Source of the DNA: Solirubrobacterales bacterium
Lineage (GTDB): Bacteria; Actinomycetota; Thermoleophilia; Solirubrobacterales; Solirubrobacteraceae
Length of the DNA stretch: 35,081 nt
Direction: 5' to 3'
Assembly (NCBI GenBank): GCA_013815355.1
Contig: JACDGG010000011.1
Location: 1-35,081 of the forward strand
The position numbers and the translations under genes were made by a program. The notes beneath the pieces were generated by a model. It worked only from the letters and a program-made list of their open reading frames with translations, was not told where the DNA came from and did no database searches. Below are positions 1-35,081 of the stretch, piece by piece (within the stretch, counting starts at the first letter, position 1; the number at the start of each line of letters is the position of its first letter).

Positions 1-92
1 CCGGCGCGCAGGCCGCGGCGGGCGCTGCCCGTAAAGGCGCGGAGGACGCGGTGGGGTCTGAGGGTGAGGAGGGTCCGCATGGCAGCGCCTGA
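1..92 (+). CDS. 3' end of an upstream transfer gene (partial)
   Basis: An open frame beginning at base 3 runs off the left edge and stops with TGA at 90-92. It encodes an Ala/Gly/Glu-rich tail ending GEEGPHGSA. It overlaps the preferred ATG of the next gene (79) by 14 bases, which is usual inside actinobacterial transfer operons. In Streptomyces-type clusters the gene before the SCO6880 homologue encodes a polytopic membrane protein with a low-complexity C-terminus, and this tail is compatible with that. The identity is inferred from position only. Confidence 0.4.
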   Translation, partial: GAQAAAGAARKGAEDAVGSEGEEGPHGSA

Positions 93-1581
93 GCAGCCGG
101 CTGTTCGGACGTATGGCAACTGGCGCAAGCCAAGGGCGCCTGGCCTCGGGCAGTTGGGGATGATCGGGACCGCGATCCTTTTCTTCGGCCTGATCGTCGT
201 GATAATCACGATTGCGGTCGTGGGTGTGATCGCGGCGCTGTGCGTGCTGGTGATCCTGACCGCGGGCCTTGGGACTCTGGTGTTCCGTGACCGCCACGGG
301 CGGACTGTGCTGCAGCGCGTCGCGGCACGGATGATGTGGGCCAGGACCCGCGCGGCCAGCGCGCACCTCTACCGCTCAGGGCCGCTGGGACTGGTGGCGT
401 CGGGGAGCTTTCAGCTGCCGGGGTTGGTTGCGCGCTCGAGGCTCAGCGAGGGACGCGACTCCTACAACCGCCCCTTCGCGCTACTCCATGTCCCGACGAC
501 CGCGCACTACACCGTCGTATTCGGCACCGAGCCCGACGGCGCGTCGCTGGTCGACCAGGAGCAGATCGACTTGTGGGTCGCGCATTGGGGGCAGTGGCTG
601 GCGTCGCTCGCGGATGAGCGGGGGGTCGTGGCCGCGTCGGTGACGGTCGAGACCGCGCCGGACTCGGGCGCGCGCCTGCAGCGCGAGGTGCTCACCCGGA
701 TGGATGAGAACGCCCCCGACGTCGCGAGGGGGATGCTCGCGGAAGTCATGGATAGCTACCCGGCCGGGTCGGCGACGGTGCGCGCATGGGTCGCCCTCAC
801 GTTCACCGGTGCGCCACGCGCGGGCGGGCCGCGCAAGGACGCGCAGGAGATGGCCCGCGATCTCGCCGCACGCCTGCCGGGGCTGAGCCAGGGTCTTCAT
901 GCCACCGGGGCGGGCGCCGCGCGGCCGATCAGCGCGCAGGAGCTCTGCGAGGTGGTGCGCGTCGCCTATGAGCCGCGGACGGCGCGGCTGTTTGACGCGG
1001 CCTACAGCGCACAGACCGTCCCTCACCTGAAGTGGGATGAAGTCGGCCCCGCCGCCGCACAAGCCAGCTGGGGTTCTTACCGCCACGACGGCGCTGTGTC
1101 TGTGTCGTGGTCGATGACCGGGGCGCCGCGCGGGGAGGTGCAGTCCTCTGTGCTTCACCAGCTGCTCGCGCCGCACCGCGATATCGACCGTAAGCGCGTC
1201 ACGCTGCTGTATCGGACGATCGACTCGGCGGCCGCCGCAAGGATCGTCGAGTCCGACCGCAACAGCGCGAACTTCCGGGCGACCTCGAAGCGTCCGACCG
1301 CGCGGGTCCTGCGCGAACAGAAGTCCGCGGAGCTCACCGCCAGAGAGGAGGCGCGCGGTGCGGGCCTTGTGAACTTCGGAATGATCGTCACCGCGACCGT
1401 CGTCGATCAGGAGCGTCTACCGATCGCGGAAGCCGCGATCGACGCGCTCTCAGCAACAGCGAGGATCCAGCTGCGCCCGGTGTATGGCGCGCAGGACAGC
1501 GCGTTCGTCGCGGCGCTACCGCTCGGGCTGATCCTCCCCAGGCACCTGAAGGTCCCGGCCGAGATCCGCGGAGCACTGTGA
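79..1581 (+). CDS. SCO6880-family conjugation membrane protein
   Basis: Membrane component of an actinobacterial type IV secretion (conjugation) apparatus. The start is ATG 79 rather than GTG 64, because a strong GGAGG-type ribosome site (67-73) lies just upstream of 79. The 500-residue product has a short cytoplasmic N-terminus with an NWRKP-like motif. Two adjacent hydrophobic segments follow at about residues 30-70 (IGTAILFFGLIVVIITIAVV and a second stretch ending AGLGTLVF). A long soluble domain makes up the rest. This PrgI-like N-terminus plus large C-domain is characteristic of proteins annotated SCO6880 family. It is the first complete gene of a four-gene overlapping operon with the VirB4-like ATPase and the coupling protein, and its stop overlaps the next GTG. 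Family assignment is by recognition; the biochemical role within the channel is inferred. Confidence 0.8.
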   Translation: MAAPEQPAVRTYGNWRKPRAPGLGQLGMIGTAILFFGLIVVIITIAVVGVIAALCVLVILTAGLGTLVFRDRHGRTVLQRVAARMMWARTRAASAHLYRSGPLGLVASGSFQLPGLVARSRLSEGRDSYNRPFALLHVPTTAHYTVVFGTEPDGASLVDQEQIDLWVAHWGQWLASLADERGVVAASVTVETAPDSGARLQREVLTRMDENAPDVARGMLAEVMDSYPAGSATVRAWVALTFTGAPRAGGPRKDAQEMARDLAARLPGLSQGLHATGAGAARPISAQELCEVVRVAYEPRTARLFDAAYSAQTVPHLKWDEVGPAAAQASWGSYRHDGAVSVSWSMTGAPRGEVQSSVLHQLLAPHRDIDRKRVTLLYRTIDSAAAARIVESDRNSANFRATSKRPTARVLREQKSAELTAREEARGAGLVNFGMIVTATVVDQERLPIAEAAIDALSATARIQLRPVYGAQDSAFVAALPLGLILPRHLKVPAEIRGAL

Positions 1582-3074
1582 GCACCACGGAGAAGCAGCC
1601 GCGTCGTGGGCCCGGGCCGCGTGGCTGGCCAGGCCGTGGGCGTGGCAGCGCGATGTACGTGCAGGCCGCGGATGAGTGGCGCGCGACGACCGTGCAGGCA
1701 TGCGGGATGTGGCCGTTCGCGGCGGGGACGGGCTCACCGATGGTCGGCGTCCCACTCGGCCGCAACATCCTCTCAGGCGCCACCCTCTGCGCCGATCCGA
1801 TCTCCTGGTTTCAGCACGCGAACCTGATCAGCAACCCGAGCTGCTTCTTCCTCTCAAAGCCAGGGTTGGGCAAGTCGACGGTCGTGCGGCGGATGGCGCT
1901 CGGCCTGATGGGCTACGGCGTGATGCCCTTGGTGCTCGGCGACCTGAAGCCCGACTACGTCGACCTGATCAAGGCCGCCGACGGGCAGGTGATAGAGCTC
2001 GGCCGCGGCCGCGGCCGGCTGAACATCCTCGACCCCGGCGAGGCAACCAGCGCAGCATCACGCCTAACCGGCAAGGCCCGCGAAGAGGTCCTCGCCGACG
2101 CCAGGGGACGCCGCCACACGATGGTCTGCGCGCTGATCACGATCCTGCGCTCCTCCCCCCCAAGCGACCGCGAGGAGGCAATCCTCGACCGCGCCGTGCG
2201 ACTCCTGGACGACCACCACGAGGGCGTACCGATCCTCAGAGACCTAATCGAGCTGATCGAGGCGGCGCCCGAGGATCTGCGCCAGGTAGCGATGGACCGT
2301 GAGGACCTGGAGCGCTACCGCGATGTGACCGAAGACCTGCTCGTCACGCTCAAGGGGCTGCTCGGCACCGGACGGGTGGGAGAGATGTTCTCCGCCCCCA
2401 CCACGACGCCGATGCGCCGCGACTGCCCCGTCGTGTTCGACGTCTCCTCGATCGATGACAGCGACCTGGCGCTGCAAGGCGCGGTCCTGATGGCGTGCTG
2501 GTCCTACGGCTTCGGCGCGGTGAAGGTAGCCAACGCGCTCGCCGACGCCGGTCTTGAGCCGCGCCGGCACTACTTCGTGATCCTCGACGAGCTCTGGCGC
2601 GCGCTGCGCGCCGGACAGGGCATGGTCGACCGCGTAGACGGCCTGACGAGATTGAACCGTCAGCGCGGCGTCGGCACAGCGATGATTTCCCACACCATGA
2701 GCGACCTGCAGGCGCTCCCAAGCGAAGCCGACCGGATGAAGGCCCGGGGCTTTGTGGAGCGCTCGGGGATGGTCATCTGCGGTGGCCTCCCGGCGGCTGA
2801 GATGCCGATGCTCACACAGGTCGTGCCGTTCAGCCAGGCCGAGCAAGACATGCTGATCGGCTGGCAGGACCCGCCCGCATGGGACTCCCAGGCGGGCAGG
2901 GAGACCGCTCCCCCCGGCCGCGGGAACTTCCTGATCAAGGTCGGTGGCAGGCCGGGGATCCCGGTGCATGTCGCGCTGACGAACCTCGAGCGGAGCTTGA
3001 ACGACACGAACAAGCTGTGGCATGAGACGAGCCGCATAAGCGCCGCGCTAGACCATGCGGCCGTCCCGTCGTGA
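1578..3074 (+). CDS. VirB4/TraC-like conjugation ATPase
   Basis: Motor ATPase expected to energise the type IV secretion channel at the inner face of the membrane. The 498-residue protein has a Walker A motif SKPGLGKST at about residues 93-101 and a Walker B-like HYFVILDELW at about 331-340. A later segment reading GVGTAMISHTMSDLQALP resembles the sensor/arginine-finger region of HerA/VirB4 ATPases. It is shorter than full VirB4 (about 800 residues), as expected because the N-terminal VirB4 part corresponds to the separate SCO6880-like protein upstream. The GTG start overlaps the preceding stop (GTGA), implying translational coupling. No transmembrane segment is evident. Confidence 0.8.
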   Translation: MSTTEKQPRRGPGPRGWPGRGRGSAMYVQAADEWRATTVQACGMWPFAAGTGSPMVGVPLGRNILSGATLCADPISWFQHANLISNPSCFFLSKPGLGKSTVVRRMALGLMGYGVMPLVLGDLKPDYVDLIKAADGQVIELGRGRGRLNILDPGEATSAASRLTGKAREEVLADARGRRHTMVCALITILRSSPPSDREEAILDRAVRLLDDHHEGVPILRDLIELIEAAPEDLRQVAMDREDLERYRDVTEDLLVTLKGLLGTGRVGEMFSAPTTTPMRRDCPVVFDVSSIDDSDLALQGAVLMACWSYGFGAVKVANALADAGLEPRRHYFVILDELWRALRAGQGMVDRVDGLTRLNRQRGVGTAMISHTMSDLQALPSEADRMKARGFVERSGMVICGGLPAAEMPMLTQVVPFSQAEQDMLIGWQDPPAWDSQAGRETAPPGRGNFLIKVGGRPGIPVHVALTNLERSLNDTNKLWHETSRISAALDHAAVPS

Positions 3075-4888
3075 CCGCCACCTCCCGGCGCTCCGGCGGG
3101 CCAGGTACGCAAGCCGAGACAGTCGTAGTGCTCACGATCGTCGCCGTCGTGGTCCTCGTCGTGGGTGCGATCACGGTGGCGGCTCACATCGCCGTCGCGA
3201 TCGGGCCCAGAACCGAGCAGCTGCCGGCCAACCCCTTTGACCTCGTGTTCGGCCTAGTGCGCGGGACCGTGCGCTGGCCGGCGGACGGGACCGTGGTCCT
3301 GGCCGCCATGGGCGCCTTGCTGTTGCTCGCCGGCGGGGGCGTGCTCGCCGGGCTGCTGCGGTGGCGTGGCAAGCGCTCGCGGGTGGACCGTGCCGCACGG
3401 CACATGGGCCGCGGGCGGGACCTCGCCGCACTCAGACGCAAGAGCGCCGCCAGCGAGGCGGCGCGTCTGGGTGTCGCCACCCCTGGTCTGCCGATCGCGC
3501 GCGCCCTCGCCGGCGGCGAGCTGCTCTACCAGGGCTGGGAGGACGTCGCCGTGGACATCTGGGGGCCCCGGGTGGGTAAGAGCACAGCCCGCGCGATCCC
3601 AGCGATCCTCGACGCTCCCGGCGCGGTGCTGGCGACATCGAACAAGCGTGATCTCGTCGACGGCACGCGCGGCCCACGCAGCAACCAGGGAGAGGTCTGG
3701 GTGTTCGACCCGCAACAGATCGTGCAGGAGCCCCCTGGCTGGTGGTGGAACCCCCTCAGCTACGTGCTCGACGAGGTGAAGGCGGCGATCCTCGCCGACG
3801 TGTTCGCATCGGCCAGCCGCGACCCATCCGCGCGCACCGACGCGTACTTCGAGCCAGCCGCGCAGGACCTCCTCGCCAGCCTGCTGCTCGCGGCCGCGAG
3901 CGCAGACAGGTCGCTGACACAGGTCTACCTGTGGCTGACCGACCCGACCGAGGACGAGCCGGTGGGGATCCTCCGCGAGCACGATTACCCCCTCTTGGCG
4001 GCGGGCCTGCAGGAGGTCGTAAACGCGCCGGAGAAGCAGCGCGCCGGCGTCTACGGGACAGCCAAGCAGATCGCGGCGTTCATGACCAACCGCCAAGCGA
4101 TGCGCTGGGTCACACCCGGCGCCGACACCGCCCGACGGGCGGGGAACCCCTGGCTGAGCGCGACCCAACGGCGCGAGTTCTCACCAGAAGAGTTCGTGCG
4201 CGGCTCAGGGACCCTCTACAGCCTCTCCAAGGAGGGACGCGGCACCGCCGGACCACTCGTTACAGCACTGACGGTGGCCGTGACGGAGGCCGCGGAGGAC
4301 TACGCCAAGCGCTCCCCCCGCGGACGGCTGCCCGTCCCCCTGGTAGCGGTGCTCGACGAGGCCGCGAACGTGTGCCGCTGGCGGGAGCTGCCGAACCTCT
4401 ACAGCCACTACGGCTCGAGGGGCATCTGCATCATGACGATCCTGCAATCCTGGTCCCAAGGCGTCGAAGTGTGGGGCCGCGAGGGGATGCGCAAGCTCTG
4501 GTCAGCCGCAAACGTAAAGGTCTACGGCGGCGGCGTCTCAGAGGTCGAGTTCCTCACAGAGCTCTCCCAGCTGATCGGCGACTACGACCTCAGCACACGC
4601 ACCATCTCAAACGGCAAGGGCGGACGCTCCACAAGCCACGCGACACGACGCGAGCGAATCCTCGAGGTAGCAGACCTCGGCGCGCTACCCAGAGGCCGCG
4701 TCGTCGTGCTCGCCTCTGGCGTCCCCCCCACCCTCGCTCGCTCGCTGCCCTGGATGACCGGCCCACGCTCGGCCGAAGTCATCGACTCGATCCGGCGATA
4801 CGACCCCGGCGCAGACGCGACGATCAACTCAGCGATGCAAACGCTCGCCGAGCACGACGGCACAGCCGAGGAAGACCAAGCATCGTGA
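3071..4888 (+). CDS. TraG/VirD4-family type IV coupling protein
   Basis: Coupling ATPase that delivers the relaxase-DNA complex to the secretion channel. The 605-residue protein starts with two hydrophobic helices (about residues 18-45 and 75-97), a typical VirD4 membrane anchor. It then has Walker A WGPRVGKST at about 163-171 and Walker B VPLVAVLDEAAN at about 422-433. The downstream stretch with YGSRGICIMTILQSWSQG matches the TraM-recognition/TraG C-terminal pattern. Start GTG 3071 overlaps the upstream stop by four bases (GTGA). Its stop in turn overlaps the GTG of the DUF4913 gene. No relaxase gene is visible in the window, so the substrate is assumed to be encoded elsewhere. Confidence 0.88.
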   Translation: MTATSRRSGGPGTQAETVVVLTIVAVVVLVVGAITVAAHIAVAIGPRTEQLPANPFDLVFGLVRGTVRWPADGTVVLAAMGALLLLAGGGVLAGLLRWRGKRSRVDRAARHMGRGRDLAALRRKSAASEAARLGVATPGLPIARALAGGELLYQGWEDVAVDIWGPRVGKSTARAIPAILDAPGAVLATSNKRDLVDGTRGPRSNQGEVWVFDPQQIVQEPPGWWWNPLSYVLDEVKAAILADVFASASRDPSARTDAYFEPAAQDLLASLLLAAASADRSLTQVYLWLTDPTEDEPVGILREHDYPLLAAGLQEVVNAPEKQRAGVYGTAKQIAAFMTNRQAMRWVTPGADTARRAGNPWLSATQRREFSPEEFVRGSGTLYSLSKEGRGTAGPLVTALTVAVTEAAEDYAKRSPRGRLPVPLVAVLDEAANVCRWRELPNLYSHYGSRGICIMTILQSWSQGVEVWGREGMRKLWSAANVKVYGGGVSEVEFLTELSQLIGDYDLSTRTISNGKGGRSTSHATRRERILEVADLGALPRGRVVVLASGVPPTLARSLPWMTGPRSAEVIDSIRRYDPGADATINSAMQTLAEHDGTAEEDQAS

Positions 4889-5352
4889 CCCAAGGCCTCG
4901 GCGAGTGGGATCAGAAGCCCGAAGAGACAAGCGCTCCCGCGCTCTACTACCCCGACGTCGAGACGTTCATGCGCGAGCTGCTCGCGCCCACCTACCGGCG
5001 CAGCCTCAGCGCCAACAGCCTGACATGGTGCCCCGAGTGGTGGCGCCACGCCGAGGCAATCGCCCGCCTAGAGGCACTATGGCGCGCCTGGGAGCACCTA
5101 CGACTCGACCCCGCGACCGGCATGTCAGTGTGGTACCGCGACCACGCCGACCACCACATGGCCGTGCTGCTCAACGCCGACGGGCCATTCAAGGGATGCT
5201 CACCCGAGAAGGGCCACGCTCAGGATCGCCTCGCGCCGTTGGACAGCACGCCGGCGCCCAACGGGCTGTTCATCCCCGCGGAGGGTGCGGCGTCTGCGCT
5301 GGCGACAGTCGAGTCGGCCTCTCCCCCAGGCGCTGCCGTCAGCGGTCGTTGA
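4885..5352 (+). CDS. DUF4913 domain protein
   Basis: A 155-residue protein read from GTG 4885, which overlaps the coupling-protein stop (GTGA). The centre contains the pattern CPEWWRHAEA, then WEHLRLDP and WYRDHADHHM followed by GPFKGC. This is recognisable as DUF4913, a small domain often encoded directly after the TraG-like gene in actinobacterial conjugation clusters. The tail after about residue 120 is low complexity. The function is unknown; its position suggests an accessory transfer protein. The frame is also open upstream inside the coupling gene, but coupling and homology favour 4885. Confidence 0.82.
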   Translation: MTQGLGEWDQKPEETSAPALYYPDVETFMRELLAPTYRRSLSANSLTWCPEWWRHAEAIARLEALWRAWEHLRLDPATGMSVWYRDHADHHMAVLLNADGPFKGCSPEKGHAQDRLAPLDSTPAPNGLFIPAEGAASALATVESASPPGAAVSGR

Positions 5353-5386
5353 GCCTCGCAACAGGCGAGGAAAAAGGGGGCCGAGG

Positions 5387-5827
5387 TCAGGACCCGGGTA
5401 GCTGGACGTTCTGAAATGCGAGCACCTCAGCGAGCTTGGCGAAGTGCACATCGCGGTGGAGCACCGCCACGCCGCCATGCTCCGCGGCGGCGGCGGCGAT
5501 CAGCGCGTCTGTGAACGGCACGCGGTGGTATCCATCGGCGCGCTCGGCCAGCTCGCCGATAGCGCTCATTGCGGCATCAGTGACTGAGCGATCGTTGCGC
5601 AGGATTCGCAGCGCGTCGAGGTCTGTCTCGAGCGCGATGTACTCGGAGGTGCTGCGGGCGGAGTAGAGGACCTCCATCCGCACGATCGGCGTGATCCACA
5701 TCCGACCGTCGTCCACCGCTGTTTTGATGAGTCCGGCCAGCTCGCCGGAGAGCGACAGGAACCGCCACCACGCTGAAGTGTCCGCGACAAACGGCTCCTC
5801 GCCCTGCAACAGCTCCACTGCGTCCAT
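5387..5827 (-). CDS. PIN-domain toxin, VapC-like ribonuclease
   Basis: A 146-residue PIN-domain protein, the family of Mg-dependent endoribonuclease toxins of type II TA systems. It has the N-terminal acidic motif FVADTSAWWR (first Asp at about residue 15), a conserved Glu in ITPIVRMEVLYSAR (about residue 52), and a C-terminal acidic cluster with the pattern VPFTDALIAAAAAEHG, then VLHRDVHFAKLAE. These supply the expected three or four acidic residues. It lies seven bases downstream of a small gene (5835-6002) that is the likely antitoxin. No strong ribosome site precedes ATG 5827, so the exact start is uncertain. It converges with the transfer operon with only 34 bases between. Confidence 0.82.
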   Translation of the reverse strand: MDAVELLQGEEPFVADTSAWWRFLSLSGELAGLIKTAVDDGRMWITPIVRMEVLYSARSTSEYIALETDLDALRILRNDRSVTDAAMSAIGELAERADGYHRVPFTDALIAAAAAEHGGVAVLHRDVHFAKLAEVLAFQNVQLPGS

Positions 5828-5834
5828 GCAGTCG

Positions 5835-6002
5835 CTACGACTCGTCGCCCGTCAGCTGCTCGATGTGCTCGAGCGTGTCCCGATCAAGCCCGTCCGGACT
5901 GAACATCCGCTCGGACAGCCGCCGCAAACGCTCGGCCCGCTCGTCATCGCTCAGCGACGGCCTCTCAGGCCCCGGGATCGTGCTCTGGACTGGATGCCTC
6001 AT
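5835..6002 (-). CDS. Putative antitoxin of the PIN toxin
   Basis: A 55-residue hydrophilic protein read from ATG 6002; an in-frame GTG at 6032 would add ten residues. It is rich in charged residues, with the helix-like segment LSDDERAERLRRLSERMF in the middle and an acidic C-terminus (LEHIEQLTGDES). It sits immediately upstream of the PIN gene in the same direction, the usual VapB position. No DNA-binding fold can be assigned by eye. The antitoxin role is inferred from size, charge and linkage. Confidence 0.6.
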   Translation of the reverse strand: MRHPVQSTIPGPERPSLSDDERAERLRRLSERMFSPDGLDRDTLEHIEQLTGDES

Positions 6003-6046
6003 GCCTGCAGGGTAGCGCGCAGCCTCGGCCACGATCGTTCGTGTGC

Positions 6047-6646
6047 TCAGAGCCCGACCCGGGACTGGCGGTAGACGCGTAGCCGTTCGATTGCCTCCTC
6101 GACCGTGAGTGCATAAGCGAGTGCGTGGAACATCTCGCTCAGGTTCGTCTCCACCGGCGCAGGCTCGCCGCTGGCATCGCGCCTGTCCGCCAGCCCCTGG
6201 ATCACCCCCTCGAGCTGGGCCTCGATCTGCGGCTTCAGTCGGAGGTTGAACATGCGACTTGCGCCGGCCCTCTTCGGCGTAACGGTGGCTGCGGGCGTCG
6301 CAGTGCTCGCAGCCGTCCCACCGCCGTGCGGCGCCGCATGGTGATCGCTTGGCTCGGCTCGGCCATTCTGCGCCTCTCTCCTCTGTGCGCCGGCTTGGGA
6401 ATCGGCGTCTCGCAACTTCGCAGCAGCTGGACCGACCATCGCTCTGCTGTCCTGCGCTGTCGCGGCACGCTGCTTGGCGCCAGCGCCTGGCTTTGTAGGT
6501 ACGTCCGTACCTACAGGTGTCTCTACGGGCCGACTAGTGGGTGGCTCATCTCGAGGCGGCGGAGCTAGTCGGTCCTCCTCACCCTCGCGTCGACGGCGAC
6601 CCATGCCGGGGGCGCGTCTGCTGAGTTGCATCGTCGGTTCAGGCAT
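6047..6646 (-). CDS. ParA-linked small protein, candidate centromere-binding partner
   Basis: A 199-residue protein whose ATG overlaps the end of parA by eight bases (ATGCCTGA), so the two are one operon. The first 125 residues are basic, Ala/Pro/Arg-rich and probably disordered. The last 70 form a compact segment beginning MFNLRLKPQIEAQLEGVIQG and ending with predicted helices around VEEAIERLRVYRQ. The sequence after MFNLRL could be a ribbon-helix-helix-type DNA-binding fold, common in ParA partners that lack a ParB domain. I do not recognise the family. A 20-bp palindrome (6495-6514) that also occurs upstream of parA lies inside this gene. Confidence 0.6.
   Translation of the reverse strand: MPEPTMQLSRRAPGMGRRRREGEEDRLAPPPRDEPPTSRPVETPVGTDVPTKPGAGAKQRAATAQDSRAMVGPAAAKLRDADSQAGAQRREAQNGRAEPSDHHAAPHGGGTAASTATPAATVTPKRAGASRMFNLRLKPQIEAQLEGVIQGLADRRDASGEPAPVETNLSEMFHALAYALTVEEAIERLRVYRQSRVGL
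6495..6514. repeat. 20-bp GTAC palindrome, copy inside the parA partner gene
   Basis: GTAGGTAC-GTCC-GTACCTAC, perfect 8-bp arms around four bases. With its flanks (TTT before, A after) it matches the copy at 7861-7880 at all positions except the three at the centre. The two sites flank the parA gene. Confidence 0.7.
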
Positions 6647-7448
6647 GGATGGCCACCTCCTCCGTCAGCCACTTGGCCACTCGCCGGTAGGCCAGCGCCA
6701 CGCGGGTGTCGGGCTCGAGCAGGACGGTCGGCATTGAAAAGCGCGGGGCTCTGCCGACGCCGACAGCAAACGGGATGTGCTGCGGGATCACCCTCATGTC
6801 GGCGCTCTCAGCGGTGAGCACGGTCTCTTTGGCGAGCTTCCACTTGGCGCCCTCCTGTGTCACGAGGAGGCCGAGCACGCGAAGGTTGGGGTTGAAATCC
6901 GCGTAGCTGCCGCCGTCGACAAGCTCGTAGAGCTCCTCGGAGCCATCCATGTCCAGGTCGGCCGGCCTCGTGGGGATCACCAGGTAGTCGGCTGCGATGA
7001 TCGCCAAGGCGCTCATCGGCTGGGTTCCTGGCGGAGCGTCGATGAGGATGTAGTCGTAGTGCTCGCGCAAGAGCGCCACGGCGTTTCGTAGGCGTAGCTC
7101 GGCGTCCTCGGCGCGCGCTACGCCCAGCGCAACCTCGGCGAGATCCCCGCTGCAGGGGATCAGATGTACCCCCCCTGCGAGTGGGATCTGCTCCTTGGTC
7201 TGCGGATCGGCGCGTTCGGTCACCACCGATGGTGCCTTGCTGAGATCGCCGACGACGATGACGTCCTCTAGTCGCGTTCCTGGGGCGTCTCGGGCGCCAA
7301 AGAGCTGCGTGAGGTGACCTTGCGGATCAGCGTCGATCCCCAGCACTCGAAAACCGTCGCTCGTCAGCGCAACCATCAGGTTGGCTGTACTCGTGGTCTT
7401 GGCCGTCCCGCCCTTGTTGTTGGCGAACACGATGGTCGAGGCTGTCAA
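6639..7448 (-). CDS. parA: ParA-family partition ATPase
   Basis: Walker-type ATPase of plasmid/chromosome partition that moves DNA-bound partner complexes. The 269-residue protein has the deviant Walker A motif NKGGTAKTT at residues 11-19 and the ParA signature DADPQGHLTQLFGA at about 40-53. A later DYILIDAPPGTQPMS (about 140) is the Walker B/A' region. The start is TTG 7448, chosen because AAGGAGGT lies five bases upstream; no better start exists. There is no N-terminal HTH extension, so it resembles short (type Ib/Soj-like) ParA. It is followed by the small partner gene and faces away from the ParB at 7979. Palindromic repeats fill the region upstream and probably serve as operator and/or centromere. 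Confidence 0.92.
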   Translation of the reverse strand: MTASTIVFANNKGGTAKTTSTANLMVALTSDGFRVLGIDADPQGHLTQLFGARDAPGTRLEDVIVVGDLSKAPSVVTERADPQTKEQIPLAGGVHLIPCSGDLAEVALGVARAEDAELRLRNAVALLREHYDYILIDAPPGTQPMSALAIIAADYLVIPTRPADLDMDGSEELYELVDGGSYADFNPNLRVLGLLVTQEGAKWKLAKETVLTAESADMRVIPQHIPFAVGVGRAPRFSMPTVLLEPDTRVALAYRRVAKWLTEEVAIHA

Positions 7449-7860
7449 CTGGACCTCCTTGGTTTAATCGGCTTGAAGACGGGCGAGCTAAGGGCGTGGT
7501 CTGTAAGTACAGACGTCCGTGCGGACGTGGGCGCGGTCGTACCCACAGACGTCTGTCTTGACCCTCCGAAGGGGAGTTCGCCATCTTCGGGGACGCACCT
7601 TTCGCGGACGCTCAATATCGCAGTCTACGTGGCCGCCTGTACGTCTGTACCCACGCATGTACGCGCTAGATCAGCGGCACCGTCGTGGAGCTCTCGGACC
7701 GAGGCATCCCTCGTCGAGCCGCGCTCTTCGGGTGAGGACGCCTCTAACCTTCGCGCGCACGTACCTACGTCTGTACTTACGCAAGGGAGAGAGGGGGCGG
7801 TACGTTGGAGGTGTTGAGTGGCGGCAGACGAGGCCTTTCGGGATCAGCGTGGGGGCGTTT

Positions 7861-7880
7861 GTAGGTACATACGTACCTAC
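7861..7880. repeat. 20-bp GTAC palindrome upstream of parB
   Basis: GTAGGTAC-ATAC-GTACCTAC, perfect 8-bp arms. It is the partner of the palindrome at 6495-6514, with the same TTT/A flanks. It lies 98 bases before ParB's ATG and 412 bases upstream of the parA start. Confidence 0.7.
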
Positions 7881-7926
7881 AATTTGACTGCTGAGGCGCC
7901 CGTTGCGCGGCGAGCCGGTGCGTGCA

Positions 7927-7946
7927 AGCGTGTCACGTGACACGCT
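7927..7946. promoter_or_regulatory. parS-like 20-bp perfect palindrome before parB
   Basis: AGCGTGTCACGTGACACGCT is its own reverse complement. Its core TCACGTGA is the core of the canonical bacterial parS site (TGTTTCACGTGAAACA); 12 of the 16 aligned bases match, with different flanking bases. It sits 33 bases upstream of the ParB ATG. It is a likely loading site and/or operator for that ParB. Binding is inferred. Confidence 0.65.
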
Positions 7947-7978
7947 CTGATCCGACGTATGTGCTCAACTGCGAGTCC

Positions 7979-8812
7979 ATGAACGAGATCGACGCGCTGG
8001 CTCTGGATACGGGCGAGCTCCGGGAGCTCCCGGTCGGGCTGATCCACCGCAACCCGCGTCAGCCGCGGACCCACTTTGATCCCGAGAAGCTGGACGAGCT
8101 CGCAGGATCGGTGGGGGAGAGGGGTGTGCTGCAGCCGGTGCTCGTGCGCCCGTTCGAGGGGGAGTTCCAGCTGGTGGCGGGAGAGCGGCGCTGGCGAGCC
8201 GCTTGTAAGGCCGGTCGAGCGACGGTTCCCGCTCTGATCAGGTCGGTAGACGATCAGACCGCTCTCGAGCTCGCGCTGATCGAGAACATGGCACGCGAGG
8301 ATCTGAACCCGATCGAGGAGGCGAAGTCGGCTCAGGCCCTGTGTGCGCCGCCGTTTGGGCTGAGCAAGGCCGAGCTTGCGCGCCGCGCGGGCTGCTCCCG
8401 CGCCTCGCTCAGCCACAAGGTCCGCCTGCTCGAGCTGCCTGACCAAGTTCAGGCGCTCCTCGAGGAGAAGAAGCTCAGCGAGGGGCACGGCCGCGCGCTG
8501 CTGCTGTGCGCCGATCACGACGAGCGCCGGCGGCTGGCGCGTCAGGCTGTGACGGCCGGCTGGTCAGTGCGCACGCTCGAACGCGCCGCGCGGACGGGAG
8601 CAGGCGAGCGCACAACTGCTGTGGGCCGAGCCGCCCCGAAGCATCCTGATCAGCTGGCTGTAGCCGAGGAGCTGCAGGATACGTTCGGGAGGGCGCTGGG
8701 ACGCGAGGTTTCCGTCGATCCGCTCGAGGCGGGCTATCGCGTGAGCGTGGTCGTCGCTGATCCGCTCGACGCGCGCGAGGTTCTGGATCGCCTTGATTCA
8801 TCGCCTCCCTGA
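7979..8812 (+). CDS. parB: ParB/Spo0J-family partition protein
   Basis: Centromere-binding CTPase-type ParB of 277 residues. The ATG at 7979 (MNEIDALAL) is preferred; an in-frame GTG at 7922 would run through the palindrome. It has box I (HRNPRQPRTHF, about residue 22), the CTP-binding arginine-rich motif GERRWRAA (about 68), and ENMAREDLNPIEEA (about 100). A helix-turn-helix follows around LSKAELARRAGCSRASLSHK, and then a C-terminal dimerisation-type domain. Canonical ParB length is about 280-300 residues, so it looks complete. It is divergent from parA rather than in its operon, and a parS-like palindrome lies directly upstream. Whether it or the small protein at 6047-6646 is the true ParA partner cannot be decided from sequence. 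Confidence 0.92.
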   Translation: MNEIDALALDTGELRELPVGLIHRNPRQPRTHFDPEKLDELAGSVGERGVLQPVLVRPFEGEFQLVAGERRWRAACKAGRATVPALIRSVDDQTALELALIENMAREDLNPIEEAKSAQALCAPPFGLSKAELARRAGCSRASLSHKVRLLELPDQVQALLEEKKLSEGHGRALLLCADHDERRRLARQAVTAGWSVRTLERAARTGAGERTTAVGRAAPKHPDQLAVAEELQDTFGRALGREVSVDPLEAGYRVSVVVADPLDAREVLDRLDSSPP

Positions 8813-8857
8813 AACTCACCATGCTACCTGGATGATATAGAACATTTTGTTTCTGTA

Positions 8858-8908
8858 TTGTCCTAGAATATTCATGGACAAAGCAGCACGTTTTATGCTA
8901 TTTTGTCC
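8858..8908 (+). promoter_or_regulatory. Operator-like palindrome in the abiE promoter region
   Basis: An AT-rich island in GC-rich DNA. The 24-mer TTGTCCTAGAATATTCATGGACAA (8858-8881, given here as TTGTCC-tA-GAATATTC-at-GGACAA) is nearly a perfect inverted repeat. A further half site TTTTGTCC lies at 8901-8908, immediately before the GTG start at 8911. A TATGCT-like -10 element falls between. AbiEi antitoxins are known to repress their own operon through inverted repeats, so this is the likely operator. Confidence 0.6.
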
Positions 8909-8910
8909 TT

Positions 8911-9486
8911 GTGCCGGGTGCGGTCTTCAACCAGCTCGCCGAGCTCGCAGGCGACCAGTACGGCTTCGTGACTCAGCAGCAGACGCGTGAGCTCGGCGTC
9001 CAGCCGATGACGCTGGTTCGTATGGCCGAGCGCGGTGCGCTCGAACGTCGCGGGCATGGCCTGTATCGCTTGCGGCATTTCCCAATGGCGCGACTCGACT
9101 CCTACATGGAGGCCACGCTATGGCCGCGAGGCACCCGCGGCGTGCTCTCTCACGAAACCGCGCTCGAGCTGTACGAGCTGAGCGACGTCAACCCGAGCAA
9201 GATCCACATCACGGTCCCCGAAGGACACCGGATACGACGTGAGATCCCCGCCCTGTACCGCATTCATCACGAGACCCTCGCCGAGGAGGACGTGACATTC
9301 CACGAGGGGATCCCGATTGTGACCCCGGTCCACGCGATCCGCCAGTGCCACGCCGAGCATCTAGGGCTCGCCCTGATTGGCCAGGCGATCGACCACGGAC
9401 TACGCAACGGCAGGCTGACCGGCAAGCAGGCTGCTCGGCTGCGCCGGGAGATCGGGGTGAAGGCCGGCTCGGGGATGCGGCGATGA
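8911..9486 (+). CDS. abiEi: AbiEi-family type IV antitoxin / autorepressor
   Basis: Antitoxin and transcriptional repressor of an AbiE module. The 191-residue protein begins with a winged-helix segment: QLAELAGDQYGFVTQQQ, then TRELGVQPMTLVRMAERG and the wing RRGHGLYRLRHFP. The conserved AbiEi C-terminal domain follows, recognisable from GVLSHETALELYELSDVNPS, HITVPEGHRIRR and the region IPIVTPVHAIRQC. The start is GTG 8911, adjacent to the operator half site. The stop overlaps the toxin's ATG (ATGA). The antitoxin looks intact although its toxin is not. Confidence 0.85.
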   Translation: MPGAVFNQLAELAGDQYGFVTQQQTRELGVQPMTLVRMAERGALERRGHGLYRLRHFPMARLDSYMEATLWPRGTRGVLSHETALELYELSDVNPSKIHITVPEGHRIRREIPALYRIHHETLAEEDVTFHEGIPIVTPVHAIRQCHAEHLGLALIGQAIDHGLRNGRLTGKQAARLRREIGVKAGSGMRR

Positions 9487-9998
9487 GCGCGGACTTCAAA
9501 GCCCCGAAGCGGCCGCCGAGTAGGCACAGCCATCTCCAGCGGCTCTTGGACGAATACTCAAAGACTCACGGCATCGCGCCGGAACGCACACGCCGTTGGA
9601 TCTCGATGATCACCCTCATCGGAGCTCTCGACAGAGTCCGAGCGAACGACGAACCGCGCTTCCTGACGAAGGGCGGCGTCTCGATGGAGTTCTGGGGCGC
9701 ACGCACAACCCAAGACATCGACATCATCTTCCGAGGCAACGTCGATCACCTGCTCCATGCGCTCGACGAGGCCTTCGAGCATCCCTACAGCGGCTTTGAG
9801 TTTCGTCGCAAGGGCGAGCCAGAAGCCATCCGCGATACGGGCAGCCAACGACTCGCCGTGCAAGTCAGCTTCCAGCAGAGAGCGTGCAGGGCGTCGAGGC
9901 GGCGCGTTCCCTGGCGGCGGGGTGGGGCGCAGAAGGGGTTGAGCCCGCCTAGCCCGTCTGACGTCTACTCCTGGCGTTGCGGCATGATTAGGGTGTGA
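9483..9998 (+). pseudogene. abiEii: AbiEii-family nucleotidyltransferase toxin, truncated/frameshifted
   Basis: The ATG overlaps the AbiEi stop (ATGA). The first about 130 residues match the AbiEii/AbiGii nucleotidyltransferase family: a lead-in helix (LDEYSKTHGIAPERTRRW), then FLTKGGVSMEFW and the catalytic strand RTTQDIDIIFRG, then QRLAVQVSF. Family members are usually 220-300 residues and continue with an acidic strand and helical region. Here the frame becomes Arg-rich nonsense after about 9880 (RACRASRRRVPWRRGG). Shifting frame by one near 9885 gives a more protein-like segment (GVEAARSLAAGWGAEG), but it stops at about 9948. So the toxin has a frameshift and lacks its C-terminal half, and it is probably inactive. 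Confidence 0.7.
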
Positions 9999-10351
9999 AC
10001 GACCGCGCGGCGCGAACAACCGCGGCGATCGGCGGGGCCATCGCGGCGGGATCGGCGCTGTCGCCACGGCTCACGCTGCGCCTTTTTGGAGTGCCCGTTG
10101 AGGATGTGAACGGCGTTGCTTCGCTGGGGTGGCGTCTGTTTGCCGTGAGAACCGCAGCAATCAGCGGATTGGCATGGCGGGGAGACGAGACAGCGCGCGC
10201 CCTCTTTCTGCCTGTTCAGCTCTTGGATCAAGCCGTGTTCTGGCAGGCGTTCACAAGACGGTCAGTCCCGCGCAGGACAGCTGTTCTCGCTGCTTTGACC
10301 TCGGGTATTATCATCGGCATAGACGCTGCGCGCCGGAGCGGCGTCCGGTAG
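9995..10351 (+). CDS. Small membrane protein of unknown function
   Basis: 118 residues from GTG 9995. Hydrophobic stretches lie near residues 8-25, 38-58 and 95-112 (VLAALTSGIIIGIDAA), suggesting two to three membrane helices with short loops. It resembles small actinobacterial DUF4267-like membrane proteins in size and hydropathy, but I cannot assign it. It overlaps the end of the degraded toxin frame by four bases, and its 3' end overlaps the extended C-terminus of the convergent HigA gene. No clear ribosome site. Confidence 0.5.
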   Translation: MNDRAARTTAAIGGAIAAGSALSPRLTLRLFGVPVEDVNGVASLGWRLFAVRTAAISGLAWRGDETARALFLPVQLLDQAVFWQAFTRRSVPRRTAVLAALTSGIIIGIDAARRSGVR

Positions 10352-10810
10352 TCGCGTCAGGTGCGCGCGCCGGTGGCTATCCATGCCAACATCACGGGCC
10401 GCGGCGCGAACCACGTTCGCAGCTGAGCCAGACCACGGAATCTCGCTAGTGTTCCGCGCGGAACACCCTAAGTCTTGGGATGATCTCGAAGTCCGGCGGA
10501 CCGTCGATAATGCCTGGGCGAGCGGCCTGATCTCTTTCAGAGCCGGGGCGAGGCGGTCGCGTTCGACTTCGAGGTCGTAGCGGTCTTGGAGATTCAGCCA
10601 GAAGCGCTCGGTGGTCGCGAAGTACCGCGCTAGTCGCAGCGCCGTGTCGACGGTTATGCGCCGTTTGCCGTGGACGATGTCGTTAATGCGACGCGGCGGG
10701 ACGCCGATCGCCACGGCGAGCCGGTGCTGGGTGACCTCGAGTGGCTGTAGATAATCGTGCATCAGCACCTCGCCGGGATGGATGGGGGACATGATGGGCT
10801 CAGCATTCAT
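10262..10810 (-). CDS. higA: HigA-family antitoxin with aberrant C-terminal extension
   Basis: Residues 8-100 are a typical HigA antitoxin: IHPGEVLMHDYLQPLEVTQ, the helix-turn-helix RLAVAIGVPPRRINDIVHGK, and the family motif TERFWLNLQDRYDLEVERD. HigA proteins are normally about 95-110 residues. This frame continues for 80 more residues of low-complexity, Arg/Ser-rich sequence (from about 10500 down to 10262) and overlaps the opposite gene. The tail therefore probably results from loss of the original stop by a mutation or frameshift. ATG 10810 overlaps the stop of an upstream frame (ATGA), the usual HigB-HigA arrangement, but only the last codons of HigB remain. Confidence 0.8.
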   Translation of the reverse strand: MNAEPIMSPIHPGEVLMHDYLQPLEVTQHRLAVAIGVPPRRINDIVHGKRRITVDTALRLARYFATTERFWLNLQDRYDLEVERDRLAPALKEIRPLAQALSTVRRTSRSSQDLGCSARNTSEIPWSGSAANVVRAAARDVGMDSHRRAHLTRLPDAAPARSVYADDNTRGQSSENSCPARD

Positions 10811-10866
10811 AGGGGTTCCCTTCTCTTTTTCAGGCAGTCGAGGATCTCGACGTCCTCGAGTCCTAC
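10807..10866 (-). pseudogene. Remnant 3' end of a HigB toxin gene
   Basis: The frame that stops with TGA overlapping the higA ATG ends with EDVEILDCLKKRREPL. This resembles the extreme C-terminus of HigB/RelE-like toxins (a DVEIVDYH-type ending). Upstream of it is the end of the nucleotidyltransferase gene (stop at 10863) instead of the rest of a toxin gene. It looks like a deletion or replacement that removed nearly all of higB. Confidence 0.5.
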
Positions 10867-11630
10867 TCGAGCTCGGTGCGCTGCTGAGCGGTTAGTGGCC
10901 CGCCGTTGTCTTGCTCCAGTGTTGCTATCTCCCTGTCGATCGCTTTGATGCTCGTGTCGTAGGCGAGGGCGCGTACGTGGTCGCGGGGCGTCGCCGGCGG
11001 ATCGCCGATCGAAGCCCTCGCGGTGCGCAGCTCGTCGCGGCGTGCGTAGGCGCGCAGCAGGCTTTGTGAGAGCGACGGCGTGCCTACGGGCGGCTCGGTC
11101 GTGTGCTGGGACGCCCCGAGACGTCCCACTTGCGCTAGGTATGCGCGGTCCTTTTGGCGGTCGGCGGTGCGCTTTGAGTGCTCGATGTCGGTGAGGCTGG
11201 CGATGTCCACTTCGATCGTGGTATCGGCGACACGGCGCCGCTGGGCGCTTTGCGCGAGTTGGGTATAGCCCTCTGGGAAGCCGCTGGGCTGGAGGCTCAG
11301 GTCGAGCTTGCCGTGGACGGTGCGCAGATTCCACACGTTCGCCTGCGCGAGCACGGCGGATGTGAAGTAGTCCTCTGGCAGTGGCACGGCCTTCTCGGGG
11401 TGGTCTGGATCGATCTCGAGGCGGCAGTCGAGATGGTTGAGCACATCGGCGAGCCGCTCAAGGTTCCCCTCTGCGCGGTCGGGTGTGACATCGACGTCCT
11501 CGGTCTCGTAGCGCTGTCCGTGACTTTGCAGCGCGGCGCCGCCGATGACCACGAACCGCACGCCCCCGTCGCGCAGCGCACGGATCAGGGTCTCCCGACC
11601 GCTATCTATCGGGTCTGCGTCGCCAGCCAT
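10863..11630 (-). CDS. Nucleotidyltransferase-fold protein (putative TA component)
   Basis: A 255-residue protein with a minimal nucleotidyltransferase N-domain. Its pattern GGVRFVVIGGAALQSHG, then YETEDVDVTPD, matches the GG-S/A...DxD signature (hG, and Asp at about 46 and 48). A second acidic strand HGKLDLSLQP follows at about 105. The C-terminal 80 residues are helical and charged. The start at 11630 lies 25 bases inside the end of the upstream HTH gene, so the two are co-translated. Such pairs of an HTH protein and a nucleotidyltransferase are frequent TA modules in actinobacterial accessory DNA. Which is toxin and which is antitoxin is not certain. Confidence 0.65.
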   Translation of the reverse strand: MAGDADPIDSGRETLIRALRDGGVRFVVIGGAALQSHGQRYETEDVDVTPDRAEGNLERLADVLNHLDCRLEIDPDHPEKAVPLPEDYFTSAVLAQANVWNLRTVHGKLDLSLQPSGFPEGYTQLAQSAQRRRVADTTIEVDIASLTDIEHSKRTADRQKDRAYLAQVGRLGASQHTTEPPVGTPSLSQSLLRAYARRDELRTARASIGDPPATPRDHVRALAYDTSIKAIDREIATLEQDNGGPLTAQQRTELE

Positions 11631-12364
11631 GCGTCAGCGCGAGCGCGCGCTCCCTGTGTGCTCTGGGACTCGTCCTTTGTGGATGTCGGTGCGCGTGCGG
11701 TGAGCTGCAAGGTGGCGTCGAGCGCGAGCGCGAACCGCTGGCTGTACGGTCCACGGTCGGTGAGCGCGATACGCATGAGGTCAACGAGCGCGGCGACCTC
11801 GACTGTTGCCCCGTCGACCGCGACCTCGCTCGCGGCGCGCGCCAGGTCCGCAAACCCGCGGGTGCCAGCTGGTGCGTCGAGGAGACGGACGCGATCGGGG
11901 TTCACCGCCGCGGCAACGATCGTCTCTGTCGCGAGCTCGCGATCCTCCGGGTGGACCAAGAGATCGAGCGTGCCCTGATCGCTGAGAATGAGCGGCCAGC
12001 CGTGCAGTGCGCCGGCGACCTCACCGACCACGATCGCACGAGCGCCGACGGTCCCGACGAGCTTCAGCGCGGCGACACGATCGAAACGGTCGTAGGTCAA
12101 GTGTCTGACCCGCTCCGCCGGCTCGCGCCCGAGCTGCTCATAGATCAAAGACGTCCACGAACCTTCGTCCGCCGTCGCGAACCCGAGTGTCAGATCCAGC
12201 CCGCACGCCGCCACCACCTCCTGCACTCTCTGAAACTTCGGCTCCGTGGTCCCGCTCTCCCACCGCGCGACCGTCACCTGCGGAGCACCGAGGCGCTGCC
12301 CGAGCTGCTGTTGAGTGAGGCCCGCGCGACGGCGCGCCATTACGATGATGTCTCGAGCACGCAT
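11606..12364 (-). CDS. XRE-type HTH protein with degenerate nucleotidyltransferase-like domain
   Basis: 252 residues. The first 60 form a Cro/CI-type helix-turn-helix (MARRRAGLTQQQLGQRLGAP, then VTVARWESGTTEP). Residues from about 100 read VGARAIVVGEVAGALHGWP, then QGTLDLLVHPEDRE. This mimics the nucleotidyltransferase fold of the next gene, but the DxD aspartates are only partly kept (TLDLLV). It may therefore be a DNA-binding antitoxin with a pseudo-enzymatic domain that pairs with the downstream enzyme. A good promoter precedes it and transcription may be leaderless. Confidence 0.65.
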   Translation of the reverse strand: MRARDIIVMARRRAGLTQQQLGQRLGAPQVTVARWESGTTEPKFQRVQEVVAACGLDLTLGFATADEGSWTSLIYEQLGREPAERVRHLTYDRFDRVAALKLVGTVGARAIVVGEVAGALHGWPLILSDQGTLDLLVHPEDRELATETIVAAAVNPDRVRLLDAPAGTRGFADLARAASEVAVDGATVEVAALVDLMRIALTDRGPYSQRFALALDATLQLTARAPTSTKDESQSTQGARARADAWLATQTR

Positions 12365-12371
12365 AATTACA

Positions 12372-12401
12372 AGTATAGCAGAACTGATATAGACGGGTCA
12401 T
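12372..12401 (-). promoter_or_regulatory. Promoter of the HTH-nucleotidyltransferase pair
   Basis: On the minus strand, TATACT (12377-12372), preceded by TG one base upstream (extended -10), and ATGACC (12401-12396) are 18 bases apart, a plausible sigma70-type -10/-35. The -10 ends only seven bases before ATG 12364, so the transcript would be leaderless. The AT-rich patch stands out from its GC-rich surroundings. Confidence 0.5.
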
Positions 12402-13594
12402 GTGCCCGACTGTGCGGGGCCTTGAAGGGGCGAGTCGCGGTACTCGGGGTCGCCGGTGAGGGCGTCGCGGACGATCTCGGCGACGACGTCTGCGGTGTCG
12501 GCGCTCCAGTCAAACCGTGCGCCTTCTGGACGTTGCTCGGGCGGGTAGTTGTCGGGGTAGAGGTAGCGGTGCAGTTCGCGCAGGGCCTCAAGCGCGCTAC
12601 AAGCGGCGTTGGTGGGGGAGGGGTCATCGGGATCGAGCTGGTGTGCCTTGAGAGCGAGCGGGGCAGCGGCGGGCTCGGGGTCTTCGGTGTCCTCTGTGTC
12701 GTCTTGCTGGTCCTCGTCGCGGAGTAGGACGTTCTCCAGGCGGGCTGAGAGCCGGTCGATGAGCGCCGCGTGCTGGTGGATCTCGGCGATCGAGGCGCTG
12801 CCCTGCGACCAGGAGGTGAGGTAGGGGATGCTGTACTCGGCGGTCTCCAATCCAGCGCTGCGCGCCACGGTGAAGGCGACGGACTCAACGACGAGCTCCT
12901 CGGAGGCGTAGTTGAGCTGGGGGTCGCCGTCCTCGCGCTCGCGGTCGGTGAGGGCGTGCGCGAGCTCGTGGATTAGCGTGTGCAGCTGATCGTCGGGGCT
13001 GCGGGTGGCGTTCAGCGCGATGCGTCCTGTGGCGGGCTCATAGAAGCCGCCGCGCTGGAGTGGCAGGGTCTCGACGGCGACGAAACAGCCGAGGGTCTCG
13101 GCGAACACGCGAAGAGGCTGTAGTAGTGCTCGGTGCTCCTCGCCGCCGATCAGCTTGTGGGGAGGTTCAAGCGGGGCGGGTTTGGCCGGCGGCGGGAGCT
13201 CCTCAACTTGGGAGTGGTCAAAGACGGGGCCGAGCTTGAAGCGGGTCCTCGGACGCGTGTCGGGGTCGGCACCGGCCTTCTCCCATGCCTTCATCTCCTT
13301 CTTGGTGGGTGACATCGGCAGCCAGATGCGGATCGCGTGCTGGCCGCGGCGAACGCAGTAGCCGAGGTTCAGCCACGCTCGGAAACCCGCGACGCGGGTA
13401 GCGTCGGGGCATTGATGGGCAATGAGGAGCTGGTTTGTGAGGCTGTAACGCCGAAAGCGGCTCCGGGCGCTCAGCCAGCGTTGCCATCCGTCGCTGCTGC
13501 GCAGCTGCTCGGTAGCCTGCTCGGCGTAGGCGCGATCGGCTGCGCGCTTTGCGGCACGCTCGGAATCGCTCAGGGACTTGCGAGATCGGGGCAT
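12398..13594 (-). CDS. ArdC-like antirestriction / ssDNA-binding metallopeptidase-domain protein
   Basis: 398 residues from ATG 13594 (MPRSRKSLSD), preceded by GGAGCG. The N-terminal part has the ArdC ssDNA-binding pattern: LSARSRFRRYSLTNQLLIA, then VAGFRAWLNLGYCVRRGQ and AIRIWLPM. The central part has the zinc-peptidase motif HTLIHELAHALTDRE (HExxH) with a downstream EELVVESVAF segment. An acidic low-complexity linker and a short C-domain follow. ArdC-type proteins protect incoming plasmid DNA from restriction, which fits a conjugative element. A nested hairpin (13634-13702) lies in the leader 40 bases upstream of the start. Confidence 0.8.
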   Translation of the reverse strand: MPRSRKSLSDSERAAKRAADRAYAEQATEQLRSSDGWQRWLSARSRFRRYSLTNQLLIAHQCPDATRVAGFRAWLNLGYCVRRGQHAIRIWLPMSPTKKEMKAWEKAGADPDTRPRTRFKLGPVFDHSQVEELPPPAKPAPLEPPHKLIGGEEHRALLQPLRVFAETLGCFVAVETLPLQRGGFYEPATGRIALNATRSPDDQLHTLIHELAHALTDREREDGDPQLNYASEELVVESVAFTVARSAGLETAEYSIPYLTSWSQGSASIAEIHQHAALIDRLSARLENVLLRDEDQQDDTEDTEDPEPAAAPLALKAHQLDPDDPSPTNAACSALEALRELHRYLYPDNYPPEQRPEGARFDWSADTADVVAEIVRDALTGDPEYRDSPLQGPAQSGT

Positions 13595-13633
13595 GAGAAC
13601 GCTCCTTTTTCGGCGTGGGGCCAACCCCGCGTC

Positions 13634-13702
13634 GGGGCGGGCCGATTACCTGCCGGCCCCCGCACACCGCCGGTGTGCGACAGTGGGCCGGGAATCGCCC
13701 CC
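13634..13702 (-). other. Nested hairpin in the ardC-like leader
   Basis: The apical stem CGCACACC-GCC-GGTGTGCG (13661-13679) sits inside a GGCCC/GGGCC stem (13655-13659 with 13685-13689) and an outer CGATT/AATCG plus GGGG/CCCC stem. It lies 40 bases upstream of ATG 13594 and is similar in plan to leader hairpins at 22506, 23201 and 29268. Confidence 0.55.
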
Positions 13703-13724
13703 CGGCCCGGTCGCGTTGCGTCTC

Positions 13725-14066
13725 TTACGACGCCTCGTCGCTGAGGTATTCGGTGAGACGCTCCAGGTCCGCGTCCAGGTGCTCGCGGTTCAAGAGGATC
13801 GCGGGCTGGTCGAGGGCCTCGCTGCGGCTGGCGTAGTCGGCGACGAGGCCCTGCAGAGCTGCCCAAGCGCCCGTCCCGCGCTCATCGACGTCGCGCTCGA
13901 GGCCGCGCTGAACGAGGAAGGCACGGCCGGCGCCCACGGGGCAGTCGGTCACGCGCACGACGCCGTCGACGCGCTGGCCGTAGAGGACACGCTCGCCCGT
14001 GCTGATGCGGTAGCGCTGTAGTTCGACGCGCGCTGCGACGGGACGCTCAACGGTTGTGCTGGTCAT
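13725..14066 (-). CDS. Hypothetical protein, 113 residues
   Basis: Read from ATG 14066 (MTSTTVERPV), because ACGGAG lies nine bases upstream; the frame is open further up to 14111. It contains a beta-rich N-terminal half (VELQRYRISTGERVLYGQRV, then VDGVVRVTDCPVG) and a helical C-terminus (HLDADLERLTEYLSDEAS). I do not recognise the family. It is upstream of, and in the same direction as, the ArdC-like gene and may be co-expressed. A nested hairpin precedes it. Confidence 0.6.
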   Translation of the reverse strand: MTSTTVERPVAARVELQRYRISTGERVLYGQRVDGVVRVTDCPVGAGRAFLVQRGLERDVDERGTGAWAALQGLVADYASRSEALDQPAILLNREHLDADLERLTEYLSDEAS

Positions 14067-14133
14067 GGTCTTGCTCCGTTTCCTTGAAGGGGTAATCACG
14101 CCCGACGTCAAGGCGAAGCGGAGAGCTGGTTGT

Positions 14134-14193
14134 CAAGTCGATGCTCGAGAAACATGCAGTGCCGCCCCTTTCGGGCGGATTCGCATCGACTTG
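14134..14193 (-). other. Nested hairpin in the leader of the 113-residue gene
   Basis: The perfect 11-bp outer stem CAAGTCGATGC / GCATCGACTTG (14134-14144 with 14183-14193) encloses the stem CCGCCC / GGGCGG (14162-14167 with 14173-14178). It lies 68 bases upstream of ATG 14066. The rest of 14067-14339 shows no convincing gene. Confidence 0.55.
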
Positions 14194-14339
14194 CGGCCAG
14201 AGCGAAGCGAAGCCAAAATGGCGGGCTGTTTGCACCTGAAGCGGAGCCAGACCCCCGGCACATGGGGGGCTAGGGGCCGTCCGTTCTCGCCGCTACGACC
14301 GAGCGCGCACGCCCGGGCTGATTTCGTAGTACACTAAGC

Positions 14340-14578
14340 GTGGTGGAGATTCACGACTCGGCGCGCAAGCACGGTGTCGCAGACGAGGACATCCATCACT
14401 CGGTCAACCATGCACTCCTCAAGACGCCGGAGAAGATCCCGACCGTTGGCTTGTCATCGGGCCTGACGGTGCTGGCAACCTGCTCGAGGTGGTTGTGCTG
14501 ATGACCGTCGAGGGCACCCAGCTCGCGATTCACGCGATGCCGATGCGAGCGAAGTTCAACCGGTTGCTGGGACGATGA
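14340..14578 (+). pseudogene. Small toxin gene with internal frameshift
   Basis: From GTG 14340 the frame reads VVEIHDSARKHGVADEDIHH, then SVNHALLKT, and then loses sense near 14440. From 14444, in a frame shifted by one missing base, it continues RWLVIGPDGAGNLLEVVV, then EGTQLAIHAMPMRAKFNRLL, and stops at 14578. Together these give an about 80-residue protein of a small toxin-like family commonly paired with an antitoxin in actinobacterial accessory DNA. The break lies at a CCC run (14438-14440), consistent with a one-base deletion. The stop overlaps the ATG of the ribbon-helix-helix antitoxin (ATGA), confirming the operon. Confidence 0.65.
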
Positions 14579-14862
14579 GCGACGCGCGTATCTACGGTCA
14601 CACCCGCTCCGGTCAACCGATCACTGACAAGGAGATCGAGACGTTCGCGGCCGAGGCTGAGGCCGGCTACGACGTCGACGAGCTGGTCGCGCGGCGCCCT
14701 AAACGCGGCCGTCCGGCGTTGGGCTCATCGCCGGCGAGCGTTGAGTCTGTCCGGCTTGACCCCGAGCTCAGAGAGGAGCTCGTGCAGCGCGCCCGCTTGC
14801 AGGGAACTACACCCTCGGAGATCATCCGCGAAGCGCTTCGGCGCTTCCTACGTGCTGCGTGA
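14575..14862 (+). CDS. Ribbon-helix-helix (CopG-type) antitoxin
   Basis: 95 residues. The N-terminal half is a probable toxin-binding tail (RSGQPITDKEIETFAAEAEA, then GYDVDELVARRPKRGRP). The C-terminal half has the ribbon-helix-helix pattern: strand ESVRLDPELREELVQRARLQ followed by GTTPSEIIREALRRFL. It overlaps the frameshifted toxin by four bases. It is apparently intact, so the module probably survives only as an antitoxin/repressor. A strong hairpin follows. Confidence 0.8.
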   Translation: MSDARIYGHTRSGQPITDKEIETFAAEAEAGYDVDELVARRPKRGRPALGSSPASVESVRLDPELREELVQRARLQGTTPSEIIREALRRFLRAA

Positions 14863-14914
14863 AGCACTCTGTCTGGTTGACAGCGAACTTCGTCTTCGCC
14901 CGAGAGGGCGCAAT

Positions 14915-14945
14915 GGGTCCGGGCCCGCTTGCGCGGCCCGGACCC
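14915..14945. terminator. Bidirectional terminator-like hairpin
   Basis: The perfect 11-bp stem GGGTCCGGGCC / GGCCCGGACCC (14915-14925 with 14935-14945) has a nine-base loop. It lies between the convergent antitoxin gene and ssb. There is no T-run, as is common in GC-rich Actinobacteria. Confidence 0.6.
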
Positions 14946-14952
14946 TGCGAGA

Positions 14953-15288
14953 CTACTTGCCGTTCTCTGCGTCCTCCTTTTTGGGACGGCTGAGAAACTC
15001 GATTTCTTCGGCGACGACCTCGTGCTTTGAGCGTTTGGCACCGTCGTCGGTCTGCCACTCGCGGTAGTCAAGGCGCCCGCGGAACGCGATCTGGCGGCCC
15101 TTGGCGAGGTGCTCTGCGACGGTCTCGGCGAGGCCCTCCCAGGCGACCAGGTCCACATAGACCGGGTCGGCGTCGCGGTCGCGGCGGTCGGCCGCGATCC
15201 GCAGTTCGGCGACGGACTTGCCGCTCGGTGTGGCTTTTAGCGCCGGGTCGGCGGTGAGGCGGCCTACTCCTGTGACGGTGATGTTCAT
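14953..15288 (-). CDS. ssb: Single-stranded DNA-binding protein
   Basis: 111 residues of OB fold. N-terminal MNITVTGVGRLTADPALKAT, then GKSVAELRIAADRR, and the typical YVDLVAWEGLAETVAEHL, KGRQIAFRGRLDYREW and KHEVVAEEIEFL are all present in order. It is shorter than chromosomal SSB (about 150-180 residues) and lacks the long Gly-rich linker and acidic DDDIPF-type tip. This fits a plasmid-encoded SSB. AGGAGG lies directly upstream of ATG 15288. It is near the primase and replication genes, where it would coat unwound or incoming single strands. Confidence 0.93.
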   Translation of the reverse strand: MNITVTGVGRLTADPALKATPSGKSVAELRIAADRRDRDADPVYVDLVAWEGLAETVAEHLAKGRQIAFRGRLDYREWQTDDGAKRSKHEVVAEEIEFLSRPKKEDAENGK

Positions 15289-15336
15289 TTGATGGTCCTC
15301 CTGGTTGCTGGTTTGAGTGACTTACAGGCCCAAGCT

Positions 15337-15352
15337 GCACCGCTGGCGGTGC
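15337..15352. other. Short hairpin upstream of ssb
   Basis: GCACCGC-TG-GCGGTGC, a perfect 7-bp stem 49 bases upstream of ATG 15288. It could be a leader element of ssb or part of the terminator of the primase gene. Confidence 0.4.
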
Positions 15353-15418
15353 GATGATCGAAGGGTCAAGAAGTCCACTCGGGCCATCTGCAACGGGAGG
15401 TGGGAGAGTGTCATCGGC

Positions 15419-16504
15419 TCAGGGGAAGGGTGGTCGTTGACGTGGCCTATGCGAGCGAGCGCTCCCGGCGGCGGCTGCTGCTGCGGGCTGGGCGCCGCGG
15501 CGGGGACTGGCCGGGAGGAAGGTGTCATAGAGGCGGCGGGTGAGCTCGAGGAAGTCCTCGGTGCGCCATAGCTTTTCGGCGAGCGTGTAGATGTCGCCGC
15601 CGAGCGGCTTGCCGTTCGGGCCGCGTGGGCAGCCGAAGCAGGTCCAGCCCTGCTCGGGGGTGGGGTAGACATGGAAGCTGGGGGTCCGCTCGTGATGGAG
15701 TGGGCAGCTGATCTTGCGCGAGCGGGGGACCTCGCGGCCGGTGAGGACTTCGATGTAGTGCTCAGGCTTGATCACCTGCAATGGGTCACCGGAACGGTCC
15801 ACCAGATCAGGCGGGGGCCGTGGTGTGAGGGCCGGGGGTGCTGGCGCGGGGAGGCCGGTCAGGATCTCCTCTACAGGGTGGCGGCGACGATCGAGCGTGA
15901 CGAGCATGACCGGGGCCGGGGGGGTGCTCTTGTGGTTAAGCGTGGATGGTGGTCTGAGAATCGTCGCGGCATTTACGACGGCGCCCCCGTCGGCGCCGAG
16001 TGCGAGCGTGAGCGTGCGGTTCGCGAGCTCTGCCTCGGCGATGCCGAGCGGCGCTGAGAGTGGCCAGTAGAGGTGTCGGTGTCCAGCGCTGCCGGACTGA
16101 ACGACGATCCCGGGCGCGACCGGCAACGTGGAGACTTGGCCGGTGCTCTCGGGGGTGTCGAGGTCTGCCCAGAGTGTCCAGATCCGCTTGATCGCGCTCT
16201 TGCCGCCGTGGCGGTGGCGGCGCGGGGCGAGGCCGATATAGACGTCGGTCCGCTCGGCGAGCTCGAGGATCGCCCGGGCGGCGCCGATCGGTGCGCTGGC
16301 GGGATGCCAGGAGCGGCGCATCCTCGCTCTCTGGTCCTCGAGGTCGCTGCCGCCGCGCGCGAAGGCCCGGTAGCGGACCTCGAACAGGCCACCGCGCGGC
16401 TCGTGGCCGGCGAGCGCTGTCAGGTAGCGCAACAGGTCACGCGTATGTGAGCGCGGGCTGCTCACTTGCGGTGAGCCAAAGACTGTCGGGGTCTGATGCT
16501 CCAT
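15419..16504 (-). CDS. Plasmid primase: RepB-like primase domain plus CHC2-type zinc finger
   Basis: 361 residues from ATG 16504 (MEHQTPTVFG); the frame is open further upstream to 16777 but that part is composition-driven. The N-terminal half has the RepB-like/AEP primase pattern: TDVYIGLAPRR, then RIWTLWADLDTPES (acidic DxD), IVVQSGSAGHRHLYWPL and ILRPPSTLNHK. The C-terminal part has a primase zinc ribbon: ISCPLHHERTPSFHVYP, then GWTCFGC (CxxH...CxxC). The order catalytic core then zinc finger is unusual relative to DnaG but is seen in plasmid/phage primases. The last 25 residues are Ala/Arg-rich. It is placed downstream of the winged-helix-like protein, suggesting a replication operon. Confidence 0.78.
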   Translation of the reverse strand: MEHQTPTVFGSPQVSSPRSHTRDLLRYLTALAGHEPRGGLFEVRYRAFARGGSDLEDQRARMRRSWHPASAPIGAARAILELAERTDVYIGLAPRRHRHGGKSAIKRIWTLWADLDTPESTGQVSTLPVAPGIVVQSGSAGHRHLYWPLSAPLGIAEAELANRTLTLALGADGGAVVNAATILRPPSTLNHKSTPPAPVMLVTLDRRRHPVEEILTGLPAPAPPALTPRPPPDLVDRSGDPLQVIKPEHYIEVLTGREVPRSRKISCPLHHERTPSFHVYPTPEQGWTCFGCPRGPNGKPLGGDIYTLAEKLWRTEDFLELTRRLYDTFLPASPRRGAQPAAAAAAGSARSHRPRQRPPFP

Positions 16505-16616
16505 GCGCCCGGCCGGGCACCCGCAGGGTGCCATGCTCTTTGGCGCGGGGAGCTCAAAGCCAAAGCGAACATTTCCGTGAATTGGACTAGGCGCCCCGGA
16601 CGTAGCGATTCGCACC

Positions 16617-18284
16617 TCAATCGCCGCGTTCCAGCTGTGGCAGGCGCCGTGCGTAGGCGTCGGCGGCGAGCTGACGCCCCGGGGGATTGGACGGTGGGGC
16701 TGGCGTCGGCGAGAGCGGGGTGCGGGGCTGCGCACGAAACGAAAAGGTGAACGTTGAAGGACGTCGCTTGGGCGCACGGGGTTTTCTTCTGAGCATGTCG
16801 GGGTGCTGCTGGAGCTTTGCGTAGGCGGCGAGCTGCTTAGTTAGCTTCGCGAAGCCCGCCAGGTCGTAGGCAAGGCACCGCGGCGGCGGGTTCTCGCCAC
16901 GGCGGGTGACTTCCACCCACGCCAGGAGCGCAGCGATTCCTCCCGCCGGCCAACCGTGGGGGCGGTAGGCGGCGTGACGCTCATAACGAGCGATCGCGCC
17001 CTGCAAGCGCAGGGTGCTGCGGTGGGGTAGGCGTCGCAGCCACTCGGGTTGACCGGCAAGAACGGACGGGTCGCGCTGCTCACTCCACAGCGGTAGGCGC
17101 TGTGCGCCACCCGCCGCGGCGTACAGCGGCCCCCAGACGATCGCGGTCCACGCCTCGAGCAGCCGACTACGGGGAACCGGCACGCCTGCCGGCCAGCACT
17201 GAAGCTCAGCTAGGCGCCGATCTACAGCATCCAGATGCGCCGCCCAGGCCGTCTCCGGACGCGAGCGCCACACCCCCGCTACCTCACGAGCAATCTCCCA
17301 CGCAACCGCATCCCGGTCTCTCGGGTCGACACGAGCCCGCCGCGCAGCTACGCTTTGAACAACGAACCGCTGGGCTTGAGCTCCCTCATCCTCGGTGCCT
17401 GTTGTTTGCGCTTGTCTGACACTGCTTATCGGGGTTGTTACTCGGACGTGCGCGCCCGATTGTGTTCTATCGAGCGTTTCAGAGTTGTGATTGCTTTCGA
17501 GAATAGTCCGAGGCGTAGCCGAGGCTCCGAAGGGATGCCTCAGATGTGTCTTTTTATCTATAAGCGCACTCTGCAACAGCGCGCGAACCTTCAGACGCTC
17601 GCCATACTCGGCGAGGTGGCGGCGGCGGACGTGCGCTCGGCGGCGGCGCTCGGCGCGGGTCAGCCGTGACCGTCGTAGTAGGAGTGTGAGGTCGCGGAGA
17701 CGACAGCCGTGGGCGGAGCGCCGGCCACGGGCACGACGTCGGGCCTCTCGGCGTGTCCAGCCCTTCATCCGCTCCGCTACGACGGTCAACAGCTCGTCCT
17801 CGAGCTCGGGCAACGGGTGGATCGTGATGATCGTTCGCCACCACCATCCTTCCTCGTCCTGCTGAGGTGTGTGTTCGACCAGGCCGGCGTCCGCTAGCCA
17901 GTCAAGCCACCGTTGGACGCTCGCGCGGTGCGCGCGCAGCAGCTGCTCAGGGGTGCCCGTCCAGCCCATCACCGGGGCCAGGCCGACGACCAGCTGCCGC
18001 AGCGAGCACGCAAAGCGTGCCGAGCCGTGCTTGCCGGCCCAACGCTCCCCTCGCGCTCGCCGGTAGAGGTAGGCCAGCGTCGCGGTCATCGAGGACTCGA
18101 TCCGCGCATCCCACGCGAACACACGCCCGCGCATCCGGCGCGCGCGGCGGCCAGCGGCGACAATCTCGATGCGCGTGGGCTCGGGCGGCAGCAGCGCGGC
18201 CGCGCGGAAAGCTCGCCGCGAGGCAGCAGCCGGTCGACGGCCAGCCTGGGGGGGCGGGGGAGCGGTGTTGAGAGACACCGCCAA
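16617..18284 (-). CDS. Large replication-associated protein with winged-helix-like N-domain
   Basis: About 555 residues. The start is uncertain: TTG 18284 or GTG 18278, and an internal ATG near residue 51 (MRGRVFAWDARI) is possible. Residues 60-160 look like a winged helix: SMTATLAYLYRRARGERW, then CSLRQLVVGLAPVMGWTGTP, HRASVQRWLDWLADAGLVEH and a WWWRTIITIHPLP wing. The middle is an Arg-rich coil. The C-terminal half is helical with many Trp/Ala. I do not recognise a named family. Its place between the iterons and the primase suggests a role in replication (initiator or helicase loader). Several tandem basic stretches could bind DNA. Confidence 0.55.
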   Translation of the reverse strand: MAVSLNTAPPPPQAGRRPAAASRRAFRAAALLPPEPTRIEIVAAGRRARRMRGRVFAWDARIESSMTATLAYLYRRARGERWAGKHGSARFACSLRQLVVGLAPVMGWTGTPEQLLRAHRASVQRWLDWLADAGLVEHTPQQDEEGWWWRTIITIHPLPELEDELLTVVAERMKGWTRREARRRARGRRSAHGCRLRDLTLLLRRSRLTRAERRRRAHVRRRHLAEYGERLKVRALLQSALIDKKTHLRHPFGASATPRTILESNHNSETLDRTQSGAHVRVTTPISSVRQAQTTGTEDEGAQAQRFVVQSVAARRARVDPRDRDAVAWEIAREVAGVWRSRPETAWAAHLDAVDRRLAELQCWPAGVPVPRSRLLEAWTAIVWGPLYAAAGGAQRLPLWSEQRDPSVLAGQPEWLRRLPHRSTLRLQGAIARYERHAAYRPHGWPAGGIAALLAWVEVTRRGENPPPRCLAYDLAGFAKLTKQLAAYAKLQQHPDMLRRKPRAPKRRPSTFTFSFRAQPRTPLSPTPAPPSNPPGRQLAADAYARRLPQLERGD

Positions 18285-18423
18285 CGCCGCTGCGCACGTC
18301 GATCAAAACCAACGGCGCTCGCGGTGGCGCTCAACACTCGAGCTCGAGCGGAGACCTGGCTGCTCAGGAGGACGTGTTCGATCAGCGGTCTGCGAGGGTC
18401 GAAAGTTTCCGTCCGCAGATCCG

Positions 18424-18520
18424 CTAGACTGCGCTTCACAGTCTTGAGAAACGGCCTTGGCAGTGGCCTCATATAGGAATTGAGTGGGAAGACCGGGCGG
18501 CAACCCGGTCTTTCGCGTTT
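18424..18520 (+). ncRNA. Hairpin pair with terminator-like end; possible antisense RNA
   Basis: On the plus strand a small hairpin (AGACTG...CAGTCT, about 18424-18444) is followed by the stem AAGACCGGG / CCCGGTCTT (18489-18497 with 18504-18512) and a TTTCGCGTTT tail. It lies in the presumed leader of the minus-strand replication gene. That is the arrangement of a countertranscript copy-number RNA, but no clear promoter was found. The T-tract is imperfect, so it may simply be a terminator. Confidence 0.3.
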
Positions 18521-18553
18521 AAGGGCACGCGAAACACGCCACGGATGTATGGC

Positions 18554-18754
18554 CTACATCTCGCTCTCCCCGGGTTGCGGGCGTGGAGGCTGTACCGGCC
18601 AGGAGGTGCCTTGCTCGGCGGCGTAGAGTCGCAGCGCCCTGCGCCAAGTCTCGCTGAGCGGGACACCGGCGCGATCGGCGAGGAAGGTCCGCTCTTCACG
18701 GCTAGGGGCGGGCAGACGTCTGGGACTTGCGTGCGTTGAATTGAGGCCCGTCAT
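18554..18754 (-). CDS. Small hypothetical protein
   Basis: 66 residues from ATG 18754 (MTGLNSTHAS); a TTG at 18763 would add three. The segment EERTFLADRAGVPLSETWRR resembles a helical DNA-binding or antitoxin-like fold, and the ending is Pro/Gln-rich. A weak GGCGG lies upstream. It sits between the iterons and the large replication gene, where small copy-control proteins are often found. The function is not recognised and it may be spurious. Confidence 0.35.
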   Translation of the reverse strand: MTGLNSTHASPRRLPAPSREERTFLADRAGVPLSETWRRALRLYAAEQGTSWPVQPPRPQPGESEM

Positions 18755-18798
18755 GACCGCCAAGCGTGATCAAAGGTGCGGACGCTCTGAGCTGAAAT

Positions 18799-19061
18799 AC
18801 CGGGCACTAACGCTCGCCACGGGGCACTAATGCTCGCGGTTCACCGGGCACTAATGCTCGCGACCGGGTACTAACGCTCGTAGATCGAGGCCCGGTTGCG
18901 GGTCTGGACCGGGTACTAACGCTCGCTTCTGGCGCCTCGTGTTCTGCGGAGGTGACTCAGAAGCGGTTGCGCATGCTTCCGGGTGTGGGTGGCGACCGGG
19001 CACCTGATCTCGCGGCCTGACCGGGCACCCAGCCTCGCGCGACCGGGTACCTGATCTCGCG
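18799..19061 (+). repeat. Eight 20-bp iterons (putative replication origin)
   Basis: Eight copies, all in the same orientation, of a 20-mer with consensus ACCGGGYACYNANNCTCGCG. They start at 18799, 18819, 18843, 18863, 18908, 18995, 19020 and 19042. The first four are spaced 20, 24 and 20 bases apart, about two helical turns. Two subfamilies are visible: the first five read CACTAAYGCTCG or TACTAACGCTCG, and the last three read ACCTGATCTCGCG or ACCCAGCCTCGCG. The array ends 33 bases before the start of the putative initiator gene at 19095. Same-strand iterons abutting a rep gene are the hallmark of iteron plasmids. Confidence 0.8.
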
Positions 19062-19094
19062 GTCTGTCCTGCGGGGCGCGTACCGTAGCCTGTT

Positions 19095-20021
19095 ATGAAC
19101 GAGGTTCCTGCACGTCGTACCGGCATGATGGATCGCGACCTTGCGCAGTTTCCTGGGTGGCAGCTGGGTCGGGCCGCGCAGAAGCAGTCGATCGCCCGGC
19201 GCGATCTGCTTGGCGCGATGGCTCGCGCCGAGGGCGCACCGCTGGGCGAGCCTGAGCTCGACGCGCTGACCTGGATCACCCAGGAGTGGTATGAGCAGGG
19301 TTTGCCCCTGGACGGCCGGCTGAGCTTCACCTGGTATGCGATGGGCCGCGATCTTTACGGCGGCGGGCGTTCGCGTTGGGAGCCGGGAGGGCGCATTCGA
19401 GAGCTGATGCGCGACGCGATCGCGAACCTCCACGCCGTCGTTATCACGCTGCGTTCGGTCAACGTCCTGAGCGGAGAGCGCGCTGCGACGCTGCGCTCCA
19501 AGGTCCACATCCTCGAGACGGTCGTCGACCACGAACAGATACAGCTCTTCCGCGACGGCGCCGGCAGCAGCAGCGAGGTGGGCGCGCTGCGTGGCGAGAC
19601 GGTCGAAGTCACCGTGGCTGGATGGCTCGTGCAGCAGCTGCTCGAGGGGCCGTTGGTATTGGACTGGGCGACGCAGCGGCGGTTGGCGGGCGCAGCAAAG
19701 CGTCTGTGGTATGAGCTGAGCGCCCGCGAGGGGGACTTCGAGCCGTGCGTCCTGGGCGAGCGGTCGCTGATGATCGAGCTCACCGATACCTTCTATGGGC
19801 TGATGAACCTGCAGGCCAGCCGCGAACGCGACAATCGTGTTGCGCTCACCAGCGCAGCAGCGCGCGTGGTCAAAGCTGACGAGACCTATCGCGCGATCAC
19901 GATTGAGCGTTCCGGTGACGGATATGTCTTGCGCGCGATCAAGCGGTCCCCGCAAGCCCTCAAAACGGTCGCGTCGCCAGCTGGACAGCCGGCTCGACAG
20001 CTCGCCGGCGTCGGGCGGTAG
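19095..20021 (+). CDS. Putative iteron-binding replication initiator
   Basis: 308 residues from ATG 19095; there is no ribosome site, so the message may be leaderless. The segment GEPELDALTWITQEWYEQGL, then LPLDGRLSFTWYAMGRDLYG and GRIRELMRDAIANLHAVVITL, has the helix/strand rhythm of the winged-helix domains of TrfA/RepA-type initiators. A second domain with paired strands (HILETVVDHEQIQLF, then VTVAGWLVQQLLEGPLVLDW) and a closing YRAITIERSGDGYVLRAI strand pair follows. The family is not firmly recognised; the assignment rests on fold-like features and on the eight iterons directly upstream. It converges with the DUF4326 gene. Confidence 0.6.
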   Translation: MNEVPARRTGMMDRDLAQFPGWQLGRAAQKQSIARRDLLGAMARAEGAPLGEPELDALTWITQEWYEQGLPLDGRLSFTWYAMGRDLYGGGRSRWEPGGRIRELMRDAIANLHAVVITLRSVNVLSGERAATLRSKVHILETVVDHEQIQLFRDGAGSSSEVGALRGETVEVTVAGWLVQQLLEGPLVLDWATQRRLAGAAKRLWYELSAREGDFEPCVLGERSLMIELTDTFYGLMNLQASRERDNRVALTSAAARVVKADETYRAITIERSGDGYVLRAIKRSPQALKTVASPAGQPARQLAGVGR

Positions 20022-20135
20022 CAGAGCGCTCGACTTGCTATGCAAGCGACGATGCCGCGTCTCATGCGGCGAGTGCGAGCCAGCGCTCGCGCTCGAGGAG
20101 GCTTGCGTTCGCCAACCGCACCAGCACATCACCGT

Positions 20136-20143
20136 GGCAGGCG
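20136..20143. repeat. Left target-site duplication of the IS
   Basis: GGCAGGCG, identical to 21568-21575. It is eight bases long, as expected for the IS256 family. Confidence 0.85.
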
Positions 20144-21567
20144 GGTCGCGTCCCAGTTCCCGGGTGAATTGAGTCTGGGGTAGCTCCGCTTGGGGTGGAT
20201 GTTATGCGGCGATCACCTCCTCGGTGTTCGTCGTGGCTTGCGCGGCGTGACTGTCACGCAGTTGGCGACGCAGCCGTTCGATCTCGGCGACGGTCTTGGG
20301 GTTCATCTTCACGCCGCGCCAGCCGCGGCTTGAGAGCTCCAGCACCGCCCAGATGAGTGACAGGGCCGATGTCTCGCCGGGGAACCGGCCGATCACCTTG
20401 GTGCGCCTTCGGACCTCCACGAACGTGCGCTCGAGCAGGTTCGTGGTGCGGATCCTCTTGCGATGCTCGGAGGGGAACCGCAGGTGCGTGACGAGCGCCG
20501 GCAGGTCCGTTTCGATGACGGCCATCGCGGAGGGATATGCGGTCTTGTAGTCGGCGATGATGCCCTGCAGCTCGCGGCTGGCCTCTCCCGGGGAGCGGGC
20601 CTGATCGAATGCTTTCCACCAGCGTGCCTTGACCTCTTGGTGGTGGCGCTCGGGCAGCTTGCTGGTCACGTTCCGCAGGGCGTGCACGGTGCAGCGCTGC
20701 TCGAGCGCGTCGGGCCAGAGCTCCTTGGTTGCCTTCCAGATCCCAGGTGCCCCGTCGGCGATCACGAGTGCCGGGGCCCGCAGTCCCCTGGCGGTCATGT
20801 CACGGCCGAACGCGAGCCACGAGTCGTAGCTCTCGCGGCTGCCTAGGGCCAGGCCGAGCAGGACCTTTCGGCCCTCCAGGGTGACGCCCCAGCACACAAG
20901 GACGCCCTCCGCGGGCTGATCCTCGGGGCGCAGCTTCAGATAGATCGCGTCCAGGAAGCAGTAGACGATGTCGTGCTCTGAAAGGCTGCGCCGGCACCAC
21001 TGGCGGTATCTCTCGCGGGTGTCCTCGCAGATCCTTGAGACCGTCGACCTGGACGCGATCGGCTCCTCAAAGACCTCCTCCAACGCGGCCTCGACGTCCC
21101 GGGTGGACAGGCCCCGCAGGAAACTGCTGATCACCAACGACTCCAGCGCGTGCGTGCGCACGACACCCTTTCCGAGCACCCGGCTCTCAAAGCCGAGCTT
21201 GCCTGCGTCACGGACCCGAGGACGCTCCAAGTCCATCCGCCCGCTCGTCGTCTTGACCGTCTTCGGTTCATGGCCGTTGCGGTAGCTGACCGTCTCGGCG
21301 GTGCGCTCATAGCGGCGGCGGCCAAGGAACTCCGTGACCTCGTCCTCCAGCGCCTGCTGCAAGATCAGCCTCGCTCCCAGCCGGCCGACCACCTCCACCG
21401 GGTCGTGCTCCTCACCGACACCGGCCAGCACCTCATCCAGCTCGCGGCGAAACCTCTCGCTCGGGGCTACCTTCTCCATGCGGGCGTACCTCCATCTTCG
21501 ACTTGTTCAGGGTCAAAGCGGAGGCTACGCCCGCAACATCAAATCCCCCGGCTCATGAGACGCGACC
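20144..21567 (-). mobile_element. Complete IS256-family insertion sequence, 1424 bp
   Basis: The element is bounded by an 8-bp direct repeat (GGCAGGCG). Its imperfect terminal inverted repeats are about 50 bp. The left end reads GGTCGCGTCCCAGTTCCCGG and the right end (complement) reads GGTCGCGTCTCATGAGCCGG. Both continue with a GGATTTGA/GAATTGA segment and a GTAGC-TCCGCTT motif. One transposase gene fills it. It interrupts the DUF4326 gene. The perfect duplication and the precise restoration of the frame on removal indicate simple transposition with little later rearrangement. Confidence 0.9.
20202..21479 (-). CDS. IS256-family (mutator-type) transposase
   Basis: 425-residue DDE transposase. 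Catalytic residues visible are D177 (YCFLDAIYLKLR), D242 (LVIADGAPGIWKA) and E350 (RTTNLLERTFVEVRRR), with the family CxxH motif CTVHALRNV at about 263. The N-terminal FLGRRRYERTAET, then YRNGHEPKTVKTTSG, is typical. Length is normal (about 400-420) and no frameshift is seen, so it is probably active. Start ATG 21479 lies about 90 bases inside the right end. Confidence 0.95.
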   Translation of the reverse strand: MEKVAPSERFRRELDEVLAGVGEEHDPVEVVGRLGARLILQQALEDEVTEFLGRRRYERTAETVSYRNGHEPKTVKTTSGRMDLERPRVRDAGKLGFESRVLGKGVVRTHALESLVISSFLRGLSTRDVEAALEEVFEEPIASRSTVSRICEDTRERYRQWCRRSLSEHDIVYCFLDAIYLKLRPEDQPAEGVLVCWGVTLEGRKVLLGLALGSRESYDSWLAFGRDMTARGLRAPALVIADGAPGIWKATKELWPDALEQRCTVHALRNVTSKLPERHHQEVKARWWKAFDQARSPGEASRELQGIIADYKTAYPSAMAVIETDLPALVTHLRFPSEHRKRIRTTNLLERTFVEVRRRTKVIGRFPGETSALSLIWAVLELSSRGWRGVKMNPKTVAEIERLRRQLRDSHAAQATTNTEEVIAA

Positions 21568-21575
21568 GGCAGGCG
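21568..21575. repeat. Right target-site duplication of the IS
   Basis: GGCAGGCG, the second copy of the 8-bp duplication at 20136-20143. Confidence 0.85.
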
Positions 21576-21894
21576 CGCGGTGCGCACCAGCATCCGAGCA
21601 CCAGCCCGCGCAGCTCCTCCAGTGCCGCGAACAGCGCTGTGTTCTCGCGCAGCTAACCTTCATACAGCGCGATGCACTCGCCGCGCTCCCCGTGCGTGCC
21701 TACCACGAACGGGTTGCCCCACTTCGCGGTGGGCAACTCTCGGCGGTTGCGCCCCACGTAAACGTGGTGGCGCTCGTGCTTGCAGTGAACTGCGCGCGGC
21801 TCGCCGAGATCCACGTGTGCGGGGACGAGTAGACCGCTGGGTCGCTGCGGGGGCTTGTTCATCGCTGTCTCCTTGAGGTCTTGGTTGAGTACGG

Positions 21895-22000
21895 CCCCGG
21901 CCAGAGCGGGCCGGCGAGGCGAGTCAAGCCCTGTCCCGACAGGGGTCGCCGCAGGCGACCCGAAGCGCAGGGCTTTACGCGCCGGAAAGCCGGTCTTGCT
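21895..22000. other. Cluster of hairpins upstream of the DUF4326 gene
   Basis: Several stems are packed together: CCGGCC/GGCCGG around 21897-21915; AAGCCCTG (21926-21933) with CAGGGCTT (21968-21975); the perfect GGTCGCC-GCA-GGCGACC at 21944-21960; and CCCTGT/ACAGGG (21930-21945), which competes with the outer stem. The alternative pairings suggest a structured RNA leader, or a single-strand origin or transfer-origin-like structure. No gene was recognised in 21863-22116. Confidence 0.5.
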
Positions 22001-22116
22001 GGCCTGAAGGGCACGCTCAACCTACGGCTCAAAGGAGTTCTGGACAAGGCCCTACGGCGCGGCGTCTGTGGGGATCCCCGCTCTGCGTGACGCCGCGAGC
22101 TCGGCGTGACGGAACT

Positions 22117-22431
22117 TCACGCGCCCACACGGACCTTCGGCTCGCCGGCGTCGCGCTGCTGAAGCTCGATCGGCCACCAGTCGGTGTCATCCCAGCACGA
22201 CGCACGCGCCTCGGCTGCCTCTTTGCTCGGGAACGGACCAACGACATCGAAGCCCTCGCGCGGGTCGCCGATGAGCAGCACCCATCCGCGAAGCTGCTGG
22301 CGCGCCTGATTCTCGCCGGCGGTGACGCCCGCCTCGAACGCGTCGAAGCGATCCATCGCTTCGATTTCGCGGAAGGTGTAGCCGTAGCCCCAGGTGTCGT
22401 CTCTGTGTGCCCCTGCGTCCGTCGTGCTCAT
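22117..22431 (-). CDS. Hypothetical accessory protein, 104 residues
   Basis: Read from ATG 22431 (MSTTDAGAHR) with AAAGGAT upstream. Notable segments are the N-terminal DDTWGYGYTFREIEAMDRFD, the helix FEAGVTAGENQARQQLRG, and the strand-rich GWVLLIGDPREGFDVVGPFP followed by SKEAAEARASCWDDTDWWPI. The composition is well folded (Trp-rich, acidic). I do not recognise a family. It is part of a run of minus-strand accessory genes, each with a hairpin-bearing leader. Confidence 0.65.
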   Translation of the reverse strand: MSTTDAGAHRDDTWGYGYTFREIEAMDRFDAFEAGVTAGENQARQQLRGWVLLIGDPREGFDVVGPFPSKEAAEARASCWDDTDWWPIELQQRDAGEPKVRVGA

Positions 22432-22505
22432 TGCTGATCCTTTCTGCGGTAGTGTCGAGATGCTGTCGGTGTGACCGTTCGCTGCGCCACCTACATGGGG
22501 GGCGG

Positions 22506-22550
22506 CGATCCGGTGTGGGATCGTCGAGCGCGACCACGCCTGTGGGCGTG
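22506..22550 (-). other. Two hairpins in the leader of the 104-residue gene
   Basis: CGATCC-ggtgtg-GGATCG (22506-22523) and CACGCC-TGTG-GGCGTG (22535-22550). The second has the same apical stem sequence as the hairpins at 23228 and 29304. The rest of 22432-22604 has no gene. Confidence 0.45.
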
Positions 22551-22604
22551 CGATGCTGGAAGTGGCGCGGGTCTGCCGCCGCTGGGCCTTGGCGTCGAGC
22601 TCAG

Positions 22605-23168
22605 TCAACGGTCCGATGCGCGGCTCTGAGGGAGCTTCTCCGGCTCGAGCTGCGGGCTGGTACGCCAGTGCGTGACAGTGAACTCGAGCTCCTGCCAGCA
22701 GTGAATGTGACACTGGCAACCGTTCTCGGCACGGAAACGCGAGCCGCCCTGATAGGTGAATGTGCTGTGCGTTTCTTCGTTGGTGAACGTCACCGCCTCG
22801 GTGAAGACGACTGTCTGACCTTTGCGCGGGCGCGGCCTTGCCAGGCGGGCGCGGCAGCGCTCGCGCCACTGGCGCGCATAATCGTTGCTGGGCTCGGTGA
22901 GCAGGTCGAGGATGCGCGCGGGGCAGCGATCCTCGACGGGGCCCTCATCCTCGCTGATCGGCTTCGTGTAGAGGACCCCGCCTTTACGCTCGACGAGCAG
23001 CACCAGGGCGAATATCTCCTTCTGATCGCGTGCGCGCACGGCCGCGTAGACGACGGTGCCATAGCGAACGGTGTCGATGACCCGTGCGGCGAACTCCTCG
23101 CCGAGGTCAAACGCGATCGCGGCACGCGCGGTGAATGCTCCTTGCAGCGCTCCAGCGGTCCAGCCCAT
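22605..23168 (-). CDS. DUF6927-like accessory protein
   Basis: 187 residues from ATG 23168 (MGWTAGALQG) with AGGAGGA upstream. The order MGWT start, VRYGTVVYAAVRARDQKEIF, LVLLVERKGGVLYTKPISED, then GPVEDRCPARILDLL and ARQWRERCRARL resembles DUF6927-type proteins of plasmids and phages. In these a short beta domain is followed by a WR-rich helix. The last 60 residues add a Cys/His-containing strand region (ENGCQCHIHCWQELEFTVT) that could bind a metal. The function is unknown. A large nested hairpin lies 33 bases upstream of the start. Confidence 0.6.
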   Translation of the reverse strand: MGWTAGALQGAFTARAAIAFDLGEEFAARVIDTVRYGTVVYAAVRARDQKEIFALVLLVERKGGVLYTKPISEDEGPVEDRCPARILDLLTEPSNDYARQWRERCRARLARPRPRKGQTVVFTEAVTFTNEETHSTFTYQGGSRFRAENGCQCHIHCWQELEFTVTHWRTSPQLEPEKLPQSRASDR

Positions 23169-23200
23169 GATCAGTCCTCCTGTGGTTGTCGGGCGGCGCC

Positions 23201-23276
23201 GGCGGCGGTGCCCTGTGGCGCTCCCCGGCACGCCCCCGGGGGCGTGCGATCGTGGGGGAGACAGGGCACCGCCGCC
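23201..23276 (-). other. Large nested hairpin in the leader of the DUF6927-like gene
   Basis: The outer stem GGCGGCGGTGCCCTGT / ACAGGGCACCGCCGCC is 16 bp and essentially perfect (23201-23216 with 23261-23276). It encloses CTCCCC / GGGGAG and an apical perfect 20-bp palindrome GCACGCCCCCGGGGGCGTGC (23228-23247). It lies between the end of the downstream parB-like half and ATG 23168. Confidence 0.65.
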
Positions 23277-23298
23277 CGCTTACCGAGCTGCGCTTGCG

Positions 23299-24669
23299 CT
23301 ATGCGGCGAGAAGCTCGTCCTCCTCGACGCCGGCGTCGTCCTCGAGGCCTTCGAGGTCCTCAGCGCCAGCGGGCGAACCCGGGGCGCTGCTTTCGGCTTT
23401 GACGAGCTGCGCCTGGCGCTCGCCATGGGCCTTTGCCTCTGCCTTGATCGCGCGCTGCAGGTCCTTGTGAGAGGCCGGCAGCACGTCCTTGACGAGACGC
23501 TCGAACGCTTTGAGCGCGATCCCCTTGCGTGAGGCTGGCAGTGCTGAGCGCTGGCGCTTGCTGGCGGGCAGGACGAGGTCCTGCGCGTAGTGCTGTGCCG
23601 CGAAGACGACGAGCACACGGCCGTAGAGCTCTCCGGGGGTGCGGGCGCCCTCGACGAACTTCCACAGCCACTTCGCGGCGTCCTCTGGTTCGCCGTAGGT
23701 GACCTTCGTCTTGCCGGGGCCGCCGCTCTTTAGCCGCGGAGTCACGGTGCTGCGGTGCTCGTCAAAGACGAGGCGGATCCCGTTCGCGGCGATCGTCAGC
23801 GCCCGATGGTCGCTGCCTCCGAGATAGTTGGTGGTGTCCGGGCCGAGCACGCCCCAGGCGAAGAACCTCGCGACGTCCATGTCGCCGGGGTCGACCGTGG
23901 CGAGCTGGTTGAGCAGCGCGGAGCCGAGGTCGAGGTTGGTGGTGTGCGCGCGGCGGGTGAGCTCCCGCACAGACGCCCTGTGCTCCGCTTCGAGCTGCTG
24001 CTGCGGGGTCCGCTCGGCCTGGCCTTTCCCCCGCCGGCTCGCGCGGTCGGCCTCGGCGGCGTCCTTGGCGGCCTTCAGCTCGTCGCGGGTGCGAGCGATC
24101 GCCTGCTTGATGAGCTCGCGGTACAGCGCACGGTCGGTGATGACGGGGTTGCCGTGCTCGAACTCGATCAGGACACCGGCGGCGCGGGCTTGGTCTACTT
24201 CGATCTCGCCGAAGCGAACCGTCGGTGGCCCGTAGGCGTACCTGTCCAGCTGCTTGTGCAGCTCCTCGGCTTCCGTGTAGGCCGCGGTGGCCTTCTTACC
24301 GAGACGCAGCCCTTCGATTTCGCCGGCGTGAGCGGTGCTGAGGTAGGCACCGAACGTGCTGGTGGTGTTGCGCAGCGCGTGGCCGATCGCCCAGGCGGGG
24401 TCACGGACGAACTGCGACCCCGAGATCTCGCCCGCGGCGACCGCGGTGAGCGCACCCTCGCACAGCTCGCGTGAGACGCCTGCGATCTGCAGCATCATCT
24501 CGACGCTGCTGACGGGCAGCTCGCCGCTGTCAAGCAGACGCTGGGCGGTCTCGGGGAGCTCGAGGATCTTCGCCCGGGCGGTGACAAGTGCTCGGGTACA
24601 GCCGAGTGCTGATGCGGCGCCGTCGGGGGTGTAGCCCTCGCTGAACATGTAAGCGACCGCGCGCGCCTC
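23299..24669 (-). pseudogene. C-terminal part of a split plasmid ParB-like gene
   Basis: The frame begins inside a ParB domain: SEARAVAYMFSEGYTPDG is the end of the ParB nuclease-like domain. The ParB helix-turn-helix AASALGCTRALVTARAKILE, then LPETAQRLLDSGELPVSSV, follows, and then a long plasmid-type C-domain. Nothing upstream in frame encodes the missing N-terminal domain. Instead the sequence runs into the recombinase cassette at about 24670. The missing domain is found at 28930-29244 in the same orientation. An internal ATG (24648) could still give a 449-residue protein lacking the ParB/CTPase domain. It is acidic at the C-terminus (EDLEGLEDDAGVEEDELL). Confidence 0.82.
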
Positions 24670-24780
24670 GGAACTGGCGCAGGTGCGTTATTCGAACCGT
24701 GTGGTATGAGCTGGCGGAAGGAGGATGGCTGGTGGGCAGTGGGGACGAAATCGACCCGCGAGCAGCGTCGGTCTCACGGT

Positions 24781-24846
24781 CCGCGCCCAAACTGTGAAGC
24801 GGAGCCGAGCCCGTAGGGCGAGGGGAGCTGAGGGGTTTGGGCGCGG
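24781..24846. other. Long inverted repeat near the left end of the cassette
   Basis: CCGCGCCCAAAC (24781-24792) and its exact complement GTTTGGGCGCGG (24835-24846) enclose 42 bases with an inner AGCCC-GTA-GGGC stem. It lies downstream of the zinc-ribbon gene. It could be its terminator, a subterminal recombination signal or a structured RNA. The remainder of 24670-24913 has no gene. Confidence 0.55.
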
Positions 24847-24913
24847 GTGCGTCTTGTTGGCCCCCGGTCGGTCATCCTCAGATAGGACGCCTGTCGCTGA
24901 GCGCGACGGGTCC

Positions 24914-27241
24914 TTATTGGCTTCGTAGCGCTGGGTAGTCGCCCCAGGGTCGCCCTGCGATTTCTGCCCACTGGGTGGCGGTGCTGATGTGGACGCCGAG
25001 TAGGTCGGCGAGGATCGCGGCGGGGAGTTGGCCTGCGAGCTGCAGCAGTGCGGCGCGACGCGCGTCGTTGCAGTCGATGCCGATGCGTTTCATGCGGCGG
25101 CTGAGCGCGAGCGCGCCGATCGGGCGCGACGGAGCGTTGCCGGGGAACAGCCACAAGGGATGCCGGACGATCCCGGATGATGGCTTGGCGAGTTCGCTCA
25201 GTAGCTTGCGAACATCGCTGGCGATCGGTTTCGGGACGGTAAGCGCGGTGTCGCCGAGCTGGATCGCGACGGTCTGCTCCTCAAGGGTGATGTCGTCGGC
25301 TGTGAGTCGCGCGACACGGGTGACGGGTTGGGCGAACACAGCGATGAGGATCCCGGCGACTCGGTCGCGGACGGAGATCTGTTGGTCGTTGAGCAGCCGC
25401 TGGACGAGCTCGCCCAGGTCTTGGTCGATGATGGGCTGGGAAGGGCCGCCGCGCTCGCCCACTGGGAAGTCGAGCTTTGGCATGAGCTTCCGAGCGATCG
25501 CCCAGCGGGCGAAGGACCTGGCGATGTATCGGTCAGCGCGGGGACCCGCGAGCCACGCGTCGATATCGGATTGCTGGCAGGCGTCGAGCGGCCGGCCCCG
25601 GCCGGCGAGCCACTCGAGGAATGCACCAGCGCTTTGCAGCTCAACCTTGGCATGGCCCAGGACACCATCGTTGAGTGGCGCCCGCTGGCTCTTGCGTCGG
25701 TAGCGGCGCAGGATGACCCAGTGCGCGAACGTGCGGAGCGCCTGGTCATCGTCCTCGGCGCTGAAGAGCTCCTCGATCCACCGCTCTAGCCGGGCGAGTA
25801 CGGGGTCTCGAGCGGGTAGCGCGCCGGTGGCGACGAGGAGATGCTCGAGGCGCCGAACCGCGCCGTTTGAGGGATGACGATCGAGTGTCTCGTGAGTGCA
25901 GGGCAGCTCACCGCGGACGATCTGCCCCAGTAGCGGGACCGCCGGGCTGTTGCTCAGCCAGCGGATCATGTCCTTGGCTGAGCCGGCCGCGCTCAGCTCC
26001 TCGAATAGTCCGTTGAGCCCGAGCTCAACGCGACGTGGCTGGTCGCCGAGCAGCTCGATGAGGCGAGCGTGAAGGACGCAGCGTGCGCACAGATCGCGGC
26101 TATAGAGCGCCTCTTCTGCACCGCATCGCCCGCACACGTGATCGTGGGGGGCGCCGGCGCATTCGCGGCAGACTGGCTCCTCGAAGCCCGGATAGCGCAG
26201 CACCCGACGCGTCTGTCCGCACTGAGGGCACGAGCCTTTGGCTGAGAGCGCGCGGTGGTAGCAAGTACCGCAGACCGGGCCTTCGGGCCAATGGGCCGCT
26301 GGGCGTCGCGCGCGTCCGCAGTGCGAGCACGTCTGCGGTCTGACCGGCGCGCAAGCGCTGCAGAGCATTCGGCCGCGTCGCTCACCGCGGCACGGACGAA
26401 CCTGCCCGCAGCCCTCGCACGCGGCGGTTGGACCGGTCCAGCAGATCCCGCACAGGTCAGGATCGCCGTCGATGGCGAGGCGGACAATCACGCGCACCCG
26501 CCGGCAACCCCCGCAGGTCCCGACCGGCCGCTCGTAGCACCTCTCGCACCGTGGGTGACCCTGGCGGTCTCGGCCGATCGTTGGCTCCCCGCACTCGCCA
26601 CAGGGCTCCGACGCCGCGAGGGCACAGTGCGAGCACTGTGCCGGCGTGTCGCTAGCCGGGATCGCAGCCGTTTGCCCGCAACTCGCGCAGGTGGTGTGCG
26701 GGCGCTGCGCGCACTCAGAGCAAATCCGCTTGCGTGTTCGATAGCTGCGGTTCACGCCGCACACCGTGCAGCGGTGCACCGGGCGCACGTAGCTGCGGCC
26801 GTGGCAGGTCCCGCACAGCGGCAGACCATCAGCATCGCGGCTCGCGCGTCGCGCGAACTTCCCGCACCGTGAGCACGCCTCCGGTGGCCGGCGCCGGATC
26901 TGGCACGCGTTGCAGACCTGGCCTCCCGGCACGCGCCTGACGAGCGGCTTCGGTTCTCCGCAGTCCAGACAACGCGGCACCGCAAGGCCCTCGACACCCT
27001 CGGCGATCAGCCCGGTGATCAAGCGCGCGATCGGAGCCGGAGCGCCCGAGTCACCGTCCACGAGCGCCGTCGGATGCTCCACGAGATAGGCGGTGAACGC
27101 GTTTAGCCGCTCGGTTTTCTGCGCGACTCGCTCGATCGCGGCACGTGCGAGGACCGAGCTGACGTTCGGGTTCATGCGAGCGACCGTGTCGGCGGCCCGT
27201 GACAGCGCCTGCTCGGCGTTAGACGGGCGGATCTGCAGCAC
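24914..27241 (-). CDS. Ten-zinc-ribbon protein with degenerate tyrosine-recombinase-like C-terminus
   Basis: 775 residues from GTG 27241 with GGGAGA upstream. About residues 91-370 hold 20 CxxC knuckles arranged as ten zinc ribbons, each about 28 residues (examples: CLDCGEPKPLV...VCNAC, CSRCGKFARRA...LCGTC, CPQCGQTRRVL...VCREC). A helical linker follows. From about 600 to the end the protein looks like the catalytic half of a tyrosine recombinase: QPVTRVARLTADDI (Arg box), WLFPGNAPSRPIG, then DARRAALLQLAG and LGVHISTATQWAEIAG in place of LRHT...LGHSS..TT..Y. The His and Tyr of the active site appear to be missing (Val and Trp). It is probably a non-catalytic DNA-binding partner of the adjacent active recombinase, but this is inferred. 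Confidence 0.7.
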   Translation of the reverse strand: MLQIRPSNAEQALSRAADTVARMNPNVSSVLARAAIERVAQKTERLNAFTAYLVEHPTALVDGDSGAPAPIARLITGLIAEGVEGLAVPRCLDCGEPKPLVRRVPGGQVCNACQIRRRPPEACSRCGKFARRASRDADGLPLCGTCHGRSYVRPVHRCTVCGVNRSYRTRKRICSECAQRPHTTCASCGQTAAIPASDTPAQCSHCALAASEPCGECGEPTIGRDRQGHPRCERCYERPVGTCGGCRRVRVIVRLAIDGDPDLCGICWTGPTAACEGCGQVRPCRGERRGRMLCSACAPVRPQTCSHCGRARRPAAHWPEGPVCGTCYHRALSAKGSCPQCGQTRRVLRYPGFEEPVCRECAGAPHDHVCGRCGAEEALYSRDLCARCVLHARLIELLGDQPRRVELGLNGLFEELSAAGSAKDMIRWLSNSPAVPLLGQIVRGELPCTHETLDRHPSNGAVRRLEHLLVATGALPARDPVLARLERWIEELFSAEDDDQALRTFAHWVILRRYRRKSQRAPLNDGVLGHAKVELQSAGAFLEWLAGRGRPLDACQQSDIDAWLAGPRADRYIARSFARWAIARKLMPKLDFPVGERGGPSQPIIDQDLGELVQRLLNDQQISVRDRVAGILIAVFAQPVTRVARLTADDITLEEQTVAIQLGDTALTVPKPIASDVRKLLSELAKPSSGIVRHPLWLFPGNAPSRPIGALALSRRMKRIGIDCNDARRAALLQLAGQLPAAILADLLGVHISTATQWAEIAGRPWGDYPALRSQ

Positions 27242-27268
27242 CTATCGCGTCTCCCGGGTCGACGCCCC

Positions 27269-27622
27269 TCACGCCGCTGGTGGCTTGTCAGGATCCACGA
27301 TCCGGGCGCGCACGGGACGCAGCCCGTCGCGCACCTTCCGCGTCGCGCGCTCGTCCGGGGACCCAGCGGCCTTGCGTTGCTGGCGGCGCTCGAGGACCGG
27401 CTCGATCAGCTCGCCGACGCTGCAATCGAGCAGGTCACACAACGCCGCGAGGGTGTAGACATTGAGCCGCTCGGGCTGCTGAGTCACGAGCCGGTAGACC
27501 TGCTCGCGGGAGAGCTCGACGCCACGCTCGGCCAGCGGGGCGATCAGGTCCGTCGTCGAGAACATGCCGCGTGTCGCCATCACCTCCCGCAGGTGCCAGC
27601 GAACGCCCATCTTGCGAGTCAC
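27269..27622 (-). CDS. XRE-type small DNA-binding protein of the cassette
   Basis: 117 residues. GTG 27622 overlaps the recombinase stop (GTGA). The helix-turn-helix lies at residues 15-65: REVMATRGMFSTTDLIAPLA, then LSREQVYRLVTQQPERLNVY and TLAALCDLLDCSVGELIEP. This is the Cro/CI pattern of the YozG/small XRE type. The C-terminal third is basic and Pro-rich. By analogy with tnpC or excisionase-like partners it may control direction or expression of the element. A homologue occurs in the second cassette (33505-33831). Confidence 0.8.
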   Translation of the reverse strand: MTRKMGVRWHLREVMATRGMFSTTDLIAPLAERGVELSREQVYRLVTQQPERLNVYTLAALCDLLDCSVGELIEPVLERRQQRKAAGSPDERATRKVRDGLRPVRARIVDPDKPPAA

Positions 27623-28737
27623 GAAGCCACCCCGAACGCTCCTCCGAGCGCCCGCGCGAGCACCCGGTTCTTGTAGTCGTCAGACACGCCGGTGTAGATC
27701 GCCGTCGTCGCCGCATACGCATGGCCGACTTGGTCGGTCACGAACCGCTCGGGAAAGCCCGCCTCGATCAGATGCGTCACATACGAATGGCGCAGGCAAT
27801 GCAGGTCGAGCTCGACCGGTAGCCCCGCGCCCTCGCGATAGCTCGCAAACCGGGCGTTGACGTGCCTCGCCGACACGCGCCCGCGACGCTCGGTCATCCA
27901 CAACGCCGGATGGCGCCCGGGATCAAACCCGTCGCGGACCTCCCCGACATACTGACGCAAGGCCTCCACCGCCCAATCATGCACCGATAGCACCGTGCGG
28001 CGCTTCGGGGGACTACCCCGCGAGGCCTTCCCATAACGCACATGCAGCGCCCCGCAGGAGCCGAACTGAGGCGCCTTTGCGTTGCGATGCAGATCAGCGA
28101 TGTCGAGCATCACCGCCTCTCGGCGACGCAACCCCCACGCGTAGACGACCTTGAACATGGTCGCGTCCCTGAATGCCGCCAGCGTCCCCTTCCTGCCGTT
28201 TCCCGCGACACGGTCGACCTGGTCATCGGCGAAGTCGAAGAACCGCTGCAGCTCCTCGCGCGTCAACGCGCGGCGCCCCGGGCGGCCCTCGAACTCGCTC
28301 ACGTGTGCCGCCGTGTTCCACTCGTGGCAGATCAAAGCCGGCGCCTGCCCGAACCGCTCCTCACACTCCGCCACCCACCCGTACCGCGCATCGCACACGA
28401 AGTCACCGAACAACCCAAGGATGTGGTGGTAGCCGCGGATCGTCGAGTGCGCCCTCCCACCCGACCGCAGCGACGTCGTGAACGCCTCGACATCCTGCGC
28501 TCGCCAAGACCACGGGTATTCATTCGTGAACTCCGCGAACCGTCGAACCAGCCGATCCCGCCCAACGACCGTCACCTCGTTCAACATCCGGCTTCGCTGC
28601 TGAGCACCCCAGCCAGCGAGCATCCCGTCGAACATCGCCCGCGTCGGATCGAGCTCCGCGACGCCCTGAGCGAGCACCAGATGCGCCGCCCCGACCGCAT
28701 CCACGCGGCTACCCACAGGCCAAACCAAGATCCACAC
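27619..28737 (-). CDS. Tyrosine recombinase (integrase/transposase) of the first cassette
   Basis: 372 residues with a complete catalytic set: Arg in WGLRRREAVML (about 205), Lys in HVRYGKASRG (237), H313 and R316 in LHCLRHSYVTHL, H339 in DQVGHAYAATTAIY, and the nucleophile Y348. The SAM-like N-terminal DNA-binding domain spans about 55-145. The start is GTG 28737; no strong ribosome site was seen, and alternatives exist near MFDGMLAGW. Similarity to the second-copy protein begins near GVAELDPTRAMFDGMLAGW. It should catalyse strand exchange for this cassette, and it overlaps the XRE gene by four bases. Confidence 0.9.
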   Translation of the reverse strand: MWILVWPVGSRVDAVGAAHLVLAQGVAELDPTRAMFDGMLAGWGAQQRSRMLNEVTVVGRDRLVRRFAEFTNEYPWSWRAQDVEAFTTSLRSGGRAHSTIRGYHHILGLFGDFVCDARYGWVAECEERFGQAPALICHEWNTAAHVSEFEGRPGRRALTREELQRFFDFADDQVDRVAGNGRKGTLAAFRDATMFKVVYAWGLRRREAVMLDIADLHRNAKAPQFGSCGALHVRYGKASRGSPPKRRTVLSVHDWAVEALRQYVGEVRDGFDPGRHPALWMTERRGRVSARHVNARFASYREGAGLPVELDLHCLRHSYVTHLIEAGFPERFVTDQVGHAYAATTAIYTGVSDDYKNRVLARALGGAFGVAS

Positions 28738-28745
28738 TCACACCC

Positions 28746-28779
28746 ACAATGTTGCATACTCACCACAACAATGTTGCAT
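28746..28779. repeat. Direct repeat upstream of the first-cassette recombinase
   Basis: ACAATGTTGCAT occurs at 28746-28757 and again at 28768-28779, spaced 22 bases. It is AT-richer than its surroundings and lies just upstream of the recombinase start. It is likely an operator for the XRE protein or an accessory site for recombination. The rest of 28780-28929 has no gene. Confidence 0.5.
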
Positions 28780-28929
28780 CTGATCCAGAGGGCTCAGCCG
28801 AAAGCCCGCCATTGCAAGAGAATCCCGCGACCTAGCCGGAGCCCTTCGACGACACGACATCGGCCACAACAACGCGCGATCCCATCCGCCGAGCACGCCG
28901 AATGATGCATCCAAAGCCATAGTGCCCGG

Positions 28930-29244
28930 TTCAAGAGGTGAAAGTCCCTTGCGAAGGATATTCTCGGCAGCCGTATCCGCACTCGTGGCGTCCTGCTCAC
29001 GCGAAGACGCGGGGATCTCCTTGATACCCAGCTTGCGGCACGCCGCGAGCCGGTGATACCCGGCGACCAGGGTGAAACGCTCCCCATTGGGACGCAGGGT
29101 GATGGGGTTGATCAGGCCGCGAAGCGTGATCGAGCCAGCCAAGGCGTCGACGTGCGCTTGGTCGAGCTCGCGGACGTTCGCGTCATCGACGTCGATCAGG
29201 TCGATGTGCACGTGCTCGGGCGTGAGGATTGCGGTGGCGTTCAT
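28930..29244 (-). pseudogene. N-terminal part of the split plasmid ParB-like gene
   Basis: From ATG 29244 (GGAAGG site upstream), 105 codons encode a ParB nuclease-like domain: IDVDDANVRELDQAHVDALA, then SITLRGLINPITLRPNGE, the CTP-motif region VAGYHRLAACRKLGIKEIP, and AENILRKGLSPLE. The last Glu codon is 28930-28932. After it the frame runs into cassette sequence (PGTMALDASF) and ends at 28738. Joined to the frame at 24669, the product would be ENILRKGLSPLE+EARAVAYM, a normal ParB sequence of about 561 residues. The separated halves would give a free domain and an N-terminally truncated protein. Confidence 0.85.
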
Positions 29245-29267
29245 GAGGAGCCTTCCTTTTGATCGGT

Positions 29268-29358
29268 GGCCCCGCCCGGTGCGGGACCGCTCCCCATCCC
29301 CCCTGCACGCCGTTAGGCGTGCAACCCTTGGGGGAGGGGCGGTCTTGCACCGGGGGCC
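29268..29358 (-). other. Large nested hairpin in the leader of the parB-like gene
   Basis: GGCCCC (29268) pairs with GGGGCC (ending 29358). CGGTGC pairs with GCACCG, and GACCGC plus C-runs pair with G-runs plus GCGGTC. The apex is the perfect TGCACGCC-GTTA-GGCGTGCA (29304-29323). It starts 24 bases upstream of ATG 29244. Nothing else is evident between 29359 and 29472. Confidence 0.6.
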
Positions 29359-29472
29359 CTGCTCCCGCCTTAGAGCTGCCAGAGAGGGCGGCTACTGGTC
29401 AGTCCTGGTCTCGCTCGGCGGAGGGGAGGGCGTGAACGTCGAGGAGCTCGCCGCGCGGCTGCGAGCGTCCGG

Positions 29473-29697
29473 TCAGCAGCCGGGGTGTTGCTGGGCGCGG
29501 ATCGCGTGCTCGATCCGCTCGACACGCTCGCCGATCTCGATCGGGAGGTGCTCGCCGACGGCGAGGGAGAGCAGCCACAGGCGCTCGTCGCGCAGCGCCC
29601 GGCGGGTGGCGCGCGGGCGCTCATACCACGCTAGGTCCCCGAGTAGCCGCAGGCATGGAGCGTCGGCGTCGCGTCGGTGTAGAGACAGGACGCTCAT
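29473..29697 (-). CDS. Small hypothetical protein, 74 residues
   Basis: ATG 29697 overlaps the stop of the upstream gene (ATGA). The product is a helical protein with CLRLLGDLAWYERPRATRRA, then LRDERLWLLSLAVGEHLPIE and IGERVERIEHAIRAQQ. The family is not recognised. It is translationally coupled to the 186-residue protein, suggesting joint function. Confidence 0.6.
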   Translation of the reverse strand: MSVLSLHRRDADAPCLRLLGDLAWYERPRATRRALRDERLWLLSLAVGEHLPIEIGERVERIEHAIRAQQHPGC

Positions 29698-30254
29698 GGC
29701 GTTCTTGTGGGCCAGCGCAAGATCGCGCGGGGAGGGAGGGGGAAGGACACGGTGAGGTGGGTGAGCCCTTCGGCGCCGGGTGGGACGCCGAGCGCGATGT
29801 GCGCCGTCGGTGGCTGATCGTTCTGCCAGGACCACTCGTAGCGGATCGGCAGCCAGCGGTTCTCGTGCTCGAGCAGCAGCTCCAGGGCGCTGCCGGCGTT
29901 CACGGGGCGACCGTCGAGGAAATGCCGGGGGCCGCCGGGACTCTTGCCGAGGATCAGCTGCTGGTGAGGCTCATAGCCCAACATTCCCTCGAAGTGCTCG
30001 GCGTTCCAATCCTGCTGACAGCGGTCATACACGCCTTCGCGCTGAAGGAACCATGTCTCACGGGTCGCCTCGTCGCGGCTCTCGGGTCGCGGCGGCACGG
30101 GGTGCTCGTGCTCTGAGCGCCAGCCGCAGCTGCAACTCGCTCTGTAGGCGAGCGGGTCGGGGTCCGTTGCGCTGCGGCCCGATCCGCCTGTCCAATGGCC
30201 GTCGGGCCACTTTTCATCGGCGTAACCCTCGTGTGGCTCATAACCCCAGCCCAT
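29694..30254 (-). CDS. Hypothetical accessory protein, 186 residues
   Basis: Begins MGWGYEPHEGYADEKWPDGH, then WTGGSGRSATDPDPLAYRAS and CSCGWRSEHEHPVPPRPE. The Cys pair plus downstream His could be a small metal site. A helical centre (ATRETWFLQREGVYDRCQQD) follows. The second half has alternating strands (RWLPIRYEWSWQNDQPPTAH, then IALGVPPGAEGLTHLTVSFP). The N-terminus looks like a short conserved cassette of actinobacterial mobile elements, but I cannot name the family. It overlaps the next gene by four bases. Confidence 0.6.
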   Translation of the reverse strand: MGWGYEPHEGYADEKWPDGHWTGGSGRSATDPDPLAYRASCSCGWRSEHEHPVPPRPESRDEATRETWFLQREGVYDRCQQDWNAEHFEGMLGYEPHQQLILGKSPGGPRHFLDGRPVNAGSALELLLEHENRWLPIRYEWSWQNDQPPTAHIALGVPPGAEGLTHLTVSFPLPPRAILRWPTRTP

Positions 30255-30331
30255 CAGCTGATTCTCGCGCGAGCGTCGGATAGGGGAGCAGGGACTGCGG
30301 ACATTCGGATCTCCGGTCCGCTCTCCCGCAC

Positions 30332-31198
30332 TCAGCTGCGGGGTCCGCTCGCCTCATCCGCGCGGCGGTAGCCCAGGCGTTGAGAGATGCGGTCGGCCGT
30401 TGCGATTAGGTGCGGGCCGAGCGCGTCGACGAGGCCCTCGAGGGAGATCATCGAGCTGTGCGCTGAGAGGCTGAGCGCGGCAACCGTCTCGTGCGCGTGA
30501 TCACGCACGGGCGCCGCGATTGCGTAGAGCTCCGCGAGGAGCTCCTGGTCGTTGACCGCAAATGCTTCCTCGCGTACCTGCTCGAGCTCTACGGTCAGGG
30601 CGCTCTTGCTCGTGATCGTATTCGGGGCCTTCTTGGCGAGCGTCATCTGCGCGATCCGCTCTCGCTGCTCGCTCTCAGGCAGAAACGCGAGCAGGATCTT
30701 CCCCATTGCTGTGCAGTGCGCGGGCAGGCGCGAACCGGGGTTCGGGTCCAACTCGATCTTGCTCTGCTCACGTCGGAAGCTTTTGGCGCGGTCGACGTAG
30801 AGGATCTCGGTGCCGTCGAGGACCGCGAGGCTCACGGTGTAGCTGGTGCGCTCGCGCAGCTCCTTGAGATAGGGGTGGGCGTGCTCGCGCAACCCCATCG
30901 AGTTCAGCGCCGACATCCCAAGGTCGGTCACGCGCAGACCGAGGCGATACTTGCGCTGCGCATCCTGCTCCAAATAGCCCAGCGCGACGAGCGTGGTGAC
31001 ATAGCGGTGCGTGGTCGAGCGGCTCATCCCGAGCTCATCGGCGATGTCGGAGATCCCGAGCACTGGCTGCGCCGGCGTGAAACAGCCAAGGATCGCGAGC
31101 CCACGCGCGAGGGACTGGGAGTAGCGCGGCTCGCGCAGGCTCGGGACCGACCATGCCGGGTCTTGCGCCGCCTCTCGACTCGGCTTCGTCTTGGGCAT
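30332..31198 (-). CDS. IclR-family transcriptional regulator
   Basis: 288 residues from ATG 31198 (MPKTKPSREA); the open frame upstream is not needed. The N-terminal winged helix reads YSQSLARGLAILGCFTPAQP, then LGISDIADELGMSRSTTHRY and LVALGYLEQDAQRKYRLGLR. The GAF-like IclR effector domain follows: LDGTEILYVDRAK, RLPAHCTAMGKILLAFL, then INDQ-like AVNDQELLAELYAIAAPVRD. A complete regulator for an unidentified small aromatic or organic acid. No catabolic operon is nearby, so the target genes are elsewhere. It may be cargo of the element. Confidence 0.92.
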   Translation of the reverse strand: MPKTKPSREAAQDPAWSVPSLREPRYSQSLARGLAILGCFTPAQPVLGISDIADELGMSRSTTHRYVTTLVALGYLEQDAQRKYRLGLRVTDLGMSALNSMGLREHAHPYLKELRERTSYTVSLAVLDGTEILYVDRAKSFRREQSKIELDPNPGSRLPAHCTAMGKILLAFLPESEQRERIAQMTLAKKAPNTITSKSALTVELEQVREEAFAVNDQELLAELYAIAAPVRDHAHETVAALSLSAHSSMISLEGLVDALGPHLIATADRISQRLGYRRADEASGPRS

Positions 31199-31363
31199 TA
31201 CCGGGTCAACCTTATCTGCAGCGTCGAGAGGCCCACAGTGCGAGCGCCCGACCCGTCGTGGACGACAGCGACCTCGCTGGAGGTGACGGGCCGGGACGCT
31301 CACGCCCAGCGCGCCCCTACTGGCGAGGTGCGGATATCTCTTTACGCGGAATAGCTCATCGGG

Positions 31364-31588
31364 CTAGAGAAGGCGGCGTAGCTGGCTGGGGTCTAGGCCT
31401 GCGTCGTTGAGGATGCCGGAGAGGGTGCCGCGCTTGAGCTCGCGGTGCAGCGGCACGGTGAGGGAGCTTGGGCGGGCGGGGTGCTTCATTCGGACGTGGC
31501 TGCCGCGCTGGCGTGCGAGCTGCCAGCCGGTTCGTTCGAGCGCTTTGACGAGCTGGCGGCCTGAGAGGACCGGGAGTCCCTCGCTCAC
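31364..31588 (-). CDS. hicA: HicA-family mRNA interferase toxin
   Basis: 74 residues. SGRQLVKALERTGWQLARQR followed by the catalytic GSHVRMKHP (His) and LTVPLHRELKRGTLSGILND is the HicA double-stranded RNA-binding-like fold. GTG 31588 overlaps the hicB stop (GTGA). Order hicB-hicA; the toxin appears intact. Confidence 0.9.
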   Translation of the reverse strand: MSEGLPVLSGRQLVKALERTGWQLARQRGSHVRMKHPARPSSLTVPLHRELKRGTLSGILNDAGLDPSQLRRLL

Positions 31589-31809
31589 GCGGGGACCGGG
31601 AACCGTCGGCGGATCACGCCGGTGCTGAGAGGGCGTCCTTCTTCGCGGAGGCCCTCGACGTAGAGCTCGAGGGCCTCTTGAGCGTTGGTGGCGGCCTGCT
31701 CCAGCGTGTCGCCCTGGGTGTGCAAGCCCGGCAGGTCGGGCGCGTAGACGTGGTAGCCACCCTCATGCTGGGGGGCGAAGATGAGCTCGATCTCCTGCGG
31801 CTGAGCCAT
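31585..31809 (-). CDS. hicB: HicB-family antitoxin
   Basis: 74 residues with the HicB partial RNase H-like fold: ELIFAPQHEGGYHVYAPDLP, then GLHTQGDTLEQAATNAQEAL and ELYVEGLREEGRPLS. There is no C-terminal DNA-binding domain, so any repressor activity would need another protein. Start ATG 31809. It pairs with HicA. Confidence 0.9.
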   Translation of the reverse strand: MAQPQEIELIFAPQHEGGYHVYAPDLPGLHTQGDTLEQAATNAQEALELYVEGLREEGRPLSTGVIRRRFPVPA

Positions 31810-31837
31810 GTCTTCAGGATAGGGAACGCGGTCTCCT

Positions 31838-33508
31838 CTAGGCGGCGTGGGAGGGGTTTGAGGTTCTAGCGCGCAGCGCGGCGTACTCGGCGTATGTGGC
31901 GCCGGCGGCGCGGGCCCACTGTGCGGCGCGTGCTTGGTGGACGCCGAGGCGCTCGGCGAGTATCGGCGCCGGCAAACGGGCAGCGAGCGCGAGCAATGCT
32001 CCCTGGCGTCCTGAACGGCCGGTGATGCCGTAGCGCGCCAGTCGCCGCAGCAGCTGCTCGGGGCTGATGTGAGTCCCGGCGTTGCGTCCGGGGAACAGCC
32101 ACTGGCTTGTGCCCGCGCCGCGGTGTAGCTCGAGCGCGATACGTGCCAGCGGGTCGGGAAGCGCTACTACACCCCGGGCGAGCGTGATCCCGACGGATCG
32201 GTCGGTTTCGTGCAGGTCGCTGATGGTTAGCCTGGCGGTGCGGGTGAGGGGTTGGGCGTAGAGCAGCAGCAGGCTCCCTGCGAGCCGGTCGCGGGCGTCG
32301 ATCTCCTCGCCGTGCAGCAGCGTGCGCAAGATCTCAAAGCGCTCGAGCTCACCCAGGGGCCTAACGTGTTCGCCGACCTCATGCCAGGCGACGTGCAGCG
32401 TGGCGGTGCTGCTGGTGCGGGCGAGCCATGCCAGGAACAGTCGCACTCGTCTGCGTGCCCCGGCGCCTTCGCTTATCCACTCATCGGTGAGGTCTTGGCG
32501 CAGATCGCTCAGCTTCAGCTCTTGAGCGTGAAGCCAACACGTGAGGCCGATCGCCTCGCTGAGCAGCGAGCGCGCATACTTCGCTGGCGCGCTGCCGGTC
32601 TTGCCTGCGCGGACGCTCAGCGCGAGCCGGGGAGCGAGATGCCAGTTGGCGTAGGCACGCACGAGCGCTCGGTCAGGACCGTCCTGTAGGGCGCTGGTGG
32701 CGTCCTGTGCCCAGCGCGAGAACGCAGCGGTGATCTCGTCACGCTCAGGCAGGGCGTGCTCGTGGACCAGCGCGGCGCGAACAAACGCGATAGCCCCGGA
32801 ACCGTGCGTGGTCTCGATCGCCCCGTCCAGCGCCTCGTGGGTGAGCGCGACCCTTCCAGTCAAGAGATCCTCCAGGAGAAGGCGAGTCGGGGTTTGCAGC
32901 CAGCGCAGCATCGAGTCAGCGTTCTTGGCGGCAGCGAGCGCATCGAGATACGGCGCGAGCGCCGCGACCGCGACTGGGTCTGCGCCGTCGCGAAGGCGTT
33001 GGATGCGTAGCGCGAGCCGACACCGCGAGCAACGCCCAGTGACCAGCGCCGCCAGGGCGTGACAGTCGCTGCAGTCTCCATCGCCGCCGCCTTTCTCGCG
33101 ATCACATGCCTTGCAGATCGGGCCTGTTGAGAGCCGTCGATAGACGAGGCGTTTCTCTGCGCAGCAGGCGCACTTCACCAGCGGCCTGGCCACGCAGCTG
33201 AGGCACAACGGCCTTGAGCTACTCGCATAGCGGCACGGCTTGACGCGACCGCAGCTGCTGCAGGATCGTTCAGGAGGCCGGTAGCAGCAGCGTCCGAGCG
33301 CTGGCTGCCCGCCGCTCGCTTTGCGAATCAGCCGGCTGGTTTTGCCGCAGACCCCGCAACGCCCCGTTGGCTTAGGAGCGCAGCTTCTGCACATATCCGG
33401 CTGCCCGTCGCGGGCGCGGCGCTCGATCGCCAAGACGCGCCCGCAGACGCCGCAGGGGCGCCTGGGCTGATCGGCACGGCCGCGAGCCGGCCGGCGAGCC
33501 TTGCTCAC
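31838..33508 (-). CDS. Five-zinc-ribbon protein with degenerate recombinase-like C-terminus (second cassette)
   Basis: 556 residues; GTG 33508 overlaps the XRE stop (GTGA). Residues about 20-165 carry five zinc ribbons (CGVCGRVLAIE...CRSC, CGVCGKTSRL..., CSSCGRVKPC...CLSC, CACCAEKRLV...CKAC, CSDCHALAA...CSRC); the second ribbon has GRCC in place of a clean CxxC. The C-terminal part mirrors the first cassette: QPLTRTARLTISDLHETDRS, then WLFPGRNAGTHISPEQLLRR, GRQGALLALAARLPAPILAE and RLGVHQARAAQWARAAG. It likewise has no visible catalytic His or Tyr. It has half as many ribbons as the homologue at 24914-27241. Confidence 0.7.
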   Translation of the reverse strand: MSKARRPARGRADQPRRPCGVCGRVLAIERRARDGQPDMCRSCAPKPTGRCGVCGKTSRLIRKASGGQPALGRCCYRPPERSCSSCGRVKPCRYASSSRPLCLSCVARPLVKCACCAEKRLVYRRLSTGPICKACDREKGGGDGDCSDCHALAALVTGRCSRCRLALRIQRLRDGADPVAVAALAPYLDALAAAKNADSMLRWLQTPTRLLLEDLLTGRVALTHEALDGAIETTHGSGAIAFVRAALVHEHALPERDEITAAFSRWAQDATSALQDGPDRALVRAYANWHLAPRLALSVRAGKTGSAPAKYARSLLSEAIGLTCWLHAQELKLSDLRQDLTDEWISEGAGARRRVRLFLAWLARTSSTATLHVAWHEVGEHVRPLGELERFEILRTLLHGEEIDARDRLAGSLLLLYAQPLTRTARLTISDLHETDRSVGITLARGVVALPDPLARIALELHRGAGTSQWLFPGRNAGTHISPEQLLRRLARYGITGRSGRQGALLALAARLPAPILAERLGVHQARAAQWARAAGATYAEYAALRARTSNPSHAA

Positions 33509-33831
33509 GAGCGCCCGCCCGGGCGGCGAAGACGCACCTGCTTGGGTTCAAGCGCCTTGTCGATCGTGGTGCTGCTCGCCGGGTCCATCGCGATCGGCGC
33601 CGCGAGCTCGCTGCGGCGCACGAGCTCGCCAGGCTCGCAGGCGAGGATCTCACAGAGCACCATCAGCACCCGGAGATTCAGGCGCTCCGGGCGGCCGGTG
33701 ACCAGCCGCCAGACCTGCGAGTCCGACAGGCGTATGCCGTGCTCGGCGAGCCTGGGTGCGAGCTCGTTCGCCTTGAACATGCCGCGCTCTGCCATCAGCA
33801 CCCGCAGGCGCCACTCGTAGTCCACGCTCAT
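33505..33831 (-). CDS. XRE-type small DNA-binding protein (second cassette)
   Basis: 108 residues, helix-turn-helix in VLMAERGMFKANELAPRLAE, then IRLSDSQVWRLVTGRPERLN and LRVLMVLCEILACEPGELV. It is a homologue of 27269-27622 over the first about 75 residues, with a different basic tail. ATG 33831 overlaps the recombinase stop (ATGA). Confidence 0.8.
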   Translation of the reverse strand: MSVDYEWRLRVLMAERGMFKANELAPRLAEHGIRLSDSQVWRLVTGRPERLNLRVLMVLCEILACEPGELVRRSELAAPIAMDPASSTTIDKALEPKQVRLRRPGGRS

Positions 33832-34966
33832 CGCACGGCCGCGAGCTCTGCGAGCTGCTCGTCGATCGCGGCCCTGACCAGACGGTCCTTGAAGTCATCG
33901 CCGACCGATAGGTAGATCGCTGTTGTAGCGGCGTGGCTGTGGCCGACCTGATCCTGGATGAACTGCGCGGCCCACCCCTGCTCAGCCAGATGCGTCACAT
34001 AGCTGTGACGCAAACAGTGCGGGGTCAGCTGCTGCGGAAGGCCTGCTTCGTCGCGGATCTCAGCGAAGCGCTCGTTGATGTAGCCGACCGCGATCCGGGT
34101 GCCGCGCTCGGTCAAGAACACCGCCGGATGCTCTGGGCAGCCGAAGCTCGGACGGATCTCGCTCACGTACTGCTCGATAACCTCGACCGCCCAATCGAAC
34201 ACTGTCAGCACGGTGCGACGCTGCGGTCCACCGCCACGCTTCGCCTTGCCGTAGCGAACGTGCACCTGGCCATAGGCGCCGAACTCGGGCAGCTTGCCCG
34301 CCGGACGGAAGTCACAGATGTCGAGCATCGCGACCTCCGCGCGACGCAGACCCCACGCGAACTTGACCTTGAACAACGCCTGGTCACGCCACGCCTGCAA
34401 AGACCCCTTGCGCCCCCGCGCCCGGCACGCCGCGATGCGCGCCTCGCACGCACCGAAGAACGCCTCCAGCTCGTCCACCGTCAACGGGCGCCGGCGCGGG
34501 TCGCCCTCGAAGTCGTCCAGATGCGCAACGAGGTTGCGCTCACCGAACAGCTGGCCAGGGCCGCGGCCGAACTCACGCTCACAGATCACCGACCACGGAT
34601 AGCGATGGTCACACGCATACTCGGAGAACCCCTTCAGCCGCTGCTGGTAGGTGCGAAGCGTCGAGCGCGCCAGTCGCTGCGGCGCGCCAGCAGATCCTCG
34701 AAATACTCATCGGCGTGCGAGGCGCGCCACTCCCACGGCCAACAACCCGTGTGCTCAACGAACGCTCGCACACCCGTCTCGTTCGCGCGGATCGACTTGG
34801 GCTTGCAATAGCGCGCCGTCTGCTGGCTACGCCAGCCCGCCAGCATCGCGTCGAACAGCGCCCGCTCGAGATGCAACGGACGGACACCCACCCCAAAGAC
34901 CCGCGCCAGCGCACCGTCGACGTCCTGCGTCGAGTAGACACCATGCGGGCTCAACAAGCTCTGCAT
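33828..34966 (-). pseudogene. Tyrosine recombinase of the second cassette, frameshifted
   Basis: The N-terminal part (ATG 34966 to the stop at 34634) ends ASHADEYFEDLLARRSDW and then goes out of frame. From about 34680, in the neighbouring frame, the protein continues ARSTLRTYQQRLKGFSEYAC, then DHRYPWSVICEREFG. The catalytic domain to 33828 follows. In that part R (WGLRRAEVAML), K (HVRYGKAKRG), H and R (PHCLRHSYVTH), H (DQVGHSHAATTAIY) and the nucleophilic Y are all present. The total of 1139 bases is one short of 380 codons (copy 1: 372 residues), consistent with a single one-base deletion. The unshifted C-terminal part could be expressed from an internal start at 34589. Confidence 0.8.
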
Positions 34967-35023
34967 CCACCGCGATTAGATCGCAACAGACGCATACACG
35001 CCAGGGCGCGGCGGCGAACAAGC

Positions 35024-35055
35024 CGCACCTTCGGAGAAATTTCCCCGAAGGTGCG
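35024..35055. other. 32-bp near-perfect palindrome upstream of the second cassette
   Basis: CGCACCTTCGG / CCGAAGGTGCG arms around AGAAATTTCC. One mismatched pair is present in 16. It lies 58 bases upstream of the recombinase start, with additional GCGGCG/CGCCGC outside. It may be an operator, recombination site or terminator of whatever lies beyond the window. Confidence 0.5.
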
Positions 35056-35081
35056 CGCCGCAACACTACCCCGCCCTGTCA

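Follow-up and report, generated by a model that had tools for sequence, protein, structure and literature searches.

A probable small transposon with a tyrosine recombinase and a predicted inactive partner interrupts a ParB-like gene in Solirubrobacterales

Results

A 4,260-bp element interrupts a ParB-like gene

The window, which is the whole 35,081-nucleotide stretch of DNA analysed here, is contig C203 of a 3.2-Mb genome assembled in 305 contigs. An integrated element was observed at positions 24670..28929 of the (-) strand; it has the same orientation as the ParB-like gene that it splits. We infer with high confidence that this block is a small transposon whose own tyrosine recombinase moves it. 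The N-terminal part of the interrupted gene (28930..29244, (-)) contains a ParB_N domain (Pfam E 8e-10) and is matched by homologues. The C-terminal part (23299..24669, (-)) is also matched by homologues (44-66%) and shows a weak HTH_ParB match (E 2e-4, just under the cut-off). The two parts are both open and in frame, carry no further lesion, and fuse into a protein of 561 residues (...ENILRKGLSPLE/EARAVAYM..., where the slash marks the junction), which reads ...ENILRKGLSPLEEARAVAYM... across the junction. All 14 junction-spanning uninterrupted homologues, which are drawn from the window's own GTDB genus and family and share 65% to 42% identity, align without gaps at residues 98-116, with no extra or missing sequence at the junction. 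These alignments bear out the earlier note, which had read the block as an interruption of one ParB-like gene and had proposed intact homologues of the joined protein of about 561 residues as the check. The informative homologues belong to genomes of the same family; a search of the joined protein against plasmids and phages returned partial matches only (~27-36%).

The site was also defined at the nucleotide level. In the empty-site alignment with two same-genus copies (L011 and L046, both from one genome), the left-flank match ends with CTTGA and the right-flank match starts at GAGGCGC. The window junction is CTTGA(A)/GAGG, and neither duplication nor loss of target bases was observed (±1 base). 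The split frames, the ungapped homologues and this alignment place both boundaries to within one base, so the earlier limits and the absence of a target duplication are correct to about that precision. The insertion point falls in the conserved ParB motif RKxLxPxEEA. The reading frame of the N-terminal half of the parB-like gene extends past the junction and yields a 168-aa fusion (28738-29244, (-)), whose TGA stop codon adjoins the GTG start codon of the recombinase gene; translation of the recombinase could therefore be coupled to that of parB.

A homologous parB-like gene in another genome (G069) is split twice. The first split (L043, G069:C1:36000-42500) is made by a RIT-like tyrosine recombinase trio located 8 codons upstream of the site used in the window. 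The second split (L116/L117) lies near residue 452-456, with ~21 kb between the pieces. The parB-like gene thus tolerates insertions.

The interrupted gene is a second ParB-like gene on the contig

A separate ParA and a canonical ParB are encoded 15-22 kb from the broken gene. The genes for a TraG/TraD-type coupling protein and for ParA with the canonical ParB lie at 3071-4888 (+), 6639-7448 (-) and 7922-8812 (+), which suggests that the contig could represent a plasmid or an integrative (conjugative) element. Given this separate pair, the broken 561-aa gene is a second ParB-like gene and its interruption does not imply loss of partition. The description of the target as a plasmid maintenance gene is therefore right in that the gene is parB-like, but overstated.

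A diverged and decayed second copy of the gene triad, with P0006, an XRE gene and a frameshifted recombinase gene whose product is ~51% identical, occupies 31838..34936 (-). This decayed cassette adjoins a HicA/HicB toxin-antitoxin pair (31364-31809, (-)), and a Mutator-type (Transposase_mut) transposase gene is present at 20202-21479 (-). Scanning for Rfam families and tRNA genes gave no match in the window, and PADLOC gave no defence match.

One catalytic recombinase and a predicted inactive one

The element comprises three genes. P0001 (27619..28737, (-)) is a tyrosine recombinase of 372 aa, identified by a Phage_integrase match (E 1e-19) and by alignment. Its catalytic set is complete (R204, K237, H313, R316, H339 and Y348), and these residues are invariant among 34 aligned relatives. 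P0002 (27269..27622, (-)) is a small XRE/HTH_26 protein of 117 aa (HTH_26 E 5.6e-16). P0003 (24914..27241, (-)) is a protein of 775 aa with N-terminal zinc ribbons, recognised by Cys pairs, many of which are invariant in the alignment of its family. No Pfam domain match was found for this protein. In the AlphaFold model, residues 498-772 are built mostly at high confidence and adopt a tyrosine-recombinase fold. The modelled C-terminus resembles XerH (Foldseek E 2e-4, prob 1.0) as well as XerA, Cre and lambda integrase, and residues 497-775 compared with VIA give a Z of ~14. The aligned P0003 relatives have no catalytic Tyr and retain little of the rest of the catalytic set. The C-terminus of P0003 is thus predicted to be a catalytically dead tyrosine-recombinase fold, and P0001 is the only catalytic protein of the three. 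A profile comparison of the P0003 and P0001 families with hhalign detected no similarity (prob 0.2%), so the recombinase assignment of P0003 rests on the predicted fold. The recombinase, XRE and zinc-ribbon genes are those that the earlier note had listed, with the C-terminal fold of the last as an addition.

Ends of the element

The int-proximal end (28896..28931, (-)) contains the subterminal sequence GGATGCATCA, for which alignment of the ends over relatives gives the family consensus GAATTGCATCAGATGCAACA. The family motif at this subterminal position is AATTGCATCAGATGCAAC, and the window copy carries a diverged form. Two copies of (G/T)ATGCAACATTGT directly precede the recombinase start (28750..28780, (-)) and are candidate operators; the sites in front of the recombinase gene are of the GATGCAACA type. 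The int-distal end (24670..24700, (-)) is CGGTTCGAATAACGCACCTGCGCCAGTTCC, which by eye is similar to the sister-clade end CAGTTCCAATATCTGACGTCACCATT. The window copy thus combines the fixed-order triad with a subterminal end of the (A)ATTGCATC type, the motif being diverged, and its ends sit where the end alignment places those of the family. The GAACYGG inverted ends that had been pointed out exist, with 6/7 matching bases. They were rejected as evidence, since ~8% of random ends would match as well by chance (P about 0.08) and the match lies partly in flanking sequence.

A transposon family of Actinomycetota

Relatives of P0001, with up to 64% identity, were found at 43 genome loci and on many plasmids, chiefly of Actinomycetota. 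In nearly all loci that are long enough (most of the 43, as well as many plasmids), the recombinase gene is followed in the same order by the XRE gene and the gene for the zinc-ribbon, inactive recombinase. This recurrence identifies the triad as one mobile unit, and its occurrence with defined ends at many sites strongly supports the recombinase as the agent of insertion, as had been proposed. The family is rare in the class of the window (3/399 genomes). Apart from the decayed relative, the genome contains no further copy of the element, and the closest relative of the window copy elsewhere is 62-64% identical; a search of a viral collection returned one distant relative. Several contigs of about the element's length stop at the element ends (among them L076, 4171 bp, and L083, 4122 bp), which is consistent with collapsed multicopy repeats. 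Four copies (L079, L085, L086 and L090) contain ~0.6-0.8 kb of extra DNA between the third gene and the distal end, possibly cargo.

Relatives of the window copy outside the sister clade described below lie in or near other genes. In the family as a whole, two copies (L074 and L061) are, by eye, located within ISL3-like and Tn3-like transposase genes. On Rhodococcus and Pseudonocardia plasmids (L050-L056 and L125), a related cassette starts directly behind the stop codon of the recombinase gene that precedes it; in Rhodococcus, it seems to travel with this gene and a fifth gene.

A sister clade inserts at the catalytic-Tyr codon of recombinase genes

A sister clade is well supported, and the window copy falls outside it. 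Of the sister-clade copies, 20 have a resolved left end. In 19 of them the target is a tyrosine-recombinase gene, cut behind the catalytic Tyr codon at a distance of 3 nt (7 nt in a minority); the remaining target is, by eye, an ISL3-like transposase gene. Copies in recombinase genes were observed at L066, L067, L069, L070, L072, L073, L075, L079, L082, L086-L088, L090, L096, L097, L057-L060 and L127. The disrupted recombinases represent about 12 groups with <50% mutual identity, which indicates many separate insertions. In one strain, a near-identical element occupies two recombinase genes on two plasmids (L057 and L058). A hold-out of eight further plasmid loci was small and gave one usable copy, L127, the only one with a clear sister-clade end; it too cuts a recombinase gene, 3-7 nt past the Tyr codon.

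The displaced C-terminus was located past the distal end for seven recombinase targets (L059, L060, L067, L079, L082, L086 and L090), and intact full-length relatives of three joined targets occur on plasmids. Nucleotide alignment of both junctions with empty sites (L060 with L112, L082 with L114, L079 with L115) shows clean insertion; the alignment of L060 with pMSPYR101, for example, reads ...CTCTACGGC/TGGGTCC... The element supplies the interrupted recombinase with an in-frame tail, for example (N/K)xRELHQxGExxQVA*. In some cases the interrupted gene encodes the first member of a tandem short-plus-long recombinase pair, which is the arrangement of actinobacterial Tn554-like transposons (PMC3414803); these copies are nested in pairs of that type. 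A scan of 396 genomes of the phylum with the sister-end pattern returned one poor match.

The window target, CTTGA/GAGG in parB, is unlike the recombinase target of the sister clade and is not at a Tyr codon. Since the window copy lies outside this clade, its parB site counts as a single event.

Discussion

Relation to known elements and alternative explanations

In its mode of action the element resembles several known systems, yet each of these has at least one defining feature that it lacks. Tn554 and its actinobacterial relatives (Van Houdt et al. 2012, PMC3414803) provide the closest description: an ordinary recombinase accompanies an abnormally long recombinase-like protein, insertion is clean, and the elements are frequent on actinobacterial plasmids, all as observed here. 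The large partner in the window differs from this class in its zinc ribbons and dead active site, and an XRE protein is encoded between the two. The earlier note had assigned the element to the Tn554 type. A diverged Tn554 family member that moves in the Tn554 manner with a 6-bp footprint would account for a co-directional operon in which an ordinary recombinase is accompanied by a large protein and a small DNA-binding one, and for the duplication-free insertion shared by the window and three sister copies. However, PMC10214605 describes TnpA and TnpB of Tn554 as both catalytic (RHRY), whereas P0003 has no catalytic Tyr and the window element has one catalytic recombinase. The gene order here is int-xre-large. 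P0002, the candidate counterpart of the TnpC-type third protein, is an HTH_26/XRE protein. A P0003 homologue is absent from pBD2 and pRHL2, the two records of the PMC3414803 table that were tested, but present in three control plasmids. Carry-over of 6 bp predicts a TAYNNN footprint, which is not apparent at the right ends of the sister copies; their terminal bases vary and do not look like earlier left flanks. The Tn554-type assignment is therefore not supported, and membership of a diverged lineage in that family is unlikely.

Two further explanations concern the insertion itself. A cassette that is not itself mobile and was carried passively into parB, by homologous recombination or by another transposon, would agree with the decay of the second copy in the window. 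Such carriage leaves the scarless, precise junction, the recurrence of the triad, with defined ends, at many unrelated sites and the short contigs consistent with multicopy repeats unaccounted for, and we regard it as extremely improbable. Alternatively, the parB-like gene might be a dead remnant, or the contig an assembly chimera, in which case the split would be uninformative on targeting. The double split of the G069 homologue agrees with a gene that tolerates insertions; both halves in the window are open, in frame and otherwise undamaged, and the element ends at the positions expected for the family, unlike a chimera. This explanation is very improbable.

Other recombinase elements share part of the design. 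SE (strand-biased circularizing elements, PMC10214605) and GInts (PMC5385486) contain a recombinase-like protein without the full catalytic motif, Tfp and GinC, beside active recombinases. The combination of an incomplete recombinase-like protein with an active recombinase, a small protein and target specificity resembles the window element. SE and GInts are described with four core genes, two active recombinases and in other taxa, whereas the window element has three genes between its ends; the cited passages of the two papers mention no zinc-ribbon protein. RIT elements are likewise three-gene recombinase elements, but all three recombinases are catalytic, in contrast to P0001 alone here.

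Proposed mechanism

For a transposon moved by its own recombinase, the clean, duplication-free insertion and the complete P0001 point to site-specific recombination through a circle. P0001 would join the element ends into a circle and exchange this circle with a short target core. The circle junction would connect 24670 to 28929, bringing together GCGCCAGTTCC and CCGGGCACT. P0003 would bind DNA with its zinc ribbons and clamp it with its recombinase-like fold, but would not cleave it. An architectural or target-choosing role of this subunit is likely by analogy with the dead partners Tfp in SE and GinC in GInt, all four genes of the latter having been shown to be essential. P0002 is a putative repressor or directionality factor, which may bind the GATGCAACA sites at the end and at the promoter and control expression or direction.

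Implications

The open-access literature contains no description of the triad of recombinase, XRE and zinc-ribbon/inactive-recombinase genes or of its targets, and reports no transposon that sits in parB or at the catalytic codon of a recombinase gene; novelty is provisional, given that the search was limited to open access. On balance, we favour the view that an active tyrosine recombinase, a zinc-ribbon dead recombinase and an XRE protein define an undescribed family. One clade would home to the catalytic-Tyr codon of tyrosine-recombinase genes, keeping the Tyr and adding a new in-frame tail, and would thereby exploit the best conserved point of the mobile elements that it parasitises. The lineage in the window would have switched to the conserved motif in a ParB-like gene carried by a plasmid or ICE.

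The ends (to the base), the empty sites and the gene set are now defined for an actinobacterial family that belongs to none of the Tn554, SE, GInt and RIT types described so far. This raises the testable question of how a recombinase that is paired with a dead partner recognises a single catalytic codon in a dozen divergent recombinase families. Inteins and group I introns spread by insertion into conserved motifs. Insertion into conserved motifs of mobile-element genes would be a spreading strategy of the same kind, used here through site-specific recombination.

Follow-up and report, generated by a model that had tools for sequence, protein, structure and literature searches.

A tyrosine recombinase, HTH and zinc-ribbon gene trio that probably serves small mobile elements as their recombination module

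Results

The window, which is the whole stretch of DNA analyzed here, comprises 35,081 nt of a Solirubrobacterales bacterium (GCA_013815355.1, contig JACDGG010000011.1). It contains two gene trios in the identical order Y-X-T, where Y is an active-type tyrosine recombinase (YR), X is a Cro/C1-type HTH protein, and T is the zinc-ribbon third protein; both trios, and all other window features given below, lie on the minus strand. In copy 1, Y (27619 to 28737; PF00589, E 1e-19) carries the motif GH...TTAIY, X spans 27269 to 27622 (PF13443, E 5.6e-16), and T (24914 to 27241) has a helical N terminus, 20 CxxC knuckles whose positions define a zinc-ribbon array at residues 91 to 388 (26078 to 26971), and a predicted inactive YR-fold domain of the catalytic type, lacking the catalytic His and Tyr, at residues 598 to 775 (24917 to 25450). 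Copy 2 contains Y in two pieces, X (33505 to 33831; PF13443, E 3.8e-14), and T (31838 to 33508; recognized by homology to copy 1 T, 9 CxxC knuckles). Next to these are genes for a HicB-like antitoxin (31585 to 31809; PF15919, E 8.7e-11) and a HicA toxin (31364 to 31588; PF07927, E 3.8e-21), both probable cargo, and a probable right end (31318 to 31340) proposed by resemblance only; no left end was seen before the window stops at 35081.

The two copies are homologous in T (176 of 573 aligned positions identical, 31%; E 9e-58), Y (125 of 240, 52%), and X (43 of 103, 42%), and the catalytic residues R204, H313, R316, H339, and Y348 of the window Y are invariant across 18 aligned sequences. The original prediction of a duplicated trio stands in gene order, coordinates, and homology, but 33828 to 34966 is not the single gene described: the 5′ piece (34634 to 34966) and the 3′ piece (33828 to 34589; PF00589, E 4.4e-21) lie in different frames, so either the gene is broken or the assembly is in error there. 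The mostly 4-base overlaps that it reported occur at three of the four gene junctions, the fourth (copy 1 X to T) being a 27-base gap, and its 20 versus about 10 knuckles agree with strict CxxC counts of 20 and 9.

Copy 1, a probable mobile element, is a 4,260-bp insertion (24670 to 28929) within a ParB-like gene, with attL and attR both located and the left end certain within about one base. The left end (28903 to 28929) has a subterminal TGCATCA common to the Rhodococcus and clade S left ends described below, and the right end (24670 to 24698; GGTTCGAATAACGCACCTGCGCCAGTTCC) resembles that of clade S by eye. The ParB-like frame resumes on either side of the element, as a 5′ part (28930 to 29244; PF02195 ParB_N, E 3e-9) and a 3′ part (23299 to 24669) with no Pfam match alone. 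In an intact homologue the sequence LSPLEEAHAV spans the junction site, and genome G008 has unbroken genes that the rejoined protein matches at 64 to 65%.

The C-terminal part of T had been read as a recombinase domain with LGV...W in place of LGH...Y. Alignment of 33 members, the two window copies among them, confirmed this reading: all 33 have Trp in place of the catalytic Tyr and I, V, or L at the second His position; the box-II Arg is retained in 32, and one has a gap. The domain is predicted to adopt a YR fold: the 50 Foldseek matches listed are all YRs, and comparison with XerH gave Z 13.2 and rmsd 4.2 over 165 aligned residues, in a model with pTM 0.40 whose last part, including the Trp, has pLDDT of about 65 or less. 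Fold comparison was used in place of a sequence-profile link, since the T and Y profiles did not resemble each other significantly (hhalign probability 0.35%, E 0.17). The predicted fold and the loss of catalytic residues back the pseudo-recombinase claim; against it, just 4 of the 37 T proteins matched PF00589 at E 0.01.

All loci were collected with T as bait, and the association counts cover T-bearing loci. T matches were found in 244 of 72,556 plasmid records and, with the source genome counted, in 31 of the 396 genomes sampled from the phylum; a phage collection gave no T match, and viral contigs gave no match for P0002 and one locus with a narrower alignment. Among 79 distinct long T genes with 1.8 kb upstream (the first fetches, L001 to L009 and L023 to L057, being excluded as duplicates), a mechanical test found an HTH gene beside 72 and a recombinase gene beside 66. 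The test errs low, as L014 and L019 were scored without an HTH yet have one, and three misses (L016, L076, and L109) lie downstream of another trio; at the L016 and L076/L079 junctions, a trio-type recombinase gene is split by an inserted element. Among these loci found via T, the expectation that T travels with the recombinase was borne out, and neither finding named beforehand as fatal to the idea, a mostly independent T or the lack of a recombinase fold, was seen. Rows reading "site-specific integrase - HTH - hypothetical protein" occur on several actinobacterial plasmids.

A T tree was prepared from 98 frames, with 4 removed as fragments and window copy 1 added. The number of knuckles, counted within stop-to-stop frames in which a few may be added or missed, is mostly a clade mark: in the largest clade (clade S), 52 of 76 frames have exactly 16, and 14 are short frames with fewer than 13. 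Ribbon number as a code for target length was dropped as unsupported because the number is largely constant inside clades, yet clade S targets very diverse YR genes.

Clade S elements with a readable left end lie mostly in recombinase genes. Of 46 such distinct ends, 43 follow a YR catalytic motif at a distance of 1.3 to 3.7 codons, the first base of the catalytic-Tyr codon being the starting point; the distance is 2.33 codons in 33 of the 43, and the end usually falls just after the next codon. Among 34 upstream host frames with a length of 90 aa or more, 30 match PF00589, and the right flanks, where seen, carry on YR C-tails. Two of the 43 targets (L065 and L092) are decayed, the motif of L092 being poor. 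Because the left-end pattern was built from clade S loci, diverged ends such as those of L114, L121, and L133 are uncounted, and 29 of 76 clade-S-group loci without a recognized left end stand outside the count. YR frames lie upstream of L114, L121, and L133 as well. The clade S relative L159 sits in an ISL3 transposase gene and was kept as a real non-YR target. One rejoined target protein is matched over its full length by 13 Streptomyces plasmid records (85.0 to 89.4%), 12 of them in one piece; a search for intact targets in 149 genomes at E 1e-40 gave none, which shows little, the plasmid search having succeeded.

Element length in clade S is 4,605 to 5,839 bp in 27 rows with both ends (L076 to L079 being contigs of one genome), and the gene content before the right end differs between loci. 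Tandem copies occur at L086 and L087, the latter displaying the joined ends directly. Every translated left end adds a new C-terminal tail, short and closed by a stop. This tail has no third-codon bias and is read in another frame at five loci (L069, L071, L072, L075, and L175), so there is no sign of selection keeping the host recombinase working.

The recombinases of the clade S group mostly differ from the targets four residues before the Tyr (Y-4). Their own genes have Ser (TCN) there in 56 of 58, against Thr in 19 of 19 recombinases of other groups and a codon starting with A in 36 of 37 targets. Groups were set by hand from the tree, with L161 (base of clade S) placed with the others and L013 (outside the tree) with clade S; the target count omits L072 and L092, and the own-gene count omits recombinases lacking a recognizable motif or preceding a left end. 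The exchange of Thr for Ser falls on the best-conserved position of the target and possibly lets clade S avoid its own gene. Speaking against self-avoidance are target L101, which has TCG, and the clade-S-group recombinases of L089 and L133, which keep Thr (ACG); L133 itself lies behind a YR-like frame. The Ser may also be a mere clade mark.

In the Rhodococcus group, four plasmids carry near-identical 3.36-kb units (98.9 to 99.5%) that share their ends but differ in the left flank. On the right side, the flanks of three copies resemble one another, which places these insertions at one kind of site and not in unrelated DNA; the target is a short palindrome-like site. One plasmid without the trio, L021, matches L014 at 100% identity as far as the insertion point; the sequence that follows is similar to the right flanks of L018 and L019. 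A 12-mer search for inverted repeats in non-S clades gave nothing consistent. The element junctions would be compatible with a short central region.

Discussion

We propose, with a probability of roughly 0.82 for the full explanation, that a family of small mobile elements, often with cargo, uses the trio as its recombination module. As would be looked for in tyrosine-recombinase mobile elements, comparison of loci gives defined ends, insertions at consistent target positions, varied cargo, and sites with and without the element, namely, unbroken homologues of two targets and, for a third, a site that lacks the trio. Y would cut and join DNA, X would probably control expression or direction, and T would probably sit in the same synaptic complex, holding the flanking DNA. 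A heteromeric complex and a target-reading ribbon array, as suggested originally, are hypothetical. Each element has two defined ends, and its insertion leaves no visible target duplication; the targets vary by clade, with clade S inserting just past the catalytic-Tyr codon of other YR genes and giving them a short new tail ending in a stop. A circular intermediate may be involved, and the host recombinase could stay active; neither movement nor a circle was observed in these sequence comparisons. We regard as rather doubtful a more elaborate version, in which the zinc-ribbon/dead-recombinase subunit reads target DNA and one clade homes into the active-site motif of its own enzyme class, parasitizes other mobile elements, nests in related trios, leaves the host recombinase functional by way of the supplied tail, rides its promoter, and in most members protects its own gene through a Thr-to-Ser recoding of the key base in the target.

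The trio might instead move with T outside the recombination complex, as a regulator or nucleic-acid binder beside a self-sufficient recombinase. The ribbon stretches of T weakly match GATA-type fingers (E 0.0041 and 0.0044), which bind DNA on their own, and the T and Y profiles do not match. We nevertheless consider this improbable, given that T keeps a predicted recombinase fold over a catalytic-type domain and that its gene is regularly ordered with those for Y and X; moreover, all four gin genes of GInts, the YR-like ginC included, are described as essential (PMC5385486). That clade S is no transposon but a tail-exchange or diversity device on recombinase genes would suit the new tail and stop, but wherever the right flank is known the old C-tail is still present past the right end, variable genes precede that end, other clades target non-recombinase sites, and tandem copies exist, which makes the idea very hard to credit. 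Equally far from probable is a stationary plasmid-dimer resolution or inversion system: abundance on plasmids and the dyad-like Rhodococcus site would fit it, whereas the occurrence of one near-identical 3.36-kb unit behind different left flanks, and genes or sites known without the trio, argue against it.

YR elements with an inactive YR-fold partner are already known, and the trio family, read as mobile elements, falls in that kind. Tn554 and RIT, offered originally as the nearest parallels, are good leads, but the design comes closer to SE and GInt, whose YR-fold partner is inactive or non-canonical. SE has an operon of tyrosine recombinases and Tfp, a YR-fold protein described as lacking catalytic residues, as does T; like the trio elements, it has few target locations and defined, imperfect inverted ends, and its 6-bp central region is described as moved with strand bias. 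Unlike the trio, with one active YR, an HTH protein, and the zinc-array T in the order Y-X-T, SE has the gene set IntA-Tfp-IntB-Srap, with two active recombinases, and is mainly from Gammaproteobacteria; T is set against Tfp by description, and the word zinc is absent from the main text of the SE paper. GInts (ginABCD) likewise have a recombinase operon with a non-canonical YR-like GinC, a small helical protein, and cargo, but are described with three YR-like proteins rather than one YR, one HTH, and one zinc-array YR-like gene, with 2.5 to at least 70 kb of cargo, 10- to 11-nt imperfect flanking repeats, and an ABC transporter gene as the target in pseudomonads (PMC5385486). GinC is described differently in two papers, PMC5385486 being one, as missing the first Arg or as lacking the catalytic Tyr.

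Tn554 and its actinobacterial relatives, many of them on plasmids, resemble the trio in a short YR with an abnormally long YR-like protein and, in some, a small third protein (PMC3414803). The long partner, however, is described there with a potential catalytic motif and no recognized N-terminal domain; T differs from the two catalytic YRs TnpA and TnpB in lacking the Tyr and second His, and some of these transposons have TnpC, the small protein of the trio being a Cro/C1-type HTH. Searched with the T profile, Arthrobacter FB24 plasmid 1 gave no match and pREL1 a single distant one. RIT, like the trio, has three adjacent, overlapping genes, but its archetype is described with a catalytic Tyr in all three YRs, against a catalytic set in one of the three trio genes.

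The family may account for the integrase-HTH-hypothetical rows on several actinobacterial plasmids and for recombinase genes seemingly cut short just after the catalytic Tyr. Clade S would offer a natural system in which a site-specific recombination element recognizes one short coding motif in genes that have diverged widely, and target choice, the role of an inactive recombinase subunit, and self-avoidance become directly testable. Homing introns and inteins lodge in those active-site codons that are best conserved within a gene family; here, by contrast, the mover would be a site-specific recombination element and the target the gene family of its own enzyme.

The window carries two minus-strand copies of a gene trio encoding a tyrosine recombinase (YR) of active type (Y), a Cro/C1-type helix-turn-helix (HTH) protein (X), and a long zinc-ribbon protein (T). 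Copy 1 encodes Y, X, and T at 27619-28737, 27269-27622, and 24914-27241, and copy 2 encodes X at 33505-33831 and T at 31838-33508. Both copies are present as originally noted, except that the second recombinase is split over two frames (34634-34966 and 33828-34589). Pfam placed Phage_integrase in two recombinase sequences, that of copy 1 and the 3′ piece of copy 2, and the Cro/C1-type HTH in both small proteins; neither long protein had a Pfam match above the cut-off. Pairwise identities between copies are 52% (recombinases), 42% (HTH proteins), and 31% (long proteins). Strict CxxC knuckles number 20 in copy 1 and 9 in copy 2, in line with the 20 and about 10 first noted.

Both junctions of copy 1 were located, giving an element of 4,260 bp (24670-28929). 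A ParB-like frame breaks off at ...LSPLE at the left junction and picks up again with EARAV at the right; an intact homologue in genome G008 spans this point as LSPLEEAHAV, and at 64-65% two G008 genes without an interruption match the rejoined protein. Just 244 bp separate T from the right end, so a cargo gene of usual size would not fit. For copy 2, a right-end-like sequence at 31318-31340 is placed by resemblance only, and the left side extends up to the window end; a HicB-HicA toxin-antitoxin pair directly behind this copy (31364-31809) is probable cargo. The window also encodes a TraG/VirD4-type coupling protein, a second ParB, an ArdC-like anti-restriction protein with a peptidase-like domain (12398-13624), and a Mutator-family transposase (20202-21479), and thus resembles a plasmid or conjugative element.

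Sequence comparison indicates that the trio-bearing unit is a mobile element. Four Rhodococcus plasmids carry a 3.36-kb trio-only unit with identical ends and different left flanks. Its left-end site, CCGATAWCC-variable-GTTATGTTAACTA, is also found in two plasmid loci without an annotated trio within 5 kb (L021 and L022). L021 is identical to locus L014 as far as the insertion point and beyond it resembles the right flanks of loci L018 and L019, and therefore reads as an unoccupied site. Elements of the largest clade, clade S, have the left end (A/G)ACCCTCGGGAATTGCATCAG and the right end AGTTCCAATACCCGAC..CACCATTA, each with small variation. Two contigs start and stop at these ends (L062 and L082) and a third does so within two bases (L058), as expected of repeated units. 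The 27 clade-S loci with both ends, four of which (L076-L079) are contigs from a single genome, measure 4,605-5,839 bp. By Pfam, eight genes scanned from the stretch between T and the right end comprise two carbon-nitrogen hydrolases, one each of a GNAT acetyltransferase, a phosphoribosyltransferase, a short-chain dehydrogenase, and a caspase-like protein, and two without a match. Joining both ends would create a dyad (CAATACCCGA ... TCGGGAATTG), which is present naturally in one tandem copy (L087). Between the clade-S left end and the recombinase start (e.g., L058:3-165), TGCATCAGA lies near the end and the reverse TCTGATGCA near the start; these are possible binding sites for the HTH protein or recombinase.

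Clade-S elements mostly lie just behind the catalytic Tyr codon of other YR genes. Requiring a 60-nt flank yielded 47 distinct left ends, of which 46 were readable and one was preceded by N only; 29 of the 76 clade-S-group loci were uncounted because the left end was unrecognised (broken, truncated where a contig stops, or diverged). A GH...T..Y-type motif precedes 43 of the 46, with the Tyr codon starting 1.3-3.7 codons upstream of the end. This distance is 2.33 (one codon between) in 33 targets, 3.67 in five, and 1.33 in five with Tyr-Tyr, where the first Tyr may be the catalytic one. Two of the 43 targets are decayed (L065 and L092). PF00589 was detected in 30/34 upstream host frames of at least 90 aa, and the host recombinases are diverse (mean column identity, 12%). 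Right flanks, where seen, carry on the C-terminal tail of the same recombinase, e.g., HVRLRLQRDAI or AVYPEEVINGHRAF. The rejoined target of locus L080 matches 13 Streptomyces plasmid records over its full length at 85.0-89.4%, 12 of them in one piece. On a Rhodococcus plasmid, a clade-S left end in turn interrupts a 71% homologue close to this codon; annotated genes for a recombinase, an HTH protein, and an 806-aa protein come next. The three left ends outside YR genes are L086 and L087, in tandem behind another element's right end, and L159 (near 4410, minus strand), a clade-S-like element where an ISL3 transposase gene is hit at SYA, with TAT GCC before the end; the last hints that DNA sequence, not gene family, is what is read.

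Trio-type recombinases are themselves among the targets (L016 and L079), so the elements nest. In a Pseudonocardia plasmid (L016:1849-10145), a trio sits within another trio's recombinase gene, with the split visible at the left junction; in L076/L079 both junctions show such a split. A second trio type (L177:2522-5512) has a YR, an HTH protein, and a 523-aa third protein with four N-terminal knuckles, and clade-S elements also target a gene closely homologous to that of its recombinase (L080).

The clade-S recombinase, typically encoding STAIYTHV, would also be target-like. Four residues before the catalytic Tyr, it has Ser (TCN) in 56/58 cases (Thr, ACG, in L089 and L133), and Thr occupies this position in 19/19 recombinases from other trios; the corresponding codon starts with A in 36/37 clade-S targets (TCG in L101). 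This Ser may be a guard against self-insertion or a mere clade mark, and L133, which is preceded by a YR-like frame, speaks against a strict rule.

The AlphaFold2 model of copy-1 T has a mean pLDDT of 77 and a pTM of 0.40, with values mostly of 75-95 in the C-terminal half that fall at 590-610 and do not exceed about 65 over the final 35 residues. The recombinase fold anticipated for the C-terminal domain was recovered in this model: all 50 Foldseek matches listed were tyrosine recombinases (best E, 1.4e-4), and VIA-align superposed residues 598-775 on XerH (Z, 13.2; rmsd, 4.2; 165 residues), with topoisomerases IB ranking lower. Sequence profiles matched XerD (E, 0.0035 and 0.0067) and GATA fingers (E, 0.0041 and 0.0044) weakly. 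Direct profile comparison of T with Y gave no significant match and so does not tie T to this particular Y. The proposed loss of the active His and Tyr holds across the aligned set, with Trp at the Tyr position and Ile, Val, or Leu at the second His in 33/33 members; box-II Arg is retained in 32/33. With these substitutions, conventional cleavage by the predicted domain is not expected.

Exactly 16 knuckles occur in 52 of 98 distinct T frames and 15 in 6. The 76 clade-S-group frames comprise 52 with 16, ten with 13-15, and 14 shorter frames with fewer, and the Rhodococcus-type branch has 6-7. Given this uniformity within clades, knuckle number is mainly a clade mark. The GATA likeness and the accompanying inactive recombinase domain suggest a DNA role for the array.

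The C-terminal part of T has matches in 244 of 72,556 plasmid records, most commonly Streptomyces (113) and Rhodococcus (57), and none among the phage records searched. In whole genomes, counting the window's own, T was found in 3/61 relatives, 4/199 of the class, and 31/396 of the phylum, several matches being fragments; the best 80 of 151 loci from the species-genome scan were retained. The order Y-X-T recurs across loci. As predicted, the third gene travels with the recombinase: X precedes 72 and Y 66 of the 79 distinct long third genes for which 1.8 kb of upstream sequence was at hand, as scored by a mechanical test that tends to undercount, and since loci were picked by T homology, these counts are silent on Y and X occurring alone. 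Among the misses, three (L016, L076, and L109) sit downstream of another trio. In L017:1501-6387, a second recombinase-HTH pair directly follows the first element, its third gene lying beyond the fetched stretch.

Most likely, Y would recombine the two element ends into a circle and insert it at a short core site, with X acting as a regulator or direction factor and T entering the synapse as an inactive partner that holds DNA. Clade-S insertion preserves the host recombinase as far as the catalytic Tyr and appends 9-45 residues as a new tail, which may keep that enzyme alive; it would also place the trio downstream of the host promoter.

Inactive or noncanonical YR-fold partners are described in known YR elements, namely, Tfp in SEs and GinC in GInts (PMC10214605, PMC8138268, PMC5385486). 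PMC3414803 describes Tn554-related pairs from actinobacteria in which one YR is abnormally long. Of two plasmids from its table searched with the T profile, Arthrobacter FB24 plasmid 1 had no match and pREL1 had a single distant one, so some members of that set may be remotely related to the trio family. The pREL1 protein (L180:706-2337; 543 aa) combines a zinc-ribbon array of knuckles with a YR N-terminal-like domain; the T family is probably wider than surveyed. Nothing in the literature searched, which takes in a minority of subscription journals, describes such a YR-fold protein bearing a zinc-ribbon array, or elements that target YR genes at their catalytic Tyr codon. The inactive YR-fold partner is already known; new, as far as this search extends, are the zinc array and the use of recombinase genes as targets.
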